Positions 1-64,000 of a stretch of 64,000 bases of DNA are shown in pieces. The position numbers and the translations under genes are program-made. The notes beneath the pieces were generated by a model, which worked only from the letters and a program-made list of their open reading frames with translations, had not been told where the DNA came from and ran no database searches. The first letter of the stretch is position 1. Every line of letters begins with the position of its first letter. The stretch is from Dyadobacter jiangsuensis (lineage in GTDB: Bacteria; Bacteroidota; Bacteroidia; Cytophagales; Spirosomataceae), in NCBI RefSeq assembly GCF_003014695.1, contig NZ_PYAS01000001.1, forward strand, positions 678,738 through 742,737, given 5' to 3'.

Positions 1-228
1 GATCAGATAGGCTTCGAGATTATCGATCTGCAAAAGACTGCGTCGCTCCCATAACCGAAGAAATACATCCTGGACAATGCTTTCCACGACTTCGCGGTCG
101 TCGACCTTGCGGAGGGCGAGCAGGTACATTTTTTTCCAGTAACGCTGGTAAATCTCGCGGAACGCCAGGCTGTCGTCGTCGCGCAGGGCTTCGACAAGAT
201 GCTGGTCCGGGAGAGATCTGAGGTTCAT
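1..228 (-). CDS. ECF RNA polymerase sigma factor, N-terminal part (cut by window edge)
   Basis: Reading the minus strand from an ATG at 226-228 gives 76 uninterrupted codons running off the left edge. The product starts MNLRSLPDQHLVEALRDDD and continues with FREIYQRYWKKMYLLALRKV, then IVQDVFLRLWERR. This is the sigma-70 region 2 pattern of Bacteroidota ECF factors, including the QDVF core-binding motif. Region 4 is outside the window. Such factors are usually followed by a FecR anti-sigma gene and a SusC-like receptor, which would lie to the left. It is divergent from the oxidoreductase at 572. The family call is firm; the target regulon cannot be seen. Confidence 0.88.
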   Translation of the reverse strand, partial: MNLRSLPDQHLVEALRDDDSLAFREIYQRYWKKMYLLALRKVDDREVVESIVQDVFLRLWERRSLLQIDNLEAYLI

Positions 229-571
229 GAGTGGTTACCGATACTGTGAAAATGCGATGGGTTGGATGTTTTTTGAAATTGGATTTTTCCGGTATGGTGT
301 AAATCCGGTCATCCTTGCCCGGACTTAATTTGAATCCATTTTTAATCGTGACCAATGCAATCGGCCGATTTTTTTACGCAGACGTTGCCGGGAACGTTAT
401 CATTCGTGATTTTTATAGGGAAAGCCATACTTTTTCCCGGCAATACCAAATTATAAGGCAAGATTTGTCAGATTGACATTTGAAATATTGCAAGAATACT
501 TTGTGTAAAAACAGCGGTAAAAGTGTGCGGAAACCTGCTTTGTTTTGCCATCATCATCCCCCTGAGTTGTC
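229..571. other. Intergenic region between divergent genes
   Basis: This gap separates the divergent sigma-factor and oxidoreductase genes and must hold both promoters. It is AT-richer than its surroundings. I see no clean TAnnTTTG -7 element at a sensible distance from either start; the nearest candidate before 572 is a TACTTTG around 500, one base short of consensus. No RNA gene or convincing hairpin was recognised. Confidence 0.4.
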
Positions 572-1885
572 ATGACTATTTCCAGAAGAAAATTCATCCA
601 TACTGCCGCTGCCGTCGCCGGGGGCGCTGCCGTTTCGCCCGTTATCACCGACTTCGCGTATGCTGAAAGGCCAATCCGATCTGCGGCTGCAGACAAGATC
701 CGGGTGGCGGCGATCGGGATCAACAGTATGGGATGGGCGGACGTCAACGCGGTGATGAAAAACCCGGGTGTGGAATGTGTGGCGCTATGCGATGTCGACC
801 GTAATGTGCTCGACAAGCGAGCAGCGGAACTGGCCGGGAAGGGAATGCAGGTCAAGACTTTCAGCGATTACCGGCGGATCCTGGACAGCAAGGATATCGA
901 TGCGGTGGTGATCGGTACGCCCGACCATTGGCATTGCCTTATGATGGCCGAAGCATGCGATGCCGGTAAGGATGTGTACGTCGAAAAGCCGATCGGGAAT
1001 TCGATCGCGGAATGCCGGGCGATGGTAGCGGCGCAGCAGCGGACCAATCGGGTTGTGCAGGTGGGGCAATGGCAGCGCAGCCAGAAGCATTTCCGCGACG
1101 CCGTCGATTTCGTGCATTCGGGAAAGCTGGGAAAAGTGGGGCTGGTGAAAGTATGGGGGTATTTTAATTATGGTAATCCTATTTTAAAGCAGCCCGATGG
1201 CTCGGCTCCGACCGGTGTCGACTACGGGCTGTGGCTAGGTCCCGCTGTTACGAGGCCCTTTAATCCAAACCGTTTCCATGGTTCATTCCGCTGGTTTTGG
1301 GATTACGCAGGCGGTATCATGACCGACTGGGGCGTGCATTTGCTCGACTATGCCCTGCTCGGAATGAAGGCAAATGCCACGCCGAAACGGGTTAGCGCCA
1401 GCGGGGCCATGCTCCGTAACCCTGGTGCTGAAACACCTGATACGCTGACGGCACTCTTCGAATACGACGATTTTAACATCCAATGGGAGCACGTGATCGG
1501 CTATGGCGCTGGTATTTACAACCGCCAGCACGGCATCGCATTCATGGGGGAGAATGGCACGCTTATCGTCGACCGGCAGGGCTGGGAAGTGGTACCCTAC
1601 GAAAAGCGTATGGAGGCCGTTCCGTTCACGAAGTCTTCGGACAATGGGTTAGATGAGCACGCCAAAAATTTCGTGGAAGTAATCCGCTCGCGGCGAATGG
1701 AGGATCTGCACGCGCCCATACAGGCAGGCGCAGAGGTGGCGACACTTTCGCAAATGGGCAACATCGCTTACCGCACCGGCAATATGCTGCATTGGAATGC
1801 GCAAAAAGGAGAGTTTGATGATTCTATGGCTAATCAATTGATCACCAGCGAATATCATAATGGCTATAAAATGCCGCGTGCATAG
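572..1885 (+). CDS. Gfo/Idh/MocA family oxidoreductase with Tat signal
   Basis: This 437-residue protein is likely an NAD(P)-dependent sugar or inositol dehydrogenase, or a glycosidase-like relative, acting in the periplasm. The N-terminus carries a twin-arginine signal (SRRKFIHTAAAVAGGAAVSP, residues 4-23), so it should be exported folded with its cofactor. A Rossmann fold follows (RVAAIGINSMG around 45-54), with acidic CDVDR after strand two. The family lysine motif is VEKPIG, with E138, K139 and P140. The C-terminal alpha/beta domain contains DWGVHLLDYA, typical of the secreted Bacteroidota subgroup. It stands alone, convergent with the sialate locus 18 bp away, so no partner suggests a substrate. 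Family membership is sure; substrate unknown. Confidence 0.93.
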   Translation: MTISRRKFIHTAAAVAGGAAVSPVITDFAYAERPIRSAAADKIRVAAIGINSMGWADVNAVMKNPGVECVALCDVDRNVLDKRAAELAGKGMQVKTFSDYRRILDSKDIDAVVIGTPDHWHCLMMAEACDAGKDVYVEKPIGNSIAECRAMVAAQQRTNRVVQVGQWQRSQKHFRDAVDFVHSGKLGKVGLVKVWGYFNYGNPILKQPDGSAPTGVDYGLWLGPAVTRPFNPNRFHGSFRWFWDYAGGIMTDWGVHLLDYALLGMKANATPKRVSASGAMLRNPGAETPDTLTALFEYDDFNIQWEHVIGYGAGIYNRQHGIAFMGENGTLIVDRQGWEVVPYEKRMEAVPFTKSSDNGLDEHAKNFVEVIRSRRMEDLHAPIQAGAEVATLSQMGNIAYRTGNMLHWNAQKGEFDDSMANQLITSEYHNGYKMPRA

Positions 1886-1903
1886 TTTTTCCTGACAACT
1901 TGC

Positions 1904-4417
1904 TCAGTAAAGCCGGGGGAAGGCTTTGCTGACCAGCCACCCGAAAATGAGACATCCGAAAATGCCGACGCCGGGATACAGGAAAAAATGCACCCAACCA
2001 TTGGCCTGCACGAAATAGAGCAGTACCGCACTCAGGAAAAAGCCGGCGAGGATGCCCGTGCTATGAATGGAAGGGACGAATATCCCGGCTACAAACATTC
2101 CCGCCAGGCAGCCGCCGAATATACCGATCAGTTTAAGGTACTGATCCCATATGCTGTTGTTTTCCATAAAAACGAGCCACACCGCAATGCCGATCCCCGC
2201 CGCACCCAATGCAAGCGTGGTATAGCGGGCAAAGCGGAAGCGTTGCAGATCGTTGGATTGGGGAACAAAATGCTGAAAGAAGTCAGTGGTCACGACCGTG
2301 GCTATCGAATTCATGGAAGAGCTGATGGTCGACATGGTGGCCGCGAAAAGGCCGGCAATCACCAACCCGCGCAGCCCGGCGGGCAATTGCGTGGAGATGA
2401 ACCACGGAAAAATATCGTCGGTACGCGCCATCGGGTTCAGCAGGTGGGGGCTTTGTTTGAAATAGACCCACAGAGCCGTGCCGACGAGGAAGAATATCAG
2501 CGTGGCGGGGATGACCAGGAATGCATTAGTCCAGATCGACCGGCGGGCTTCCGCCTCGGTGGGTGTGGTAAGGTATCGCTGCACCACCACCTGATCGGAC
2601 GTATAGGTGACAATCTGCGTCAGGAAATTACCCACCAGAACCACCCATAACACCGGCTCGGTAATGGCCCAGCCGGTGTTGACCATATGGAACTTACCCG
2701 CATCGTGTGCCTGCCCGAACAGCGCGTCGAAGCCGCCGGATGCGTGGGCAATGAAGAATAAACTGACGAACGCCCCGCCCAGCAGTACGCCGACCTGCAT
2801 TACCTCGGTCCAAACCACGGCTTCAATGCCGCCGGAGATCGTGTAAGCGGTGGTGATGAGGCTGGTAAGAACAATGCAAAGCATGAGGTTCATGCCCGTA
2901 ACAGTGCTCAGTACCAATGCGGGGAGGTAGATCACGATCCCCAATCTTCCCACCTGAAAAATTACGAATGTGAGGCCCCCTACCAGTTTCACCGTTTTGT
3001 TAAACCGGAATGCGAGGTATTCGTACACGCTGGTGATTTTCAGTTTGCGGAAATAGGGCAGGAAAAACCAGATCACGATCGGCGCCACGGCGACGATCAT
3101 CGCGTTGGCAAAAATATACACCCAGTCGGTAGCGTAGGTTTTAGCGGGAATGGCAATGAAAGTGAGCGCGCTCACTTTGCTTCCGAAAATGCTTAGCCCG
3201 GCCGCCCACCAGGGGATGTTCTGGCCGCCGAGGAAGAAATCGTCGGTGCTGGCGCTCATTTTGCGGGAAACATAAATGCTGATGCCCAGTACCAGCAGAA
3301 AATAAACGGCCACTACACCCCAGTCGATTCCGCTGAATGTACCAGTACCCATAACGGGATTGCCGGTTATCACGCGGGGCGTACGGATACCGGGCTGGAT
3401 TTCGCCGGAAGGGATCACCAGTTGCCCATTCCAGGTCACGAGAGGCGTCGTAACAGCGGCTTTTCCTTCGCGAAACGCACCTAGCGATGCCCAGGTATCG
3501 GTAATGCTGTGGTAAGCCAGGATGTCGCTACGGAAGCCGGGATGCTTTTCGCGCAGCTCCATCACCCGTTGCGCAAGCGTGCCATCGTCACCGCCCACGA
3601 CGAGTAGGTGCGACTGCCCGGCCGCGTACGCAGGCGAGGGCGCAGCTACGACCGCATGAGGCAAGTCGGCCATGCGTTTCCAGGTTTTGGTTACCGGATT
3701 ATAAGCAAGGCATTCTTTCAAATAATTACGCTGTACTGCGCCGGTAGTTGCATCATAATGCAGTTCCGCACCGCTGAAAAGGAAGAATCGGCCATCCTGC
3801 GCCCCCGCGACAGCCAGCATCCGGCCGTTTCCTGGTAATGCGGGTAGTTCGGTCCATTGTTTTTGGTGTAAATCAAATTCCCAGAAGCGGCTTGATGCAA
3901 GGGTGTCGGACGGCGAGCCCGTGCCGCCTGCTACATATATTTTGTCGCTCAGCAACGCGCCGGAAGCATAGGCAAGCGGAACCGGCAAAGCCGGAAGCGG
4001 TGTGGTACTAACCTGTCCGTTTTTCCAATGCAGATAGAATGCCTGGCTGTAATGACGCGATCCGTCGGCGCCTCCAATGCAAAAAACACCCTCGGGTGTG
4101 GTGATCGAAACGCCATAACCCATAGCTCGGGGCAGTTTTCCTACTTTCTTCCAACTTCCCGACGGACTTTCCAGTACAAATACTGCATCGTACCATTTCT
4201 TCGACACTGTGCTCCAGGGACCCGCATTCCCAGGAAAGTTAGCACCGCCACCGACGATCAGCGCACCGTTGCTGACGCCCGCATAAGCACCCGCAAATCC
4301 AACCGCATCGGGCAGCGCCGGAAGGTCTTTCCAGACAAAGGGCGACGGACCGGCCTCCTGGGCGTAGGAAACCAAAGTTTGCATGAAAATGGTCAGGAAG
4401 AAAAGGAAGCGGGTCAT
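1904..4417 (-). CDS. Kelch mutarotase (NanM-like) fused to sodium:solute symporter
   Basis: The 837-residue protein has three parts. An N-terminal signal sequence is MTRFLFFLTIFMQTLVSYAQ. A kelch-type beta-propeller of about 340 residues follows (repeats such as GALIVGGGANFPGNAG, GVFCIGGADGSRHYS, KIYVAGGTG, LLVVGGDDGT), resembling the N-acetylneuraminate epimerase NanM/YjhT. From about residue 365 an SSS-family symporter begins (IDWGVVAVYFLLVLGISIYV, then DDFFLGGQNIPWWAAG), with a dozen or more membrane helices. The signal peptide puts the propeller in the periplasm, which fits the outside N-terminus of SSS transporters. The inferred job is to convert alpha-sialate released by sialidase to the beta anomer and import it with Na+. 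It lies downstream of the lyase and sialidase genes on the same strand. Transport of sialate is inferred from context. Confidence 0.9.
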   Translation of the reverse strand: MTRFLFFLTIFMQTLVSYAQEAGPSPFVWKDLPALPDAVGFAGAYAGVSNGALIVGGGANFPGNAGPWSTVSKKWYDAVFVLESPSGSWKKVGKLPRAMGYGVSITTPEGVFCIGGADGSRHYSQAFYLHWKNGQVSTTPLPALPVPLAYASGALLSDKIYVAGGTGSPSDTLASSRFWEFDLHQKQWTELPALPGNGRMLAVAGAQDGRFFLFSGAELHYDATTGAVQRNYLKECLAYNPVTKTWKRMADLPHAVVAAPSPAYAAGQSHLLVVGGDDGTLAQRVMELREKHPGFRSDILAYHSITDTWASLGAFREGKAAVTTPLVTWNGQLVIPSGEIQPGIRTPRVITGNPVMGTGTFSGIDWGVVAVYFLLVLGISIYVSRKMSASTDDFFLGGQNIPWWAAGLSIFGSKVSALTFIAIPAKTYATDWVYIFANAMIVAVAPIVIWFFLPYFRKLKITSVYEYLAFRFNKTVKLVGGLTFVIFQVGRLGIVIYLPALVLSTVTGMNLMLCIVLTSLITTAYTISGGIEAVVWTEVMQVGVLLGGAFVSLFFIAHASGGFDALFGQAHDAGKFHMVNTGWAITEPVLWVVLVGNFLTQIVTYTSDQVVVQRYLTTPTEAEARRSIWTNAFLVIPATLIFFLVGTALWVYFKQSPHLLNPMARTDDIFPWFISTQLPAGLRGLVIAGLFAATMSTISSSMNSIATVVTTDFFQHFVPQSNDLQRFRFARYTTLALGAAGIGIAVWLVFMENNSIWDQYLKLIGIFGGCLAGMFVAGIFVPSIHSTGILAGFFLSAVLLYFVQANGWVHFFLYPGVGIFGCLIFGWLVSKAFPRLY

Positions 4418-4512
4418 GAGGTCTTTCAGTTACTCATTCACTCATTTGAAATTCGGTCATTCAATCATTGGTTGTCATTAGGTCAAGAGTGGTCAGGAGT
4501 TGTCAAGGGTAG
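4418..4512. repeat. Degenerate GTCA-rich low-complexity tract
   Basis: Between the lyase and symporter genes the plus strand shows tandem-like degenerate units: CTCATTCACTCATTTG, GGTCATTCAATCATTGG, then GTCAAGAGTGGTCAGGAG and TTGTCAAGGGTAGTCAGG. The tract runs into the 3' end of the lyase gene, encoding its last residues (TTLDNS). A compositionally similar run is found inside the anti-sigma gene near 31975-32030. No hairpin or terminator is evident. Confidence 0.5.
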
Positions 4513-5452
4513 TCAGGGGCGCAGGGAGGGCTTCCCCGGTGGGCAGGAATTTGAAAAAGCCAATGTCGGTTAGTTGGCAATGCAGCGCGTGGTATTGTTC
4601 GTCGGACAGTGCTTCGAGCGGGAGCCGGCAAGGTCCCATATCGAAACCGAGCATTTTCATCACCGCCTTTTGAGCGGGAATCGGCGCATATTGTACCACA
4701 ATACGCACCATTTCTACGCAGAAAAGCATTTGTTTTCGTGCCTTATCGATCTCACCCGCTTCGAAATACTGCCTTACTTTCAAATAGAATGGGGCTGCGA
4801 AGTTGAAAGTGCTGCCGATGCAGCCTTTGGCACCCATCGCCAATGCAGGCAGATGGTTTTCATCAAAACCATATAACACGTCATATTTACCACCCTCGTA
4901 ATTCAGGCATTCCTGGTATTCCCATAGAGTCGAAGCGGTGTATTTGACACCAGCGAAGTTCCGAATTTGCTTTTCCGCAATGCGCATGAAATCAAGGACA
5001 TCCACCGAAAAGCCGGTGAGCGAGGGAATATGGTAATAATAGAATGGCAATTCCGGTGCGCCGGACGCGATTTCGGTCATGCAGTCGGCGAGGTTTTGCA
5101 CGGAGGTGGGTTTGAAATAAAATGCCGCCACCGACGATATGGCATCCGCACCCGCTTCCTGCGCGTGACGTGCCAGCTTGCGTGCCTCCGCGATGCTTGC
5201 GTGCCCCACGTGTACGATCATGCGCAGGCGACCTTTACCGGCATTAATCACGGTTTCGGTAACCTGCATGCGTTCTTCAAGGGTGAGGTTGGGGCCCTCG
5301 CCGTTGCTGCCGCAAATGAATATGCCCGAAATGCCGGAGGCGATCAAATGCTCGACCAATGCGGGCAGCAGCTCGTAATGTACGGCGCCGTCGGGATGTA
5401 ACGGCGTGAAAAGCGCGGCAATGAGGCCGTCGGTGTGTTGGATGGTAGGCAT
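4493..5452 (-). CDS. nanA: N-acetylneuraminate lyase (DHDPS/NAL family aldolase)
   Basis: The 319-residue TIM-barrel aldolase should split N-acetylneuraminate into N-acetylmannosamine and pyruvate in the cytoplasm. Visible family marks are the substrate-loop motif GSNGEG (48-53, matching GSTGE of the family), YYYHIPSLTG with the catalytic tyrosine around 139-140, and the Schiff-base lysine in FAGVKYTAS (K170). I start at the ATG at 5452 (MPTIQHTDG): an upstream in-frame start at 5560 would overlap the sialidase gene by 83 bp and adds a non-conserved basic stretch. It is 25 bp downstream of the sialidase gene and upstream of the mutarotase-symporter, which specifies the substrate better than the fold does. 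Other NAL/DHDPS substrates cannot be formally excluded. The last residues are encoded by a low-complexity tract. Confidence 0.87.
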   Translation of the reverse strand: MPTIQHTDGLIAALFTPLHPDGAVHYELLPALVEHLIASGISGIFICGSNGEGPNLTLEERMQVTETVINAGKGRLRMIVHVGHASIAEARKLARHAQEAGADAISSVAAFYFKPTSVQNLADCMTEIASGAPELPFYYYHIPSLTGFSVDVLDFMRIAEKQIRNFAGVKYTASTLWEYQECLNYEGGKYDVLYGFDENHLPALAMGAKGCIGSTFNFAAPFYLKVRQYFEAGEIDKARKQMLFCVEMVRIVVQYAPIPAQKAVMKMLGFDMGPCRLPLEALSDEQYHALHCQLTDIGFFKFLPTGEALPAPLTTLDNS

Positions 5453-5477
5453 ATGGAATGGATGTATTGAAAAACAG

Positions 5478-6635
5478 CTATTTGTGAGGCCGGAATAGCC
5501 ATTTTGGGGTGATCGTTTGCAGCACGATCTGTTCGTAAGCGCCGGTTTTTCCCGCTTCATAGAGGCACAGGATATTACCGTCGGGTAATACGGCCATGGA
5601 TGAATAGGCCGATGGGCCGGGGAAAATGGTGCGGATTACCGGCCACGTTTTTCCCTCATTGAAGCTGGCCCGCAACGTCAGGTTATGACGTTTGGTGGTG
5701 CTGGCAGGATTGAGGAAAAGCATTGCACTGAGGCCTTTTGCATTCGGGCGCCGGTAGCGGATGATTGATCCCTGGCATACCGGCTCTACGAGCTCCGGGT
5801 TGTCCTCCGGTGCCGTCCAGCTCACGCCGCCATCGTAACTCAGCGATTGCGCCCGCTTCCCTCGACCGAGGTAGGAGCGCATGTTCATCAGCAGTGTGCC
5901 ATTACCGTCCTCGATTTCAACAACCTGGCATTCATTCATTTTTGGTGTAATTGTGCCACCTAGCTGCCACGTGTTGCCGTGGTTGTCGCTGTAAATGGCG
6001 TGCGCGCCATATTCGAACGGGCCGTTGCGGACTTTTCCGTTCGGGTCGTCGTAGCTGAAATCGCAGGGGATTACGAGGCGGCCTTTGCGGGGGCCGTTCT
6101 GAATCTGTATGCCAATACCCGGGCCGGTCGCATACCAGCCCCATTCGGGTTTTTTGGTGGTTTGGGTTATTTCAACCGGTTTAGCCCAGGTGGCGCCGTT
6201 GTCGGAGCTCCGGGAGAGCCATACCGTCCGAGTCGACTCGGATTTTTTAGTAATAATGTCTTTTTCAGATGCGTCGCCACGATTATGGGTCAGCAGCAGG
6301 AGAATTTCGCCGGTCTGTTCGTCGAGTACCGGGCAGGGATTGCCGCAGGTATTGGCTCCATCGTCCCAGACGACCGTTTGCTGGCTCCATGTTTTGCCAT
6401 TATCCGTCGAGCGCTTCATCAGCAGATCGATGTCTCCCGCATCCCCGGCTCCCTCTTTGCGGCCCTCGCAAAAAGCGATCAGTGCGCCATTTTTAGCCCG
6501 GATGAGCGAAGGAATGCGGTAGCTTTTATAGCCGCTCTCACCTGCGCTGAACAATGCGCGGGTTTGGGGAATATCTTGTGAGAATGCACGAGTGGCGCCC
6601 AGGACGATCAGGAGCAGCCATGTCTTTTTGATCAT
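5478..6635 (-). CDS. Exo-alpha-sialidase (BNR/Asp-box neuraminidase, GH33 type)
   Basis: A signal peptide (MIKKTWLLLIVLGATRAFSQ) precedes a six-blade propeller of about 365 residues. The arginine-binding FRIP-type motif appears as YRIPSLIRA near residue 39. Asp boxes of the form SxDxGxTW are seen five times: STDNGKTW, SSDNGATW, YSDNHGNTW, SYDGGVSW and SFNEGKTW. The protein should release terminal sialic acid from glycoconjugates in the periplasm or outside the cell. No lipobox cysteine is present. It is first in the run sialidase, lyase, mutarotase-symporter, all on the minus strand with 25 and 75 bp gaps, which reads as one operon for sialate scavenging. The length of 385 is short, so no carbohydrate-binding module is attached. 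Confidence 0.93.
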   Translation of the reverse strand: MIKKTWLLLIVLGATRAFSQDIPQTRALFSAGESGYKSYRIPSLIRAKNGALIAFCEGRKEGAGDAGDIDLLMKRSTDNGKTWSQQTVVWDDGANTCGNPCPVLDEQTGEILLLLTHNRGDASEKDIITKKSESTRTVWLSRSSDNGATWAKPVEITQTTKKPEWGWYATGPGIGIQIQNGPRKGRLVIPCDFSYDDPNGKVRNGPFEYGAHAIYSDNHGNTWQLGGTITPKMNECQVVEIEDGNGTLLMNMRSYLGRGKRAQSLSYDGGVSWTAPEDNPELVEPVCQGSIIRYRRPNAKGLSAMLFLNPASTTKRHNLTLRASFNEGKTWPVIRTIFPGPSAYSSMAVLPDGNILCLYEAGKTGAYEQIVLQTITPKWLFRPHK

Positions 6636-6652
6636 AATTAGTAGTTATGTTC

Positions 6653-6670
6653 TACATATTAGTAAATGTA
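6653..6670. promoter_or_regulatory. Possible operator: TACAT-N8-ATGTA inverted repeat
   Basis: Five-base inverted arms separated by eight bases lie 18 bp before the sialidase start. A GntR/FCD regulator is encoded immediately upstream on the same strand and is the obvious candidate to bind here, but short AT-rich inverted repeats occur by chance and this is only a suggestion. Confidence 0.25.
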
Positions 6671-6800
6671 AAAGCATTGAGGCTGAACATCCAAATATTT
6701 ATTCAGAAAATAATGCAAAATGTTGGCTGGAATGTGCGCGTCTAAACTTGTTGTTGCATCCTTGACAGGATTTCTGAACCTTGCATCTACTCTTTTCTAC

Positions 6801-6950
6801 CAATGTTGCATGCCTGACGGCATTTAGGACTTTCAATCAAAGGCCGCGACGGCCTGCATCTAGAGGGGAACCACGCAGCAATGTACTTTTACCCTGTATA
6901 ACCAGGATACGTTATTTTCCTCAATCTCGTAGCGATGTAAACTACCGATC
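6801..6950. repeat. Dispersed hairpin-plus-tail repeats, locus 1
   Basis: On the minus strand, AAATGCCGTCAGGCAT is followed by GCAACATTGGTAGAAA: a hairpin with 5-base arms (plus-strand core 6810-6823) and a conserved tail. Next come another palindrome, AGGCCGCGACGGCCT (6841-6855), and a CTCGTAGCGATGTAA unit (around 6927-6941). The same hairpin and tail words recur near 29726-29910 and 31500-31562. Units face both ways. Confidence 0.75.
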
Positions 6951-6976
6951 TGCTACGGCATCATTGAACGCTATTA

Positions 6977-7675
6977 TCAGGGCTTCAACCGATCGAAATG
7001 GGGTTTCAAATGCGCCTTCATACCGCGGCGGAAATCTTCGGAATCGCCGGTTTTCAGGATTTCAACCAGGTCGCGGTGTGTGACTTTGCCGACGTCGGCG
7101 CGGCCATCGACCTGGATTTCATAATCGAGCACATATTCGAACACCGGCAGCAGCATTTTCTGAAAACGCATATAGGTATCGTTACCCGTCATCTGATACA
7201 ACTTGCCGTGGAAAGCGATTTCGTGTTCCACCCGGAAGGGCTTCTGCTGCTTGTTCACCTCCTGCGCGACGATGTCTTCCAGCACGGCGATGTCTTCGGG
7301 CGTTTTGCGGAGGTATATCAGGTCGGCGAGGCCCATTTCCAATACCAGGCGTAGTTCAAAGATATCCTTCAAAGTGTTTTTGCCGAGGAGCAGCGGGTCG
7401 AGAACGCGTTCGAGCGAGCCGAGGATGTCGGGCTGTGCGAGTATCATACCCCGTTTTTTTCGGGTATCGATCATCCCCAGCATACGGAGGCGGCTAAGTG
7501 CCTCGCGGACCACGTTGCGGCTCACTCCCAGCGCATCGGCCAGTTCCTGCTCCTTCGGCAGCGCGTCGCCGGGCACAAATGACTTGCGTTTCAAATACTC
7601 CCGAAGCCTGGATTCAACCAGATCGGTCATCGTGGATGGCTCCAAAGGCCGGATATCGTTTTTCAGATCACTCAT
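6977..7675 (-). CDS. GntR-family regulator with FCD ligand domain
   Basis: The 232-residue protein has an N-terminal winged helix of the GntR type (LPKEQELADALGVSRNVVREALSRL, about residues 38-63, shown by the SRNVVREAL recognition helix) and an all-helical FCD sensor domain. Likely metal or acid ligand residues include HEIAFHGKLY and the later HRDLVEIL histidine. FCD regulators generally bind organic acids or sugar acids and repress catabolic genes. It sits upstream of the sialidase operon on the same strand, separated by 301 bp of promoter and repeats. I infer that it controls sialate use, with N-acetylneuraminate or a derivative as inducer. The ligand is not proven by sequence. Confidence 0.92.
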   Translation of the reverse strand: MSDLKNDIRPLEPSTMTDLVESRLREYLKRKSFVPGDALPKEQELADALGVSRNVVREALSRLRMLGMIDTRKKRGMILAQPDILGSLERVLDPLLLGKNTLKDIFELRLVLEMGLADLIYLRKTPEDIAVLEDIVAQEVNKQQKPFRVEHEIAFHGKLYQMTGNDTYMRFQKMLLPVFEYVLDYEIQVDGRADVGKVTHRDLVEILKTGDSEDFRRGMKAHLKPHFDRLKP

Positions 7676-7996
7676 AAAATGCAGCAGCCGGTAGTCCCGA
7701 CCGGAAATGGATTTCGGCTGTAAAGCTAATAATTCCTTTTGTAGGACATAATGGGGGCGGTGGAAATTTGCTTGGGGGCCAGCGAAATCCTTTGACCGTT
7801 AAATAAGTTCGAAGGTAGTATTAGTTTGGTTGCACCTTATTTCAGCTAGTTTGTCAAATATTATAAAACTAATTCTATAATGAACAACATGGTGAAATCC
7901 GGATCGGGTGAGTTGTGGCAGGTTGGTAACGATCGGATTGACAGGCCATGAGTGCCCGGTACGCATTCTCTTTTTTCACTTAAACCATCATACACC
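7676..7996. other. Divergent promoter region
   Basis: This gap lies between the GntR gene (minus) and the three-gene flavoenzyme unit (plus). The sequence is AT-rich from about 7795 to 7890, with TATTATAAAACTAATTC around 7858-7875. I found no exact TAnnTTTG element in a good position and no hairpin. No small gene is supported. Confidence 0.4.
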
Positions 7997-8842
7997 ATGT
8001 TAAAAGTTACTAGTAATGCCCTTCAAACCGTACGCTTAGGCGGCGCGCCCGATGAAACCGTATCGATGTTCGGTCCGCTGACCGACCTGATCGGTACCTG
8101 GGTAGGCCGGAAGGGGTGGAACCTGGTGGCCGTTCCCAACCAGAAAGGCGGCTTCCTGCTCCTGGTGCAGCCTTACACCGAAACGCTGACGGTGACGCCG
8201 CTAAGCACGCCTACACCCAACCGCGGAACGCATATCGTGCAGCAGGTACCGACGCTGCTGTACAGCCTTTCGATCCACAGCAATATCGACGGCAGCTTGC
8301 TCCATGCCGAAAACGGAACGTGGCTGCTATTGCAGGATTGCCCGGATGAATTCAGCATCGCACGCCAGGCTTCGGTACCGCACGGAGACTCCTTGCTGGC
8401 GTTAGGCGGGTCGTCGGTGACGCCTGGTGCGCCCAACATCCCGGATATCAGCACATTGCCCATTACCGGGCTGGGCTCCAAGCCACTGGGTTATACCGAT
8501 CCTTACCTCACGCCGCTGGAAGGTTTCAACAAGGTGAACCCGAATGCTACCCTGCGCGACGCGATTGCCGGTCAGACGATTACCTCGACCACCACTATTT
8601 CGGTCAGCACAGCCAACAAGGGAGGTATTACCAACATTCCATTCATCGTTCAAAACGCCAACACGACGAGCTTCGAGGCTACTTTCTGGATTGAAACCGT
8701 GAAGAACCCGAACACGGGCGGCTCGTTCCTGCAACTGCAATATTCGCAGAACTCCATCATCGAATTTATCCCGCAGTTCCATGATCCGTCCAAGCTGATC
8801 GAGTGGCCGCACGTGAATATCAATACGCTGGTGAAACAATAA
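7997..8842 (+). CDS. Putative lipocalin/nitrobindin-like heme-barrel protein
   Basis: The 281-residue protein has no signal peptide. Its first half contains PLTDLIGTWVGRKGWNLVAVP (about residues 23-43), close to the GxWxGxG signature of nitrobindin/THAP4-type beta-barrels. It also has ETLTVTPL, NGTWLLLQD and SVPHGDSLLALG, which I recall from putative heme-binding barrel proteins. The second half (ITSTTTISVSTANKGGI to IEWPHVNINTLVK) looks like a beta-rich extension. Start at ATG 7997 is preferred; an in-frame upstream codon adds 15 unlikely residues. It lies 36 bp before an FAD oxidase and should be co-transcribed with it and with the amine oxidase after it. A role as partner or peroxide/heme sensor is speculation; a plain hypothetical label would be defensible. 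Confidence 0.5.
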   Translation: MLKVTSNALQTVRLGGAPDETVSMFGPLTDLIGTWVGRKGWNLVAVPNQKGGFLLLVQPYTETLTVTPLSTPTPNRGTHIVQQVPTLLYSLSIHSNIDGSLLHAENGTWLLLQDCPDEFSIARQASVPHGDSLLALGGSSVTPGAPNIPDISTLPITGLGSKPLGYTDPYLTPLEGFNKVNPNATLRDAIAGQTITSTTTISVSTANKGGITNIPFIVQNANTTSFEATFWIETVKNPNTGGSFLQLQYSQNSIIEFIPQFHDPSKLIEWPHVNINTLVKQ

Positions 8843-8878
8843 GCGATTCCTAAAACCTTCACAATAAGTAGAATATTC

Positions 8879-10075
8879 ATGGCGCAACCAGCAGATCATC
8901 ATTTTGATGTGATCGTGGTCGGGGGAGGGGCGATTGGCCTCTCCACCGGTTACCATCTGGGAAAAAGAAAGGCTAAAACACTGGTTCTGGAACAGTTCAA
9001 TTTCAAAAACCAGCTCGGTAGCTCGGCGGGCGTTTCGCGGCAATACCGCATTCCGTACCCCGAGGAATATATGGTGCAAATGGCGCTCGACGCGCAACCG
9101 TATTGGGATGAGCTACAAACCCTCACTCCCAAAACGCTGCTCGACAAGGTGGGCACGCTTTGGTTTGGCGACCCGGCGGTACATTCAACCGAGGGAAATA
9201 TCGCCGAGGCGGAGCAGGCGCTTAAAGCACTTAATGTGCCGTACACCAGCCTTACGGCAAAGGAAATTGAGGCACAATACCATTTCCGCAACCTGCCGGA
9301 GACCTACACGGGCCTTTTTCAGGCGGACGGCGCCAGCATCGATTTCCGTGCTACGATCGAAACCTTGTACCAGGCCTGCGAGCGTGACCCTTATACGATC
9401 TTACAAGACGAGTCTCCGGTGACGGCCATCGAACAGGACGGAAAACTGTTTACCGTGTCTACGCCGAAAGGGGTTTTTACGGGTGAAAAACTGGTGCTGG
9501 TGCCCGGCCCGTATATCGATGGCGTGATCAATCTGCTCGGCTTTACGATCGAGGCGACTTACTGGAATATGTCCTCGTGCTATTTCAAAAAGACCGATCC
9601 GAAGATTCAATACCCGACGTGGTTTGTGTTCCAGAACGCGATCGGCTCGAATGGGAACCAGTTTTATGGTTTTCCCGGCGTGGATTGGGACCACCCGGAA
9701 TACATCCGCGTGGCACCCGATTTTGTGATTGATCCGCTCGCGAGCCCCGAGCAGCGCACGCTCGTGCCCAACCCGCAGGAGCTCGCGTACACGGCGGCGT
9801 GGGTCCGCGACCACATGACGGGCCTCGATCCGACACCTTATTTCACATCCACATGCCTCATTGCGCTCAGCAAGATCCCGAACAAGGAGTTGCTCATCGA
9901 CTTTGCACCGCCTTATGTGCCCAATAGCCAGAATATCGTGGTGTATGCCACCGGCTGGGCGGCCAAGTTTACGCCGTTTTTGGGCAAAATACTGACAGAG
10001 CTGGCGCTTGATGGCCATTCGACGTTCGATATCTCGCCGTTCAAGCTGGGTTACAATTATTTCAAAGCCATTTAA
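8879..10075 (+). CDS. FAD-dependent oxidase, sarcosine/N-methyltryptophan oxidase type (DAO family)
   Basis: The 398-residue protein opens with the dinucleotide motif DVIVVGGGAIGLSTGYHLG (residues 10-28) and LVLEQF at the end of strand two. SSAGVSRQYRIPYPEEYM follows, as in monomeric sarcosine oxidase and SolA, where this loop lies near the flavin. The segment TSTCLIALSKIPNKELLID places Cys326 where covalent FAD attaches in this subfamily. The C-terminal ATGWAAKFTPFLGKI fits the family closing motif (G-KF-P-G). The reaction is expected to be oxidation of a secondary or N-methyl amino acid with O2, giving an imine and H2O2. It has no export signal. It is followed 10 bp later by a second flavoenzyme. 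Substrate unknown. Confidence 0.85.
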   Translation: MAQPADHHFDVIVVGGGAIGLSTGYHLGKRKAKTLVLEQFNFKNQLGSSAGVSRQYRIPYPEEYMVQMALDAQPYWDELQTLTPKTLLDKVGTLWFGDPAVHSTEGNIAEAEQALKALNVPYTSLTAKEIEAQYHFRNLPETYTGLFQADGASIDFRATIETLYQACERDPYTILQDESPVTAIEQDGKLFTVSTPKGVFTGEKLVLVPGPYIDGVINLLGFTIEATYWNMSSCYFKKTDPKIQYPTWFVFQNAIGSNGNQFYGFPGVDWDHPEYIRVAPDFVIDPLASPEQRTLVPNPQELAYTAAWVRDHMTGLDPTPYFTSTCLIALSKIPNKELLIDFAPPYVPNSQNIVVYATGWAAKFTPFLGKILTELALDGHSTFDISPFKLGYNYFKAI

Positions 10076-10085
10076 AACCATCAAC

Positions 10086-11846
10086 ATGAATAAAAACACA
10101 CCACTTAACAACGGGATGAAGCCCGGCTTACAGACGGAAGTCGCGATTATTGGTGCGGGAACATCAGGTTTGTACAGCGCCTTCCGTCTGACGGACGTGG
10201 GCAAATACACCGGCGACCAGGTACAGATCTTCGATATGAGTGAGCGGCTCGGTGGGCGGCTCGAATCGGTGATCCTGCCGGGAATGAACTTCTGGGGCGA
10301 ACTGGGCGGCATGCGCTACCTCACCTCGCAGGAGATCGTGACCACGCTCATCGAAGGTTACCCGCTGTCTGAAAAGGATTTGAGCAAACGCACGCCGGTG
10401 CTCAAAGACCATATGACGCCCGTTCCGTTCCCGATGGGCAATCCGGCTGACCTTCTTTTTTACCTACGCAAGCAGCATTTCAAACAGAATGCGTGGAATG
10501 TGGCGCAGGACAAAGGCGAGAAACTGGTAACCCGCTATTATCTCAACGACGACGACATTGGTTTCAGCTCCGACCAGCTTTTCAACAAAATCATTTACGA
10601 CGTACTCGTCGCGGATCCCTGGTATGTGAGCAATTTCCCAGGGTTGGCTACCAAGAAAGGGGAGTACGACTACGAATTCAAGCTTACCAGCGAGGACTGG
10701 GACAAAGTGAAGCCTAACCTTACCTACCATTTTGCAGGTTCACCGTATGACGGGCGGAAAGTAAACGACCTGGGCTTCTGGAACCTGATCAAGGACCAGG
10801 TTTCCGAGGAGGGTTACACCTTTGTGGCGAATGCCGGTGGTTATTATTCCAACACGATCAACTGGAATGCGGCGGAAGCATTTCCTTATATGGTAGGCGA
10901 TTTTTCGGCTGATGTGACTTACAAAACCATCGAGGAAGGTTACGACAGCATTGCCTACGCGCTGGCGAACCAATACATGGGAATTGAGGGGGCTTGTATC
11001 TGGTCGGAGAACAAGCTGCTGACCTTCTCGAAAGGCCACGACCAGCGCGAGCACTACCGCTACGAGCTGACGTTCCTGAACATCCCGAGTAACCAGATCT
11101 GGCATGCCTATGCCAATCATATTATATTAGGTATGCCGCGGAAGTCGCTCGAACTGCTCGATCAGCAGAACTTCTTCTTCAATTCCAATGAGAATACCGT
11201 ACTCGACCGTAATATCCGCTCGGTGATCATGGAGCCGGCATTCAAAATACTGATGGGCTTCCGGGAACCGTGGTGGAAGAAGCTGGGCATTGACTCCGGG
11301 CATTCTATCACCGACCTCCCGATGCGCCAGTGCTATTATTTCGGAACCGATCCGCGGAACAATAACTCGATGCTGCTAGGCAGCTACGGGGATATGGAAA
11401 CGGAGACGTTTTGGAAGGCGCTTTCGGATGATACCGTGCTTTTCAAAGTGAGTGCAGCGGAATCGGCTTCGCTCGTGGAATTGAAAGCGCTTGAAAGAGA
11501 GCAGGCTACGCAACTGATGGTGAACGAAATCATGAACCAGCTTCGCGAGCTGCATGGTGCGGAGGTAGAAATCCCCGAGCCATACGTGACCTACTTCCGC
11601 GACTGGTCCGACGACCCGTTTGGCGCCGGATACCACGCCTGGAAAGCCGGCGTCGCGGTTTGGAACGTCATGCCCTACATGCGCAAGCCTGATGACGGCG
11701 AGAACATTTACGTCGTAGGTGAGGCCTACTCCGATCAGCAGGGCTGGGTAGAAGGTGCATTCTGCGAGGCAGAGAAGATGCTGGAATCCCATTTCCACCT
11801 GACAAGGCCGACGTGGTTGAGTGATGGTTATTATATGGGGTGGTAG
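10086..11846 (+). CDS. Flavin-containing amine oxidase / L-amino-acid oxidase-like
   Basis: The 586-residue protein has the FAD motif VAIIGAGTSGLYSAFRL (about 19-35), an acidic QIFDMSERLGGRL, and the flavin-near GELGGMRYL typical of monoamine oxidases, L-amino-acid oxidases and tryptophan 2-monooxygenase. The C-terminal YVVGEAYSDQQGWVEGAFCEAEKML is the usual closing motif, with G-WVEGA contacting the flavin. I start at ATG 10086, since the longer in-frame version reads back into the preceding gene. There is no signal peptide. It should deaminate an amino acid with H2O2 production. Being last of three closely spaced genes and followed by a strong hairpin at 11889-11940, it belongs to one transcript with the DAO oxidase. 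A biosynthetic rather than catabolic role is possible. Confidence 0.82.
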   Translation: MNKNTPLNNGMKPGLQTEVAIIGAGTSGLYSAFRLTDVGKYTGDQVQIFDMSERLGGRLESVILPGMNFWGELGGMRYLTSQEIVTTLIEGYPLSEKDLSKRTPVLKDHMTPVPFPMGNPADLLFYLRKQHFKQNAWNVAQDKGEKLVTRYYLNDDDIGFSSDQLFNKIIYDVLVADPWYVSNFPGLATKKGEYDYEFKLTSEDWDKVKPNLTYHFAGSPYDGRKVNDLGFWNLIKDQVSEEGYTFVANAGGYYSNTINWNAAEAFPYMVGDFSADVTYKTIEEGYDSIAYALANQYMGIEGACIWSENKLLTFSKGHDQREHYRYELTFLNIPSNQIWHAYANHIILGMPRKSLELLDQQNFFFNSNENTVLDRNIRSVIMEPAFKILMGFREPWWKKLGIDSGHSITDLPMRQCYYFGTDPRNNNSMLLGSYGDMETETFWKALSDDTVLFKVSAAESASLVELKALEREQATQLMVNEIMNQLRELHGAEVEIPEPYVTYFRDWSDDPFGAGYHAWKAGVAVWNVMPYMRKPDDGENIYVVGEAYSDQQGWVEGAFCEAEKMLESHFHLTRPTWLSDGYYMGW

Positions 11847-11888
11847 GGATTGGGCAATCCAGACGGTAAACGCGCGGTTTGGCTATGC

Positions 11889-11940
11889 ACCAGAACGACA
11901 AAGGGCACCTCGTATCAGAGGTGCCCTTTGTCGTTCTGGT
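11889..11940 (+). terminator. Very long perfect hairpin terminator
   Basis: Arms of 23 bases (11889-11911 and 11918-11940) are exact reverse complements around a six-base GTATCA loop, followed by TTGATCTTAT. It lies 42 bp after the amine oxidase stop and before the convergent gene at 12043. It ends the flavoenzyme transcript and may also shield it from the opposite side, though the reverse orientation lacks a U-tract. Confidence 0.85.
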
Positions 11941-12042
11941 TTGATCTTATACCCGGAAGGGCTTAGATCACGATAATGTCTAGTTTCATATCAGATTGAG
12001 TTTTAATCTTAATGCCTTAAAAGTAATGTAATGATACGGTTT

Positions 12043-12606
12043 TCAATTTACAATTTCAAATGTGTTCCCAGACTTGAAAGTACCTTCCTTGATATCATGT
12101 TTTGAATATGTTCTTACAAATACGCTTCCTAAGCCGGTGAGTTCATGTTTACAGATTACTCTTAGTTCGACGATGTGATGTTCATTTTCGTTAAGTATAG
12201 TCAAAATGTCGTCGGTGGTTAGAAACCAAAGTGCATATTCGGATTTTTCGCCAATTCGGTATGGTGCTACATAGTTATAGTGATCTTTTACCAGCGCCAG
12301 CGGGGCAGTCCGATGATTCGTTTTCCCCTCCGGACCGGTCATAGGAATCTTTTGAGTGACTTCCACACGAAGGTCAAATGCCCTGAACAGCGATCTGTTG
12401 ATGATTTTGAAGCAATACCATTTGTTGGATCGACCGCCGTACGATTTGACATGTGTTGCAATCTGACGGCCTATTTTGATCCGGGGACGAAATAAAAACA
12501 GGAGCGCAAAAAGAAAGGAAAAGGAAGTAATGAAGCCCGAAAGGATATCGGCGATAAACGATTGGCAAAAGACTCTCTGCTCTAAAAAGATAAGTGCTTC
12601 GTTCAT
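12043..12606 (-). CDS. Hypothetical membrane-anchored protein, low GC
   Basis: I do not recognise this 187-residue protein. One strong hydrophobic segment lies near the N-terminus (FITSFSFLFALLFLFRPRIKIG, about residues 25-46), ending in a basic stretch that suggests a cytoplasmic C-terminal domain. The remainder (KWYCFKIINRSLFRAFDLRVEV, later VELRVICKHELTGLGSVFVRTY) looks like an Ig-like or C2-like beta-sandwich with alternating hydrophobics. Its base composition is clearly lower in GC than that of its neighbours, and codons such as TTA, ATA and AAT are common. That may mean recent acquisition or weak expression. It is flanked by unrelated transcription units. A true protein is likely, given the clean frame and topology. 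Confidence 0.65.
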   Translation of the reverse strand: MNEALIFLEQRVFCQSFIADILSGFITSFSFLFALLFLFRPRIKIGRQIATHVKSYGGRSNKWYCFKIINRSLFRAFDLRVEVTQKIPMTGPEGKTNHRTAPLALVKDHYNYVAPYRIGEKSEYALWFLTTDDILTILNENEHHIVELRVICKHELTGLGSVFVRTYSKHDIKEGTFKSGNTFEIVN

Positions 12607-12809
12607 AAGTCAGGTTGATGAAAGTTCTGAAAAGTGATAAATTAATCCGGGTAACAAGGTTTAGATATAAGGCTCGCTACGGAAGTTCTTATTCGGTCAT
12701 TTAGCCATCGGTGGGTATTAATGAGTTTTCGTCTTAGGTAGATATCAGCCGATCGATTGCTTTGTTACGTGTGATTTGTAAAGAATAGCAGAACATTTTC
12801 CCGCTCTTT

Positions 12810-15179
12810 ATGACCTTATTTAGAAGTCGTGTTGGTAGATTCCTTATTGCCAGCCTGATAACCGTCGTGTCGTACACGGTATTTACCGGCCCGTCGTTCG
12901 CCGCGGACATTTACATTGCACCGGATGGCAACGATCGAAACCCGGGATCACGGGAGAGGCCGCTTGCAACACTGGAAGCTGCTCGTAACAAAGTACGTGG
13001 AATGCGTGGGGCGGTTACCGTATTTCTGCGGAAGGGTACATATATGCTCTCCAAGCCATTGGTTTTCGGGCCGGAGGATTCCCGGAGTGATGGGCAGACG
13101 CTTACTTTCAAGTCGTACCCGGGTGAAAAAGTTACCATCAGCGGGGCGGCAGTAGTGGCGGTGAAATGGCAGGAATACAAAGGGAATGTGAAAAAAGCGG
13201 CGATTACTGGCGACTACATTTTCGATCAGCTTTTTATCGCAAAGAAAAAGCTGCATATGGCGCGCTACCCGAATTTCGACCCGGCGGCGAGCCATTTTGG
13301 CGGGTATTCAGCGGATGTGCTGTCTGCGGCCAAGATCAACTCCTGGAAGAAACCGGAGGGCGCTTTCATTCATGCAATGCACAAGCACGAATGGGGCGAT
13401 TACCATTACCGCGTGACGGGTAAAAGCACCGATACCACCCTGGCACTCGAAGGAGGCTACCAGAATAACCGCCAAATGGGCATGCATGATAAATACCGCT
13501 TCATCGAAAACGTGCTGGAAGAACTCGACGCACCCGACGAATGGTATTATGATGCCGGCTCGCGTACGCTTTATGCATACGCGCCGGATGCGCCCGTGGT
13601 GCTCACGCCGCAGATCAGGCACTTGTTCGAATTCCGCGGTTCGGCGGAAAAACCGGTGCGGAATATCCATATCGAAGGGCTCGAACTCACGCATACGCTT
13701 CGGACTTTCATGGAGACGCGGGAGCCGCTGCTCCGCAGCGACTGGGCTATTTACCGTGGAGGGGCGGTCATATTGGAGGGCACTGAAAACTGCGCCATCC
13801 GGAAATGCCATTTCAACGCAACAGGCGGTAATGGCGTCTTTTTCAGCAATTACAACCGGGGCGGTGAAGTGTCGGGCTGCCATTTCGACGAAACCGGCGC
13901 CAGCGCGGTTTGCTTTGTGGGCGATCCTGCCGCAGTACGTTCGCCGAGTTTTGAATACAACCAATCGGTGCCTTACGACCGGATGGACAAGACGCCCGGC
14001 CCGAAAACTACCAATTACCCGGCTCAATGCAGGGTTTACGACAACCTGATGCACGGCCTGGGGCGTGTGGAGAAGCAGATTGCGGGTGTGGAGATTTCGA
14101 TGAGTATGGATATTACCGTGAGCCATAACACGATTTATAACATCCCGCGTGCGGGCATTAATGTGAGCGAGGGCACGTGGGGCGGGCATGTGATCGAATT
14201 CAATGACGTATTTGATACCGTGCTCGAAACGGGTGATCACGGATCGTTCAACTCCTGGGGCCGCGACCGTTTCTGGCATCCGGTGCGCGAAAAGATGGAT
14301 AGCCTGGCGGCTGCGCATCCCGAGCTGATCCTGCTCGACGCCGGTAAGGCGATTATTATCCGCAATAACCGCTTTCGCTGCGATCACGGCTGGGATATCG
14401 ACCTCGATGACGGAAGTTCCAATTATCACATTTACAATAATTTATGCCTGAATGGCGGCTTGAAGCTGCGTGAAGGTTTCCAGCGGGTGGTGGAGAACAA
14501 TATTATGGTCAACAACTCCTTCCATCCGCATGTATGGTTTGCCCAAAGCGGGGATGTGTTCCGGAAAAACATCGTGACCAAGCCTTACGCGCCCATCCGT
14601 GTGAATGAATGGGGCAAGGAAGTGGATTACAACCTCTTCCCCGACGAGCAGGCATTGGAAAAGGCCCGTCAGAGTGGTACCGATGCCCATAGCCTGGCCG
14701 GTGATCCGATGTTTGAGGATGCTGCAAAAGGAGACTACCGGGTAAAACCAGGCAGCCCAGCATTGAAAATCGGGTTTGTGAATTTTCCAATGGACCAGTT
14801 CGGCGTCGTTTCGCCTGAGTTGAAAAGCCTGGCTGCGCACGTGCCATCGCCGGTGATTAAAAATGTCGCGGATGGCAAGACGGCATCCGAAACGGCATGG
14901 CTGGGCGGCAAGCTGCGGAACGTCAGCGGGCTGGGGGATCGCTCGGCATATGGGTTACCGGATGAAAAGGGCGTGGTGGTGGAAGCGGCACCGGAAAACA
15001 GCATTCTCGCCCGTGCAGGAATGAAGCCGGGAGATGTGATCCGCGTCCTGAACCACCGGGATATCGCCAATGTGACGGAGCTGATGGATGTTTTTCAGGA
15101 GATCAACTGGATGGGCGAAGGAGAGGTGGCATTTTTCAGGAACCAGGCTATGCAGAAGTTGAAGGTATCCTTTAAATAG
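12810..15179 (+). CDS. Right-handed parallel beta-helix protein with C-terminal PDZ domain
   Basis: The 789-residue exported protein has a signal peptide ending near FTGPSFAADIY. It then has the beta-helix entry motif IYIAPDGNDRNPGSRERPLA (about 33-52), PLATLEAARNKVR and a long series of helix rungs (GLELTHT, NCAIRKCHFNATGGNGV, EVSGCHFDETGASAV, VSHNTIYNIPRAGINVS, IIIRNNRFRCDHGWDID). This architecture occurs in GH141, GH120 and polysaccharide-lyase-like enzymes, so a glycoside hydrolase acting on a plant or microbial polysaccharide is plausible. Residues about 720-789 form a PDZ domain (NSILARAGMKPGDVIRVLNH), unusual on a carbohydrate enzyme. It lies 75 bp upstream of a hybrid sensor and SusCD genes. 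The enzyme activity is inferred, not shown. Confidence 0.85.
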   Translation: MTLFRSRVGRFLIASLITVVSYTVFTGPSFAADIYIAPDGNDRNPGSRERPLATLEAARNKVRGMRGAVTVFLRKGTYMLSKPLVFGPEDSRSDGQTLTFKSYPGEKVTISGAAVVAVKWQEYKGNVKKAAITGDYIFDQLFIAKKKLHMARYPNFDPAASHFGGYSADVLSAAKINSWKKPEGAFIHAMHKHEWGDYHYRVTGKSTDTTLALEGGYQNNRQMGMHDKYRFIENVLEELDAPDEWYYDAGSRTLYAYAPDAPVVLTPQIRHLFEFRGSAEKPVRNIHIEGLELTHTLRTFMETREPLLRSDWAIYRGGAVILEGTENCAIRKCHFNATGGNGVFFSNYNRGGEVSGCHFDETGASAVCFVGDPAAVRSPSFEYNQSVPYDRMDKTPGPKTTNYPAQCRVYDNLMHGLGRVEKQIAGVEISMSMDITVSHNTIYNIPRAGINVSEGTWGGHVIEFNDVFDTVLETGDHGSFNSWGRDRFWHPVREKMDSLAAAHPELILLDAGKAIIIRNNRFRCDHGWDIDLDDGSSNYHIYNNLCLNGGLKLREGFQRVVENNIMVNNSFHPHVWFAQSGDVFRKNIVTKPYAPIRVNEWGKEVDYNLFPDEQALEKARQSGTDAHSLAGDPMFEDAAKGDYRVKPGSPALKIGFVNFPMDQFGVVSPELKSLAAHVPSPVIKNVADGKTASETAWLGGKLRNVSGLGDRSAYGLPDEKGVVVEAAPENSILARAGMKPGDVIRVLNHRDIANVTELMDVFQEINWMGEGEVAFFRNQAMQKLKVSFK

Positions 15180-15254
15180 TCGCCGCCGATTCTGCTATAT
15201 TTGAAGTTCCGCCTGTGAAAAACGGGACGGTAATGGACCTCTTCGTTCGGAAAT

Positions 15255-18200
15255 ATGTCAGAAAAGCGGGTTATGCGGGTGATGAAACGCATATTTTCAA
15301 ATCTACTAACACTTTGCCTGTGCTGCGCGACCCTGGCAGGGTATGCTGTGGACAATGCCGCGGGGCGGGTGCTGCGCTACTCGATCCGCGAAGGGTTGTC
15401 GTTTGGCGTGGTGAACAGCATTGCCCAGGATAAGGACGGCCTGATGTGGTTCGCAACGGGCGACGGCGTGAGCCGGTTTGACGGTACCGCGTTCAAAAAT
15501 TTCAAATACGACCGTAACGACCCGCATAGTTTACCGGGGAATTATGTCAAATCCATCGTTCGGGATAAAAATGGCACGATCTGGGTTTCCTCCCGCGATG
15601 GGATCGCCGAATTTGTGCCGGCCAGCCAACATTTTAACCGGTACAAGCCATTTCAAAATAAAAGTGGTGTCGGAAACGATGTGAGCGACATCAGCCAGGG
15701 ACAGGGCGACCGCCTCTGGCTTGCCCTGAATGGCTCCGGTTTTGCGTCATTCAACACCAAAACCCACCAATTTACACCCCATAACCAGCAAACGCTGCCC
15801 GGGCTTTTTACGAATGCGATCCTGAATGTGTTTGAGGATTCGCAGGGAATGCTCTGGCTCGGCTCGCGCGATAGCGGGATCGAGGTTTGGAAATACGACG
15901 CTACCGGTAAATTGGTGAAGGCTGGGATGGACACGGGCAACGTGCCGGAGTCGCGCATCAATGCCATTTACGAAGACCATCTACGGAATGTGTGGATCGC
16001 ATCCTCCCGGGGACTGATCCTCTTCAAAAGGGCCGAAAACCGGTTTTATGATTTGCATATCAATACATTCCATCACAGCGACATCTACCTTTCGCTCATT
16101 GAAGACCGGCAGCAGAACTTGCTGATCGGTGTGCAGGATGGCGGGGTCTACCGCCTCGCATTGTCACAAATGGCGGTACGCCCGCCCGACGCGCTCGTTT
16201 TTGAGCAAGTGCGCGACAAGGACAATAAGGGCATTACGCAGCGCTCCGTGCAATCGCTTTACATCGATAAGGACCGCAATGTGTGGCTCGGCACCTACGG
16301 CGAGGGCACGTACCTGATCAGCGCCATCCCCGAAAAATTCAGGAAGTTTGAACAGAAAACCATTGATTCCCGCGCCGAAAGCTATTTGCGTTACTATGGA
16401 ATGTGCGCTGACAAGGACGGTAATCTCTGGATCGGTACGGATGGAGACGGTATTTATAAAACAACCGCGTCCGGCGAAGCATTGAAGCATTATGCTCCTT
16501 CCGCCCAGCCCGGTCGGTTGCCTGACGGGGCCGTTATTGCCGCGCACCGCGACCGTCAGGACCGGTTATGGTTTGGGACCTATTCCAAAGGGCTGGTCAG
16601 GTACGATCCCGCCACGGACGGCTTCAAGCGCTACGCGGCGGATCCGTCGGACCCGCATTCGTTGGGTAAAAACGATGTGCGGGTGATTTACCAGGACCGG
16701 CGCAGGAATATCTGGGTAGGAACGAACGGCGGCGGACTGAGCCTGCTCGATGAGCGGACGGGCAAGTTCCGCAATTTCATCCCATCCAACAGTTCGATCA
16801 ATGCGAATGACGTCCGGGCCATTACGGAGGATCAATATGGTAACCTCTGGATCGGTACTTACGGTGGCGGGCTCAATTACCTCAATACCCGCACCATGCA
16901 GTTTGTTCCATGGTTTAATGCGGCCGGTAAAGAACCCTATTTGTCGAACAGGATTGTTTTCTCCTTATATATGGATAGCCTCGACCGCCTGTGGATCGGA
17001 TCGGAGGGAAACGGGCTGCTATTGTTCGATACAAGGGCGAAAAAAGTACGTTTTTTTGATGAAAAGCGTGGTCTGGCCAGCAATGTGATCAACGCGATCC
17101 AGCCTGAGAGCCAGGATAAAATATGGATAAGCACCAATAAAGGATTGTCACGGATCGACGCAAAAACGGGTTCGATCGAGAATTTTGATACCAGTCACGG
17201 ACTGCAAGGCGGGCAGTTCAATCCGGGATCCGCATTATTGAATGCTGAAAGCGGCCTCATGAGCTTCGGCGGGACAGAGGGCTGGAACCTCTTCGACCCG
17301 AAACAGGTGCGGGCGTCGCGCTACCAGCCGAAGGTGATGATCAGCGGCATCAGGATATTTGGTAAGGACAAGGAAAATGAAGTGATATCGCTGTTTGAAT
17401 ACCTCGGTAAGCAGCGGCGGTTTTCGATCAAACCCGACCAGCCCGTTTTTTCGATCGACTACACGGCATTGAACTACGCATACCCGGAGCTTACGCGCTA
17501 CGCGTATATGCTCGAAGGACTCGACAAGGACTGGAACTACGTGGAAAATGAGCGCTCGGCGACATACCGTTACCTGCCGTCGGGGAACTATGAATTTAAG
17601 GTGAAGGTAGCCAATCAGGACGGCATTTGGTTTGAAGACCATGCTTCGCTGCCGATCCGCGTTATGCCGCCGTGGTACCAGAGCTGGTGGGCCTATTTGC
17701 TCTACATCCTGACGATCGGGCTCGTGCTGTACTACTACCAGCAATACAAACTGGGGCAGGAAAAAATGAAGTATGAGGTGCAGCTCGCACACATGGAGAC
17801 GCGTCAGCAAATGGAGCTCAATGAGAAGAAGCTGTCCTTTTTCACGAACGTGTCGCACGAGTTCCGGACACCGCTTACATTGATTATCAATCCAATACGG
17901 GAGATGATGCAAGGCGCCAACGAGACGTTGGCTGCATCGGGGGGCACCGTCGGGACGACGGCCCCAAGTGTTTCGTCGGCGACTACCACCAACATGCACA
18001 TCATTTACCGCAATGCCAAGCGCCTGCTCAGCCTCGTCGACCAGCTGCTGCTCTTCCGTAAGGCAGACCAGCAGACCGACCAGCTCAAACCGGCCGCGCA
18101 TAACTTCCAGCAACTGGTTACCGAGGTATTCCAATGCTTTCTGCACCAGGCGGAACAAAAGCACATTCACTACGAGCTGACATTACCTGAAACCGAACTG

Positions 18201-19508
18201 GAAGTGGTATGTGACTGGGAAAAGATGGAAATTGCTGTCTTTAACCTCATTTCCAATGCTTTGAAGTTCACGCCCGAGCAGGGGGCAGTCCATGTAAAAG
18301 TCCTCGACCTCGGCGATCAGATTGAAATTACCGTGAGTGATACCGGCCCGGGGATTCCGGGGGACGCAGGCGAGGATATTTTCAAGGTTTTTCATCAGTA
18401 TGCCGACCGCCGGGTTACGGCCAAGGGTGGCTTTGGGATTGGTTTGTATCTGTCCAAAACATTTGTAGAGAACCATTTCGGCCAGTTGCGGTACGAATCG
18501 GAGCTGGACGAGGGCACTACCTTTCACGTTTTACTCTGGAAAGCGCATCCTGAGCTCGTTTCTTACGCCCGCGGAAGCGAAACGCGGGGATCGGTGTTGC
18601 TCGAAGAGCTTTCCGAAGGGGTAATGCCGGTGAAAGCGCCTGCATTTCCCGACTGGCAAAGCGAGCTGCTCGATATGAAGGAGCCTTCGACCGAGAGCCA
18701 TACGATGCTGGTGGTCGACGACGACCCGGAAATCAGGCTGTACCTCGGTTCCATTTTCTCGGGAAAGTACAAAATGTTTGATGCTGGAAGCGGGGAGGAG
18801 GGGCTGGAACTCGTTCGGAAGCATTTACCCGATATTGTGATCAGCGATGTGATGATGGGCGGCACTTCCGGCATTGAATTATGCCGCCAGATGAAGCTCG
18901 ATATGGCGTTAAGCCACATCCCGGTAATCCTGCTGACGGCCAGCACCTCGCAGGATGTGCGCCTGAAAGGCATCGAGGGCGGGGCCGACGATTACATCAG
19001 CAAGCCGTTCGATAAGGACATTCTCGTAGCAAGGGTTGCGTCGATTCTCCGTAACCGCAACGATTTGCAAAGGTATTTTTACAATGAAATCACCCTGCAA
19101 ACCAGTGATTTCAAGATTTCAGTCGAGTACAAGGAGTTCCTGACCGAGTGTATCCGCATTGTAGAAAACCACATTACCGATCCTGGTTTTAATGTGAAGG
19201 TACTCGCTGCGGAGATCGGAATGAGCCATTCTACGCTCTACAACCGCATTAAATCGATTTCCGGCCAGTCGGCGACGAGTTTTGTGCGGTTCATACGCCT
19301 GCGCAAGGCGGCTCAGCTGCTCATCACCACCGACATTACGATCAGCGAAACGGCATTCAGCGTCGGCATCAACGATATCCGGTATTTCCGGGAGCATTTC
19401 CAGAAACTGTTCGGCATGAAGCCTTCGGATTATGTGAAAAAATTCAGAAAGCCGTTCCACGAGCGCAGCACGATTGATAAGGACCTTTTCCGGAAAAAGT
19501 CCGTGTAA
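15255..19508 (+). CDS. Hybrid two-component system sensor/regulator (HTCS), propeller type
   Basis: The 1417-residue protein contains all parts of a phosphorelay in one chain. A signal/anchor (about 10-30) is followed by two-component propeller repeats (DKDGLMWFATGDGVSRFDG, QYGNLWIGTYGGGLNYL and others, about 45-690) and a Y_Y_Y domain (about 740-800). A membrane helix (WWAYLLYILTIGLVLYYYQQ, about 811-832) leads to HisKA with H868 in NVSHEFRTPLTLI, an HATPase with DTGPGIP, a receiver with D1198 in VISDVMMGG, and an AraC-type HTH (VRFIRLRKAAQLL). A start at 15255 or at MKRIFSN (15282) is possible. The periplasmic propellers bind an oligosaccharide and the AraC part activates the adjacent SusCD genes; this follows known HTCS behaviour. 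It is upstream of, and co-directional with, SusC. Confidence 0.95.
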   Translation: MSEKRVMRVMKRIFSNLLTLCLCCATLAGYAVDNAAGRVLRYSIREGLSFGVVNSIAQDKDGLMWFATGDGVSRFDGTAFKNFKYDRNDPHSLPGNYVKSIVRDKNGTIWVSSRDGIAEFVPASQHFNRYKPFQNKSGVGNDVSDISQGQGDRLWLALNGSGFASFNTKTHQFTPHNQQTLPGLFTNAILNVFEDSQGMLWLGSRDSGIEVWKYDATGKLVKAGMDTGNVPESRINAIYEDHLRNVWIASSRGLILFKRAENRFYDLHINTFHHSDIYLSLIEDRQQNLLIGVQDGGVYRLALSQMAVRPPDALVFEQVRDKDNKGITQRSVQSLYIDKDRNVWLGTYGEGTYLISAIPEKFRKFEQKTIDSRAESYLRYYGMCADKDGNLWIGTDGDGIYKTTASGEALKHYAPSAQPGRLPDGAVIAAHRDRQDRLWFGTYSKGLVRYDPATDGFKRYAADPSDPHSLGKNDVRVIYQDRRRNIWVGTNGGGLSLLDERTGKFRNFIPSNSSINANDVRAITEDQYGNLWIGTYGGGLNYLNTRTMQFVPWFNAAGKEPYLSNRIVFSLYMDSLDRLWIGSEGNGLLLFDTRAKKVRFFDEKRGLASNVINAIQPESQDKIWISTNKGLSRIDAKTGSIENFDTSHGLQGGQFNPGSALLNAESGLMSFGGTEGWNLFDPKQVRASRYQPKVMISGIRIFGKDKENEVISLFEYLGKQRRFSIKPDQPVFSIDYTALNYAYPELTRYAYMLEGLDKDWNYVENERSATYRYLPSGNYEFKVKVANQDGIWFEDHASLPIRVMPPWYQSWWAYLLYILTIGLVLYYYQQYKLGQEKMKYEVQLAHMETRQQMELNEKKLSFFTNVSHEFRTPLTLIINPIREMMQGANETLAASGGTVGTTAPSVSSATTTNMHIIYRNAKRLLSLVDQLLLFRKADQQTDQLKPAAHNFQQLVTEVFQCFLHQAEQKHIHYELTLPETELEVVCDWEKMEIAVFNLISNALKFTPEQGAVHVKVLDLGDQIEITVSDTGPGIPGDAGEDIFKVFHQYADRRVTAKGGFGIGLYLSKTFVENHFGQLRYESELDEGTTFHVLLWKAHPELVSYARGSETRGSVLLEELSEGVMPVKAPAFPDWQSELLDMKEPSTESHTMLVVDDDPEIRLYLGSIFSGKYKMFDAGSGEEGLELVRKHLPDIVISDVMMGGTSGIELCRQMKLDMALSHIPVILLTASTSQDVRLKGIEGGADDYISKPFDKDILVARVASILRNRNDLQRYFYNEITLQTSDFKISVEYKEFLTECIRIVENHITDPGFNVKVLAAEIGMSHSTLYNRIKSISGQSATSFVRFIRLRKAAQLLITTDITISETAFSVGINDIRYFREHFQKLFGMKPSDYVKKFRKPFHERSTIDKDLFRKKSV

Positions 19509-19541
19509 GCGGCCGGTTTATTGGAGTATCCCCAGCTTTTC

Positions 19542-19575
19542 ATGCCTGATTCCAACAGAATCGGGCATTTTTTGT
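19542..19575 (+). terminator. Rho-independent terminator after HTCS
   Basis: ATGCCTGATTC, loop CAACA, then GAATCGGGCAT followed by TTTTT. The arms pair over 11 bases with one G-U wobble. It separates the sensor gene from the SusC transcript. Confidence 0.8.
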
Positions 19576-19632
19576 GAATTCACCCCCTCTTTAATGCGAA
19601 AATGTCCCCCTATGGCCGGGTTGAAATAGTCC

Positions 19633-19640
19633 TACTTTTG
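19633..19640 (+). promoter_or_regulatory. Candidate -7 element TACTTTTG for SusC operon
   Basis: TACTTTTG matches the Bacteroidota TAnnTTTG -7 consensus and lies 117 bp before the SusC start, downstream of the terminator. The usual TTTG at -33 is not present, as expected for an activator-dependent (HTCS) promoter. A purine/pyrimidine-balanced leader of about 105 bases follows. Confidence 0.45.
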
Positions 19641-19756
19641 ATTGATCAATTTATAAAAGCGGCGAGCGGCAGCTCCGGTTTATGACTAAATCAAGATGAG
19701 CGCCCCTGCTGCTTCTGTGAATTGATCGGCTCCAATTATTCAACTTTTACAGCTGT

Positions 19757-22700
19757 ATGAAAAAAACTTTTTACAGAGGTGACGGGCCAGCGTTTCGAAT
19801 GGCCCCACGTGTAGACATCCGCGCCGCCTTCCAGGTGACGTGTTTTTTGCTGCTCTTCGCCTTAACCTCCCTTTCAGCGTTTGCGCAGGGCACTTTTAAC
19901 GTGAAAGGCACGGTCACTTCCGAAACGGGCGAAGGCCTGCCCGGTGCGAGCGTGATCCTGAAAGGCACTTCCACCGGTACTACTACCGACGTGGACGGCA
20001 AGTATTCGCTCAATCTGCCGGACGGCAACGGTACGCTGGTGTTTACGTACATCGGTTATCTGAACCAGGAAATCGTGGTAGGTAGCCGTTCCCAGCTGGA
20101 CGTGAAACTCGCGCCAAACGATAAAACCCTGGACGAGATCGTGGTGGTGGGTTATGGTACACAGAAAAAAGCCACATTGACGGGCTCGGTATCAGAAGTG
20201 AAAGGGGCGGACATTGTGAAAAGCCCGCAGCCTAACCTTTCCAACTCCCTCGCGGGCCGTTTTTCGGGCTTCGTAGCCAACAACCGTGGCGGTGAGCCGG
20301 GTTATGACGGTTCGAGTTACACCGTGCGCGGTTTTGCGACGACGGGTAATAACGACGTACTCATTGTTGTGGACGGTATCCCTGGACAGGTGGGAGGGCT
20401 CGACCGCCTCGATCCCAATGATATCGAGAGCATTTCGATCCTGAAAGACGCTTCGGCGGCAGTTTACGGAAGCCGCGCGGCTAACGGGGTAATCCTTGTT
20501 ACGACCAAACGCGGTACCACAGGTAAGCCGGTCATTTCTTACAGCTTCAACCAGGGCTTTTCGTCGGCTACACGCCTGCCCAAGCTCGCTGATTCGCCTA
20601 CGTATGCGACGATCATGAACGAGATCGATTACTATAACAACCCGTCGGGCGGGATGAACCAGCATTATTCGGCGGATGAAATCGAGAAGTTCCGCAACGG
20701 TTCCGATCCTTTGAACTACCCGAATACCGACTGGCAGAAGGAAGCGCTCAAAAACTTCGCATTGCAGAACCAGCATAATCTGGCGATCAACGGTGGTACG
20801 GACAACGTGAAGTACTATGTGTCGCTGGGGACGATTTACCAGGATGGTTTGTACAAAAATGGTGCGACTAAATACAAGCAGTACAATTTCCGTTCGAACA
20901 TCGACGCCAACGTAACCAAGGATTTCAAAGTAAGTCTCGGGCTTTCAGGCCGTCAGGAAAACCGCGCATTCCCGATTTCTTCGGCAGGAAACACCTTCCG
21001 CTCGATTTACCGGGCTTATCCGACGGTGATCGCGCAATATCCCAACGGCTATTACTCGACCGGCGTTGAGAACCAGAACCCCGTAGTGCTGGGAACCAAT
21101 ATGGGCGGTACCGTGAGTAACCCGACTTCCATTTTCAACGGTATCCTGCGTGCGAGCTACAACCTGCCGTTTGTGGACGGCCTTTCGGTAGATGGTTTTT
21201 ATTCGGTGGATAAATCGTTCAACTTCTCGAAGTCGTTCAGCACGCCTTACACGCTTTACAACTACAACAAGACCACCGGCGCTTACACGGGCGTTGTTAC
21301 CGGCGGCTCGGCAGGTGCGGCTTCGATTGACCAGTCGCAGCTCAATATCACCAACATCACCCAAAACCTTCGTTTGAACTACCTCAAAACGCTTGGTAAA
21401 CACAATATCAATGCATTTGTGGCCTACGAGCAGAACAAGCGCAACGAGGCCAAATTCGGTGCGACGCGGATCAATTTCCCGACTTCTTCCACACCTGAAC
21501 TGTCGCAAGGCGGTGCGGCCGCAACCGACAAGAACAACTCGGGTAGCAGCTACAACTTCACCCGCCGCAGCTACATCGGTCGTTTGGCATATAACTACAA
21601 TGAGAAATACCTGGCCGAGGTGCAGGCGCGTGTGGACGGTTCGTCGGTTTTCCCGAAAGGCAAGCAATATGGTTTCTTCCCATCGGTTTCGGCCGGTTAC
21701 CGCATTTCGGAAGAAGATTGGTTCAAAAACAGCGTCAATTTCATCGACGACCTGAAATTCCGTGCTTCCTACGGAACATTGGGTAACGACAACGTGGGCC
21801 AGTTCCAGTTTTACAACAACTACTCGTTCGTGAACCAGTATGTGCTGGGCAGCAATGTGATATCGTCGGGTATCGATCTTACCAAGCTCGCCAACCCGAA
21901 TATTACCTGGGAAACTTCCAAGAAATTGGATATTGGTTTGAATGCGGTGTTCCTGAAAAACTTCAATATCGAGGTGATCTATTTCAATCAGAAAAGATCG
22001 GATATCCTCGCGGCGAGAAATGCCTCTATCCCCAATACTTCGGGTATCGTAAACCCTTACAAAACCAACGACAATACGCCGCTGGTACCGGACGAGAACC
22101 TTGGAAAAGTGAACAACACCGGGGTGGAAGCGACATTGGGCTACAACCACAACGGCAAGTTCCGCTACAACATTTCAGGAAACATTACCTATGCTAAAAG
22201 CAAGGTGATTTTCATCGACGAAGCGCCGGGCGCATTGGATTACCAGCGTCAGACGGGCGGGCCGCTTTATACCAACCTGCTGTACAATACCCTCGGGATT
22301 TTCCGTTCGCAGGCCGACCTCGATGCGTACCCGCACGTACAAGGTGCGCAGCCGGGCGACCTGATCCTCGAAGATTACAACAAAGACGGCAAGATCACCG
22401 CCGACGACCAGGTGCGCAGCAAATACGGCAACGTGCCTTTGCTGACCTACGGTTTGACGTTCAACGCAGGTTACGATGCATTCGACCTGGCAGTGGTATT
22501 CTCCGGACAGGGCATGGTGAGCCAGTATGTATTGCCTGAATCGGGCCAGGTTGGAAACTTTTACAGCAGCTGGGCCGACAACCGTTGGAGCCCAAGCAAT
22601 CCTGACGGCTCCTACCCGCGCGTGGACACCCGTGCTTCGTCATCGATCAACGGTGGTTTGTATGCCAATAATTTCTGGCTGAACAATTCGTCGTTCGTCC

Positions 22701-22906
22701 GCTTGAAAAACGTGGAACTGGGCTACACACTGCCTAAGGACGCTTTGACAAGGCTGAAAATTTCCTCGCTGCGTGTTTATGCGAGCGCATTCAACCTGTT
22801 TACGATCACCGGCGTGAAAGATTACGATCCGGAAGGTAACAACCCAAGCGGCCAGTTCTATCCGCAACAGCGCATCCTGAACCTGGGCCTCAACATCAAA
22901 TTTTAA
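19757..22906 (+). CDS. SusC/RagA family TonB-linked outer-membrane protein
   Basis: The 1049-residue protein has a long N-terminus before its hydrophobic export segment (FQVTCFLLLFALTSLSAFAQ). A carboxypeptidase-like regulatory domain follows (GTVTSETGEGLPGASVILKG, about 50-130), then the SusC plug with the signature DEIVVVGYGTQKKATLTGSV and VRGFATTGNNDVLIVVDG. The 22-strand barrel ends in a typical aromatic-terminated strand (RILNLGLNIKF). It forms the TonB-driven outer-membrane pore that imports oligosaccharides under the SusD lid encoded next; the two genes overlap at TAATG. Regulation is likely by the HTCS upstream. Specificity cannot be read from the sequence; the neighbouring GH30 enzyme hints at a beta-linked glucan or galactan. 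Confidence 0.95.
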   Translation: MKKTFYRGDGPAFRMAPRVDIRAAFQVTCFLLLFALTSLSAFAQGTFNVKGTVTSETGEGLPGASVILKGTSTGTTTDVDGKYSLNLPDGNGTLVFTYIGYLNQEIVVGSRSQLDVKLAPNDKTLDEIVVVGYGTQKKATLTGSVSEVKGADIVKSPQPNLSNSLAGRFSGFVANNRGGEPGYDGSSYTVRGFATTGNNDVLIVVDGIPGQVGGLDRLDPNDIESISILKDASAAVYGSRAANGVILVTTKRGTTGKPVISYSFNQGFSSATRLPKLADSPTYATIMNEIDYYNNPSGGMNQHYSADEIEKFRNGSDPLNYPNTDWQKEALKNFALQNQHNLAINGGTDNVKYYVSLGTIYQDGLYKNGATKYKQYNFRSNIDANVTKDFKVSLGLSGRQENRAFPISSAGNTFRSIYRAYPTVIAQYPNGYYSTGVENQNPVVLGTNMGGTVSNPTSIFNGILRASYNLPFVDGLSVDGFYSVDKSFNFSKSFSTPYTLYNYNKTTGAYTGVVTGGSAGAASIDQSQLNITNITQNLRLNYLKTLGKHNINAFVAYEQNKRNEAKFGATRINFPTSSTPELSQGGAAATDKNNSGSSYNFTRRSYIGRLAYNYNEKYLAEVQARVDGSSVFPKGKQYGFFPSVSAGYRISEEDWFKNSVNFIDDLKFRASYGTLGNDNVGQFQFYNNYSFVNQYVLGSNVISSGIDLTKLANPNITWETSKKLDIGLNAVFLKNFNIEVIYFNQKRSDILAARNASIPNTSGIVNPYKTNDNTPLVPDENLGKVNNTGVEATLGYNHNGKFRYNISGNITYAKSKVIFIDEAPGALDYQRQTGGPLYTNLLYNTLGIFRSQADLDAYPHVQGAQPGDLILEDYNKDGKITADDQVRSKYGNVPLLTYGLTFNAGYDAFDLAVVFSGQGMVSQYVLPESGQVGNFYSSWADNRWSPSNPDGSYPRVDTRASSSINGGLYANNFWLNNSSFVRLKNVELGYTLPKDALTRLKISSLRVYASAFNLFTITGVKDYDPEGNNPSGQFYPQQRILNLGLNIKF

Positions 22907-24603
22907 TGGAAATCATGATTAACATGAAAATAAAGAGCTTCACATTACCAGCCCTGGCCGCGGCGATGATGCTTTCGCTGTCTGCGTGCGACCAGAATTT
23001 CCTGGACGTCGTGCCCACCGACCGTGTGTCCGATGCCTCCATTCTCTCCGATTCCGTGCTTTTTGAAGCGTACGTTACCAACCGCTACATGGGTGTTCGC
23101 CTGACCGACAAGGAAGCGGAAGGAACATTGCCCGGCTTTGGCCGCGGGTTCGAATACGCGATGTGGTCGTCGGTTACGGATGAATCCATTTACAATAACG
23201 ACGACAATACCTGGCTGATCCAGCGGGGACAAATCGCGCCGGAGAATACCGGTATCGCCGGTACTTTCTGGGGCCGCAGCTACCGGAGCATTCGTGAAAT
23301 CAATTACGCTCTGGCGAATATCGAGGCCGTGCCGATGAGCGCCGGTCGACGCAACCGGTTGAAAGGCGAACTGCAGTTCATCCGCGCGTTCCGCTACCAC
23401 GATTTGCTGCGTAACTATGGTAAAGTGGTGCTGTTGGGCGATAAAGTTTATGAAGTAAGCGACGACCTCACAAGCCCCGAGCTTTTCCAGCGGGCGGAGA
23501 TCAAAGCCGGGCTGGACTACGCCATCGCTCAGCTTGACGAAGCGGCCGCATTGCTGCCTGCATCGAACGACAATAATACCTGGAAGCTGGGCCGTGCTAC
23601 CAAAGGCGCCGCGTTGGCGTTGAAGGCACGTCTGGCGCTTTACGCTGCCAGCCCGCTTTACAATGCCGGTACCTGGCAACAGGCAGCCGCAGCAGCGAAA
23701 GCGGTGATGGATTTGAACAAATACAGCCTCTACACGGGCGGTTACGGCAATCTTTTCACGACTACCGACAACCAGGAGATCATTTTCGGTCGCTTGTACG
23801 CGGTGGGCGCACGCCACGTTTGTCTTGAAATCTCCAATGGCCCGAACGGCTACAATGCATGGGGCGGCAACGTGCCGACGCAGAACCTCGTGGACGACTA
23901 CGAAATGATGGACGGTACGCGCATTGGCGACGCGAACACCAGCTTTGACGCGAAAAATCCATACAAAAACCGCGACCCGCGTTTTTATGCTACCATTTTG
24001 TACAATGGGGCGCCCTACCGCGGCAGCACCGTGGAGACGTTCACGCCGGGCGGGAAGGACAGCAAAGACGGCCCTTCCAACTGGAATACCTCCAAGACCG
24101 GTTATTACCTGAAAAAATTCATGAATGATAACCTGCCGATCGATAACCCGTGGGATGTGGCGGGTACTCAAACCTGGATTTACTTCCGCTACGCCGAGAT
24201 ATTGCTGAACTACGCCGAGGCACAAAACGAAGCTTCCGGCCCGGACGCGACCGTGTATGCGGCTGTGAATGCGATCCGCCAGCGCACGGGCGTAGGGATG
24301 CCTGCGTTGCCTGCGGGCCTCACACAGGCGCAGATGCGCGAACGTATCCGTAATGAGCGCCGCGTCGAGCTGGCATTCGAGGAGCACCGCTTCTACGATG
24401 TGCGCCGCTGGAAAATTGCAGGCACTGTCGAAAATACACCTGCCTATGGCGTGGAAGTAGGCAAGAGCGGCAGCACGTTTACCTATACCCGTAAGGAAGC
24501 GCTTACCGGCCGTGCATTTGCAGATAAGCAATACTGGCTGCCGATCCCGCGTACCGAGATCCAGGCTTCGAACAACCAGCTCGAACAAAATCCTGGTTAT
24601 TAA
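22906..24603 (+). CDS. SusD/RagB family outer-membrane lipoprotein
   Basis: The 565-residue glycan-binding lid protein begins at an ATG sharing its A with the SusC stop (TAATG); in-frame ATGs at 22915 and 22924 are alternatives, and the last gives the cleanest signal peptide. The lipobox is LSLSAC, with the cysteine about 27 residues in. SusD features are the tetratricopeptide-like helices (AEGTLPGFGRGFEYAMW, INYALANIEAVP, GELQFIRAFRYHDLLRNYG) and the C-terminal ERRVELAFEEHRFYDVRRW, followed by YWLPIPRTEIQASNNQLEQNPGY. It acts on the cell surface with SusC. Translational coupling keeps the two in stoichiometry. A terminator-like hairpin follows immediately. Confidence 0.95.
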   Translation: MEIMINMKIKSFTLPALAAAMMLSLSACDQNFLDVVPTDRVSDASILSDSVLFEAYVTNRYMGVRLTDKEAEGTLPGFGRGFEYAMWSSVTDESIYNNDDNTWLIQRGQIAPENTGIAGTFWGRSYRSIREINYALANIEAVPMSAGRRNRLKGELQFIRAFRYHDLLRNYGKVVLLGDKVYEVSDDLTSPELFQRAEIKAGLDYAIAQLDEAAALLPASNDNNTWKLGRATKGAALALKARLALYAASPLYNAGTWQQAAAAAKAVMDLNKYSLYTGGYGNLFTTTDNQEIIFGRLYAVGARHVCLEISNGPNGYNAWGGNVPTQNLVDDYEMMDGTRIGDANTSFDAKNPYKNRDPRFYATILYNGAPYRGSTVETFTPGGKDSKDGPSNWNTSKTGYYLKKFMNDNLPIDNPWDVAGTQTWIYFRYAEILLNYAEAQNEASGPDATVYAAVNAIRQRTGVGMPALPAGLTQAQMRERIRNERRVELAFEEHRFYDVRRWKIAGTVENTPAYGVEVGKSGSTFTYTRKEALTGRAFADKQYWLPIPRTEIQASNNQLEQNPGY

Positions 24604-24614
24604 TGCATTCTTCG

Positions 24615-24648
24615 CTCCCGGTGCCTCAGTCGCCGGGAGTTCTTTTTC
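24615..24648 (+). terminator. Hairpin terminator or attenuator between SusD and GH30
   Basis: CTCCCGG (24615-24621) pairs with CCGGGAG (24633-24639) and is followed by TTCTTTTT. It lies 26 bp before the GH30 start, so the glycosidase probably receives only read-through transcription or has a lower level than SusCD. Confidence 0.75.
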
Positions 24649-24673
24649 TATCCATTCCCTGACAGACCATTTC

Positions 24674-26239
24674 ATGCAAAACTCTCAACACCTGGGAACA
24701 CTGTTCCTTGGGCTCCTCATGGCCACGTCCATGGGCTGCAACGGCGGCGAGCCTGTTACCGAAACTGTCGTCCCGGCTACCGGCCAGACTGTGACGATCC
24801 GCATCGACCCGTCGAAAAAGTATCAGACCATCCGAAATTTCGGCGGTTCCGACGCCTGGGCCTGCCAGTTTGCGGGCAATTGGCCATTAGCGAAGAAAAA
24901 CGGCATCGCCGATCTGCTTTTCAGTACCGATACCCTGGCCGATGGGCATTTGAAGGGCATCGGGCTGTCGCTCTGGCGGTTTAACGCGGGCGGAGGTACC
25001 GCCGAGCAGGGCGATGCCAGCGGTATCCGCGACGAATGGCGGCGTGCGGAATCTTTTTTCGCGGCAGACGGCGGCTATGACTGGAACAAACAAGCCGGGC
25101 AAATGTGGTTTCTGAACGCAGCCAAAGAACGGGGCGTCAAGGAATTCCTGCTTTTCCCGAATACGCCGCCGGTGCAGTTCACGACCAACGGGAAAGGCTT
25201 TGCGACCAACGGCCAGCCGAATCTCGCTTCGCAGCAATTTGATAAGTTCGCGGGTTACCTGGCCGACGTGATCGACGGCGTCCGCAAGAAAACAGGCATT
25301 ACATTCCAGTATGTAAGCCCGGCGAACGAGCCGCAGTGGGATTGGAGCGACGGAGGGCAGGAGGGGACACCTTATTTCAACAACCAGTTGGCAGCCATTA
25401 CCCGCTCGCTGAGCGCCGCGCTGTTGAAGAAAAACCTGTCTACCCAAATCAATATCGCGGAAGCCGGGCAAATCGAGTACCTCTATTCGGAGCATAACCG
25501 TCCGGGGCGCGCGAGCCAGATTTCCGCGTTTTTTGACAAAAACAGTGCCGACTACATTGGTAACCTGTCTAATGTGATCCCGGCGATCTCGGGGCACAGC
25601 TATTTTACAAATGCCCCCTATAAAACCGCGGTCGAGAAACGGAAGCAACTCGCCAATGGTGTGGCGGCGGTACCAGGACTTGAATACTGGCAGACCGAAT
25701 ATTGCATTCTTGGCGATAATGAGGGCGAGATAAAGGGAGAAGGGCGCGATCTGGGCATCACATCGGGACTGTTCATTGCAAGGGTGATCCATAGCGACCT
25801 CGCGATTGCCAATGCGACTTCCTGGCATTGGTGGCTTTCGGTTTCTCCTTATGATTACAAGGATGGTTTGGTTTACATCGATATGAACAAAACCGACGGC
25901 AATTTCCAGTCGTCCAAGATGCTCTGGGCGCTCGGCAATTTCAGTCGTTTCGTACGCCCCGGCGCGAGGCGTGTGGAGGCTTCCAGCAGCCTTGGTACCG
26001 ACGGCTTACTGGTTTCTTCCTATCAAAATACCAATAATGAGCTGGTAACGGTGATCGTAAACAGCGATAGCGAGGAGCGGGAAGTTCAGCTTTCAATCGG
26101 GTCGGGGTTGAAGCCGGGCGCGGCAAAAGCCTATGAAACTTCCGCGCAGAGTGATTTGGAGCCTGTGAAGTTCAGCGGCTCGGAAGGGAAGTTTTTGGTA
26201 AAAGGCCGCAGCATTGTAACGGTGGTTAACAAGATGTAA
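24674..26239 (+). CDS. Glycoside hydrolase family 30-type lipoprotein
   Basis: The 521-residue protein starts at ATG 24674 (MQNSQHLGTLFLGLLM) with a lipoprotein signal ending MATSMGC, so it is anchored to a membrane, probably on the surface. The catalytic (beta/alpha)8 barrel shows GH30 features: NFGGSDAWACQF, GLSLWRFNAGGGT, the acid/base glutamate in SPANEPQWDW, and a nucleophile candidate in YWQTEYCIL. A C-terminal beta domain (VEASSSLGTDGLLVSSYQN, ELVTVIVNSDSEEREVQLSI) is the family side domain. Characterised relatives act on beta-1,6-galactan, beta-1,6-glucan or xylan; this one resembles the galactanase/glucanase branch more than the xylanases, but that is a judgement by eye. It is the only obvious backbone-cleaving enzyme of PUL1. 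Confidence 0.87.
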   Translation: MQNSQHLGTLFLGLLMATSMGCNGGEPVTETVVPATGQTVTIRIDPSKKYQTIRNFGGSDAWACQFAGNWPLAKKNGIADLLFSTDTLADGHLKGIGLSLWRFNAGGGTAEQGDASGIRDEWRRAESFFAADGGYDWNKQAGQMWFLNAAKERGVKEFLLFPNTPPVQFTTNGKGFATNGQPNLASQQFDKFAGYLADVIDGVRKKTGITFQYVSPANEPQWDWSDGGQEGTPYFNNQLAAITRSLSAALLKKNLSTQINIAEAGQIEYLYSEHNRPGRASQISAFFDKNSADYIGNLSNVIPAISGHSYFTNAPYKTAVEKRKQLANGVAAVPGLEYWQTEYCILGDNEGEIKGEGRDLGITSGLFIARVIHSDLAIANATSWHWWLSVSPYDYKDGLVYIDMNKTDGNFQSSKMLWALGNFSRFVRPGARRVEASSSLGTDGLLVSSYQNTNNELVTVIVNSDSEEREVQLSIGSGLKPGAAKAYETSAQSDLEPVKFSGSEGKFLVKGRSIVTVVNKM

Positions 26240-26260
26240 TCCAGCAGCATTACGTAACGG

Positions 26261-26292
26261 GCGGGTTGGTTCATTGAGCCAACCCGCTTTCT
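26261..26292 (+). terminator. Rho-independent terminator after GH30
   Basis: GCGGGTTGG (26261-26269) and CCAACCCGC (26279-26287) form a nine-base perfect stem with a short loop, followed by TTTCTTTTAT. It closes PUL1. Confidence 0.85.
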
Positions 26293-26371
26293 TTTATATC
26301 GCTTTTTGTAATGTAATAGTTACAAACTAATTTTGGTGATACTACTCATCCAACTCTATTCAGTTTGTTAC

Positions 26372-28315
26372 ATGATTGATTTTTTACGTTTTCTACGCTC
26401 AGGCCTGCTCGCCTGCGCGATTTTTTTTGCCCTGCCAATATTGAGCAAAGCCCAGGATTGGAAGCAGGTAACCAAACTGCTGGCAAGCAACGGTAACGGA
26501 ACCTCAGCGGCGAGTGCTTCGATGGACTACGGGTATTCGGTCAGTATTTCGGGCAATTACGCCGTCGTAGGGGCTAGTTCCGACTATTATGATGCTTCGG
26601 GTCTGAACCCTGTACAATGGGCGGGCAGCGTATTCATTTTGTATAATGATGCCGGCGAATGGAAGCCTGTTAAAAAAGTAGTCGCACCTCAGCGGAGCAA
26701 TTCAGCCATGTTTGGTTTGTCTGTTTCGATAAGCGGTGACTATATAGTGGTTGGAGAACCTGGTGAGCGCCTGGATGGAAACCCCAAAGGTTCGGTCCAC
26801 ATTTATAAAAAGGATCAGGGCGGTACCAATAACTGGGGATTTGTGAAAACAATCCGGGCGAGGGTAAGGAATATCGTCGACAACTTCGGCTCGCAAGTGG
26901 ATATCAGCGGGAACTTCATCGTTGTGGCAACGCGTTGGGACGATCTGGATTCGGAGGACAATAATTCATTGGACGACGCAGGAGCGGCATTCATATACGA
27001 AAAGGATTTTGGCGGTACGGAAAACTGGGGACTTGTCAAGAAAATTACCGCCAATGTGAGGAGAGCCGCTCAGAACTTTGGAACATCGGCAGCCATTGAT
27101 GGTGATCATATTGTCATTGGCGCTTATGCCGAGCAATACGACGGTGCCGAGCTCAACAAATTGGATCATGCGGGCGCCGCTTATGTATTCCGTAAAGATC
27201 AGGGGGGCGTCAATAACTGGGGACTTGTGAAGAAGATTACCCCTGTGAACAGGGCTGCAAGCGATTTTTTTGGTGGTGCGGTCGATATTTCAGGGGGCAA
27301 TGTGATCATCGGGGCCATGTTGGAGGATGAGGATGCTAACGAGCTCAACAATCTCGCGGACGCGGGTGCCGCGTATATTTTTTCCAGAAATACCGGAGGG
27401 ACCGATAACTGGGGACAAACGAAAAAGTTGACGGCCAGTCTTCGCCTGAGCAGCAGTCAATTCGGGGCTGTAGTGGCAATCTCCGGCGATTTCGCGGGTG
27501 TAGGTTGCCGCCTCGATAACACGGACGGCAACGGTGCGAATACATTGTATCAGTCGGGAGCTATTTTCTTGTTTGACAGAAATTTGAATGGGGCGGATAA
27601 CTGGGGGCAGCTGCATAAACTTTCGTTGTCCAACCGCGTTTCATCGGAACAATTCGGCCGACAAGTGGCTATGAATGGAAGGTACCTGTTCGGCTCAGCC
27701 AGCGGTGCTGCCAAAGAAGCTTCTGACAATACTACGGTAGACTTTCCCGGTGCGGTTTATGTTTTTAAACAAGACCCACCACTCCCTGTAACCCTCGCCA
27801 GCTTTAAAGTTTCCAAAGTCGAAAACCAGGCATTCCTGCAATGGACGACCTCGGCAGAAACCAACACTTCCCATTTTGAGATACAGAAAAGCCTGAATGC
27901 GAAGGACTGGACGGCGATTGGGACGCGTGAGGCGGCGAAGGAAAGCAATGCGCTGCTCCACTACACGCACTGGGATAGCCAGCTAGCGGCAGGCAATGTT
28001 TACTACCGGTTAAAAATGGTGGATCAGGACGGCACTTTCGCGTACAGCAGCATCCGTAACTTGTTGGGGGAGAATGGGGCAGAACTGGTCGCGTTCCCTA
28101 ACCCGGTAACTGAGAAAATTTTCATCAAAACAACCGATTCCAACCAGATTGCCGCCGTTGAAATCCGTAATACTGCCGGCCAGCTCGTGCACGAAACCGT
28201 CAAAATCGACGGTGAGGGCATATCAGTGGGCAAATTGGCGCCGGGAACTTACATTATTCAAATCCGGAATGCCGACGGAACATCGGTTGCCCGGAAGATA
28301 ACCGTTAGCAGATAA
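26372..28315 (+). CDS. Type IX-secreted FG-GAP seven-blade propeller protein
   Basis: Starting at ATG 26372, the 647-residue protein has a signal peptide (LLACAIFFALPILSKAQ). Seven FG-GAP/integrin-like repeats follow, each with a core like VSISGNYAVVGAS, VSISGDYIVVGEP, VDISGNFIVVATR or AAIDGDHIVIGAY, and linkers such as YIFSRNTGGTDNWGQTKKL. Seven repeats predict a complete beta-propeller. Around residue 490 a Bacteroidota fibronectin-like module begins (PLPVTLASFKVSKVENQAFLQW). The last 80 residues are a type A type IX sorting domain (AFPNPVTEKIFIK, APGTYIIQIRN, VARKITVSR). The protein should be exported through the outer membrane and attached to the surface or released. Substrate or partner unknown; no enzymatic motif was seen. 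Confidence 0.9.
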   Translation: MIDFLRFLRSGLLACAIFFALPILSKAQDWKQVTKLLASNGNGTSAASASMDYGYSVSISGNYAVVGASSDYYDASGLNPVQWAGSVFILYNDAGEWKPVKKVVAPQRSNSAMFGLSVSISGDYIVVGEPGERLDGNPKGSVHIYKKDQGGTNNWGFVKTIRARVRNIVDNFGSQVDISGNFIVVATRWDDLDSEDNNSLDDAGAAFIYEKDFGGTENWGLVKKITANVRRAAQNFGTSAAIDGDHIVIGAYAEQYDGAELNKLDHAGAAYVFRKDQGGVNNWGLVKKITPVNRAASDFFGGAVDISGGNVIIGAMLEDEDANELNNLADAGAAYIFSRNTGGTDNWGQTKKLTASLRLSSSQFGAVVAISGDFAGVGCRLDNTDGNGANTLYQSGAIFLFDRNLNGADNWGQLHKLSLSNRVSSEQFGRQVAMNGRYLFGSASGAAKEASDNTTVDFPGAVYVFKQDPPLPVTLASFKVSKVENQAFLQWTTSAETNTSHFEIQKSLNAKDWTAIGTREAAKESNALLHYTHWDSQLAAGNVYYRLKMVDQDGTFAYSSIRNLLGENGAELVAFPNPVTEKIFIKTTDSNQIAAVEIRNTAGQLVHETVKIDGEGISVGKLAPGTYIIQIRNADGTSVARKITVSR

Positions 28316-28368
28316 GCGGCTGGCTGGCACGGATTTTCCGGTAGTGCAGGCAGTCCCCCGAATAACTT

Positions 28369-29682
28369 ATGCCTACAAGAAATATCCTTGCTTTGCTTGC
28401 GACGCTGCTACTGATCGTAGCCGCCCGTTTATATTTTGTGGGAACCTTTGGCGTCTCATTGCCCTACTGGGACCAATGGGATGCCGAAGGTGACTTCCTC
28501 CTGAGGCCGTGGATCGAAGGCCGGCTGAAACTTCGGGAGCTTTGGCAGCCGCACAATGAGCACCGCATTTTCCCTACGAGGCTATTTTCGCTCCTGATTT
28601 TCAATTTCACAGGAGTTTGGGACAACCTCATCGAGGCACGGGTGAATATCCTTTTGGCTTCCTGCATTCCAGCGATGATCCTGCTGTTTTTAATGCGCCA
28701 AAAGGCATTGCACGGCCCTCGCTGGCTGATACTGATCGTAATCATCGCCCAGTTTTCATTGCCTTTCTCCTATGAAAACCTGCTGGTGGGTTTCCAGAGC
28801 CAATTCTATTTCCTGATCATTTTCACACTTTTGGCCATCATTTTGGCCACAACTTACCCGGATAGCCCGGTAGCGATGGCTGGTGTGGCGGTATTGTCGT
28901 GGCTGAGCGTGCTGACGATGGGTTCGGGCATTATTACTCCCATTGCCGTGGCGGGTGTGTATGTGTTACAGAGCATTCAAAAACGGCAAATCAACAGGAA
29001 GCAAGTCTTGCTGGCTGTCTTGCTTGCAGGCCTCGCGGCGGCAGGATATTCCATTATCCCGCAGATTGAAGCGAACCATATTTACCGCGCCCGCAATCTT
29101 TCGGACATGTGGAATGCCTTGCAGTTGATATTGGCCTGGCCGGTATTAAAAAGCTGGCCCGCTGCGGTTGTTTTGTGGATACCCGGCTTGGCCATGGTTC
29201 CCTGGCTCCTACGTACGCGTGCGCTATCCCGTGCAGACCTGTTCATGGCCGGGTGCGTAATGTGGTCACTCGCGCAGACGCTCGCGATCGCGTACGGGCG
29301 GGGGCAGTCGATGGGCAGCGTATCGTCGCGCTATACCGAGCTGTTCACGATCGGATTGATCGGCAATGCCTGGTTTGCGGTGCGCTTCATGGAGGCTATG
29401 GTTAAAAACCGGCGCATTGTCTGGCTCGGGGCGGTGTTTTTCGTGGTATTCGTCTGGGGGCACATTTCCCGTTTCGAGCACGACATGAAAAATGTACACG
29501 AATCGTATGGCAATTCCCTGAAACAGGAATCGAATGTACGTAAATACCTGAAAACCGGCGACCCGTCGGTGCTCGTCCAGCCTCAGTTCGAAATTCCTTA
29601 TCCCGATTCGATCCGTCTGCGAAGCCTGCTTGATAATCCGACGATCAGGCCTATTCTGCCGAGTTATTTGAGTCGTGAATAG
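28369..29682 (+). CDS. Polytopic membrane protein, possibly GT-C glycosyltransferase-like
   Basis: The 437-residue protein has about ten hydrophobic helices, beginning NILALLATLLLIVAARLYFVG. The first external loop contains VSLPYWDQWDAEGDFL and LWQPHNEHRIFPTRL. Acidic and histidine residues in this position resemble the catalytic loop of GT-C (dolichol- or polyprenyl-sugar dependent) transferases and of the uncharacterised families related to them. The C-terminal tail after the last helix (WGHISRFEHDMKNVHESYG) is hydrophilic. It lies 54 bp after the FG-GAP gene. I cannot assign a function; conservative naming as an integral membrane protein is best. Confidence 0.7.
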   Translation: MPTRNILALLATLLLIVAARLYFVGTFGVSLPYWDQWDAEGDFLLRPWIEGRLKLRELWQPHNEHRIFPTRLFSLLIFNFTGVWDNLIEARVNILLASCIPAMILLFLMRQKALHGPRWLILIVIIAQFSLPFSYENLLVGFQSQFYFLIIFTLLAIILATTYPDSPVAMAGVAVLSWLSVLTMGSGIITPIAVAGVYVLQSIQKRQINRKQVLLAVLLAGLAAAGYSIIPQIEANHIYRARNLSDMWNALQLILAWPVLKSWPAAVVLWIPGLAMVPWLLRTRALSRADLFMAGCVMWSLAQTLAIAYGRGQSMGSVSSRYTELFTIGLIGNAWFAVRFMEAMVKNRRIVWLGAVFFVVFVWGHISRFEHDMKNVHESYGNSLKQESNVRKYLKTGDPSVLVQPQFEIPYPDSIRLRSLLDNPTIRPILPSYLSRE

Positions 29683-29707
29683 AGGAGGAAAGGGAGGAAG
29701 GGAGGAG
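29682..29707. repeat. Polypurine tract, left arm
   Basis: A GGAGGAAAGGGAGGAAGGGA-type run begins right at the stop codon of the preceding gene. Its inverse, CCTCCCTTTCCTCC, occurs at 29961-29974, and the two bracket the hairpin repeats between them. The same purine words recur at 30715-30785 and inside the anti-sigma gene at 31916-31963. Confidence 0.7.
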
Positions 29708-29725
29708 TCGGAAATATTCGGATCA

Positions 29726-29910
29726 GAATCGCGTAGCGATGCAAGATAGGTAGCAAATGTATATGCAAGAATCCACATCAAATCCCGTCAGGGATGCAAC
29801 AACATCTCGGGCGAAAGCTGCGGCGATGCTCGGTTGTTACATGCCCAAGGGCATTTGGTGGCCATACATGCGCGGCGTTTGCTACCAATATTACATGCCT
29901 GACGGCATTT
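29726..29910. repeat. Dispersed hairpin-plus-tail repeats, locus 2 (four to five units)
   Basis: Units seen: ATCGCGTAGCGATGCAAGAT with tail AGGTAGCAAA (29728-29757, plus); ATCCCGTCAGGGATGCAACA (29782-29801, plus); ATGCCCAAGGGCAT (29841-29854, minus-oriented tail); and ATGCCTGACGGCAT (29895-29908), whose minus-strand tail is GTAATATTGGTAGCAAA. Arm sequences differ between units but stay complementary. The units face each other across the locus. Confidence 0.8.
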
Positions 29911-29960
29911 GTTAAGAAACCTTCGACCGCCCGGCGGCCCGGTACGCTCAGACTGACATT

Positions 29961-29989
29961 CCTCCCTTTCCTCCTTTCTCCCTTTCAAA
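29961..29989. repeat. Polypyrimidine tract, right arm
   Basis: CCTCCCTTTCCTCCTTTCTC followed by CCTTTC is the approximate inverse of the purine run at 29682-29707. Together they frame the repeat cluster. Confidence 0.65.
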
Positions 29990-30111
29990 CCGTAAAATCA
30001 TCAAAACCCCGTAAATACCCCCTAATTCTCTCCGTAGGATAATCAAAATTGCCATACCCTGTAAAAAGAAATAGCATTGTGCCCGAATTAGGGTTTTACC
30101 AAACAAAGGCT

Positions 30112-30714
30112 ATGAAAATCAGGACACTTTTTACAATGGTTTGGCTCTGCGCGGCCGTACAATGCTTTGGTCAGGAAAAACTCTGGACAGCGGCCGACAA
30201 ACAGTACACGATCGACCAGCTGGTCCGCACACGGGACGCAGTGGTGAAGGAGACCGAAAACCTCACGCCGGAACAATGGGCATTCCGGGAGTCGCCCGAT
30301 CGTTGGTCCATTGCGCAAGTGGTGGAGCATTTGGCGCTCTGGGAAATCATCTGGTTCAGGGAGCTCAGCATTGGTACCCGCAACAAACCGCAGCCGGAAC
30401 TATTGAAAACCTCCCGGCCCGACAGCTATTACCAGGATTTTATCATGGAGCCGAATCCGCACAAAGCAGCAGAAATTGCCAAGCCCACCGGATTTATCAA
30501 AGGAAAGGACAACCTGACTTTCTTCCTCCGCGGACGGGATCAGAGCCTGGGTTTCGTACGCAGTAGTGAGGTCGATATGCGGGCCATTTTCGAATTTACA
30601 GCTACGCCCGAGCCACGTAACATGCACCAGGTGCTGATTTACCAATGGGGCCACACCGACAGACATTTGCGGCAGATCGCGAAGGTGAAGAGCCACGCGT
30701 CGTATCCGCGGTAG
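30112..30714 (+). CDS. Exported DinB-like four-helix protein
   Basis: The 200-residue protein starts at ATG 30112 (MKIRTLFTMVWLCAAVQCFG) with a signal peptide. The mature part fits the DinB/YfiT metal-binding four-helix bundle: YTIDQLVRTRDAVVKETENL and WSIAQVVEHLALWEIIW, with the first metal histidine, and the closing WGHTDRHLRQIAKVK with the H-x3-H pair. Members are putative metal-dependent thiol transferases; many Bacteroidota copies are annotated only by fold. Export is less common but occurs. It is flanked by repeats and precedes an ECF sigma gene by 209 bp, with no clear functional link. Confidence 0.82.
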   Translation: MKIRTLFTMVWLCAAVQCFGQEKLWTAADKQYTIDQLVRTRDAVVKETENLTPEQWAFRESPDRWSIAQVVEHLALWEIIWFRELSIGTRNKPQPELLKTSRPDSYYQDFIMEPNPHKAAEIAKPTGFIKGKDNLTFFLRGRDQSLGFVRSSEVDMRAIFEFTATPEPRNMHQVLIYQWGHTDRHLRQIAKVKSHASYPR

Positions 30715-30850
30715 GTGGGGGGAGGAAGGGGAAGAAAGGGAGGAAGGGGAAGAAAGGGAGGAAAGGGAAGAAGGGGAGGAAGGAGCCTCTTCCCTTTCCT
30801 CCATCCTCCCTTTCCTCCCTTTCTTCCATCCTCCGTTCTCTCTTTCTCCC
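30715..30850. repeat. Polypurine/polypyrimidine inverted low-complexity tract
   Basis: From the DinB stop codon to 30785 the plus strand is almost pure purine (GGAAGAAAGGGAGGAAGGGG repeated), and from 30786 to 30850 almost pure pyrimidine. GGAGGAAAGGGAAGA (around 30757-30771) can pair with TCTTCCCTTTCCTCC (30788-30802), giving a stable hairpin. It may act as a terminator for the preceding gene. Similar purine words occur at three other places in this window. Confidence 0.75.
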
Positions 30851-30923
30851 AAAAATAAAATTGTTTAATTATATAAAAAGGCGTAGGATTGTAGTCCCGA
30901 TAGAACAGACGTACCTCTCCTGA

Positions 30924-31484
30924 ATGCAATCCCATCCCGAAAACAATGCTGATGACGCCGACTTGTGGAAGTTGTTTCGTGCGGGGGATGATGAGGCTTT
31001 CGGGCAAATAGCCAGACATTACTACAAAAGCCTTTTCAGCTATGGATCCAAGTTCTCCCGTGACCGTGAGTTTGTGAAAGACTGTATCCAGGACCTTTTT
31101 ATGGAACTCTGGGCCAAGCGCGAGACGATCGGGGACACGGCATTCGTCAAATTTTACCTCCTCAAATCGCTCCGCCGGAAAATTTACCGGGAAAGCCAGC
31201 GCCAGCAATGGATCAGCGAGGGCGAAGAGCTCGATTTTTCCGCCCAGGCCATCGGCGACGCGTCCATCGAAGAGCATATCATCGAAATCGAAACCAACGA
31301 GGCGATGCTCAAAACCCTCAACCAGCAAATCAACCTCCTTACCCGCCGCCAGCAGGAGGTAATCTACCTTCGCTTTTTCGAAAGCATGGATAATGAGGCG
31401 ATTGCCCAGGTGATGGGGATCTCCCGACCGGCGGTTGCCAACCTGCTTTACCGTACTATTCAGGAGTTAAAAGACCGGTTATAG
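30924..31484 (+). CDS. ECF RNA polymerase sigma factor (FecI-like)
   Basis: The 186-residue protein shows sigma region 2 (FGQIARHYYKSLFSYGSKF, then DCIQDLFMELWAKRE) and region 4 (LLTRRQQEVIYLRFFESMDNEA followed by IAQVMGISRPAVANLLYRTI), the HTH that reads the -35 element. It matches the Bacteroidota ECF type that pairs with FecR anti-sigma proteins. The anti-sigma gene lies 175 bp downstream, then an STN-domain TonB receptor, giving the classical trans-envelope signalling order. The sigma factor presumably activates the receptor and sugar-dehydrogenase genes when the receptor binds ligand. The long, repeat-bearing gap before the anti-sigma gene suggests a separate promoter there. Confidence 0.95.
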   Translation: MQSHPENNADDADLWKLFRAGDDEAFGQIARHYYKSLFSYGSKFSRDREFVKDCIQDLFMELWAKRETIGDTAFVKFYLLKSLRRKIYRESQRQQWISEGEELDFSAQAIGDASIEEHIIEIETNEAMLKTLNQQINLLTRRQQEVIYLRFFESMDNEAIAQVMGISRPAVANLLYRTIQELKDRL

Positions 31485-31498
31485 CCGCACCTTGCTAA

Positions 31499-31565
31499 AT
31501 CGCGTAGCGATGTAATATTGGTAGCAGATTAAATGGGACCAATGTTTCATGCCTGACAGCATTTC
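31499..31565. repeat. Dispersed hairpin-plus-tail repeats, locus 3
   Basis: ATCGCGTAGCGATGTAATATTGGTAGCA begins at 31499 (palindrome TCGCGTAGCGA at 31500-31510), and an opposing unit, ATGCCTGACAGCAT (31549-31562), carries a minus-strand tail GAAACATTGGT. The two units face each other, as at locus 2. Confidence 0.8.
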
Positions 31566-31588
31566 TCTATCCTCTCTTTCGCTCTTTA

Positions 31589-31608
31589 AAAAAAAATCGA
31601 TTTTTTTT
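31589..31608. promoter_or_regulatory. 20-bp A8-TCGA-T8 palindrome before anti-sigma gene
   Basis: Eight A residues, TCGA and eight T residues form a perfect palindrome about 50 bp before the anti-sigma start, followed by TTCACCCCCTGCCTATGTAT. It could act as a rigid A-tract/UP element, as an ECF-dependent promoter part, or as a weak terminator for the sigma gene. The TCACCCCC word also occurs upstream of SusC at about 19579. Confidence 0.4.
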
Positions 31609-31659
31609 GATTATTCCAATTCACCCCCTGCCTATGTATAATTAGAAAACAATTATAAC

Positions 31660-32874
31660 ATGGATCAGTACCAGGAATACACGCTTGAAGATTTCGTCCT
31701 CGACGCCCGCTTTCAGGGCTGGGTGCGGCATCGGGGAGCTGCTGACGCAGTATTCTGGCAGCAATATCTCGATGAGAATCCTGCTCAGGCAGAGGATATT
31801 CAAAGCGCCCGCAAATTGCTCGACCGCGTTTACAGGCATTACCGCACCGATATCGACGAGGCGGAGATAGACCTCGAAATACAAGGGCTTCTGGAACGCG
31901 TGAGAGCGGAGAAAAGACAGATGGGGGGAAGGAGAATGGAGGAAAGGGAGGATGGAAGATGGGAGCCAGGTATTGTCAGTGAGTCAGGTGTGGTCATTGA
32001 GTCTGAGATTGAGTCAGGTGTTGTTGAGGAAGTGGGGCGGGTAGTGCCGCTTCGCCGGCCGTGGCATGCGGGTATTTGGGTGAAGGTGGCGGCTTGCGCG
32101 GTGTTGGTGATCGGGTTGGGATGGGTTGGATGGCAGTATTATTGTTTCAATTGCGGCTACAACGGGCTGGTTTCGGGGAAGGAGCTGGTGGAGCGGGTGA
32201 ATACCTCGGAGAAACAGCAGGTCATCAAACTGACCGACGGCACGCAGGTAGTGCTCTATCCGCAATCCCGGTTGAGCTTCGCTGAAACATTTCCGGCCGA
32301 CCAGCGTACTGTGTACCTGTCGGGCGATGCGTATTTCCAGGTCGCCAAAGATCCGAAAAGGCCATTCCTGGTGCATACCACGGACCTGGTGACCAAAGTG
32401 CTCGGTACCAGCTTCTTTGTCAGGGCCCGTGATGCTTCGGATAAAACCCTAGTTGAAGTACGCGAAGGAAAAGTGTCGGTGTTCAAGCAGAAAGAATTTG
32501 CGGCGCGCAGGAATGTGCAGTCCAAAATGCCTAACGGCATGGTGCTCACGCCGAACCAGAAGCTGATCTTCGAGCATGCGAGCAGCGAAATGCGCCGCAC
32601 GCTCAGCGATAACCCGGAAATCGTGCCTTCCGATAACCCGAAAACATTTGAATTTGTGAATGCGCCCGCGTCCTCCGTGCTGACCGACATCGAGGAGGCC
32701 TACCAGATCGACATCATTTTCGACCGTGATGTCATGAAGGGATGCCCCGTAACGGCGTCGCTGGCCGGACAGCCGATGTTCAGCAAGCTGAGTATTCTCT
32801 GCGAGGTGATCGAGGCGCGGTATGAAGTGCTCGACGGCAAAGTCGTCATTTATAGTAAAGGCTGTAAAAGCTAG
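31660..32874 (+). CDS. FecR-family anti-sigma factor
   Basis: The 404-residue inner-membrane regulator has a cytoplasmic N-terminal sigma-binding region (YTLEDFVLDARFQGWVRH), an unusual linker (about residues 85-127), one membrane helix (WVKVAACAVLVIGLGWVGWQ, about 138-160) and the periplasmic FecR domain (TPGQ-like VVLYPQSRLSFAETFPADQR, YLSGDAYFQVAKDPKRPFLV, TSFFVRA). The C-terminus (FEFVNAPASSVLTDIEEAYQIDIIF) is the DUF4974 domain that contacts the receptor's STN domain. The linker (QMGGRRMEEREDGRWEPG, then SESGVVIESEIESGVVEEV) is translated from purine-rich low-complexity DNA matching nearby intergenic repeats, so its length may vary between strains. It controls the sigma factor encoded upstream. 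Confidence 0.94.
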   Translation: MDQYQEYTLEDFVLDARFQGWVRHRGAADAVFWQQYLDENPAQAEDIQSARKLLDRVYRHYRTDIDEAEIDLEIQGLLERVRAEKRQMGGRRMEEREDGRWEPGIVSESGVVIESEIESGVVEEVGRVVPLRRPWHAGIWVKVAACAVLVIGLGWVGWQYYCFNCGYNGLVSGKELVERVNTSEKQQVIKLTDGTQVVLYPQSRLSFAETFPADQRTVYLSGDAYFQVAKDPKRPFLVHTTDLVTKVLGTSFFVRARDASDKTLVEVREGKVSVFKQKEFAARRNVQSKMPNGMVLTPNQKLIFEHASSEMRRTLSDNPEIVPSDNPKTFEFVNAPASSVLTDIEEAYQIDIIFDRDVMKGCPVTASLAGQPMFSKLSILCEVIEARYEVLDGKVVIYSKGCKS

Positions 32875-32945
32875 AAAACCCTTTTCAACCCATTCTAACC
32901 CCGGATGCCAATGCGTATATAGAAGAAAGTAACCACAAAAAAAGA

Positions 32946-32973
32946 GTCGGACAATGCTACCAACATGCCCGAC
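32946..32973 (+). promoter_or_regulatory. Leader hairpin upstream of TonB receptor
   Basis: GTCGG (32946-32950) pairs with CCGAC (32969-32973), extended imperfectly by ACAATG against CATGC, preceded by a run of A and located 107 bp before the receptor start. Similar hairpins are, to my recollection, frequent between FecR and receptor genes in this phylum. In the opposite orientation it resembles a terminator with a T-tract. Role uncertain. Confidence 0.4.
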
Positions 32974-33079
32974 CCTCATGAATCCCCATATTTGTTTTCG
33001 ACCGCAAATACTATCCGTCCAAAGAAGGATAACGGGGATTGTTTTATCAAAATCTAACCTCAATAAAACAGTCAAATGT

Positions 33080-36025
33080 ATGAAAGAAGCTTTTAAGTTT
33101 CAATTTATTTTCAGAGTCATGCGGATATCGCTGTGCCAGTTTTTACTTGTGGGATTGTGGGCGCTTGGTACAGCCAAGGCGACCGATGGCCAGGCGCAGG
33201 CGCTTTTGTCCAAAAAAGTGACCGTGGATATCCAGGAACAGGGGATCGAAAACGTGCTGGGAAATCTGGAAAAGCAGGTGAATGGAAAGTTTGTGTACAG
33301 CGCCAAAATGATTGGCAGCGACCGGAAAGTGAGTGTGAAGGCGGCGCAAAAACCACTCTATAAAGTACTGGATGAAACATTGAAACCGCTCGGCTTGCAT
33401 TACCGGGTGACCGACAACCTGATCATCATCAGCCGGTCGGACAAATCGGCGGGCGGGCCTGCGACGAGCATTCGGAGCCGGGAGGCAGGGTATACCGTGT
33501 CGGGGAAGATCACCGACGTCTCGGGCGAAACGCTCAGCGGCGTAACGGTGATACTCAGCCACAACAATCTCGGCGTAGTGACGGACATTAACGGAACGTA
33601 CAGCTTCTCCGACATTCCCGATGGTACTTACACGCTGAACGTCACCAGCATTGGTTTTACGGCGATTAAAAAGGAAATACAGGTGGCCGGCCAGGATGTG
33701 CAGCTGAATATCGAAATGAAGGACGACATTCTGCAATTGCAGGAAATCGTGGTGACGGGTGGTAATCCGAAGAAGAAAATCGAAAGCAGCGTGGCGATCA
33801 CGACTATCAATAATAAAGACATTCAAACCCGCGCGCCGTTGAACAGTACCGACCTCCTGAAAGCGATCCCAGGTCTGACAGTGGAAAGTACTGGAGGCGA
33901 CGGGCCCGGTAACGTGTGGGTACGCGGTTTCCCCCAGCAGGGCGGCTATATTTTCCTCGGGATCATGGAAGATGGTCTGCCGGTACTGCCGACGGGTTTC
34001 AACTCCATTCCTTCTGTCGATCAGTATTATAAGACCGATTTGACCATTAAGAATATCGAAGCCGTGCGCGGTGGTAATGCATCCATCGTGATGGCTAATA
34101 CGCCCGGCGCGGTGATCAATAACCTGAGCTACACCGGTGCGGATAAAACTTACGGCAAGTTTAAGGCTACTACCGGCCTTTCACAGGGCCTCTACCGCCT
34201 CGACGGTAACGTCGGCGGCAAGGTAAGCGACCAGATCCGCTACAACATCGGCGGCTTCTTCCGCACCGATAAGGGCATTGTTCCTCCCGGCTACACAGCC
34301 AACCAGGGTGGTCAGTTGAAAGGCAATATGACTTTCAATTTCAAAAACCAGAAAGGCTTCGTGCGGGTTTATGGTAAGTATCTCAATGACAAGGTACAAT
34401 GGATGCTGACGAGCTTTTATCCTTACGACGGAACGGGCAAGCCTACCAAAACCGATAATTTCGACATGGTAACCCAGTCGCTGGCGACGGTGGATACCAA
34501 GTTCAGCTATACCGACGCCAATGGCGTGACGCGCAACTACGATTTCGCCGACGGCATCCACACCAAGCAGGGCGCGGGCGGTTTCCAGTTCAACTACCTG
34601 CTCGATAACGGCTGGGAAGTGAATAACAATTTCCGCTACCAGCACACCAACCGCACGGTGACCGCGGGTATTCCGGCAAGCATTATAACCTACAACGGAT
34701 CGACACCTTATTATTACCTGGATGGCTCAGAGGCCGGTTTGAAAGCGGGAGACCGGATTGTGAATGTGACCGGCATCGGCCAGCAGGGTAAGGATGTGCA
34801 GATCGTGGATTACCTGGATTTTAAGAAGTCGATCAGTAACCATAATGTAGGCTTCGGCGTGGGTATTCACCAGTTCAACCGCAACGACGGCCCGAACTAT
34901 AATTTCTCTTACCAGCAGGAGTTTAAAGAAAATCCTAAAAGGCTGCTGACCTCGCCAACCGGTGCGAAAATCACGGCTACCAACCTGGCTACGGTCATCG
35001 GCGATACGCGTACATTGTCTGCCTATGCATCCGATGAGATTACTTTGAACCCCAAATGGCGCCTCGACCTCGGTGCGCGCATCGATAACCAGAATGTGGA
35101 TGGAAAACGTCCGTTCTACGCATTCAAAGCCGACGGCACGCCGGATTATACCAAAGGTGCCGGTCTGACGATCGCGGGTTATACCGATTACTCCGAAACG
35201 ATCACCAACTGGGCGGCCACCGCAGGTTTGAACTACAAAATCAACAACGAAGCGGCGCTCTTCGCGCGTGCTACCCGTGCCTATAATGCGCCTACGATCG
35301 CGGATTACAACGCTACCGCGTACGATCCCGCGAAGATCAAGAAACGTCCTGTGTACCTGGGTGAAGTGGGGGTGAAGTATGCAAAAAACGACTTTTCACT
35401 GTTTGCTTCTGCCAGCTATTCCGCGATCAAGAATGTGTCGTTGTCCATCACCGTGCCGACCATTTCCTCAGGTAACCAGGTACTCGTCGCATTCGGCTCA
35501 ACCCGCACTTACAGCGCTGAGTTCGAGGCTTCTTACAAGCTGACCAAGGCTTTGAGCCTTCGCTGGACCGGTACTTTGCAGGATTCGAAATACACCGATT
35601 ATACCGCGAACACGAACACCAACTCGGCTATCATGGCGATCCTGGGCGATACCACTTACAGCTTCACAGGCAAGCGTACCGAGCGTGTCCCGGTTTTCAA
35701 TACTGAATTGTCGGCCACTTACGATTACAAAAAATTCAATATTTACCTGGCAGGAAACTACATCGGATCGCGGTTTACGTCTCCGAGCGACAGCTACAAG
35801 CTGCCGGCCTATGTGCTCATGAAAGGTGGCGCAGGTTACAACTTTACCAAGGCGATCAATGCCCGTTTCTGGGTGGATAACCTGCTCAATGCAAGGGTGT
35901 TGACGGAAGGCGATGTGCGCGGTGACCAGTTCCGCAACTTTGCCGCCGTGGAAAAAGGAACAATGATGCCGGGACGCACAATTCTCCCGAGGAGTTTTTG
36001 GCTCTCGTTGTCTTACGAGTTTTAA
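33080..36025 (+). CDS. STN-domain TonB-dependent outer-membrane receptor
   Basis: I start at ATG 33080 (MKEAFKFQFIFRVMRISLCQF); the frame is open further upstream but through the leader hairpin. The 981-residue protein has a signal peptide, an STN secretin/TonB short domain (VTVDIQEQGIENVLGNLEKQ), a carboxypeptidase-like domain (GYTVSGKITDVSGETLSGVT), a plug (LQEIVVTGGNPKKKIESSVA, DLLKAIPGLTVESTGGDG) and a barrel ending in PRSFWLSLSYEF. The STN domain signals through the FecR protein encoded before it. No SusD gene follows; the plug and barrel look more like siderophore/cobalamin-type or carbohydrate receptors of the CirA-like class than classical SusC. The ligand is unknown, but the downstream sugar dehydrogenase and isomerase suggest a carbohydrate. 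Confidence 0.9.
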   Translation: MKEAFKFQFIFRVMRISLCQFLLVGLWALGTAKATDGQAQALLSKKVTVDIQEQGIENVLGNLEKQVNGKFVYSAKMIGSDRKVSVKAAQKPLYKVLDETLKPLGLHYRVTDNLIIISRSDKSAGGPATSIRSREAGYTVSGKITDVSGETLSGVTVILSHNNLGVVTDINGTYSFSDIPDGTYTLNVTSIGFTAIKKEIQVAGQDVQLNIEMKDDILQLQEIVVTGGNPKKKIESSVAITTINNKDIQTRAPLNSTDLLKAIPGLTVESTGGDGPGNVWVRGFPQQGGYIFLGIMEDGLPVLPTGFNSIPSVDQYYKTDLTIKNIEAVRGGNASIVMANTPGAVINNLSYTGADKTYGKFKATTGLSQGLYRLDGNVGGKVSDQIRYNIGGFFRTDKGIVPPGYTANQGGQLKGNMTFNFKNQKGFVRVYGKYLNDKVQWMLTSFYPYDGTGKPTKTDNFDMVTQSLATVDTKFSYTDANGVTRNYDFADGIHTKQGAGGFQFNYLLDNGWEVNNNFRYQHTNRTVTAGIPASIITYNGSTPYYYLDGSEAGLKAGDRIVNVTGIGQQGKDVQIVDYLDFKKSISNHNVGFGVGIHQFNRNDGPNYNFSYQQEFKENPKRLLTSPTGAKITATNLATVIGDTRTLSAYASDEITLNPKWRLDLGARIDNQNVDGKRPFYAFKADGTPDYTKGAGLTIAGYTDYSETITNWAATAGLNYKINNEAALFARATRAYNAPTIADYNATAYDPAKIKKRPVYLGEVGVKYAKNDFSLFASASYSAIKNVSLSITVPTISSGNQVLVAFGSTRTYSAEFEASYKLTKALSLRWTGTLQDSKYTDYTANTNTNSAIMAILGDTTYSFTGKRTERVPVFNTELSATYDYKKFNIYLAGNYIGSRFTSPSDSYKLPAYVLMKGGAGYNFTKAINARFWVDNLLNARVLTEGDVRGDQFRNFAAVEKGTMMPGRTILPRSFWLSLSYEF

Positions 36026-36119
36026 TACTGATGGATGAAAGGAGGGTGGGGGAGCAATCCCCTGCTTTCCGCTTTTGATGCGCATTCAATGAAAGTCATA
36101 TATTAAATGGTTCACTTTG

Positions 36120-39020
36120 ATGTACATACCTATGCTCAAACCTATCCCGCGCAAAAGCCTCATCGCATCGGTCCGCTGGTCAGCCAAACTGATCACGGTT
36201 GCCGCCCTCGCTGCATTCACAATGCAGGACACTGTCACCAAACCTGACGAAAGCCGTTTCACGCCGGTAGTCCTGGCCGACAACCTCGATGAACCGATGG
36301 CATTCGAAGTGTTGCCCGACGGCAGCTCCTACATCATCGAGCGGAAGGGTACTTTGAAAAAATACAATCCGTCGACCAAAACGACCGAACTCATCACGAC
36401 CATTCCGGTTAATACCAAGTATGTGAGCAAGGAAGGTGTTTCGCGTGAAGCGGAAGAAGGTTTGATGGGCATTACCCTTGATCCGAATTTTGCCAAAAAT
36501 CATTGGATTTACCTCTATTACGCTCACCCGACCGAGAAAAAGCACATTCTCGCCCGTTGGGACCTGGTGGATGATCAACTCGTGGAAAGCACGAAGAAAG
36601 TGATGCTCGAAGTGACGACTCAGCGCGAAGTATGCTGCCATACCGGCGGCGGTATGACCTGGGACAAGGACGGGAACCTCTTCCTGACCGTCGGCAACAA
36701 TACCGGCAACGACCGCGCCGCACAAACCGACGAACGCCCCGGCCGCGAAAGCTGGGACGACCAGGGACATGCGGGTAATACCAACGATTTGCGGGGCAAA
36801 ATTCTGCGCATTCACCCGGAGGCGGACGGTACCTACACCATTCCCGAGGGTAACCTTTATCCGAAAGGCACTGCCAAAACCCGGCCGGAAATTTATTCGA
36901 TGGGCCATCGCAACCCGTGGCGCATTTCGGTGGACAGCAAGACGGGCTACATTTACTGGGGAGAAGTGGGGCCCGATGCCAACGAGGATTCCGAGATCGG
37001 ACCGAGGGGGTATGACGAGCTGAACCAGGCGCGTAAGCCGGGCAATTTCGGCTGGCCGTGGTTCGTGGGCAATGACCAGGCATTTCCGGTGTTCGATTAT
37101 GCCAATAATAAACCCGGAGAGAAGAAAGACCCTAAAAATCTCGTGAACACTTCGCCGAACAATACCGGTTTGAAAGAGTTGTATCCAACGGCGCCGAGCT
37201 TCATTTACTATCCTTACGGCGTTTCCGAAAAATTCCCGCTCGTGGGCTCAGGCTCGCGCAGCGCAACGGGCGGCCCGGTTTACCACCGCTCCGATTTCAA
37301 GGCGCCGAAACGTCCGTGGCCGGCCTATTATGAAAACAAATGGATCGCCGCCGACTTCTCCCGCGGCTGGATCATGGCCATTACCATGAATGCGCAGGGC
37401 GATTATGAATCGATGGAACGCGTATTGCCAAGCTATCACCCGGTGCAGCCGATTGATATCAAATTCGGGCCGGACGGTGATTTGTATATTCTCGAATACG
37501 GAAGCAACTGGTTCCGGAAAAGCGATAATTCACGCCTGGTGCGTATCGAGTACAACGGCGGCAACCGTAAACCTGTGGTGGCAGCTTCGGTAGAGAAAAA
37601 AGGCGGAACTGTGCCGTTTGAGACGGTATTGTCGTCCAAAGGCACGAAGGACTTCGATAACGATGCATTGAAATACAGCTGGAAAGTGACCAGCCCCGGC
37701 GTGGCACCGAAGGTATTTACCAGCGAAAACCCGACGGTGAAATTCGATAAGGCGGGTGTTTACACCGCCACGCTCACGGTTACTGATTCCAAAGGGGCTA
37801 GCAACAGCCAGTCGGTGCGCATTATAGCGGGCAACGAGCCGCCGAAGGTAGCTATCAAACTGGACGGTAACAGCACGTTTTTCTTCCCGAACAAGCCGGT
37901 CGGTTACGCAGTGAGTATTTCGGATAAGGAAGACGGCAGCACCGCCGATGGCAAAATCAAGGCTAACCAGGTGGCTGTGAGCATCGACTACACCGCGGAA
38001 GGCTTCGACTACGCCGAAGTCGCCCAGAGCCAGCGCAGCGTCGATGCGACCACGCAATTTGCGGTAGCGCAGACACTGATGGGTAAAAGTGACTGTAAAG
38101 TGTGCCACCAGCCGAATACCAAGTCGGTAGGGCCTTCATTTGCGGACGTTTCCAATAAGTACAAAGCCGATCCCGGCGCATTGGACAAGCTTGTGAAGAA
38201 GGTACTGGAAGGCGGCTCGGGCGTGTGGGGCGAAGTGGCGATGGCCGCGCACCCGGCATTGCCTGTCGCAGATGCAGAAGTGATTGTGAAATATATTCTG
38301 AACAGCACCGAAAAGACGCTTTCGACTTTGCCGCTGGAAGGACAATACACCCCGCAGATCCCGAAAGCCGATAATGGCAAAGGCTCGGTCATCATTCGCG
38401 CAGCCTACACCGACCGTCCTGTGGGCACCACCAAGGCAGTACCCGCCCAAACCACCGAGGAAATGATCGTGCTCCGCAGTCCAGAACTCAATGCAGCCGA
38501 GGCGCCGGTGACCAAGGGCGTCGAAACCAAGGCATTGGGTGTGGCCGGACAAGGTTTTGCCGTAGTCGCATTTGAAAACAGCTACATCGCATTCCCGTCC
38601 ATCGACCTCACCGGCATTGATTCCCTCGAACTCAACGCGGCCGCCCAACAACGTGAAGGCAGTGTGGGAGGAACCATCGAAATCCGCCTCGGCTCGCCGA
38701 CAGGCACACTGATCGGACAGCAAAAACTGGCCGTTGCGAAGCCGGTGGATGTGGCTAAAATGATGGCTGAATTGGAAAATGGTGCCAAGAAAGAAGGTGC
38801 TGGTTCGGGCACCGCTTCGACGGGCTCGCCGGGGACTAATCCCGCACAAACGGCACCGAAACCTGCCCCGGCACCGCGTAACCGTTTCGCCCAGCCTCCG
38901 GTGCGCATAGCGCTGCAACCCACGACCGGTAAACAGGATATTTACCTCGTATTCCGGAATGCAGAAGCCAAGCCGATCGAGCCGCTGATGTCTTTCTCCA
39001 AAATCAAGTTTAAAAATTAA
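36120..39020 (+). CDS. PQQ-type sugar dehydrogenase with PKD, cytochrome c and C-terminal jelly-roll domains
   Basis: The 966-residue exported protein begins at ATG 36120 (36132 is also possible) with a hydrophobic signal (LITVAALAAFTM). Residues about 50-480 form the six-blade glucose/sorbosone dehydrogenase propeller: CCHTGGGMTWDKDGNLFLTV, NDLRGKILRIHPEADG, YSMGHRNPWRI and WGEVGPDANEDSE. A PKD domain follows (about 500-575, DNDALKYSWKVTS, GVYTATLTVTDSKGASNSQ). A class I cytochrome c comes next, with heme motif C659-KVC-H663 and a distal methionine candidate in EVAMAAHP. A CBM6-like jelly-roll closes it, interrupted by a Gly/Pro/Ala-rich insert (GSGTASTGSPGTNPAQTAPK). Electrons from sugar oxidation could pass to the fused heme. 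It is 94 bp after the receptor gene. Confidence 0.9.
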   Translation: MYIPMLKPIPRKSLIASVRWSAKLITVAALAAFTMQDTVTKPDESRFTPVVLADNLDEPMAFEVLPDGSSYIIERKGTLKKYNPSTKTTELITTIPVNTKYVSKEGVSREAEEGLMGITLDPNFAKNHWIYLYYAHPTEKKHILARWDLVDDQLVESTKKVMLEVTTQREVCCHTGGGMTWDKDGNLFLTVGNNTGNDRAAQTDERPGRESWDDQGHAGNTNDLRGKILRIHPEADGTYTIPEGNLYPKGTAKTRPEIYSMGHRNPWRISVDSKTGYIYWGEVGPDANEDSEIGPRGYDELNQARKPGNFGWPWFVGNDQAFPVFDYANNKPGEKKDPKNLVNTSPNNTGLKELYPTAPSFIYYPYGVSEKFPLVGSGSRSATGGPVYHRSDFKAPKRPWPAYYENKWIAADFSRGWIMAITMNAQGDYESMERVLPSYHPVQPIDIKFGPDGDLYILEYGSNWFRKSDNSRLVRIEYNGGNRKPVVAASVEKKGGTVPFETVLSSKGTKDFDNDALKYSWKVTSPGVAPKVFTSENPTVKFDKAGVYTATLTVTDSKGASNSQSVRIIAGNEPPKVAIKLDGNSTFFFPNKPVGYAVSISDKEDGSTADGKIKANQVAVSIDYTAEGFDYAEVAQSQRSVDATTQFAVAQTLMGKSDCKVCHQPNTKSVGPSFADVSNKYKADPGALDKLVKKVLEGGSGVWGEVAMAAHPALPVADAEVIVKYILNSTEKTLSTLPLEGQYTPQIPKADNGKGSVIIRAAYTDRPVGTTKAVPAQTTEEMIVLRSPELNAAEAPVTKGVETKALGVAGQGFAVVAFENSYIAFPSIDLTGIDSLELNAAAQQREGSVGGTIEIRLGSPTGTLIGQQKLAVAKPVDVAKMMAELENGAKKEGAGSGTASTGSPGTNPAQTAPKPAPAPRNRFAQPPVRIALQPTTGKQDIYLVFRNAEAKPIEPLMSFSKIKFKN

Positions 39021-39029
39021 CCTTAAAAC

Positions 39030-39980
39030 ATGGAAATAATGAGTAATACCATAAACAGAAGAAACTTCCTCGCCCGTGCGGGTGCCATGGCTGCCGGTAC
39101 GCTGATGCTGCCTTCACTAGCCGAAGCAGCCCGTCAGGCAGGTGTAATGCTCGCCGACAAGCCGGCCGGTATCCAGCTTTTCACGGTTTTTGAAAAAATG
39201 AATACCGATCCCAAAGGCACATTGGAGCAGATCGCCAAAATCGGGTACAAGGAAATCGAATCCGCATTCAGCACGCGGGGGAAATATTATGGCTACGAGC
39301 CGAAGGAGTTCAAGGCATTGGTGGAAAGCCTCGGTATGACCTGGCGAGCGCACCACGCGCTGGGAGCGCCGTTTAAAATGCCTCCCGGCCGCAAGCTGCC
39401 CACCGGTTCCGACGGCAAGCCCATCACCATTCCGCCGATGAAAAACCTCCGCGATAACTATCAGGAGCTGGTGGACGATGCGGCCTCGGCAGGCCTGAGC
39501 TATCTCGTATGCGCGAGCACGCCCGTAGCCACGACCGACGAAATCAAGAGCTCTATTGAAGTTTTCCAGAAAACAGGGGAAGCCGCGAAAAAGGCGGGCC
39601 TCCAATTTGCTTACCATAACCACGCTACCGAGTTCGACCCGGTGGACGGCGGCAAAACGCCTTACGAACTTGTACTATCACAAACCGATAAGGACCTCGT
39701 GAAAATGGAGCTCGACCTCGCCTGGGCTACCAAAGCCAAAAAAGATCCGGTTGCATTATTCAAGGAGCATCCGGGCCGCTTCCCGCTTTGGCACGTGAAG
39801 GATATCAAGGCCGATTTGTCGACCATTACCGCGGTAGGAACCGGCGTGGTGGAGTTTAAACGGATTTTTGAAGCCGCGCAAATCGCCGGGTTGAAGCATT
39901 TCTTCGTAGAGTACGACCTGGCACCGGGCATCGAAACCGTGGAGACTTGCTATCAAAACTTGCAAAAAATCCTGGCCTGA
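39030..39980 (+). CDS. Tat-exported sugar phosphate isomerase/epimerase-like TIM barrel protein
   Basis: The 316-residue protein carries a twin-arginine signal (NRRNFLARAGAMAAGTLMLP, about residues 8-27). A xylose-isomerase-like (AP endonuclease 2) barrel follows: GIQLFTVFEKMNTDPKGTLE, IGYKEIESAF, FAYHNHATEFDPVDGG, KMELDLAWATKA, WHVKDIKADLS and HFFVEYDLAPGIET. Histidine, glutamate and aspartate positions fit a divalent-metal site. Cytoplasmic relatives isomerise sugars or inositols; exported ones in Bacteroidota often neighbour Gfo/Idh or PQQ dehydrogenases, as here (9 bp gap). It probably acts in the periplasm on the product or substrate of the upstream dehydrogenase, which is inference. A terminator follows. 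Confidence 0.9.
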   Translation: MEIMSNTINRRNFLARAGAMAAGTLMLPSLAEAARQAGVMLADKPAGIQLFTVFEKMNTDPKGTLEQIAKIGYKEIESAFSTRGKYYGYEPKEFKALVESLGMTWRAHHALGAPFKMPPGRKLPTGSDGKPITIPPMKNLRDNYQELVDDAASAGLSYLVCASTPVATTDEIKSSIEVFQKTGEAAKKAGLQFAYHNHATEFDPVDGGKTPYELVLSQTDKDLVKMELDLAWATKAKKDPVALFKEHPGRFPLWHVKDIKADLSTITAVGTGVVEFKRIFEAAQIAGLKHFFVEYDLAPGIETVETCYQNLQKILA

Positions 39981-40001
39981 TAGTTTCAAGACCAGGATTT
40001 C

Positions 40002-40037
40002 AAAGCACACGTCAGTTTATCTGGCGTGTGCTTTTTT
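40002..40037 (+). terminator. Rho-independent terminator after sugar isomerase
   Basis: AAAGCACACG (40002-40011) pairs with CGTGTGCTTT (40025-40034), with inner CAG/CTG pairing and a T-run. It separates the isomerase from the convergent fucosidase. Confidence 0.88.
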
Positions 40038-40059
40038 GCATTAGGGCCGTGTGTTTCGG

Positions 40060-41793
40060 TCAGGGAGCCGGAGGAAACAACTGGAACTCGTTCACCCCGA
40101 AATAGCCGTGGTAATCCTGGATGGCGAGTCGGAACTTCTGCGCTTTTACGGGGGCGACGGCCTTGTCCCAATCGCCCATTTTCGTGTCCTGCGCCAGCGA
40201 AACCCACTCATTGCCTTTTAAATACAATACTTCGAACTTTTTGATCTCCGATTGTCCGTATTTCGACTCGCCGAGCTTGATGCGGCCTACCGTCTCGGGC
40301 TTGCCCAGATCCACTTCCAGCCAGCCGGTCGGTTCGTACAGCGCCATGATTTCGGGCGACTGGTAATGCAGGTTTTTGCCATAATATTTCGAAAAGTCTA
40401 CATCCTTCCGGCGCCCGATTTTCCATGCTGTTTTCGGATTGTCGTCAAATGCGGCCGAGGCATCGTGATAAAACTGGCCTACCGCGCTGGAAGCCGTGGC
40501 CTTGTGTGCGTAAGCGAGGGAGCCGGACGTAGGCAATGGCGCAGTCGGCGCGATGGTCGACGCATCTTTGTCGAGCGTCAGCACGGCAATGGTGGCGACC
40601 GGGTCGATTTTGCCGGAAGGGTAGCTGAGGCTGATGCTTTTATTGTTTTGGTTAAACTGAACGGGAGTGCCGTCGAGCAGCTTCGCACTCAATATTTTGG
40701 CTGGAATAGCCGGTAATGCGAGTGTGGTTTTTCCGGCATTCAGCAAATGGACAAATACCTGCTTGCCGCGATAGGAGCTTACATAATCGGGCGCCGGGGT
40801 GAACACGCCGCCTTTGGTGTTGTAAATCGCCATTTGGTTTTTCGCGATCCAGTCGCCCATTTCACGCGCCCTCGCGGCAAAATCAGCTGGGAACACGCCC
40901 GTACTGTCGGGGCCGATGTTGAAGAGCAGGTTACCATTGCCGCCTACGCAGCGGAGCAGGGTATGCACCGATTCTTTCAAATCGCGGGGCTTGTCGCCGA
41001 ACCGCCATGCCCATTGATGGCCCATGTTGGTGCAGGTTTCCCAGGGTACTTTACCGTAGCCGGCCACAAAACCCTCGGGTGTTGCATAGTCGGCGTACCG
41101 GCCCACGTAGGCGTGCGACTCGTCCGGAGTGAAAGGTTCGAGGCGGTTGTTGATGATGATCTCCGGTTGAAGCTTACGTGCGAGGTCGTACACTTTCTTA
41201 GGCTCGACGGGCGTCGGCCAGCCTTCATAGTCGATCCATAGCAGGCTGATTTTGCCGTAATTGGTTAGCAGCTCGCGCACCTGTTCGAGCGCGCGCTCGG
41301 CGAAAACGCCGTTGGTTTGCGGGTTACGGCAATCGGGGTCCTTCCAGTCGGCTACGGAAAAATACCAGCCGATGGGCATATTGGCTTCATGCGCAGCCTG
41401 GGCGAGCTCCTTGCACACGTCGCGGCCGAAGGGCGTGTGCATGATGTTGTAATTGTTGGTTTTGGTGTCGAAAAGCGAGAAGCCGTCGTGGTGCTTGGCG
41501 GTGAGTACCATGTATTTCATGCCCGAAGCCTGCGCAAGCGCTACCCATTCTTTGGCATTGAAGCGGGTAGGGTTGAAATCGCGGTACAGCGAATCGTATC
41601 GGGCTTTGCCATATCCCTCGCGTGACCAGCTGATTTCCTTCCCAATGCGGGAAACCGGTCCCCAGTGTATGAAAAGGCCCATTTTTGCATCCTGCCACCA
41701 TTTCAGGCGCTGTGCTTTGGGTATTTCGGTTTGCGAGAATCCGGGCAGGGTGAGTGCCGCCGACAGGAGTAATGTCAGTATGTTTTTTTTCAT
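40060..41793 (-). CDS. Alpha-L-fucosidase (GH29) with C-terminal discoidin-like domain
   Basis: Starting at ATG 41793 (MKKNILTLLLSAALTLPGFS), the 577-residue exported enzyme should cleave terminal L-fucose. GH29 marks are KWWQDAKMGLFIHWGPVS near the N-terminus, YMVLTAKHHDGFSLFDT, GWYFSVADWKDPD, LLTNYGKISLLWIDYEGW (with the nucleophile aspartate in WIDY) and LLFNIGPDSTGVFP. A beta domain follows, then an F5/8-type (CBM32-like) module from about residue 455 (AYKATASS-like region, AFDDNPKTAWKIG, GWLEVDLGKPETVGRIKLGE). It lies 24 bp after the fucose permease gene, at the 3' end of the fucose operon. No lipobox is visible, so it is periplasmic or secreted. Confidence 0.95.
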   Translation of the reverse strand: MKKNILTLLLSAALTLPGFSQTEIPKAQRLKWWQDAKMGLFIHWGPVSRIGKEISWSREGYGKARYDSLYRDFNPTRFNAKEWVALAQASGMKYMVLTAKHHDGFSLFDTKTNNYNIMHTPFGRDVCKELAQAAHEANMPIGWYFSVADWKDPDCRNPQTNGVFAERALEQVRELLTNYGKISLLWIDYEGWPTPVEPKKVYDLARKLQPEIIINNRLEPFTPDESHAYVGRYADYATPEGFVAGYGKVPWETCTNMGHQWAWRFGDKPRDLKESVHTLLRCVGGNGNLLFNIGPDSTGVFPADFAARAREMGDWIAKNQMAIYNTKGGVFTPAPDYVSSYRGKQVFVHLLNAGKTTLALPAIPAKILSAKLLDGTPVQFNQNNKSISLSYPSGKIDPVATIAVLTLDKDASTIAPTAPLPTSGSLAYAHKATASSAVGQFYHDASAAFDDNPKTAWKIGRRKDVDFSKYYGKNLHYQSPEIMALYEPTGWLEVDLGKPETVGRIKLGESKYGQSEIKKFEVLYLKGNEWVSLAQDTKMGDWDKAVAPVKAQKFRLAIQDYHGYFGVNEFQLFPPAP

Positions 41794-41817
41794 GATATTA
41801 AAATTCAAATCAATGCT

Positions 41818-43077
41818 TTAAACCTGCGTTGTGCTTGCCCGCTGTACTATCACATGACCTGCCCGGGCGTAATACACGAGGTAGATGTAGCATAATGCGG
41901 GTATTATGAATGCTTTTTGTATCCCAAAACCATCGGACAGCAGTCCCATGACGGGCGGTATTACAGCCCCGCCCACAATGCTCATGATGATCAGCGAAGA
42001 GCCGGTTTTGGTGTAAACCCCCAAATTCTTAATGCTGAGTGTGAACAGGATAGGGTACATGACCGAGGTGAACAACCCCACCAGCGCCAATGCATACACC
42101 GACACATAACCGGTACTCGTCATGGAAACGCCCACCAATATCAATGCAGCCACCGAGCAAAATGCCAGGATCAATGGCGGGTTGGCCTTGCGGAGCAGAT
42201 ATGCCCCGGCCAGTCGCCCGGTGAGCACCAATGCCATGTACAATGTGATAAACAATGCCGCGCGTTGCTCGGTAAGCCCCGGAATGCCCGATGCCTTTGC
42301 GTAGCGGATCAGGAAACTCACAATGCCCACTTCCGCGCCGAGGTAGCAGAACACGCCCAAAGCCCCAAGTACTGTATGGCGGAATTTCAGGACGTCGCGG
42401 ATGCTGCCGGCATGGCCATCTTCGCCTGCTATTTTGGGTAGTTTAATAAAATATAGTAAAAGGCCTATTGCCAGAAACAAACCGCCAAGGCTCAGATAGG
42501 GCGTTTTGACCAGTTGGGCTTCGGCATTCAGGTACGTGCTCAGCTGCGCGGCATCGAACCCGGCGACGGTTTCGGGAGCCACTTCCGTGGCGTGGAGCAA
42601 GAAGCGGCTGCCGATGAAAGGCCCGAGCGTAGCACCCACCGAGCCCACTGCCGAGGCAAGGCTCAGCCGGCTCGAAGCGCGCTCAGGATCGCCAAGGACG
42701 GAAATGTAAGGTGTGGCGGTCACTTCCAGGAAGGTAAATCCGGCGGCCATGATGAACAATGCGCCCAGGAACAGCGGGTAGTAGCGGGTGTCGGCGGCGG
42801 GAAAGAACAGGAACGCGCCCGCCGCGGCTGTGAGTAGCCCGGTAACCATGCCCGCCTTGTAGCCGAACCGGCCGATAAACTGCCCCACGGGCAATGCCAG
42901 CAGGAAATACCCGCCAAAAAACGCCGATTGCACGAGCGACGATTGGAAGTCGGTAAGCTGGCAGGCCCGCTTCAAATGCGGGATCAGTACGTCGTTGATA
43001 TTCCGGCTGAGGTTCCAGATAAACATCAGGCTCATCACGACCAGAAGCGGTACCACTACCGTTTTGCTGTTTTTCAT
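41818..43077 (-). CDS. fucP: L-fucose:H+ symporter-like MFS permease
   Basis: The 419-residue protein with 12 helices starts at ATG 43077 (MKNSKTVVVPLLVVMSLMF). FucP hallmarks are the first-helix FIWNLSRNINDVLIPHLKRA, GGYFLLALPVGQFIGRFGYK and AGFTFLEVTATPYISVLGDP, close to the F-x-E-T/V-x-x-NPY-like motif of the FucP/GluP group, plus GGAVIPPVMGLLSDG near the C-terminus. It imports fucose across the inner membrane. Its start codon overlaps the mutarotase stop by four bases (ATGA), so the two are translationally coupled. A longer in-frame version back to 43182 overlaps the mutarotase and is rejected. Fucose is assigned from context with the GH29 and fuconate enzymes. Confidence 0.9.
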   Translation of the reverse strand: MKNSKTVVVPLLVVMSLMFIWNLSRNINDVLIPHLKRACQLTDFQSSLVQSAFFGGYFLLALPVGQFIGRFGYKAGMVTGLLTAAAGAFLFFPAADTRYYPLFLGALFIMAAGFTFLEVTATPYISVLGDPERASSRLSLASAVGSVGATLGPFIGSRFLLHATEVAPETVAGFDAAQLSTYLNAEAQLVKTPYLSLGGLFLAIGLLLYFIKLPKIAGEDGHAGSIRDVLKFRHTVLGALGVFCYLGAEVGIVSFLIRYAKASGIPGLTEQRAALFITLYMALVLTGRLAGAYLLRKANPPLILAFCSVAALILVGVSMTSTGYVSVYALALVGLFTSVMYPILFTLSIKNLGVYTKTGSSLIIMSIVGGAVIPPVMGLLSDGFGIQKAFIIPALCYIYLVYYARAGHVIVQRASTTQV

Positions 43078-43430
43078 TGCAGATGGTCGTTGAGTAAAAA
43101 CACAGGTTTCATCACGGCCCAGTGCTCGCCGCGGACGGCTTCGGGGAGTTTTTGCTGGAAGCTGTCCATCCATGCGGCCCATTCGCTTTGTCGGGGCAGG
43201 GTAGTCATTTTGTCGAACGCGGTTTTGAGATCGGTCGCCTCGTCGTGCTCCACGATCATGAACAAATGCCGCCCGATGCGGTAAATCTGCATATCGGTAA
43301 TGCCCGCGTCGCGGATCCCGGCCGGGATTTCCGGCCAGATGTTTCCGGGTGCATGATGGTGCTCGTACGACGCGATCAGCTCGGCGTTGTCGATCAGGTC
43401 CAGGGCCATGCAGGTTCTTTTTGTTGCCAT
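43074..43430 (-). CDS. L-fucose/L-rhamnose mutarotase (RhaM/DUF718 family)
   Basis: The 118-residue dimeric alpha/beta-barrel protein interconverts the anomers of a 6-deoxy-hexose. Family residues are seen in ALDLIDNAELIASYEHHHAP (tyrosine and histidine of the active site), WPEIPAGIRDAGITDMQIYR, MIVEHDEA and the closing WAVMKPVFLLND with Trp. It sits between the SDR gene (1 bp gap) and the permease (4 bp overlap). Given the L-fuconate dehydratase in the same operon it should act on L-fucose, like the equivalent gene in Xanthomonas-type fucose clusters. RhaM proper is the alternative name. Confidence 0.9.
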   Translation of the reverse strand: MATKRTCMALDLIDNAELIASYEHHHAPGNIWPEIPAGIRDAGITDMQIYRIGRHLFMIVEHDEATDLKTAFDKMTTLPRQSEWAAWMDSFQQKLPEAVRGEHWAVMKPVFLLNDHLQ

Positions 43431-43431
43431 A

Positions 43432-44196
43432 TTATCTTCTGTAACCTAATTCCGCTCCGCCGCTCACCGGCATAATGCACCCTGTTACAAACCGCGCCGC
43501 ATCCGAAACGAGGAACACGGCCACGTCGGCGATCACGTCGCCTTCGGGACAATCGCCGAGCGGATGGATATCGTCCAGGTATTGTTCAATTTCGTTTGTA
43601 TTAGGCTGCTCGCCTGCCCATGTACGCAGCATGGGCGTCCACACGCCCGCGGGGCATACCGCATTCACGCGGATGCCGAACGGGGCATAATCCAGCGCCA
43701 TAGCCTTCGTCAAAGCGCTCATTCCGCCTTTGGTAGCCACATAGGCCGCATGGTTCTCCTGGCCGATCGTCCCCACGATGCTGCTCGTATTGAGGATGTT
43801 GCCGCGGGTTTGTTTGAGGTGTTCCAGGCCGTATTTCGTGGTGTAGTAAACACTTTTCAGGTTGATTTCGAAAAGGCTGTCCCACTCGTCTTCGGAGGTT
43901 TCGTGCACCGGTTTCGAGGGGCTGGCAATGCCTGCATTGTTGTGGATCACGTGCAGGCTGCCGAATGCCGCTACTGTTTGTTCGATCGCGTTCTGAATAT
44001 CCTCCTTCTGTCTTACGTCGCCTTGCCATGTGAGCAGTGCTTCATTGCCAAATTGCATTTGCAGCTCATTCAATGCATTTTCATCGCGGTCGAGCACGCT
44101 CACGCGGGCGCCTGCGCGGAGGTAGGCGGTTACGCATTCGCGTCCGATGCCCGATGCGCCGCCGGTGATGAATATCGTTTTGTTCGTCAGATTCAT
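43432..44196 (-). CDS. SDR oxidoreductase, likely 2-keto-3-deoxy-L-fuconate (or L-fucose) dehydrogenase
   Basis: The 254-residue classical short-chain dehydrogenase has the cofactor motif TGGASGIGRECV (residues 11-22), an acidic SVLDRDE after strand two that favours NAD, NNAGIASPS, and the catalytic set Ser (NTSSIVGTI), Tyr and Lys (YVATKGG). The C-terminal GGAELGYRR is normal. In the non-phosphorylative fucose pathway two SDR steps are known: oxidation of L-fucose, and of 2-keto-3-deoxy-L-fuconate after the dehydratase. Being next to the dehydratase gene, the second is slightly favoured. Only one SDR is in the operon, so the other step must be encoded elsewhere or be shared. Confidence 0.85.
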   Translation of the reverse strand: MNLTNKTIFITGGASGIGRECVTAYLRAGARVSVLDRDENALNELQMQFGNEALLTWQGDVRQKEDIQNAIEQTVAAFGSLHVIHNNAGIASPSKPVHETSEDEWDSLFEINLKSVYYTTKYGLEHLKQTRGNILNTSSIVGTIGQENHAAYVATKGGMSALTKAMALDYAPFGIRVNAVCPAGVWTPMLRTWAGEQPNTNEIEQYLDDIHPLGDCPEGDVIADVAVFLVSDAARFVTGCIMPVSGGAELGYRR

Positions 44197-44215
44197 AATG
44201 CTGTTCCCGTTTGCG

Positions 44216-45442
44216 TCAGTCTTTCAAATCGCTGCTGCTGCCCGGTACCTGGGGCACCTGGTAATAGCCACCGGTAATCTCTGCCGGATGTACAAAATAC
44301 GGCCGCAAATGCGGAATATGCTCCAAAAACAGATGCTCGTGACCCATGCCGATGTGATTGAACAGCACCAGGTGCTGGTGAATCTGCCCCATATCGCCTA
44401 CATGCGGCACTACGGGAACGCCCATTTGGCGCGATAACAGGCTGATCGTGAGGAATTCCGACACGCCGCCGACACGTACCGCATCTACCTGGCAGAAATC
44501 CATTGCTTTGGCTTGCAAAAAGTTTTTGAATATTACTTTGTTAGGGATGTGCTCGCCCGTAGCCACTTTGAAGGGCGCTATGGCACGCGCAATGGCCTGG
44601 TGGCCGATCACGTCGTCGGGGTGCGTGGGTTCTTCGATCCAGAATGGGTTGATATCGCCCAGTTTTTCGCAGACATACAATGCCTGCGGCAGGTTCCATT
44701 TCTGGTTGGCATCAAGCATGATGGTGGCTGCGTCGCCGGCTGTCTGGCGGATCAGCGCCGCGCGGCGAATATCGCGCCCGGGATCGTCGGAGCCCACTTT
44801 GAGTTTCATGGCATTGAAACCGTTATCCATCGCCTTGCGGGTGTTCAGTACGATCTTTTCATCGGGATAGTTGAACCAGCCCACGGAGGTATCATACCCC
44901 TTGTAACCCGTTGAAAGAACGCCGGTACGCTCTTCTCGAGTCGGTAAATGCTTTTCGAGCAATGCAATGGCCTGGTCGCGGGTCAGTACTTCTTCGAAAT
45001 AGCTGAGGTCGAGCGTATTCACAAGCTGTGCAGGCGTGAGGTCGAGCAGGAGCTGCCACAAAGGTACCTGCCGCGATTTGGCCCAAAGATCGTAACAGGC
45101 ATTCACGACGGCCGCCAATGCAAGGTGTATCACGCCTTTGTGCGGCCCCAGCCAGCGAAGGGAGGGGGAATCGGCCATGCGCCGGTACTCATTACCGAAG
45201 TCGGCCATCAGTTCCTCGATTTCCCTGCCTTTTAATGCAACCGAAATATATTCAATGGCTTTGCATACGAGGTCGGTGCCTGCGCCGAGCGTGAATGCCA
45301 GGCCAATACCCGTAACGGGGGAGTCGGTGCGCAGGCAGCAAACGGCGTAGGCATATTTCGGGGTGGTGTGTGTAGCGTCTGAGCCGACCCCGTCGGGGAG
45401 GTCGAAGCGCTGGTCTCTTATTTCAATGGAGGTAATGTACAT
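44216..45442 (-). CDS. fucD: L-fuconate dehydratase (enolase superfamily, FucD)
   Basis: The 408-residue enzyme dehydrates L-fuconate to 2-keto-3-deoxy-L-fuconate. The N-terminal capping domain starts MYITSIEIRDQRFDLPDG and includes HTTPKYAYAVCCLRTDSPVT. The loop GYKGYDTSVGWFNYPDEKI is characteristic of FucD/ENOSF1-type proteins. The barrel shows the KLKVGSDDPGRD lysine, metal ligands in MLDANQKWN, WIEEPTHPDDVIGH and TGEHIPNKVIF, and the distal PVVPHVGDMGQIHQHL histidine. It is the first gene of the operon (dehydratase, SDR, mutarotase, permease, fucosidase), with gaps of 19, 1, -4 and 24 bp. This is the strongest evidence that the cell uses the oxidative route for fucose. Confidence 0.93.
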   Translation of the reverse strand: MYITSIEIRDQRFDLPDGVGSDATHTTPKYAYAVCCLRTDSPVTGIGLAFTLGAGTDLVCKAIEYISVALKGREIEELMADFGNEYRRMADSPSLRWLGPHKGVIHLALAAVVNACYDLWAKSRQVPLWQLLLDLTPAQLVNTLDLSYFEEVLTRDQAIALLEKHLPTREERTGVLSTGYKGYDTSVGWFNYPDEKIVLNTRKAMDNGFNAMKLKVGSDDPGRDIRRAALIRQTAGDAATIMLDANQKWNLPQALYVCEKLGDINPFWIEEPTHPDDVIGHQAIARAIAPFKVATGEHIPNKVIFKNFLQAKAMDFCQVDAVRVGGVSEFLTISLLSRQMGVPVVPHVGDMGQIHQHLVLFNHIGMGHEHLFLEHIPHLRPYFVHPAEITGGYYQVPQVPGSSSDLKD

Positions 45443-45721
45443 GTTATCGGGATGTCAATATGATACCAGTATTATTTTGGCTGGATTGTCGGGGTGAGTG
45501 AAATCGTAAGTGCTGGTAATAGTGTTTAAAATAGGCGCTTATCAGTGTTATATTTTAATGTAATGTTAAAAAGGGCTCAGGAAATTTGGATGTCAATTTT
45601 TTGCATACTTGGTTTGTTGCTGAATTTGTACAAAATTATGAGTGATAAGTCCTGTAAGTTAATGGCGGATTGATAACTTGTAGTACTATGTTTGCGTAAC
45701 TTTTTGAAACTCCCTGACCCC
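45443..45721. promoter_or_regulatory. Divergent fucose operon / AraC regulator control region
   Basis: The 279-bp AT-rich gap drives both the fucose operon (left) and the AraC gene (right). TATGTTTG at 45687-45694 fits the TAnnTTTG -7 consensus and would start transcription about 20 bases before the AraC ATG at 45722. On the minus strand TAATTTTG (45638-45631) also fits and would give the operon a leader of about 180 bases. Neither has a clear TTTG at -33. No obvious AraC direct repeat was picked out by eye. Confidence 0.45.
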
Positions 45722-46600
45722 ATGAAAGCGACCTACACCCTGCTACCGGAATTTGCGCCCTCGCAGAAACCCTTTGTCGTTAAGAAGATCGCCAGGCCAT
45801 ATTTTTCGACCGACTTTCATTTCCATAAGGAATGCCAGCTGGTGTATGTGCTTTCCGGCTCGGGTACCCGCATCATCGGCCATTCGATCGAGCGGTTCGA
45901 GGAAGGCGATCTCACGTTCGTAGGCCCGAACGTGCCTCACGTCTGGTACAGCGAATCGAAACCGGACGAGCCGGCTTCCGAGGCCATTTCACTGGCACTT
46001 TATATTAATCCGGAAATTATTTGCGAGCATTTGAGCGCATTGACCGATACCCAGGAGTTGCGGCAGTTTTTCAGGGAATCGGAGCGGGGGATCCGTATTT
46101 GTGGAGAGAAAAGGGGCCTGATCATCCATATTCTGAAGCAAATGCATGCGCAGCAGCATCGCCATGTGGGAATGCTGGCGTCGTTCCTGCAAATCCTCGA
46201 TCAGCTGCTCGACCCCGGGGAACTGGTGTGGCTCAATGTCCCGGATCCCATTACCAGCTACGCGAGCCAGACGTCCGGTCGCGTGCCTAAATTGATGCAT
46301 TTCATCCAGCAGAATTTCAAGGAGGATATTACTCTCCAGCAGGCGGCATCGGTAGCCGGTTTGCAGCTGCATTCTTTTTGCCGGTTTTTCAAAACGCTTA
46401 CCAACCGCACCTTCTCCGACTTTCTCAATGAGGTGCGTATCGGATTTGCCTGCAAGCTGTTGCAGCAATCGGATTTGCCCGTGACGCAAATTGCGCTGGA
46501 ATGCGGTTATACCAATATTTCCTATTTCAACCGCTGCTTCAAGAAGATCAACAAGATGTCGCCCAAGGTTTACCGGAGCGCGAGTGTGGCTAAAAACTAA
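45722..46600 (+). CDS. AraC-family regulator with cupin sensor domain
   Basis: Starting at ATG 45722, the 292-residue protein has an N-terminal cupin-like AraC ligand domain (FSTDFHFHKECQLVYVLSGS, then FEEGDLTFVGPNVPHVWY, with metal- or sugar-binding histidines). A C-terminal double HTH follows (ITLQQAASVAGLQLHSFCRF, then VTQIALECGYTNISYFNRCF and the family ending KKINKMSPKVYR). It is divergent from the fucose operon with a shared control region, so it probably activates that operon in response to fucose, fuconate or a related sugar. The upstream TTG codon in frame at 45692 lies in the candidate promoter and is not the start. Confidence 0.93.
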   Translation: MKATYTLLPEFAPSQKPFVVKKIARPYFSTDFHFHKECQLVYVLSGSGTRIIGHSIERFEEGDLTFVGPNVPHVWYSESKPDEPASEAISLALYINPEIICEHLSALTDTQELRQFFRESERGIRICGEKRGLIIHILKQMHAQQHRHVGMLASFLQILDQLLDPGELVWLNVPDPITSYASQTSGRVPKLMHFIQQNFKEDITLQQAASVAGLQLHSFCRFFKTLTNRTFSDFLNEVRIGFACKLLQQSDLPVTQIALECGYTNISYFNRCFKKINKMSPKVYRSASVAKN

Positions 46601-46632
46601 GCTACCCGCCAGGGATTGACGGGTAGCTATAA
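46601..46632. terminator. Hairpin between convergent genes
   Basis: GCTACCCG (46601-46608) pairs with CGGGTAGC (46620-46627), starting directly after the AraC stop codon. On the minus strand it is followed by TTAGTTTTT, so it probably serves the convergent gene at 46671 at least as well as AraC. Confidence 0.65.
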
Positions 46633-46670
46633 ACGTTATTCAACATTGGCGGACTGCTCCGGCGTTGAAC

Positions 46671-47261
46671 TTACAATGCTGAACTAACTAGGCTTACGAT
46701 GCTGCCCAGTTGCTTCGACGATGCCGCCGCAGCCAACTTCGCCGCAGGACCTTTCTTGTCAAGCCCGGATACGGTTTTGGTAGCTTCGCCCAGCAATCCG
46801 TTCAGTTTCGTCTCGTTGGAGCCGCCCAAAATAGAGCTTCCCGCCTTGATCAGCCCGAGGCTGCTGGTGAGCCCTGCCGCATTACCCAATAGGCCCGATT
46901 CGCCTTTTCCGAGCAATCCGCTGATACGATTGGCGCCGATCAGCATTTTTACGGCGTTAACCACCTTGCCCAGTGCGCCGCCCGAGAGCTTGCCCGACGA
47001 AGCCAGCGGGATCATGCTTTTCAGGTCGCCAGCCTTGCCCAGCAGCTTGTCTTTCAGGCTGCCGTCGGAGGATTTGGCCTCTTTTTCCAAAGCAGAAACG
47101 CCTTGGGTAAGCGCATCGGCAGTGCCGGCTTTGTCCCCTTTTTGTGTCAATGATACTGCCTTGTCGAGCAGGCTTTCAACCGAAAGGCCTTGTGCAAAGG
47201 CATTGGATGCTCCTGCAAACAGAAATAATGTGGCTGCGAGAGAAAAGAGGAAACGTTTCAT
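46671..47261 (-). CDS. Secreted hypothetical protein, Gly/Ser/Leu-rich
   Basis: Starting at ATG 47261 (MKRFLFSLAATLFLFAGASNAFAQ), the 196-residue protein has a clear signal peptide. The mature part is low in aromatics and rich in Gly, Ser, Leu, Ala and Lys (ALTQGVSALEKEAKSSDGSL, LIGANRISGLLGKGESGLLG, LKAGSS-like and LAAAASSKQLGSIVSLVSSA). It looks like a helical bundle with amphipathic repeats. I do not recognise a characterised family, though similar small exported proteins are common in this phylum. It lies 72 bp downstream of the fructan sensor gene on the same strand and may simply share its transcript. Confidence 0.72.
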   Translation of the reverse strand: MKRFLFSLAATLFLFAGASNAFAQGLSVESLLDKAVSLTQKGDKAGTADALTQGVSALEKEAKSSDGSLKDKLLGKAGDLKSMIPLASSGKLSGGALGKVVNAVKMLIGANRISGLLGKGESGLLGNAAGLTSSLGLIKAGSSILGGSNETKLNGLLGEATKTVSGLDKKGPAAKLAAAASSKQLGSIVSLVSSAL

Positions 47262-47333
47262 AGTGGTTTTAATAACAGATGTGTTTAAATGGGCGGCAAA
47301 ATAGTATTTATCTGCGATACCACCACGCACGGT

Positions 47334-50054
47334 TCAGCTTTTAACCAGCCGCCAGTCTTTCGGTGACACGCCAAACCGGGTTTTGAAAACCGTCGAGAAA
47401 TAGCTCTGCGAGGTAAACCCGGTCTGATCGGCGATTTCTGCGACGGTCAGATCGGGATTTCGGAGCAATGCGCAGGCTTTTTCGAGGCGGAGGTTCAGGA
47501 TGAGGTCGTTGGTGCCGCCGCCAAGCAGGGCTTTGGTTTTGCGGAATAATTGCACGCGCGACAAGCCCATTTCCTTGCCGATGGATTCCACGGTGAGAGT
47601 AGGGTCGTCGAGGCGCGAGACGATGAGCGCGCGGAGCTCGTTCACAAACTTCTTGTCAAGGCGGGATAGACCGGTGTCGGTATCGCCGATATTCCGGCCG
47701 ACTTGTGTGGACAGGAGCAACTGTCTGTTGGTCAATAGGCTGCGCATGCTTTCTTGTAAGAATTGGGGACTGAAAGGCTTGGTTACGTACATGTCTGCGC
47801 GCACCTGCATGCCCTCGACCTGCTGTTCAGCGGTATTTTTAGCGGTGAGCAGGATCACGGGAATGTGTGAGGTGCGCATATCGGCTTTGAGGGTGGAGGT
47901 AATCTGCAAACCGTCCATGCCGGGCAGCATTACGTCGCAGATCACCAGATCGGGGACGGTGTCGAAACATTGATCCAGCCCGGCTTTACCGTCGGTGGCA
48001 GTAATGATCTCGTATTGGTTTTGCAGAAGTCCCGTCATGAAACCGAGCAAGTCTTCATTATCCTCGATCACAACCACAGTCGGGAGGTCTTTACGCTCCG
48101 TAAGGTCGGTTTGGGTGGGCGTTCCGGCGCCGGTGTCCGTCCAGACCACCGATTTTTCCATGGTGTGGGCAGCTGGATCGGCAATATCTTCCGGTTGGAA
48201 ATGGGCGTTTCCAAGCGGTAAGGTCACGGTGAAAGTTGCCCCTTCGCCTTTTTTGCCGTCGGCGGAGATGGTACCCTGGTGCAGCTCTACAAACTCGCGT
48301 GATAGCGGTAAGCCGAGCCCGGTGCCTTTGATGGAGTTTTTGCCCTGGTAAAACATTTCAAATGCGCCCGCCATATCGGCTTCGCTGAGCCCCGAGCCGT
48401 TATCCTGCACTTTGAAACTCACTTCGTCGGCCGCCTGACTGATATGAATGTAAATATGCCCCCAGTCGGCGGTGAACTTGAATGCATTCGAAAGCAGGTT
48501 GAATAACACTTTATCCATCATATCGCGGTCAAACCAGACGTTCAACCGGTTGATTGTGGTGATCAGCCGAAAATCAATCCTTCGTTTTTTGGCAACCTGT
48601 TCAAAGGGCAGCATTAACTCGCTGATGAATGCGACGATATCGTTTTGGGTAACCTGCAAGCGAATTTTGCCGCTTTCGATCTTGCGGAAATCCATGAGCT
48701 GGTTCACCAGCCACAGCAGCCGTTTTGCATTTTTTTGTACCAGCGAAAGGTTCTTTTTAACCGCCGGACTCTCGTTTTTTTGCCTCAAAAGCTCTTCCAC
48801 CGGCGCGAGAATGAGCGTCAATGGCGTCCTGAATTCGTGGGAAATATTCGTGAAAAACCGGAATTTGGATTCCGTCGCTTCCTGTGCTTTTTCGGCGATG
48901 TCCTGAATGCGGTTGCGCTGGATCAGGATTTCGGTGTTTTTGGAATTCAGCTCTTTGTTGATCTTCTTGTTTTCGATCAGCGAATACAATGCGACCGACC
49001 CGAGGATGATCGAAACGATGAAGAGGCCGGTCATAACGTAGAGCAAGCCGCGCTGGGTGTGGTAAATTTCCAGCTGTTCGTCGATGCGCGCCTGCTGGCG
49101 TTCGATATCGTTCTGCTGGGAGATCATTTTGTCGGTTTGCATTTTGATCATCCGTACGTTCGACGAGTCGATAATGGCGGTTTGCAGCAGGTTTTCTTTC
49201 TGGTAAGGCTGTTTTTGAAGGATATTCATCGCTACCCGGGCCGCTTCCTCGCCGCCGGTAGGGTACAGGGCCGTGGCCGTAATGTGGCCGTCGAACACCA
49301 TTTGAATATCCCCGAATTGCCCCGGCAAGCCGTCGACGCCGATCACCCGGATCTTGCGTTCGGGGAAGATTTCGTTACAAACCTCCCGCGCGCCCATGGC
49401 CATTACTTCGTTCTGGGCGAAAATGAGGTCGAGATCGGGAAAGTGCGGGAGGGCTTTGCGCAGTTCTTTTTTAGCAATATCCTTCTCCCATTGCCCATTC
49501 AATGTCGCCACACGCTGCATGCCGGGCCGGCTCGCGAGCGCGTCCACGAGGCCGCGGTGGCGGTCGGAGGCGGGCGAGGAGCGGGGCAGGCCGGTGATCT
49601 CGATCATCTTGCCTTTGCCGCCCAGCAACGTATTGGCATATTCGCCCACGGTCTTGCCTACCTGGTAGTTGTCCCCGCCCACGTAAGCCGTATAGTAGGG
49701 TGAAGAGGTTCGCCTGTCGACCACCACCACGGGAATGCCCTGCTTGTAGGCTTTTTCAATTACCGGCGTCAGCGGGTCCGACTCGTTGGGCGACACGATC
49801 AGCAGTTGAATGCCGCTTTTGAGCAATTCCTCGATCTGCTTCACCTGCACCGCGCTGTTCGCATGCGCATCCTTGAAAAGCAGCTTGGCATTGTTGTGAA
49901 ATGCGAGCTCGCGCTGCATACCGTCGAGCATGGCACGCCGCCATTCGTCGTCGCCGGTACATTGGGAGAACCCGATGACATATTCGTCTCCCTGTTTTTC
50001 GGCACAGCCTGCAAACAACGTCAGCAACAGGAAAGCGATCAGCGCGAGTCTCAT
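47334..50054 (-). CDS. Hybrid two-component sensor with periplasmic sugar-binding domain (BT1754-like)
   Basis: The 906-residue protein has a lipoprotein-like signal (LIAFLLLTLFAGCAEKQ) and then a LacI/ribose-binding type periplasmic domain (EYVIGFSQCTGDDEWRRAML, LLIVSPNESDPLTPVIEKAY, VVVDRRTSS, GRA-like ITGLPRSSPASDRHRG), about residues 22-300. A membrane helix (GLLYVMTGLFIVSIILGSVA, about 336-358) leads to HisKA with H406 (NISHEFRTPLTLI), HATPase (VQDNGSGLSE, GTGLGLPLS), a receiver with D707 (VICDVMLPGMDG) and an AraC HTH (VAEIADQTGFTSQSYF). In Bacteroides the analogous BT1754 senses fructose and drives the levan locus, and the same neighbours occur here. It has its own promoter-like element and a hairpin separates it from the GH32 gene. 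Confidence 0.95.
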   Translation of the reverse strand: MRLALIAFLLLTLFAGCAEKQGDEYVIGFSQCTGDDEWRRAMLDGMQRELAFHNNAKLLFKDAHANSAVQVKQIEELLKSGIQLLIVSPNESDPLTPVIEKAYKQGIPVVVVDRRTSSPYYTAYVGGDNYQVGKTVGEYANTLLGGKGKMIEITGLPRSSPASDRHRGLVDALASRPGMQRVATLNGQWEKDIAKKELRKALPHFPDLDLIFAQNEVMAMGAREVCNEIFPERKIRVIGVDGLPGQFGDIQMVFDGHITATALYPTGGEEAARVAMNILQKQPYQKENLLQTAIIDSSNVRMIKMQTDKMISQQNDIERQQARIDEQLEIYHTQRGLLYVMTGLFIVSIILGSVALYSLIENKKINKELNSKNTEILIQRNRIQDIAEKAQEATESKFRFFTNISHEFRTPLTLILAPVEELLRQKNESPAVKKNLSLVQKNAKRLLWLVNQLMDFRKIESGKIRLQVTQNDIVAFISELMLPFEQVAKKRRIDFRLITTINRLNVWFDRDMMDKVLFNLLSNAFKFTADWGHIYIHISQAADEVSFKVQDNGSGLSEADMAGAFEMFYQGKNSIKGTGLGLPLSREFVELHQGTISADGKKGEGATFTVTLPLGNAHFQPEDIADPAAHTMEKSVVWTDTGAGTPTQTDLTERKDLPTVVVIEDNEDLLGFMTGLLQNQYEIITATDGKAGLDQCFDTVPDLVICDVMLPGMDGLQITSTLKADMRTSHIPVILLTAKNTAEQQVEGMQVRADMYVTKPFSPQFLQESMRSLLTNRQLLLSTQVGRNIGDTDTGLSRLDKKFVNELRALIVSRLDDPTLTVESIGKEMGLSRVQLFRKTKALLGGGTNDLILNLRLEKACALLRNPDLTVAEIADQTGFTSQSYFSTVFKTRFGVSPKDWRLVKS

Positions 50055-50070
50055 AGGATAAATTGTATTT

Positions 50071-50078
50071 CAAATATA
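50071..50078 (-). promoter_or_regulatory. Candidate -7 element TATATTTG for fructan sensor gene
   Basis: On the minus strand TATATTTG matches the TAnnTTTG consensus and lies 16 bp before the sensor ATG at 50054, giving a very short leader. It follows directly on a strong hairpin, so the sensor can be made independently of the operon it controls. Confidence 0.5.
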
Positions 50079-50083
50079 ATACA

Positions 50084-50123
50084 AAATAGCGCTGCCGGGG
50101 GTAATACCACGGCAGCGCTATTT
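50084..50123 (-). terminator. Strong hairpin between GH32 and sensor gene
   Basis: AAATAGCGCTGCCG (50084-50097) is the exact complement of CGGCAGCGCTATTT (50110-50123). In the direction of transcription the stem is followed by TGTATTATATTTG, a weak T-tract. It should end the permease-to-GH32 transcript. Confidence 0.8.
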
Positions 50124-50134
50124 ACTGCCTGGGG

Positions 50135-51640
50135 CTATTCGATCGAAGGCTTCAATGCGTTGTACTGCACCTGCTCCAGCTGAATGCCCTTCACGGATTG
50201 GATGGTCAACTCCGAAAGCGGTGTGTCGGCAAAGAAAATATCGGTCATCACGGTCAATCCACCGTCTGCGAAAAGCTCCACGGATGCCACGTCGGCAACG
50301 AGCGTCAAGGCAATCTTGCCGTCTTTGGATAACCTCGGAGCCGTATGTTTCTGCCCGAAACCTGCTTCAAAATCGATCTTGCCCGATTTCGAGCGGTCGA
50401 TATAGTACTGGTTACTGGCCTTGTCGTAGCCGATCAGGAGCTCATTGCCGGTCTTGTTGGACAGTACGAGCTCGAAATCGCTGGTCGAAGTCGTTTTGAG
50501 GTCCAGCCGGAACAGGCCCGACGCATTGCCGCCCTTGGGTGCCAGGTCGACTGGCGCTTTCACAGTCAGGTTCTTTTTGGAATAACCCTCACCTTGGATG
50601 CTTTCCAGTTCTTTGGCCGGTATGGAAGTCAGGTACAGCTCTTTGCCCACGGCTTGGAGGCCCAGTTCGCGGGAAATGGTGTTGGCGCTGCGCCACGGGT
50701 CGGTAGGCACCTGGTTGGCATATTGCCAGTTGCTCATCCACCCCATCAGCAGCGAACGATTACCCGTGTTGGAGAAGGTGACGGCGGCATAATTGTCGGC
50801 ACCCCAGTCGAGCCATTTGGTTTCTTTGGAATACGCTGTGAATGTCTTGCCGTCGAAATCCCCGAGGAAGTACTGCCCTGCCGAGCCCTTGTTGGGGCCG
50901 CCGGGGTTAATGTTGACGATCAGTACCCACACCTGTTTGCCCTCGTGCGTGAGCGGGAGCAGGTCCGGGCATTCCCATACCCCCCCGTGTTCGCCCGCGT
51001 CGGCCCCGAACTCGCTTTCCTTCGACCAGCTTTTCAGGTCGGGAGAGGAGTAGAAGGTAATGCGGTCTTTGGTGGCGAGTGTCATGATCCACTTTTTCTG
51101 CGGTTCATACCAGCGCACTTTTGGGTCGCGGAAATCGGTAATGCCGGGGTTGGGTAGTACGGGGTTACCGCTGTATTTGGTCCATGTGGCGCCGTCGTCG
51201 AGGCTGTAAGCAATGCTCTGGTACTCGTGCCGGCCGGTTTTCTGCTTTTCCAAAACGGGGTTGTGGTGCGTGAAAATCGCTACCAGCGGTGTTTTGCCAT
51301 CCTTGCCGAAGCCGGAGGTATTGTTCACGTCGGCCACGGCGCTTCCGGAGAAAATATAGCCAAGGCTGTCGGGATAGAGGGCGATGGGCTGCTCCTTCCA
51401 ATGCACCATATCCTTGCTCGTGGCGTGGCCCCAGTGCATCGGGCCCCAGATTTTCGCCTCGGGATAGTACTGGTAGAACAAATGGTAGGTGCCGTTGTGA
51501 AACAGCATACCGTTCGGGTCGTTCATCCAATGCGCCTTCGGGGAGAAATGGAACTGGGGGCGGTACTTTTCAGGGGCGTCCTGGGCGTTTGCGAATTGCG
51601 CGAAAAAGAGCGCCGCTAGTATTGAGATGTGTTTTTTCAT
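50135..51640 (-). CDS. Exported GH32 fructan hydrolase (levanase/inulinase/invertase)
   Basis: The 501-residue enzyme has a signal peptide (MKKHISILAALFFAQFANAQ) without lipobox. The five-blade propeller shows the GH32 nucleophile motif HWMNDPNGMLFHNGTYHLFY (Asp41), FSGSAVADV, the transition-state RDP (TDFRDPKVRWYEPQKK) and the acid/base EC motif in GVWECPDLLPL. The C-terminal beta-sandwich module (NLTVKAPVDLAPKGGNASGL onwards) is present. It hydrolyses beta-fructosyl links to fructose in the periplasm or outside. Levan, inulin or sucrose cannot be told apart from the motifs. It is the only glycosidase of the fructan operon and lies 123 bp after the SusD gene, a gap holding a large palindrome. 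Confidence 0.94.
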   Translation of the reverse strand: MKKHISILAALFFAQFANAQDAPEKYRPQFHFSPKAHWMNDPNGMLFHNGTYHLFYQYYPEAKIWGPMHWGHATSKDMVHWKEQPIALYPDSLGYIFSGSAVADVNNTSGFGKDGKTPLVAIFTHHNPVLEKQKTGRHEYQSIAYSLDDGATWTKYSGNPVLPNPGITDFRDPKVRWYEPQKKWIMTLATKDRITFYSSPDLKSWSKESEFGADAGEHGGVWECPDLLPLTHEGKQVWVLIVNINPGGPNKGSAGQYFLGDFDGKTFTAYSKETKWLDWGADNYAAVTFSNTGNRSLLMGWMSNWQYANQVPTDPWRSANTISRELGLQAVGKELYLTSIPAKELESIQGEGYSKKNLTVKAPVDLAPKGGNASGLFRLDLKTTSTSDFELVLSNKTGNELLIGYDKASNQYYIDRSKSGKIDFEAGFGQKHTAPRLSKDGKIALTLVADVASVELFADGGLTVMTDIFFADTPLSELTIQSVKGIQLEQVQYNALKPSIE

Positions 51641-51666
51641 GTATAGTTTTTTATCTGTTATGATAA

Positions 51667-51733
51667 TGTGTCACGCTGAGCGAAGTCGAAGCGCGGTACT
51701 GTACCGCGCTTCGACTTCGCTCAGCGTGACACA
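51667..51733. repeat. 33-bp perfect inverted repeat with one-base spacer
   Basis: Arms 51667-51699 and 51701-51733 are exact complements; each contains CACGCTGAGCGAAGTCGAAG or its inverse. The AGCGAAGTCGAAGCG word is, from memory, part of palindromic elements spread through many Bacteroidota genomes. Located between SusD and GH32 in an operon, it could lower downstream expression, act as an mRNA stabiliser or be a miniature mobile element. Confidence 0.9.
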
Positions 51734-51763
51734 CACAGCATTATTATAAATCCATTATTATAA

Positions 51764-53476
51764 CTAATACCCCGGATTCTGAACATAAAGCCCCTTTGTA
51801 AAGCTGATCTCCCGCTGAGGAATAGGCAGGTACTCATCCCTTCCGGCAGTGAATTTCGCGGTAGCCAGGAACGGCCGGCGTACTTTTTCCTTTTCAATAT
51901 ACGCATTCAAAGTCTGCTCTGCGATGCCCCAGCGCACGAGGTCGAAGAAACGCGGGCTTTCGGTCGCGAATTCGAGCCTTCTTTCCCAGCGGAGCGCCTT
52001 TCTCGCATAATCCTGCGTCCAGCCGGAAGCGGAATACTCCTTGGCATTATACTTCGATGCGAAGCTGCCGTCGGTTTTCTTCAAACGTCCGGTGCTTGCG
52101 GCGGCACGTTTGCGGATCTGGTTAATGAGCGGCAATGCGAGCGCTTGCTGTCCGAGCTCGATGTACGCCTCGGCTTGCATGAGCAGCACGTCGTCGTAAC
52201 GGATGATGTCGATATTCTTGGAGCTGCCGATAAACGGCCCTTCCTTGTGATACGAGGGGCTGGTAGCAAGCTGCTGCTCTTTCATCGTGTGGAAGAAGCC
52301 GTACACGCCCGGGTCGCGCACCCAGCTGTTGCTGAATGGCTTGGTGGCGTCGTACTTGTAAGGATGGCCGTCGATGCCGATGGTATGGTCCACACGCGGA
52401 TCTACGGTTTCGGTGGAGAAATCCACGTTTTTGTCATTGAATGTTTCAAAAAGAGGCAGGCCGTTCGCGTCGGTGCGGTAGGCATTGGCGAGGTTCTGGC
52501 TCGGCTGGTGGAAGCCGCAGCAGCCATATTGCGGCGCACCGTGCGGGTAATTGAGGCCGGTTACGTAGCTGAGGCGGCCTGCGGCGGTACCGTCGTTGAT
52601 CGAATACTGGATCGCGAAAATAGACTCGGGGCCATTCTCCGTTTCGGCGATGAAGTTCTCGGCGAAATCGGGTTGCAGGCTGTACTGGCCGGAGGCGATT
52701 ACCTGTTGCGTGAGGGTCACGACTTCCTGCAAGCGGTTTTTGTTGATGCCCGTCACCTTGTGGTTCGCATCCTGCTCGTAGGCCTGGAAAAGACGCAGTT
52801 TAGCCAGGTAAGCGGAGGCCGACAGCTTGCTGGCCCGGCCTATCTGCGCCTGTTTCTGCGGCAGGTTGTCGACGGCAAACTGGAAATCTTCGCCGATTTT
52901 GTTCCATAGCTCGTCATTGTTGTACCGTACGTTCGATTCTTTCAGAATGTCGTCGCTCGACAGTTTTTCGTCGATGTAAGGCACGTTCTTGAACAGCATT
53001 TTGAGCATAAAATGCGAGTGGCCGCGGAGGAAACGCATTTCGGCAATGCGGGTGGCACGGAGCGGGAACTCCGCGTCGGTGAGCGCATTGAGGCTCGTAA
53101 GCGCGGCATTGGCGCGGGAAATGGCTTTGTAGAAGTTCTCCCAGGTGTAGGGGTGCATCCAGCCGAAGTCGGGGCGGGTGAGGTTGTAATGTTCGTAAAA
53201 ATCGATTTCCGCCACATCGGACACACCGCCGCCGCCCTTGTAGGCGTCGTCCGAGCGTACGCTGCCGTACACCCACATGCTCGTCATGGGGCCGATCATT
53301 TCGTCGTTGCCGATGCCGGCATAGGCTGCCGTCACGAGCGATTCCGCCGCGGAGGCCGACTTGATATTCTCCGACGACAGCAGCCCCTGCGGCTGGTAGT
53401 CGAGAAAATCGTTACAGGAAGTGGTGATCAGCAGCGTGCCGCTGGCGATCAGACCGAATATGTATTTGCTTTTCAT
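51764..53476 (-). CDS. SusD/RagB family lipoprotein of the fructan locus
   Basis: The 570-residue protein has a lipoprotein signal with the cysteine in LLITTSCNDFLDYQPQG. SusD-type features are SRANAALTSLNALTD, TRIAEMRFLRGHSHFMLKML, YDDVLLMQAEAYIELGQQAL, WERRLEFATESPRFFDLVRW and the closing EYLPIPQREISFTKGLYVQN. It caps the SusC pore on the cell surface and binds fructo-oligosaccharides or levan (inferred from GH32 and fructokinase in the operon). The gene starts 21 bp after the SusC stop. No extra surface glycan-binding protein gene (SusE/F type) is present after it. Confidence 0.95.
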   Translation of the reverse strand: MKSKYIFGLIASGTLLITTSCNDFLDYQPQGLLSSENIKSASAAESLVTAAYAGIGNDEMIGPMTSMWVYGSVRSDDAYKGGGGVSDVAEIDFYEHYNLTRPDFGWMHPYTWENFYKAISRANAALTSLNALTDAEFPLRATRIAEMRFLRGHSHFMLKMLFKNVPYIDEKLSSDDILKESNVRYNNDELWNKIGEDFQFAVDNLPQKQAQIGRASKLSASAYLAKLRLFQAYEQDANHKVTGINKNRLQEVVTLTQQVIASGQYSLQPDFAENFIAETENGPESIFAIQYSINDGTAAGRLSYVTGLNYPHGAPQYGCCGFHQPSQNLANAYRTDANGLPLFETFNDKNVDFSTETVDPRVDHTIGIDGHPYKYDATKPFSNSWVRDPGVYGFFHTMKEQQLATSPSYHKEGPFIGSSKNIDIIRYDDVLLMQAEAYIELGQQALALPLINQIRKRAAASTGRLKKTDGSFASKYNAKEYSASGWTQDYARKALRWERRLEFATESPRFFDLVRWGIAEQTLNAYIEKEKVRRPFLATAKFTAGRDEYLPIPQREISFTKGLYVQNPGY

Positions 53477-53497
53477 AACAATGCGCTTTTTCAGGGA

Positions 53498-56400
53498 TTA
53501 GAAAGAAATGTTCAAACCAAATGTGAAAGTCCGTGGAATCGGGATGGCGTTGATGTCCGTCCGCTCGGGATCGGGTCCGCTGAACTGCTTGGATTTGATC
53601 AGGAACAGGTTTTCGGCCATCAGGTACATCCGTACCCGTTGCAGTTTGATCTTCTGGATCAGCTCCGAACTCAGCGCATAGCCCAGCTGAATGTTGCGCA
53701 GTTTGAAATAGGAAGTATTTACATTGAAATAATCCGAAGAACGCGTCTCGTTGTTGGCATCGGACAGCGACAATGCAGGGATTTTGGAACCTGTATTGGT
53801 CGGCGACCAGGCATCGAACACGCCGGGGCCCACATTCTCGCGGCCGCGGATGAAGTTGTTATAGAAGGTGTAAATATCGAAACCCTTCCGTCCCGCAATA
53901 CCCGAGCCGAAGATCGAGAAGTCGAAAGATTTGTAGAATGCCTCCACTTTCAGGTTGTATTCAAATGCGGGTAAAGTAGTCCCGAAAAACACGCGGTCGA
54001 GGTCGTCGATGCGGTTGTCGCCGTTGGTGTCCACGTAGCGGATGCGGCCCGGGCCTGCGCCCACTTGTGTGGGAGCGGCGTCCACTTCGGCCTGGTTCTG
54101 GAAGAGGCCATTGGTTTTATAACCGAACAAATCGAATTGGGAATGGCCGAGAATGGTCTGGATCGCATTACCGGGATACGCCGCACGCACTTCTTCGGGG
54201 AGCGCGGTGATCTTGTCGCGGAAACGGCTCACACCGGCCATGACATTGTAGGTGAAATCGCCTTTCGGACGGGCATAGTAGCCTGCCGAGAACTCAAAAC
54301 CTCTGTTAGACTTGGCTGCGCCATTCAGTACGCGCAGCTGCCCTTCGCCCACGGCGGAAGCTACCGGCGGGGTGATCAGGATATCGCTGGTTTTGCGGGT
54401 AAAGTAGTCGAACGAGCCCTGGATCATGCCGTCGAACAGTCCGAAATCGAGCCCGAAGTTGGCCTCATCGGTGGTTTCCCACTTCAAATTAGGATTGGCG
54501 CCCTGGATCGACACGAAGCCGGAAGGGAGGTTGCCGGTGTTGGCACCATTGAGGTCGTACGCCGTACCCACGTTGTAGAACTGGTCGAAAAAGCTGTTAT
54601 GGCCATTCGGGAACTGCGATTGCCGCGCGCCGTACCGCGTATCGTACAATCCAAAGCGGGCGAGGTCACCGATCTCCTGGTTACCAACCCTGCCGACCCC
54701 GGCCCGCAGTTTCAGATTGCTTATTTTAGTTACACCCTTGAAAAACTGCTCCTTATCGATGCGCCAGCCCACCGATGCCGCCGGGAAAATACCGTACGCA
54801 TTCGCGGAGCCGAAGCGCGACGAGCCGTCACGACGGATGGTGATCGCAGCCAGGTAACGGTCCGAGAATCCGTAGTCGATGCGAGCGAACTGGGAAAGCA
54901 GCCTGCTGCCAGAGCCGGAGCCGGTGACATTGGTATTGCCGGTGCCCGCATTGAGCACGAAATACTCCTTGGTCTGCACGGCAAAGCCTTCTTTCCGGGC
55001 TATTTCAAAATCGGAGTCATTTTTAATGGCCTCGATACCCGCCAGGAACTTGAAATGGTTGTTGCCCAGGTCGAGGTTATAGCGGGCCGTGTTGGACCAG
55101 GTAATGCTCAGGTAACGATTTTTGTCGATCGTCAGGCTGTTATTCGCCCGCCCGAACGAGCCTTCTTCAAAGGATTGTTCGATGTTTTTGAAGCGGTAGG
55201 CTGCATTGTCGGCACCGATGCTGGTTTTCAGGAAGAAGTTTTTAAGTGGCTGAATTTCCACAAATACATTCCCGAACAGCGTAAGCCGGTGCGCATTGTC
55301 CCATTTGTTGATTTCCTGCATGTGCAGTGGGTTGTTGCGGTCGGAGTAACCCGAGCCGATGGCACCTCCCCAGGAGCCGTCTTTGGCATACACCGGAATG
55401 GTAGGTGCAAGGGTAACGGCCAGGCCGGGTGTGGCAGCACCGCCAATATCGGTCGAAGCGAGTGTTTCGTTCGAAGAGGCAAGCTGCATGTTCGCGCCGA
55501 TTTTTAGTTTGCCATCGAATGCGCTGGTAAGCCCGTTGATGCGCCCGCTGAACTTGTCATAATCGGTGTAGCGGAGCATACCCGTGTTTTTGTAGTAACC
55601 GAGGTTGATTTGCAGTGAAGAAGTACTGTTACCACCCGAGATCGTGAGCTCGTTGTTGGTTACGATGCCGGTTTTGTACATTACTTTCTGCCAGTCGGTA
55701 TCACCGGCGGGCATGTTTGCATTACCACCCACGAGCGGTTGTACTTTTACACCATTTAAAATGGGATTGGTGAAGTCCTTATTCCAGTCGAACTGGTACA
55801 ATGCGCCGTAACCGTCCTCTGGATTGACCTTGTCGTTCACCGAAGCCTGCCACAATGCCCGGCCGCGGTCGACCGCGTTCAGCATTTTAAACCGCGCATA
55901 TTTTTCAGATTGCGTCGAAATGCTCGTATTGAAATCGATATTGATCTTGCCGTTGCTGTTGGCGCCGTTTTTGGTGGTAATGATGATCACCCCGTTGGAA
56001 GCCCGCGACCCGTAAATAGACGACGCCGAGGCATCTTTCAGTACCTGGATCGACTCGATCGAGTTCGGGTTCAGCCCCTGGAACACCTCCGGGCGCTTGG
56101 TAGGAACGCCGTCGATGATGTACAGCGGGTCGGTATTGCCGAGGGTGTTGGCACCGCGGATCAGGATACGGGAGTTGGTACCATTCGGCGAGCCGGTTTT
56201 TTCAATATACAAACCGGGCACGCGTCCCTGTAAGGCCTGCATCGGGTTACCGGAGCTGATATTCTTCAAAGGAGCCATGTCCACGACGGCAATGGCTCCG
56301 GTAAGGTCTTCTTTTTTGGAAGAAGTATAACCCACGACCACCACTTCATTGAGGCTTTTCTGGTCATAATCGAGGGTAACGTTGATGGTCGTCTGGTTGC

Positions 56401-56659
56401 CCGCCACCACTTCCTTCGTCTGCATGCCAATGTAGGAGAATACCAACGTGGCACCTGCCGCCGGAGAGATTGCATAAGTTCCTGAAACGTCGGTAACGGC
56501 ACCATTGGATGTCCCTTTTTCGAGGACGTTCACACCGGGAAGCGGCTCGCCGTCGATACTCTTGACGACGCCCTTGATTTGCGCCCTGTTTTGCGCGTGG
56601 GCGGGCAGTTGCATCACGCAGGCGACCACGAGGGCCACCAGCAGTAGAATTTTTCTCAT
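53498..56659 (-). CDS. SusC/RagA family TonB-linked outer-membrane protein of the fructan locus
   Basis: The 1053-residue protein starts with a signal peptide (MRKILLLVALVVACVMQLPA). A carboxypeptidase-like domain follows (IKGVVKSIDGEPLPGVNVLE, about 28-110), then a plug with LNEVVVVGYTSSKKEDLTGA, ALQGRVPGLYIEKTGSPNGT and VLKDASASSIYGSRASNGVI, and a barrel ending RTFTFGLNISF. It imports fructan fragments with the SusD lid and TonB energy. It lies 32 bp after the fructokinase gene, in the order permease, kinase, SusC, SusD, GH32, so the inner-membrane and cytoplasmic steps come first in the transcript. Activation by the hybrid sensor at 47334-50054 is likely. Confidence 0.95.
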   Translation of the reverse strand: MRKILLLVALVVACVMQLPAHAQNRAQIKGVVKSIDGEPLPGVNVLEKGTSNGAVTDVSGTYAISPAAGATLVFSYIGMQTKEVVAGNQTTINVTLDYDQKSLNEVVVVGYTSSKKEDLTGAIAVVDMAPLKNISSGNPMQALQGRVPGLYIEKTGSPNGTNSRILIRGANTLGNTDPLYIIDGVPTKRPEVFQGLNPNSIESIQVLKDASASSIYGSRASNGVIIITTKNGANSNGKINIDFNTSISTQSEKYARFKMLNAVDRGRALWQASVNDKVNPEDGYGALYQFDWNKDFTNPILNGVKVQPLVGGNANMPAGDTDWQKVMYKTGIVTNNELTISGGNSTSSLQINLGYYKNTGMLRYTDYDKFSGRINGLTSAFDGKLKIGANMQLASSNETLASTDIGGAATPGLAVTLAPTIPVYAKDGSWGGAIGSGYSDRNNPLHMQEINKWDNAHRLTLFGNVFVEIQPLKNFFLKTSIGADNAAYRFKNIEQSFEEGSFGRANNSLTIDKNRYLSITWSNTARYNLDLGNNHFKFLAGIEAIKNDSDFEIARKEGFAVQTKEYFVLNAGTGNTNVTGSGSGSRLLSQFARIDYGFSDRYLAAITIRRDGSSRFGSANAYGIFPAASVGWRIDKEQFFKGVTKISNLKLRAGVGRVGNQEIGDLARFGLYDTRYGARQSQFPNGHNSFFDQFYNVGTAYDLNGANTGNLPSGFVSIQGANPNLKWETTDEANFGLDFGLFDGMIQGSFDYFTRKTSDILITPPVASAVGEGQLRVLNGAAKSNRGFEFSAGYYARPKGDFTYNVMAGVSRFRDKITALPEEVRAAYPGNAIQTILGHSQFDLFGYKTNGLFQNQAEVDAAPTQVGAGPGRIRYVDTNGDNRIDDLDRVFFGTTLPAFEYNLKVEAFYKSFDFSIFGSGIAGRKGFDIYTFYNNFIRGRENVGPGVFDAWSPTNTGSKIPALSLSDANNETRSSDYFNVNTSYFKLRNIQLGYALSSELIQKIKLQRVRMYLMAENLFLIKSKQFSGPDPERTDINAIPIPRTFTFGLNISF

Positions 56660-56691
56660 AATGTTTTCGATTAAAGAGCGTGAATTGAAAA

Positions 56692-57606
56692 TCAGTGGAT
56701 TACAGGTAGTATTGGCTGCGGTTGTGCGTGAATGAAATCTTGAATGTCTGTTTCCGAGAATATGGGCAATGCACCGGCTTTCCCGGCTACGAATGCACCG
56801 GCGGCGCAGGCAAATTCGAGGGATTCGGCCAGCGGATGCCCGGTGGCGGTTTGATAAAGGAATGCGCCGAGGAATGCATCGCCGCTGCCGATGGTGTCGG
56901 CCACTTCCACGGTAAAGCCGGGATGCCGGTAGTATTCGCCTGCGCCGGTCAGTACCATTGCCCCATCCGCCCCGCAGGTAAGCACGAACATATTCAGTTT
57001 GAAGCGGTCGGTGAGGTAGGTCATGGCCTGCTTTTCGTCCTCGAATGGCGTGAGCCAGCCGGTCACCTCGCGGAGCTCATGCTCGTTCATTTTGACAATG
57101 CTGGCAAAGCCGAGGAGTTCCAGCACCTGCTCGCGCGAGTAATGCGGCGGGCGCAGGTTCACATCGAATACGCGGGTCTGGGCATGCGCAAGGTAGCGCA
57201 GGAGGGTATCGCGCGAGGTGCGGTCACGGGCGGCGAGCGTGCCATACACGAAGAAGTCGCTTTCCGCAACCTGCTGAGTGGCAGCGGCGTCGAACTGAAT
57301 ATAGTCCCAGGCCACCGGGTGGAGGATCTTGTAGGTAACCTCGTTGCTGTCCGACACATTGGCTTTGGCAATGCCGGTCAAATGCGTTTCGCCGGTTTGC
57401 ACCCATTGGGTATCGAGGCCTTGCTCAGCCATGAATGCGAGCAGCTCCGCGCCCAGCTCGTCGTGCCCTACGCGGCTGATGAAGGCCACATCCATGCCAT
57501 AGCGCTGCAGGTGTGCGGCGACGTTCATGGTAGCCCCGCCCGCCAGGCGTGCGTCGGGCAGCACGTCCCAGAGCACTTCTCCAAAAACAGTCAGTTTCGG
57601 TGTCAT
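56692..57606 (-). CDS. Fructokinase-like PfkB carbohydrate kinase
   Basis: The 304-residue ribokinase-fold kinase should phosphorylate free fructose with ATP. Motifs: the N-terminal substrate region FGEVLWDVLPDARLAGGATM with the di-glycine and asparagine (AGGATMNVAAHL), ISRVGHDELG, and the C-terminal PfkB signature DTIGSGDAFLGAFLYQ containing the catalytic aspartate. Length and motifs match bacterial fructokinases. It sits between the sugar porter (24 bp) and SusC, which fits intake of free fructose released by GH32. Other ketoses are possible substrates but context favours fructose. Confidence 0.92.
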   Translation of the reverse strand: MTPKLTVFGEVLWDVLPDARLAGGATMNVAAHLQRYGMDVAFISRVGHDELGAELLAFMAEQGLDTQWVQTGETHLTGIAKANVSDSNEVTYKILHPVAWDYIQFDAAATQQVAESDFFVYGTLAARDRTSRDTLLRYLAHAQTRVFDVNLRPPHYSREQVLELLGFASIVKMNEHELREVTGWLTPFEDEKQAMTYLTDRFKLNMFVLTCGADGAMVLTGAGEYYRHPGFTVEVADTIGSGDAFLGAFLYQTATGHPLAESLEFACAAGAFVAGKAGALPIFSETDIQDFIHAQPQPILPVIH

Positions 57607-57630
57607 ATGTAATCGTTTAAAGTGGAGATT

Positions 57631-58965
57631 TTAGTGAAGGATCAATGTCTTTTCGATTTGTTCGAGGGAAGTGCCCTTGGTTTCGGGCATGAGCTTCCAG
57701 ACGAACAGCAGTTGGAGCACCATCATACCGCAGAAGATCATGAAGGTGTTGCCGCCGCCGAGCGTTTCGGCGATGTAGGGGAATGTGAATGCGATCACTG
57801 CCGCGAGCAGCCAGTGCATAAAGCTGCCCATCGACTGCCCCGCGGCGCGTACCTGGTTGGGGAAAATTTCTGAAATAAATACCCAGATTACCGCGCCCTG
57901 CGACAAGGCGAAAAAGGCAATGTAAATGAACAGGTACACCGGCACGGCGTAGCCGCCCAGGTTGCCGCTGTAAAATGCCTGCGCTACCAATCCCAGCGTG
58001 GCGATCAGCCCGAACGACCCTATGAACATCAGCGTACGGCGACCGAAACGGTCGATGAGGTTAATGGCGATGAAGGTGAAGCAGAAGTTCACCAGCCCCA
58101 CACCGGCCGAGGACAGTAAGGCCGAACTTTTACCCAAACCGGCCATTTCAAAAATGCGCGGTGCGTAATAAATGATCGCATTAATGCCTGAAACCTGGTT
58201 GAAAAAGGCAAAAAGCAGCGCCAGCACCAGGGGTAACTTGTACTGGGAGGAAAAAATGGAAACGCTGCTGTTAGGCTGGGCGCCCGCATTCGCAGAGTTC
58301 TGAATGTCGGAAACAATGCCGCTTACGTCCATTCCGCCATTCGCGACTGATAATATCTGCCGGGCTTCATCCACTCTGCCGCGCTTCACGATCAGCCAGC
58401 GGGGGCTTTCGGGTACAAACAGAATCGCTACCAGGAAAACCAGCGACGGGAATGCCTGCACGCCCAGCATCCAGCGCCAGTCGTTGTCGCCTACGCCCAC
58501 AAGCAGGAAGTTGGACAAGTAAGCGATGAGGATGCCCAGTACTACATTGAACTGGAACATGGCCACCAGCCGGCCGCGGGAATTGGCGGGAGATATTTCG
58601 GATATATATAATGGAGCGGTAACCGACGAAATGCCTACGCCGATGCCGCCGAGGAAGCGGAAGATGAGGAAGGAAATCCAGTCGGAGGCGAGGGCCGAGC
58701 CGATTGATGACAGCAGGTAAAGGACAGCAATGGCGAAGAGCGTGTACTTGCGCCCGTAACGCTCGGAGGGGATGGCGCCTGTGAGCGACCCGAGGACGGT
58801 GCCGATCAATGCGATGGAAACTGTGAACCCGTGCTGCACCGTGGTGAGGCCCCACAATTGCTGGATCGATTTCTCCGCGCCCGAAATGACCGCCGTATCA
58901 AAACCGAATAAAAAACCGCCCAGCGCGACTGTGAATGCCCAGAAGATTACCTTTTTGCTTGTCAT
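57631..58965 (-). CDS. MFS sugar porter, likely fructose permease
   Basis: The 444-residue protein with 12 helices starts at ATG 58965 (MTSKKVIFWAFTVALGGFLF). Sugar-porter marks are GGFLFGFDTAVISGAE, SERYGRKYTL, FRFLGGIGVGISSVTAPLYI with SEISPANSRGRLVAMFQ, PESPRWLIVKRGRVDEA, DRFGRRTL and PETKGTSLEQIE at the C-terminus. It resembles XylE/GLUT-type proton symporters. It is the first gene of the fructan operon, and its promoter must lie in 58966-59158, where I found no exact TAnnTTTG. The upstream in-frame start at 59010 adds 15 residues with no support. Confidence 0.92.
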   Translation of the reverse strand: MTSKKVIFWAFTVALGGFLFGFDTAVISGAEKSIQQLWGLTTVQHGFTVSIALIGTVLGSLTGAIPSERYGRKYTLFAIAVLYLLSSIGSALASDWISFLIFRFLGGIGVGISSVTAPLYISEISPANSRGRLVAMFQFNVVLGILIAYLSNFLLVGVGDNDWRWMLGVQAFPSLVFLVAILFVPESPRWLIVKRGRVDEARQILSVANGGMDVSGIVSDIQNSANAGAQPNSSVSIFSSQYKLPLVLALLFAFFNQVSGINAIIYYAPRIFEMAGLGKSSALLSSAGVGLVNFCFTFIAINLIDRFGRRTLMFIGSFGLIATLGLVAQAFYSGNLGGYAVPVYLFIYIAFFALSQGAVIWVFISEIFPNQVRAAGQSMGSFMHWLLAAVIAFTFPYIAETLGGGNTFMIFCGMMVLQLLFVWKLMPETKGTSLEQIEKTLILH

Positions 58966-59158
58966 GATTGTTGAATTAATTTCTGACGAAGCTACCGGCT
59001 CTCCGGGCAAACTATTTTCGGATCCGTACCAAATGTTTTTAAATTTTACATTGGATGGATTTGGTTATAATTGTCTGTTTTTGAGGTTTTTATATTAATT
59101 TAATAAGCGCCTGTTTTCAAATTTGCTTCAAACTTTTCAGGAAATGTTTCATCACCGC

Positions 59159-59794
59159 TCAGTCACATAAAACAGGTAGGCCGGGATCGGCGGCAAAGGG
59201 GAGTAGTTGGACAATCTGTGCATAAGTAACCCGGTTGACCGACAGGTCGAGGTTAGGCAGTTCATCGAACTTCACCCAGCTCACGCCGGAAGTTTCGGTG
59301 GTTTGTTCGAGTATTTCACCGCCGGTAATATGGCACAGGATGAAAAATTTGTAGACGTACCAGGGTTCTTCCGGGTGGTCGTGTTTGCTTTTATCAAAAA
59401 CCGCCAGCAACCGCACGGGATCCACGTGCAGCCCGGTTTCCTCGGAAACTTCTTTCACGGCCACTTCAAAAGGCGTGTAGCCCACATCCGCCCAGCCGCC
59501 GGGCAACGTCCAGCGGTCGTTGTCTATTTTTTCCTGTACCATCAGGATTTCGTCGGTTCCCCGGAAAATCACGGCGCGGATATCGACTTTCGGTGTCACG
59601 TAGCCGATTTCGCGGGGCAGGAGGCTGATGATTTGTGCTACCGGAGCGTCACTCATATTGGCCAGTAGCTCCATGCTGATCTGGCGGATTTCATCGTAAC
59701 GTTCACGGTCGTATTCGCCGGGTTGAAAGGCCAGGCCGGTTTGCGATAATGCCAGAATGCGTTTGATAGCGGCCAGCCAGGGATTTGCGGACAT
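59159..59794 (-). CDS. NUDIX hydrolase with N-terminal domain (YjhB/ADP-ribose type)
   Basis: The 211-residue protein has an N-terminal helical domain (about 1-65, NPWLAAIKRILALSQTGLAF, ERYDEIRQISMELLANM) of the kind fused to some NUDIX enzymes. A NUDIX fold follows, with a box around GGWADVGYTPFEVAVKEVSE and EETGL. The first acidic position of the classical box is replaced by Tyr and the Arg by Lys, as in related GGWADVG proteins. It probably hydrolyses a nucleoside diphosphate derivative in the cytoplasm. It stands alone between the fructan operon and the large secreted protein, and a functional link is not apparent. Confidence 0.9.
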   Translation of the reverse strand: MSANPWLAAIKRILALSQTGLAFQPGEYDRERYDEIRQISMELLANMSDAPVAQIISLLPREIGYVTPKVDIRAVIFRGTDEILMVQEKIDNDRWTLPGGWADVGYTPFEVAVKEVSEETGLHVDPVRLLAVFDKSKHDHPEEPWYVYKFFILCHITGGEILEQTTETSGVSWVKFDELPNLDLSVNRVTYAQIVQLLPFAADPGLPVLCD

Positions 59795-59945
59795 AGGAAT
59801 GAAAAAGGGACAAGCGTGAATTGATCCGTGCCAGCTGCGTCAGATGGCCGGTGAAATAAGTCACCGGCGAATATCTGAAACATTTGTCTGAATACAATCC
59901 TGCTTGCCCCCGCCTTATGAACGTTGAGTATTGCCGTTTGTCAGA

Positions 59946-62900
59946 TTATCGCGTCACCGCAAATTGGACGCTTTGCCGGTCGCCGCTGGTCGTTTCGATT
60001 TCAACCGTGTAGGTCCCGGGCAGCAGCCTGCGGATATCGATGCCGCCCTGCTGCGTTGTCGATTGTAATAAAAGTGTTCCACCCTTGCCGAACAGCCTGA
60101 TGTTCCGGACGTTCCCGGGTTGTACGCCCTTCAAATGGACGGCCTGGACGTCGGTCGCAGGGTTTGGATAAATAGCGATCTTTTCCCCTTCAAAATTCAG
60201 CACGGCAATGCGGCTGTACGAAAATGGCTCGGACGGTCGCATTGCCGTACTACCGTTAGAGTGATCAATCATTTTGAGCCGGTACATATTGGTACCGGCT
60301 AGTGGAAGGGCGTCGGTATAGGAATAGTCGGTAATGGTTGTTTCGCTGCCTTTGGCTGCCACCTCGCCCAATTGGAGCCAGTGCTTGCCGTCGGTGCTCC
60401 GTTCGATCTCGAACCGGTCGCTATTGGTTTCCGAGCTGGTCTGCCATTGCAGGTATGCCTCCCGCTCGCGCTTTTTGGCCTGAAAGGACACGAGCGTAAC
60501 GGGTAACGCCGCTTCCGACTGGCCCGAAATGAAAAACCCGCTGAATCCGGTTACCTGGAATGAGACGAGGTACATGGTGTGGTCTGCGCTCTCGGTGACG
60601 GTTACGTCCGTGATCAGCTGCGTAGGGCCGGAATAGGTGCCCGGGAAGCCGTACGGGCTAGTGCCATGGTATTGCACCACTTTCAGATTTGCAGGAAGCG
60701 ACGCGTTGTTGGCATTGCCGAAAGCCTGGTTGTAGGTGTCGAAATCCTGTTTGGAAAAGAACAGGGTCACTTTGGCAGGGCCGTCGGCTCCGGTGGGGCT
60801 AATGTCGTAGTGTCTTTTTACAAACACCTTTTCCCCTTCCGAAACGGTGTTACCCGCCGCCAGAAATGCTTTCACGGTCACATTGCCGAGCGACCCCGGC
60901 GTACCGGCGGGTTCGATGAGGCCGAAAGTCTTGCAGTCGTTGGTAATGGCGGTCGCGCCCGCGTACACGGGCAGCGTAGCCTGCTCGCCGCTCGCGGGTA
61001 ATGTGCCCGGGCCTGTGATCGCTTGCAGTTCGTAGGCACCCATGTCGGTCTGCACATTAAAAGTGCGGGTGTTGTGGGCGAGGTCGGTCGGGTTGGCGGG
61101 TAGGTCGGGAAGGGCTTCGTTGGTCCCGCGGTTAATGGCGGGTGAGCAGGGCAGGAGCGTCCAGTCGGTTTCGCCGGCGAACTGCGGATTGGTGGTACCG
61201 GCCAGGTTGTGGTCGGTGTCGCTCGCATTCATGCCTTCTACCAGGCTGTACGTGACCGAAACGGTACTTTCCTGGCTGGCAATGCCGCTGCCATTGCCGT
61301 AAATGATGCTGTTGCGGACTGTTATCGCTCTGCCATATCCGGTAATGGTGCCGGGGAAAGTCTGCGTGTTGCCAGCCACCGTGCAGTTAAGAAGCGTCAC
61401 CTCGGCGTCGTTGTTATAAATGGCCCCGGCCGATTGGCTGGCGGAGTTGCGGGTGATCAGGCAGTTCATTAAAATCGTGTTGGAGCCATCCACGTTTGCA
61501 ATCGCGCCGCCGCTGCCGAAACTCGCGCCATTATCCCTGAATATCGTGTTGATGATCAATGGTGAAGCGTTTTCGTTGTAGATTCCCGCTCCATCGGACG
61601 CATAGTTATTCAAAAATGCACAATTGGCGATGGTAGGCGAAACGCTGGTGTTCCGCATGGCCCCGCCATTGCTCCCAAACACCCCGGTGATCGTAAATCC
61701 GTCGAAGATGTCCTCCCGGGTCAGGTCGTTATAGGAGTTGTCGATCAGCGGCCCTACGGACGACGTCAGAACGGTGGCTGTGGCCGGATCGCCGTGGATA
61801 ATAGGCAGTGGTCGTTGGCTGAGCGAGGTTTCGGTTCCTACAAAACTGCCGTAGATTTTAACCCCGTGGATGAATTTCAGCTGCTCGCTGTTTTCGTATT
61901 CTCCGCGGGCCACCCAAATCTGGTCACCCTCGGAAGCAAGGTTAAGCGCATCACCCAGGCCATGCAATGCATTGGCCCAGCTATCGCCGGAAGGATCGGG
62001 TGCAGAGGCGGCCGCGCTCACGTACCAGATTACGCTTGGCGTTACTTCATAGATCCCGAGATCGATCGCCTGGCTGGTGAGCCTTCGATTTCCGTCGAAC
62101 GCGGCGTAGATATCATCGGAATTTTTAGGGAAGGCCGAAATGTCCGTCGAGGGGTTACCCGCATTGGTTACGGGGCTTCCCTTGCGCTGAACGAAATTGT
62201 TTTGCGCCGCGTCGGTGAATTGCGGGTCGGTGTCGAGGATATTGGTACCACCGGGGAAGCCGCCCTGGATGAGCGAGTAGGAAACCACCGGCGTACCCGA
62301 GCCGCCGATACTGCTCACGCTTCCGGGCGACGCGGGATCGGCGTTATTCCATATAATGCAGTTTTCGACCACAGGCGACGAGCCGCTGAGCGCATACAAA
62401 GCACCTCCGTTGCCCGCCGCGGCATTATTACCCACTTCATTGACCGAAAAAGTGCAATTCCGGATGGTAGGTGATGAATTGTCCATAAAAACAGCCCCGC
62501 CTTTTCCGGCAGTTGTACCTTTCGCCGAATTGGCCGTAAAAAGGCATTGCAGGATCAAAGGGCTGGAATTGAGCAGGTAAATCGCACCGCCCTTGCCCCC
62601 GGTTGCGGAAGGATCGGTAGCATTCTCAGCGAACAGACAGTTTGCGATCACCAGTGAGGAGTTGGTTACGTGCAGGGCGCCGCCCCGCCGCTCTCCGTTG
62701 ACAGCAAAGCCAGTGCCGGAAGTGACCATGAAGCCGTCGAGCCGTGTGGATGCACCGGCCCCCGATACCGATATGACGGTTCCGCCAAGTCCTTTAAGGA
62801 CGGTTGAGGCGGGGGAAATGTTCCGATCCCGGATCTCACTTCCATTGCCGGAGAAACCTCCATAATAGGCTACGCCGTCGGTGAGGGCTAGGGGCTCATC

Positions 62901-63608
62901 CGCAGCGGCGTTTTCGTAGGTGCCCGATGACACCCACACTTGCTTGATGGCGGGATTTAAGGCCGCCGCGCGGGTTGCATAATGCATCCTCTGGAGCGCA
63001 TTGTCCCAGCTGCTGCCGTCGCCGGGGGTGTCGACGCTGCCGTCGACATACAGTATGCCGTTGGCATCGGGCGTCGCTTCGGCAGCAGGGTCGTAACCGG
63101 AAACGGTACCGTTGATCGTGAAATCGTCGATGTGCGAGTAATAGTTGGGATAGCTCCCGTTCGTGACGGCGATCTTGATCACGATTTTATTCCGCAGCTC
63201 GGATACCGTTTTGGAACGGGTTATGAGCGTCAGGGAGGTGGTTGCCGAGAATGACGTGCCGTAATTTTCTTCATTAACCTTCATCTGCATCGTGGCATTA
63301 TCCCCCGAAAAGCGCCGGAACGAAATGCTGGTGATTTCCGCCTGGAAACGCTCCTTCAACGTAATCGTGAGGACATACACGTGGTTATGCGCATTCAACG
63401 CCATTCCCGGGTCACTGCCGTCGTTGCGGCTGTAAGGGGTATCGCCGATCCCGCTCCACACGGCTGTCATGTTGGAGTTGATCGAGGTGGGTGCCGAGAA
63501 GTTCTTGTTGTTGAAATTATGATTGTAAATCACCGCCGCATGGGCGACGGTTGCAATCAGCAGTGCGCAAAACAGTGTGAAAAGGGATCGTAGTAGTTGT
63601 GTATTCAT
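59946..63608 (-). CDS. Large type IX-secreted parallel beta-helix protein
   Basis: The 1220-residue protein begins with a signal peptide (LFTLFCALLIATVAHAAVIY) and a jelly-roll-like module (about 24-165). Two successive beta-helix modules follow, each opened by a similar motif: ILYVDGSVDTPGDGSSWDNA (about 183) and IWYVSAAASAPDPSGDSWAN (about 525). Rungs such as NSSLVIANCLFAENATDPSA, NSSPTIRNCTFSVNEVG and SGAIYNNDAEVTLLNCTVAG fit choice-of-anchor Q and polymorphic-outer-membrane-like repeats. Beta-sandwich segments and PVTLVSFQAKKREREAYLQW follow. The type IX sorting domain has IYPNPATDVQAVHL and LLPGTYTVEIETTS. It is surface-exposed or secreted; adhesion or glycan binding is possible, and no catalytic site was identified. 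Confidence 0.9.
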   Translation of the reverse strand: MNTQLLRSLFTLFCALLIATVAHAAVIYNHNFNNKNFSAPTSINSNMTAVWSGIGDTPYSRNDGSDPGMALNAHNHVYVLTITLKERFQAEITSISFRRFSGDNATMQMKVNEENYGTSFSATTSLTLITRSKTVSELRNKIVIKIAVTNGSYPNYYSHIDDFTINGTVSGYDPAAEATPDANGILYVDGSVDTPGDGSSWDNALQRMHYATRAAALNPAIKQVWVSSGTYENAAADEPLALTDGVAYYGGFSGNGSEIRDRNISPASTVLKGLGGTVISVSGAGASTRLDGFMVTSGTGFAVNGERRGGALHVTNSSLVIANCLFAENATDPSATGGKGGAIYLLNSSPLILQCLFTANSAKGTTAGKGGAVFMDNSSPTIRNCTFSVNEVGNNAAAGNGGALYALSGSSPVVENCIIWNNADPASPGSVSSIGGSGTPVVSYSLIQGGFPGGTNILDTDPQFTDAAQNNFVQRKGSPVTNAGNPSTDISAFPKNSDDIYAAFDGNRRLTSQAIDLGIYEVTPSVIWYVSAAASAPDPSGDSWANALHGLGDALNLASEGDQIWVARGEYENSEQLKFIHGVKIYGSFVGTETSLSQRPLPIIHGDPATATVLTSSVGPLIDNSYNDLTREDIFDGFTITGVFGSNGGAMRNTSVSPTIANCAFLNNYASDGAGIYNENASPLIINTIFRDNGASFGSGGAIANVDGSNTILMNCLITRNSASQSAGAIYNNDAEVTLLNCTVAGNTQTFPGTITGYGRAITVRNSIIYGNGSGIASQESTVSVTYSLVEGMNASDTDHNLAGTTNPQFAGETDWTLLPCSPAINRGTNEALPDLPANPTDLAHNTRTFNVQTDMGAYELQAITGPGTLPASGEQATLPVYAGATAITNDCKTFGLIEPAGTPGSLGNVTVKAFLAAGNTVSEGEKVFVKRHYDISPTGADGPAKVTLFFSKQDFDTYNQAFGNANNASLPANLKVVQYHGTSPYGFPGTYSGPTQLITDVTVTESADHTMYLVSFQVTGFSGFFISGQSEAALPVTLVSFQAKKREREAYLQWQTSSETNSDRFEIERSTDGKHWLQLGEVAAKGSETTITDYSYTDALPLAGTNMYRLKMIDHSNGSTAMRPSEPFSYSRIAVLNFEGEKIAIYPNPATDVQAVHLKGVQPGNVRNIRLFGKGGTLLLQSTTQQGGIDIRRLLPGTYTVEIETTSGDRQSVQFAVTR

Positions 63609-63769
63609 AGCGCGGTCCGGAATGATGAGTGATCATTTTAAGGCTGCAATATGGACGGCGCGAATGCCCGGGGATTGTCAATTTTTAATCAGATACTGTT
63701 CATTTTTCGTCATACAAGGCTGTTTTATTGTAAATTAGCTCCAAAGCACACCAACTGAAGAAATTCTAC

Positions 63770-64000
63770 ATGCTCCGCTTGTTTGTCGTTGCCTTCCTGG
63801 CTTGGCTCATGGCCGGTGGATGCCTGCCGGTAACATTGCAGGCACAGTCGACGGGCTTCCCGGTTCCCGAAAGCATCACCGCCAAACAGGGCCTTCCGCA
63901 GGGCTTTGTGCCGGGTATTGTGCAGGACGCCCGCGGTTTCATATGGCTCGCCACGCGCGACGGGCTTTGCCGTTACGACGGTCGGCGCTCCGACGGTCGT
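63770..64000 (+). CDS. Two-component propeller sensor, N-terminal part (cut by window edge)
   Basis: From ATG 63770 the frame is open for 77 codons to the right edge. A signal peptide (MLRLFVVAFLAWLMAGGCLP) is followed by ITAKQGLPQGFVPGIVQDAR and GFIWLATRDGLCRYDG, the first repeat of the two-component regulator propeller found in hybrid sensors and LytTR-linked kinases. The kinase part is outside the window, so hybrid or simple sensor cannot be decided. It is divergent from the beta-helix gene, with 161 bp between them. Confidence 0.82.
   Translation, partial: MLRLFVVAFLAWLMAGGCLPVTLQAQSTGFPVPESITAKQGLPQGFVPGIVQDARGFIWLATRDGLCRYDGRRSDGR

Follow-up and report, generated by a model that had tools for sequence, protein, structure and literature searches.

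We found three open reading frames on the forward strand of the 64,000-nucleotide stretch of Dyadobacter jiangsuensis DNA that was analysed (the window), at 7997-11846, with a hairpin downstream:

7997..8842, + strand: G1, 281 aa, ATG start; predicted nitrobindin fold, heme_bind_FMP family member, and candidate partner for handling heme/peroxide
8879..10075, + strand: G2, 398 aa; NikD-like flavoprotein, proposed piperideine-2-carboxylate oxidase (picolinate-forming)
10086..11846, + strand: G3, 586 aa; L-lysine alpha-oxidase by sequence, AncLLysO/CaLLysO family
11889..11940, + strand: 23-bp perfect stem 3' of G3; probable transcript end

The intergenic gaps are 36 nt (G1/G2) and 10 nt (G2/G3), in agreement with the tight packing given in a preliminary description of this DNA. 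The shared strong terminator of that description corresponds to the hairpin (-47.3 kcal/mol, z -10.7), which headed the list of terminator-like sites, a list that holds 8 sites against 5.1 expected by chance. Because the hairpin is followed by TTGATCTTAT, with no T run, its action as a strong terminator is plausible and not certain. The description also saw no catabolic genes alongside, which is true of the + strand only. Upstream of G1, a divergent cluster on the - strand encodes a GntR/FCD regulator, a sialidase-type BNR protein, and a DHDPS-family lyase, and looks like one for sialic-acid use. This cluster was not constant beside the unit across the other Dyadobacter loci listed, and its genes were rejected as members of the unit on account of the divergent strand and the variable neighbours.

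G3 matched PDB entries 7eih and 7eii across residues 2-586 with 1036 and 1034 bits, whereas the next family gave 275 bits; VioA is a distant relative (72 bits, below the cut-off of 600). G3 carries all of the substrate- and O2-site residues named in PMC8405998 for AncLLysO and CaLLysO (7eih, 7eii, and 7eij), namely R77 (R76 there), E383, K387, Y268, Y516, and the plug loop 251-GGYY-254. Among 81 aligned LLysO sequences, the arginine, K387, Y268, G251, G252, and Y253 were found in all 81, Y254 and Y516 in 80, and E383 in 79. Judged by these matches, G3 is a member of the crystallised L-lysine alpha-oxidase family (AncLLysO/CaLLysO), which confirms the earlier assignment to the L-amino-acid-oxidase type and narrows it. 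The kinetic data of PMC8405998 give k cat/K m values of 516, 33, and 0.81 per s per mM for Lys, Arg, and Orn, respectively, for CaLLysO of Chryseobacterium angstadtii, the L-Lys preference being assayed there for AncLLysO and CaLLysO only. Its main text reports no picolinate or cyclic product and does not contain the terms "gene cluster" or "picolin", and the native pathway role proposed below is not in it.

The best PDB match of G2 was NikD, with 273 bits versus 104 for sarcosine oxidase. The G2 family profile gave 358 bits for NikD, 141 for sarcosine oxidase, and 115 for N-methyltryptophan oxidase, and on these scores G2 was rejected as a sarcosine oxidase. We take the covalent-FAD cysteine of NikD to be C321 and its active site to comprise E101, Y258, D276, W355, and K358. 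The equivalent positions of G2, placed through the G2/NikD alignment, are conserved: C326, W360, K363, D281, and Y263 occur in 77 of 77 sequences and E105 in 76, the remaining sequence ending at a contig end; R57 of G2 likewise occurs in 76. The DAO-type oxidase described earlier is thereby confirmed, with its flavin-linking cysteine position conserved. NikD-type enzymes are described in PMC4021061 as converting piperideine-2-carboxylate to picolinate. The view of G2 and G3 as two different amino-acid-type oxidases holds for their protein classes, but by sequence the substrate of the NikD-like G2 is most likely what G3 makes, after cyclisation, the two being most likely consecutive steps and not alternative amino-acid oxidases.

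The pairing of G2 and G3 was surveyed in the 80 best LLysO loci (15 of them with a flank shorter than 10 kb). G2 was upstream of G3 and adjacent to it in 76, with a spacing of 13 to 109 nt including the stop codon; these loci include that of Chryseobacterium angstadtii (L044), the species of CaLLysO, in which a NikD-like gene lies directly upstream of the G3 homologue. G3 was present in 6 of 395 sampled Bacteroidota genomes, and strong matches to both G2 and G3 occurred in 5, adjacent in every case; the gene beside G2 is LLysO in the window and in the other four strong-G2 genomes of this sample. Within Dyadobacter, G2 and G3 co-occur in the same 16 of 48 genomes, with G1 directly upstream in 15 of the 16. 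This co-occurrence exceeds chance. The three families do keep company beyond the window, so the refuting case set in the preliminary description, that they never co-occur elsewhere, did not arise. Single-ORF fusions of the G2 and G3 types were found in two other Bacteroidota (956 aa in sampled genome G088; 1006 aa in Saprospiraceae locus L104), and the former, searched back into the genome of the window, matched G2 and G3 only. On Staphylococcus plasmids, both mobilisable and non-mobilisable, the two genes are adjacent in all 5 records that have G2; on one of these plasmids they overlap by 4 nt, and the key residues are kept save one plug-loop Gly.

NikD was absent beside LLysO in 4 of the 80 loci, and a search run without a positive control gave no match to a NikD-like gene elsewhere in those four genomes. 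Likewise, no NikD-like match was found at E 1e-40 on a Scytonema plasmid that carries LLysO. At one locus of Roseivirga type (L009), a histidinol-phosphate-aminotransferase-like gene was seen by eye 0.9 kb upstream of G2, and an aminotransferase is therefore not excluded everywhere. The distances of G2 and G3 were correlated (r 0.92, n=76), which carries no evidential weight because common descent alone would give it.

The nitrobindin-like barrel proposed for G1 was supported by structure prediction. An AF2 model (pLDDT 74.8, pTM 0.79) searched against the PDB with Foldseek gave nitrobindin-family structures at ranks 1-11, 7 of them at E <= 0.001 (best E 3.9e-5), and the best match had a target TM of 0.69 and a query TM of 0.42. 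The model superposed on nitrobindins with an rmsd of 6-9 A and query TM values of 0.34-0.42. Compared with the nitrobindin/THAP4 heme barrels (2fr2, 2a13, and 3ia8), G1 shares the predicted fold but differs in length (281 aa with insertions versus about 160 aa), and it scored 12.8 bits against PF08768 (nitrobindin), below the cut-off of 25. PF08768 weakly matched 12 of 20 aligned G1-family sequences (best E 1.2e-4). Comparison of the G1 profile by hhalign with one Bacteroidota PF08768 protein gave 94.9% and E 4.4e-8 over 111 columns; no alignment was obtained with a second PF08768 protein, and no nitrobindin came up when PDB sequences were searched with a G1 profile. H103, R123, H129, and H272, the last near the C-terminus, are invariant in the 20 aligned sequences, that of the window included.

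G1 passed NCBIfam NF040572 (heme_bind_FMP) at 273 bits against a cut-off of 150, whereas it gave 102 bits against NF040571 (the peroxidase_FMP equivalog), below the cut-off of 300. FMP relatives adjoin the G2-G3 pair in six loci besides Dyadobacter, and the three of these that were tested all passed NF040571 at 617-623 bits. The long FMPs have 487-538 aa, with an N-terminal extension and insertions that G1 lacks. The search for an FMP-family gene came up empty in 63 of the 80 LLysO loci surveyed above (15 of the 80 with a short flank), and one of the 16 Dyadobacter genomes has the pair alone; G1 was therefore rejected as an obligate part, and the heme-barrel gene is a frequent, non-obligatory partner of the pair. 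An invariable association of FMP with an oxidase was also rejected, since of 11 sites with an FMP-family gene in the 395 genomes sampled, 6 were judged to have no adjoining oxidase. The other five were judged to lie beside a same-strand flavin or GMC-type oxidase (the window, G000 C23, G210, G174, and G202), G174 and G202 being less sure because their 664/665-aa Rossmann-like protein matched no Pfam family. In the three plasmid records viewed, out of nine with an FMP relative, that relative lies near GMC and ferritin-like genes in Agrobacterium and does not in Sinorhizobium and Hymenobacter. A literature search for the FMP-type peroxidase found no useful paper among the matches listed.

We consider it probable that G3 and G2 act one after the other as oxidases in a cytoplasmic route from lysine to picolinate, in which G1 is a heme protein that handles H2O2. 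G3 would use O2 to oxidise the alpha carbon of L-lysine, releasing H2O2 and ammonia and leaving the imino/keto acid; the resulting 2-keto-6-aminocaproate would cyclise spontaneously to piperideine-2-carboxylate; and G2 would remove four electrons from the ring to yield picolinate and two H2O2. G1 would bind heme and remove or use the H2O2, which is its most likely role. Picolinic acid is a metal-binding ring compound, and it may serve here as a metal chelator, an antagonist, or a building block. The account of AncLLysO in PMC8405998 states that the product of this enzyme by itself is lost to 5-aminopentanoate when H2O2 is present, which offers a reason for enzyme coupling and peroxide removal. 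The small-molecule biosynthetic unit that had been listed among several options is supported.

The same intermediates, L-lysine to piperideine-2-carboxylate to picolinate, occur in the nikkomycin (NikC/NikD) and caerulomycin (CaeP1/CaeP2) pathways of Actinomycetota as presented in PMC4021061 and PMC8149447, and the second enzyme is likewise an oxidase (of NikD type in nikkomycin). However, the picolinate pathways described there begin with a lysine 2-aminotransferase, whereas the unit has an FAD lysine alpha-oxidase in that slot, and three H2O2 per picolinate are therefore expected. No lysine 2-aminotransferase was found among the window neighbours scanned. We recognised no NRPS/PKS, CoA ligase, or other picolinate-using gene in the neighbours examined, and no picolinate-loading ligase or NRPS at 4.5-15.2 kb of the window. 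VioA/VioB and RebO/RebD are L-amino-acid oxidases with a heme partner and resemble the unit in setting such an oxidase next to a putative heme protein whose target may be its product or H2O2, but the partner in the window has another fold, and none of the neighbours examined looked like VioB or RebD.

The unit might instead be an antagonistic peroxide generator, whose point is to make H2O2, three for each lysine, and to deplete lysine, with picolinate as waste or an extra chelating weapon and G1/FMP as a shield for the producer. We regard this as unlikely, though worth keeping in view: G2 and G3 both match oxidases and not dehydrogenases, amino-acid oxidases are reported to be antimicrobial proteins in the title of PMC4699246, and the pair occurs on the Staphylococcus plasmids, but no signal peptide was apparent by eye at the N-termini, and plain peroxide making does not require a further oxidase that is specific for the ring, fixed in its pairing, and at times fused to the first. 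Defence or signalling, raised in the preliminary description, found no support; a defence system was rejected, as PADLOC returned nothing for G1 and G2 and a single weak desaturase-type match for G3.

That the pair opens lysine breakdown via piperideine-2-carboxylate or picolinate would suit the lysine preference of the G3 family, but it appears very improbable given the patchy distribution of G3 noted above in Bacteroidota and Dyadobacter; moreover, the neighbours differ among the loci listed, and nothing next to the pair stood out as a gene for a transporter, a reductase, or ring degradation. We give equally little credence to G2 being another imino-acid or amine oxidase, for sarcosine or pipecolate, that merely rides with G3. 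The superfamily is broad, and NCBIfam soxA_mon scored 177 bits on G2, but this is far below its cut-off of 480, NikD leads the other matches by over 160 bits, the equivalents of the NikD active site are invariant, and fusions with LLysO exist.

The lysine-to-picolinate pathway would be an O2-only, two-flavoenzyme way to picolinate, of which a literature search found no report among the matches listed, and would give the crystallised L-lysine oxidase family its likely native job. The lysine oxidase and NikD-like pair is spread over Bacteroidota, Burkholderiales (Rugamonas and Duganella), and Staphylococcus plasmids, and these results suggest that FMP heme barrels often partner with oxidases that make H2O2. 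It is a decidedly long shot that the FMP-family heme barrel acts as a peroxidase or peroxygenase, drawing on the H2O2 of the oxidases to convert picolinate or its precursor into a further metabolite, in a self-fuelled three-enzyme assembly; if true, the unit would represent compact pyridine or metallophore biosynthesis of a new class, driven by O2.

Three genes lie in a row within the window (G000:C1:678738-742737, in a genome of 8.27 Mb): G1, a nitrobindin-fold member of the heme_bind_FMP family; G2, a NikD-like oxidase gene; and G3, an L-lysine α-oxidase (LLysO) gene. The ORFs were found at the same coordinates as in the preliminary description, all on the + strand, with gaps of 36 nt (G1-G2) and 10 nt (G2-G3).

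7997-8842, + strand, ORF, G1
8879-10075, + strand, ORF, G2
10086-11846, + strand, ORF, G3
11889-11940, 23-bp perfect hairpin 3′ of G3

The closest named relatives are Dyadobacter, with G3 identities of 97, 96, and 95% in the first three. Divergent genes on the - strand upstream (4493-7675) encode a GntR/FCD regulator, a sialidase-type BNR protein, and a DHDPS-family (N-acetylneuraminate lyase-like) enzyme, and look like genes for sialic-acid use.

G3 matched 7eih/7eii ("FAD dependent L-Lys oxidase") over its whole length with 1036 bits, and the next, different oxidase scored 275. PMC8405998 describes the 7eih/7eii protein as AncLLysO, an ancestral enzyme built by reconstruction from 28 sequences, and reports a preference for lysine in CaLLysO, the native enzyme of C. 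angstadtii. G3 has every one of the substrate, O2-site, and plug-loop residues; each is kept in 79 to 81 of the 81 aligned sequences, with exceptions at E383 (L048 and L095), Y516 (L095), and Y254 (L107). The relative L095 (1972-4854) encodes an LLysO with altered substrate residues (E383Q and Y516F) and no NikD partner, adjoining a gene that by eye is of the luciferase-like monooxygenase type.

G2 scored 273 bits to NikD versus 104 to sarcosine oxidase, and its family profile 358 versus 141. C326, W360, K363, D281, and Y263 were invariant in 77 of 77 aligned sequences, and R57 and E105 in 76, the remaining one being truncated by a contig end. These residues correspond to the flavin-linking Cys and the active site of NikD.

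A scan of genome contigs with the G3 family (one genome per species) gave 137 confirmed relatives, the best 80 loci of which were kept. In 76 of these 80, Rugamonas and Duganella included, the gene immediately upstream of G3 was G2, at a spacing of 13 to 37 nt in 73 and 78 to 109 nt in three (measured from extrapolated ends, stop codon included). Among the 73 close-spaced loci, L087 is truncated by a contig end and L104 is a single NikD-LLysO ORF of 1006 aa. The loci without G2 were L057, L093, L095, and L107; a search run without a positive control gave no NikD-like match elsewhere in their genomes. Of 395 Bacteroidota genomes sampled, 6 had a match to G3 and 7 a match to G2. In all five genomes with strong matches to both, the genes were adjacent, and one of the five (G088) carries them as one 956-aa ORF; the other matches (G166; G046 and G069) were weak or partial. 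This fusion, used as a query against the genome of the window, found G2 and G3 only. Among 48 genomes of the genus, G2 and G3 occurred in the same 16.

Plasmid searches returned 6 records with the G2 query and 9 with the G3 query. G3 adjoins G2 in all five Staphylococcus plasmid records having G2, and a sixth record carries just a portion of G3. Two of these plasmids (L126:639-4219 and L128:2762-6292) have three consecutive genes, for a short-chain dehydrogenase, a NikD-like protein, and an LLysO-like protein; in the first, there is a 4-nt overlap, G3 is 47% identical, and the key G3 residues are kept except plug-loop G252, which is Ser. A Scytonema plasmid has an NRPS gene about 3.7 kb from LLysO and no NikD-like match at E 1e-40. 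No LLysO lies within 10 kb of an Embleya NikD homologue.

We propose from sequence that the pair most likely converts lysine to picolinate. PMC4021061, PMC8149447, PMC11481915, and PMC9854754 describe a lysine 2-aminotransferase whose keto acid cyclises to piperideine-2-carboxylate. This ring compound is converted to picolinate by an oxidase, as for nikkomycin and caerulomycin, or is a precursor of 3-hydroxypicolinate. Whereas known picolinate routes begin with the aminotransferase, G3 would give the same keto acid by oxidation of L-lysine, and the net reaction would be L-lysine + 3 O2 → picolinate + NH3 + 3 H2O2. The fusion and tight coupling of the genes suit the handing on of an intermediate that H2O2 would otherwise destroy: AncLLysO alone, with H2O2 present, gives mainly 5-aminopentanoate. 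Three observations count against this route. No cyclic product is reported in the available sections of PMC8405998; in the relative L009, a gene that by eye is aminotransferase-like lies 0.9 kb upstream of G2; and of the neighbouring genes inspected in the window, none was recognised as using picolinate.

Other genes accompany the pair in some relatives. The fusion in L104 (Saprospiraceae, 270-6641) is followed by a LodA-like lysine ε-oxidase (PF17990/PF18417) and a 395-aa FAD protein in the LodB position, so that one gene run would hold two lysine oxidations. In 10 Chryseobacterium loci (e.g. L083:8076-8480), a small protein of about 134-138 aa is encoded upstream of the NikD-like gene; the one tested had no Pfam match.

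G1 scored 273 bits against the NCBIfam heme_bind_FMP cut-off of 150, and 102 bits against the peroxidase_FMP cut-off of 300. The AlphaFold2 model (20 sequences) is a barrel (mean pLDDT 74.8, pTM 0.79). In the PDB, Foldseek placed nitrobindin-family entries at all of ranks 1-11, and 7 of these reached E ≤ 0.001; TM was at most 0.69 by target and only 0.34-0.42 by query. G1 reached no nitrobindin sequence cut-off; the earlier term "nitrobindin-like" thus holds for the fold and not at the level of sequence cut-offs. H103, R123, H129, and H272 were invariant in 20 aligned sequences, and H272 is the putative heme ligand. Because G1 adjoins two oxidases, it is a candidate for handling peroxide.

G1 stood beside the pair in 15 of the 16 pair-bearing genomes of the genus; G415 has the pair alone, and no full-length G1 orthologue without the pair was found among the 48 genomes. 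Among the best 80 loci, all 11 from Dyadobacter have G1 next to the pair, and 6 others have an FMP relative there: upstream in L046, downstream in L056 (truncated by the contig end), L077, L081, and L088, and as the fourth gene of the run in L108. All three tested of these six passed the FMP peroxidase equivalog cut-off (617-623 bits). Since the positions differ, we argue that FMP genes were recruited to the pair repeatedly.

Elsewhere, FMP genes adjoin GMC oxidases and PF12902 ferritin-like genes in some, not all, places viewed. A cluster of GMC oxidoreductase, ferritin-like, and FMP heme-binding proteins recurs in Dyadobacter, another Bacteroidota genome, and Agrobacterium (L014:5369-10001, L122:7944-13023, L131:351-6867, and, by likeness to L014, L112 and L114). 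In L113 (5090-11983), an FMP-type gene precedes genes for PF12902 ferritin-like, weakly LodA-like (767 aa), and radical SAM proteins. In L088 (11836-17013), two genes come after NikD-LLysO-FMP: the first encodes 650 aa, has no Pfam match, and by eye is VioB-like; the second encodes a ferritin-like protein of PF12902. In L124 (2248-9058) and L125 (7488-14219), FMP is accompanied by a TPP-dependent decarboxylase (Pfam checked in L124 only), a Rossmann-like protein of 664/665 aa, and one more gene that is ferritin-like by eye.

No oxidase-oxidase picolinate pathway was reported among the matches listed from the open-licence literature, which lends weak support to novelty. The product picolinate and the second enzyme are already known; the proposed lysine-to-picolinate pathway would differ in its first enzyme, which is fused to the second or shares an operon with it, and in its unusual partner, the heme-barrel protein.
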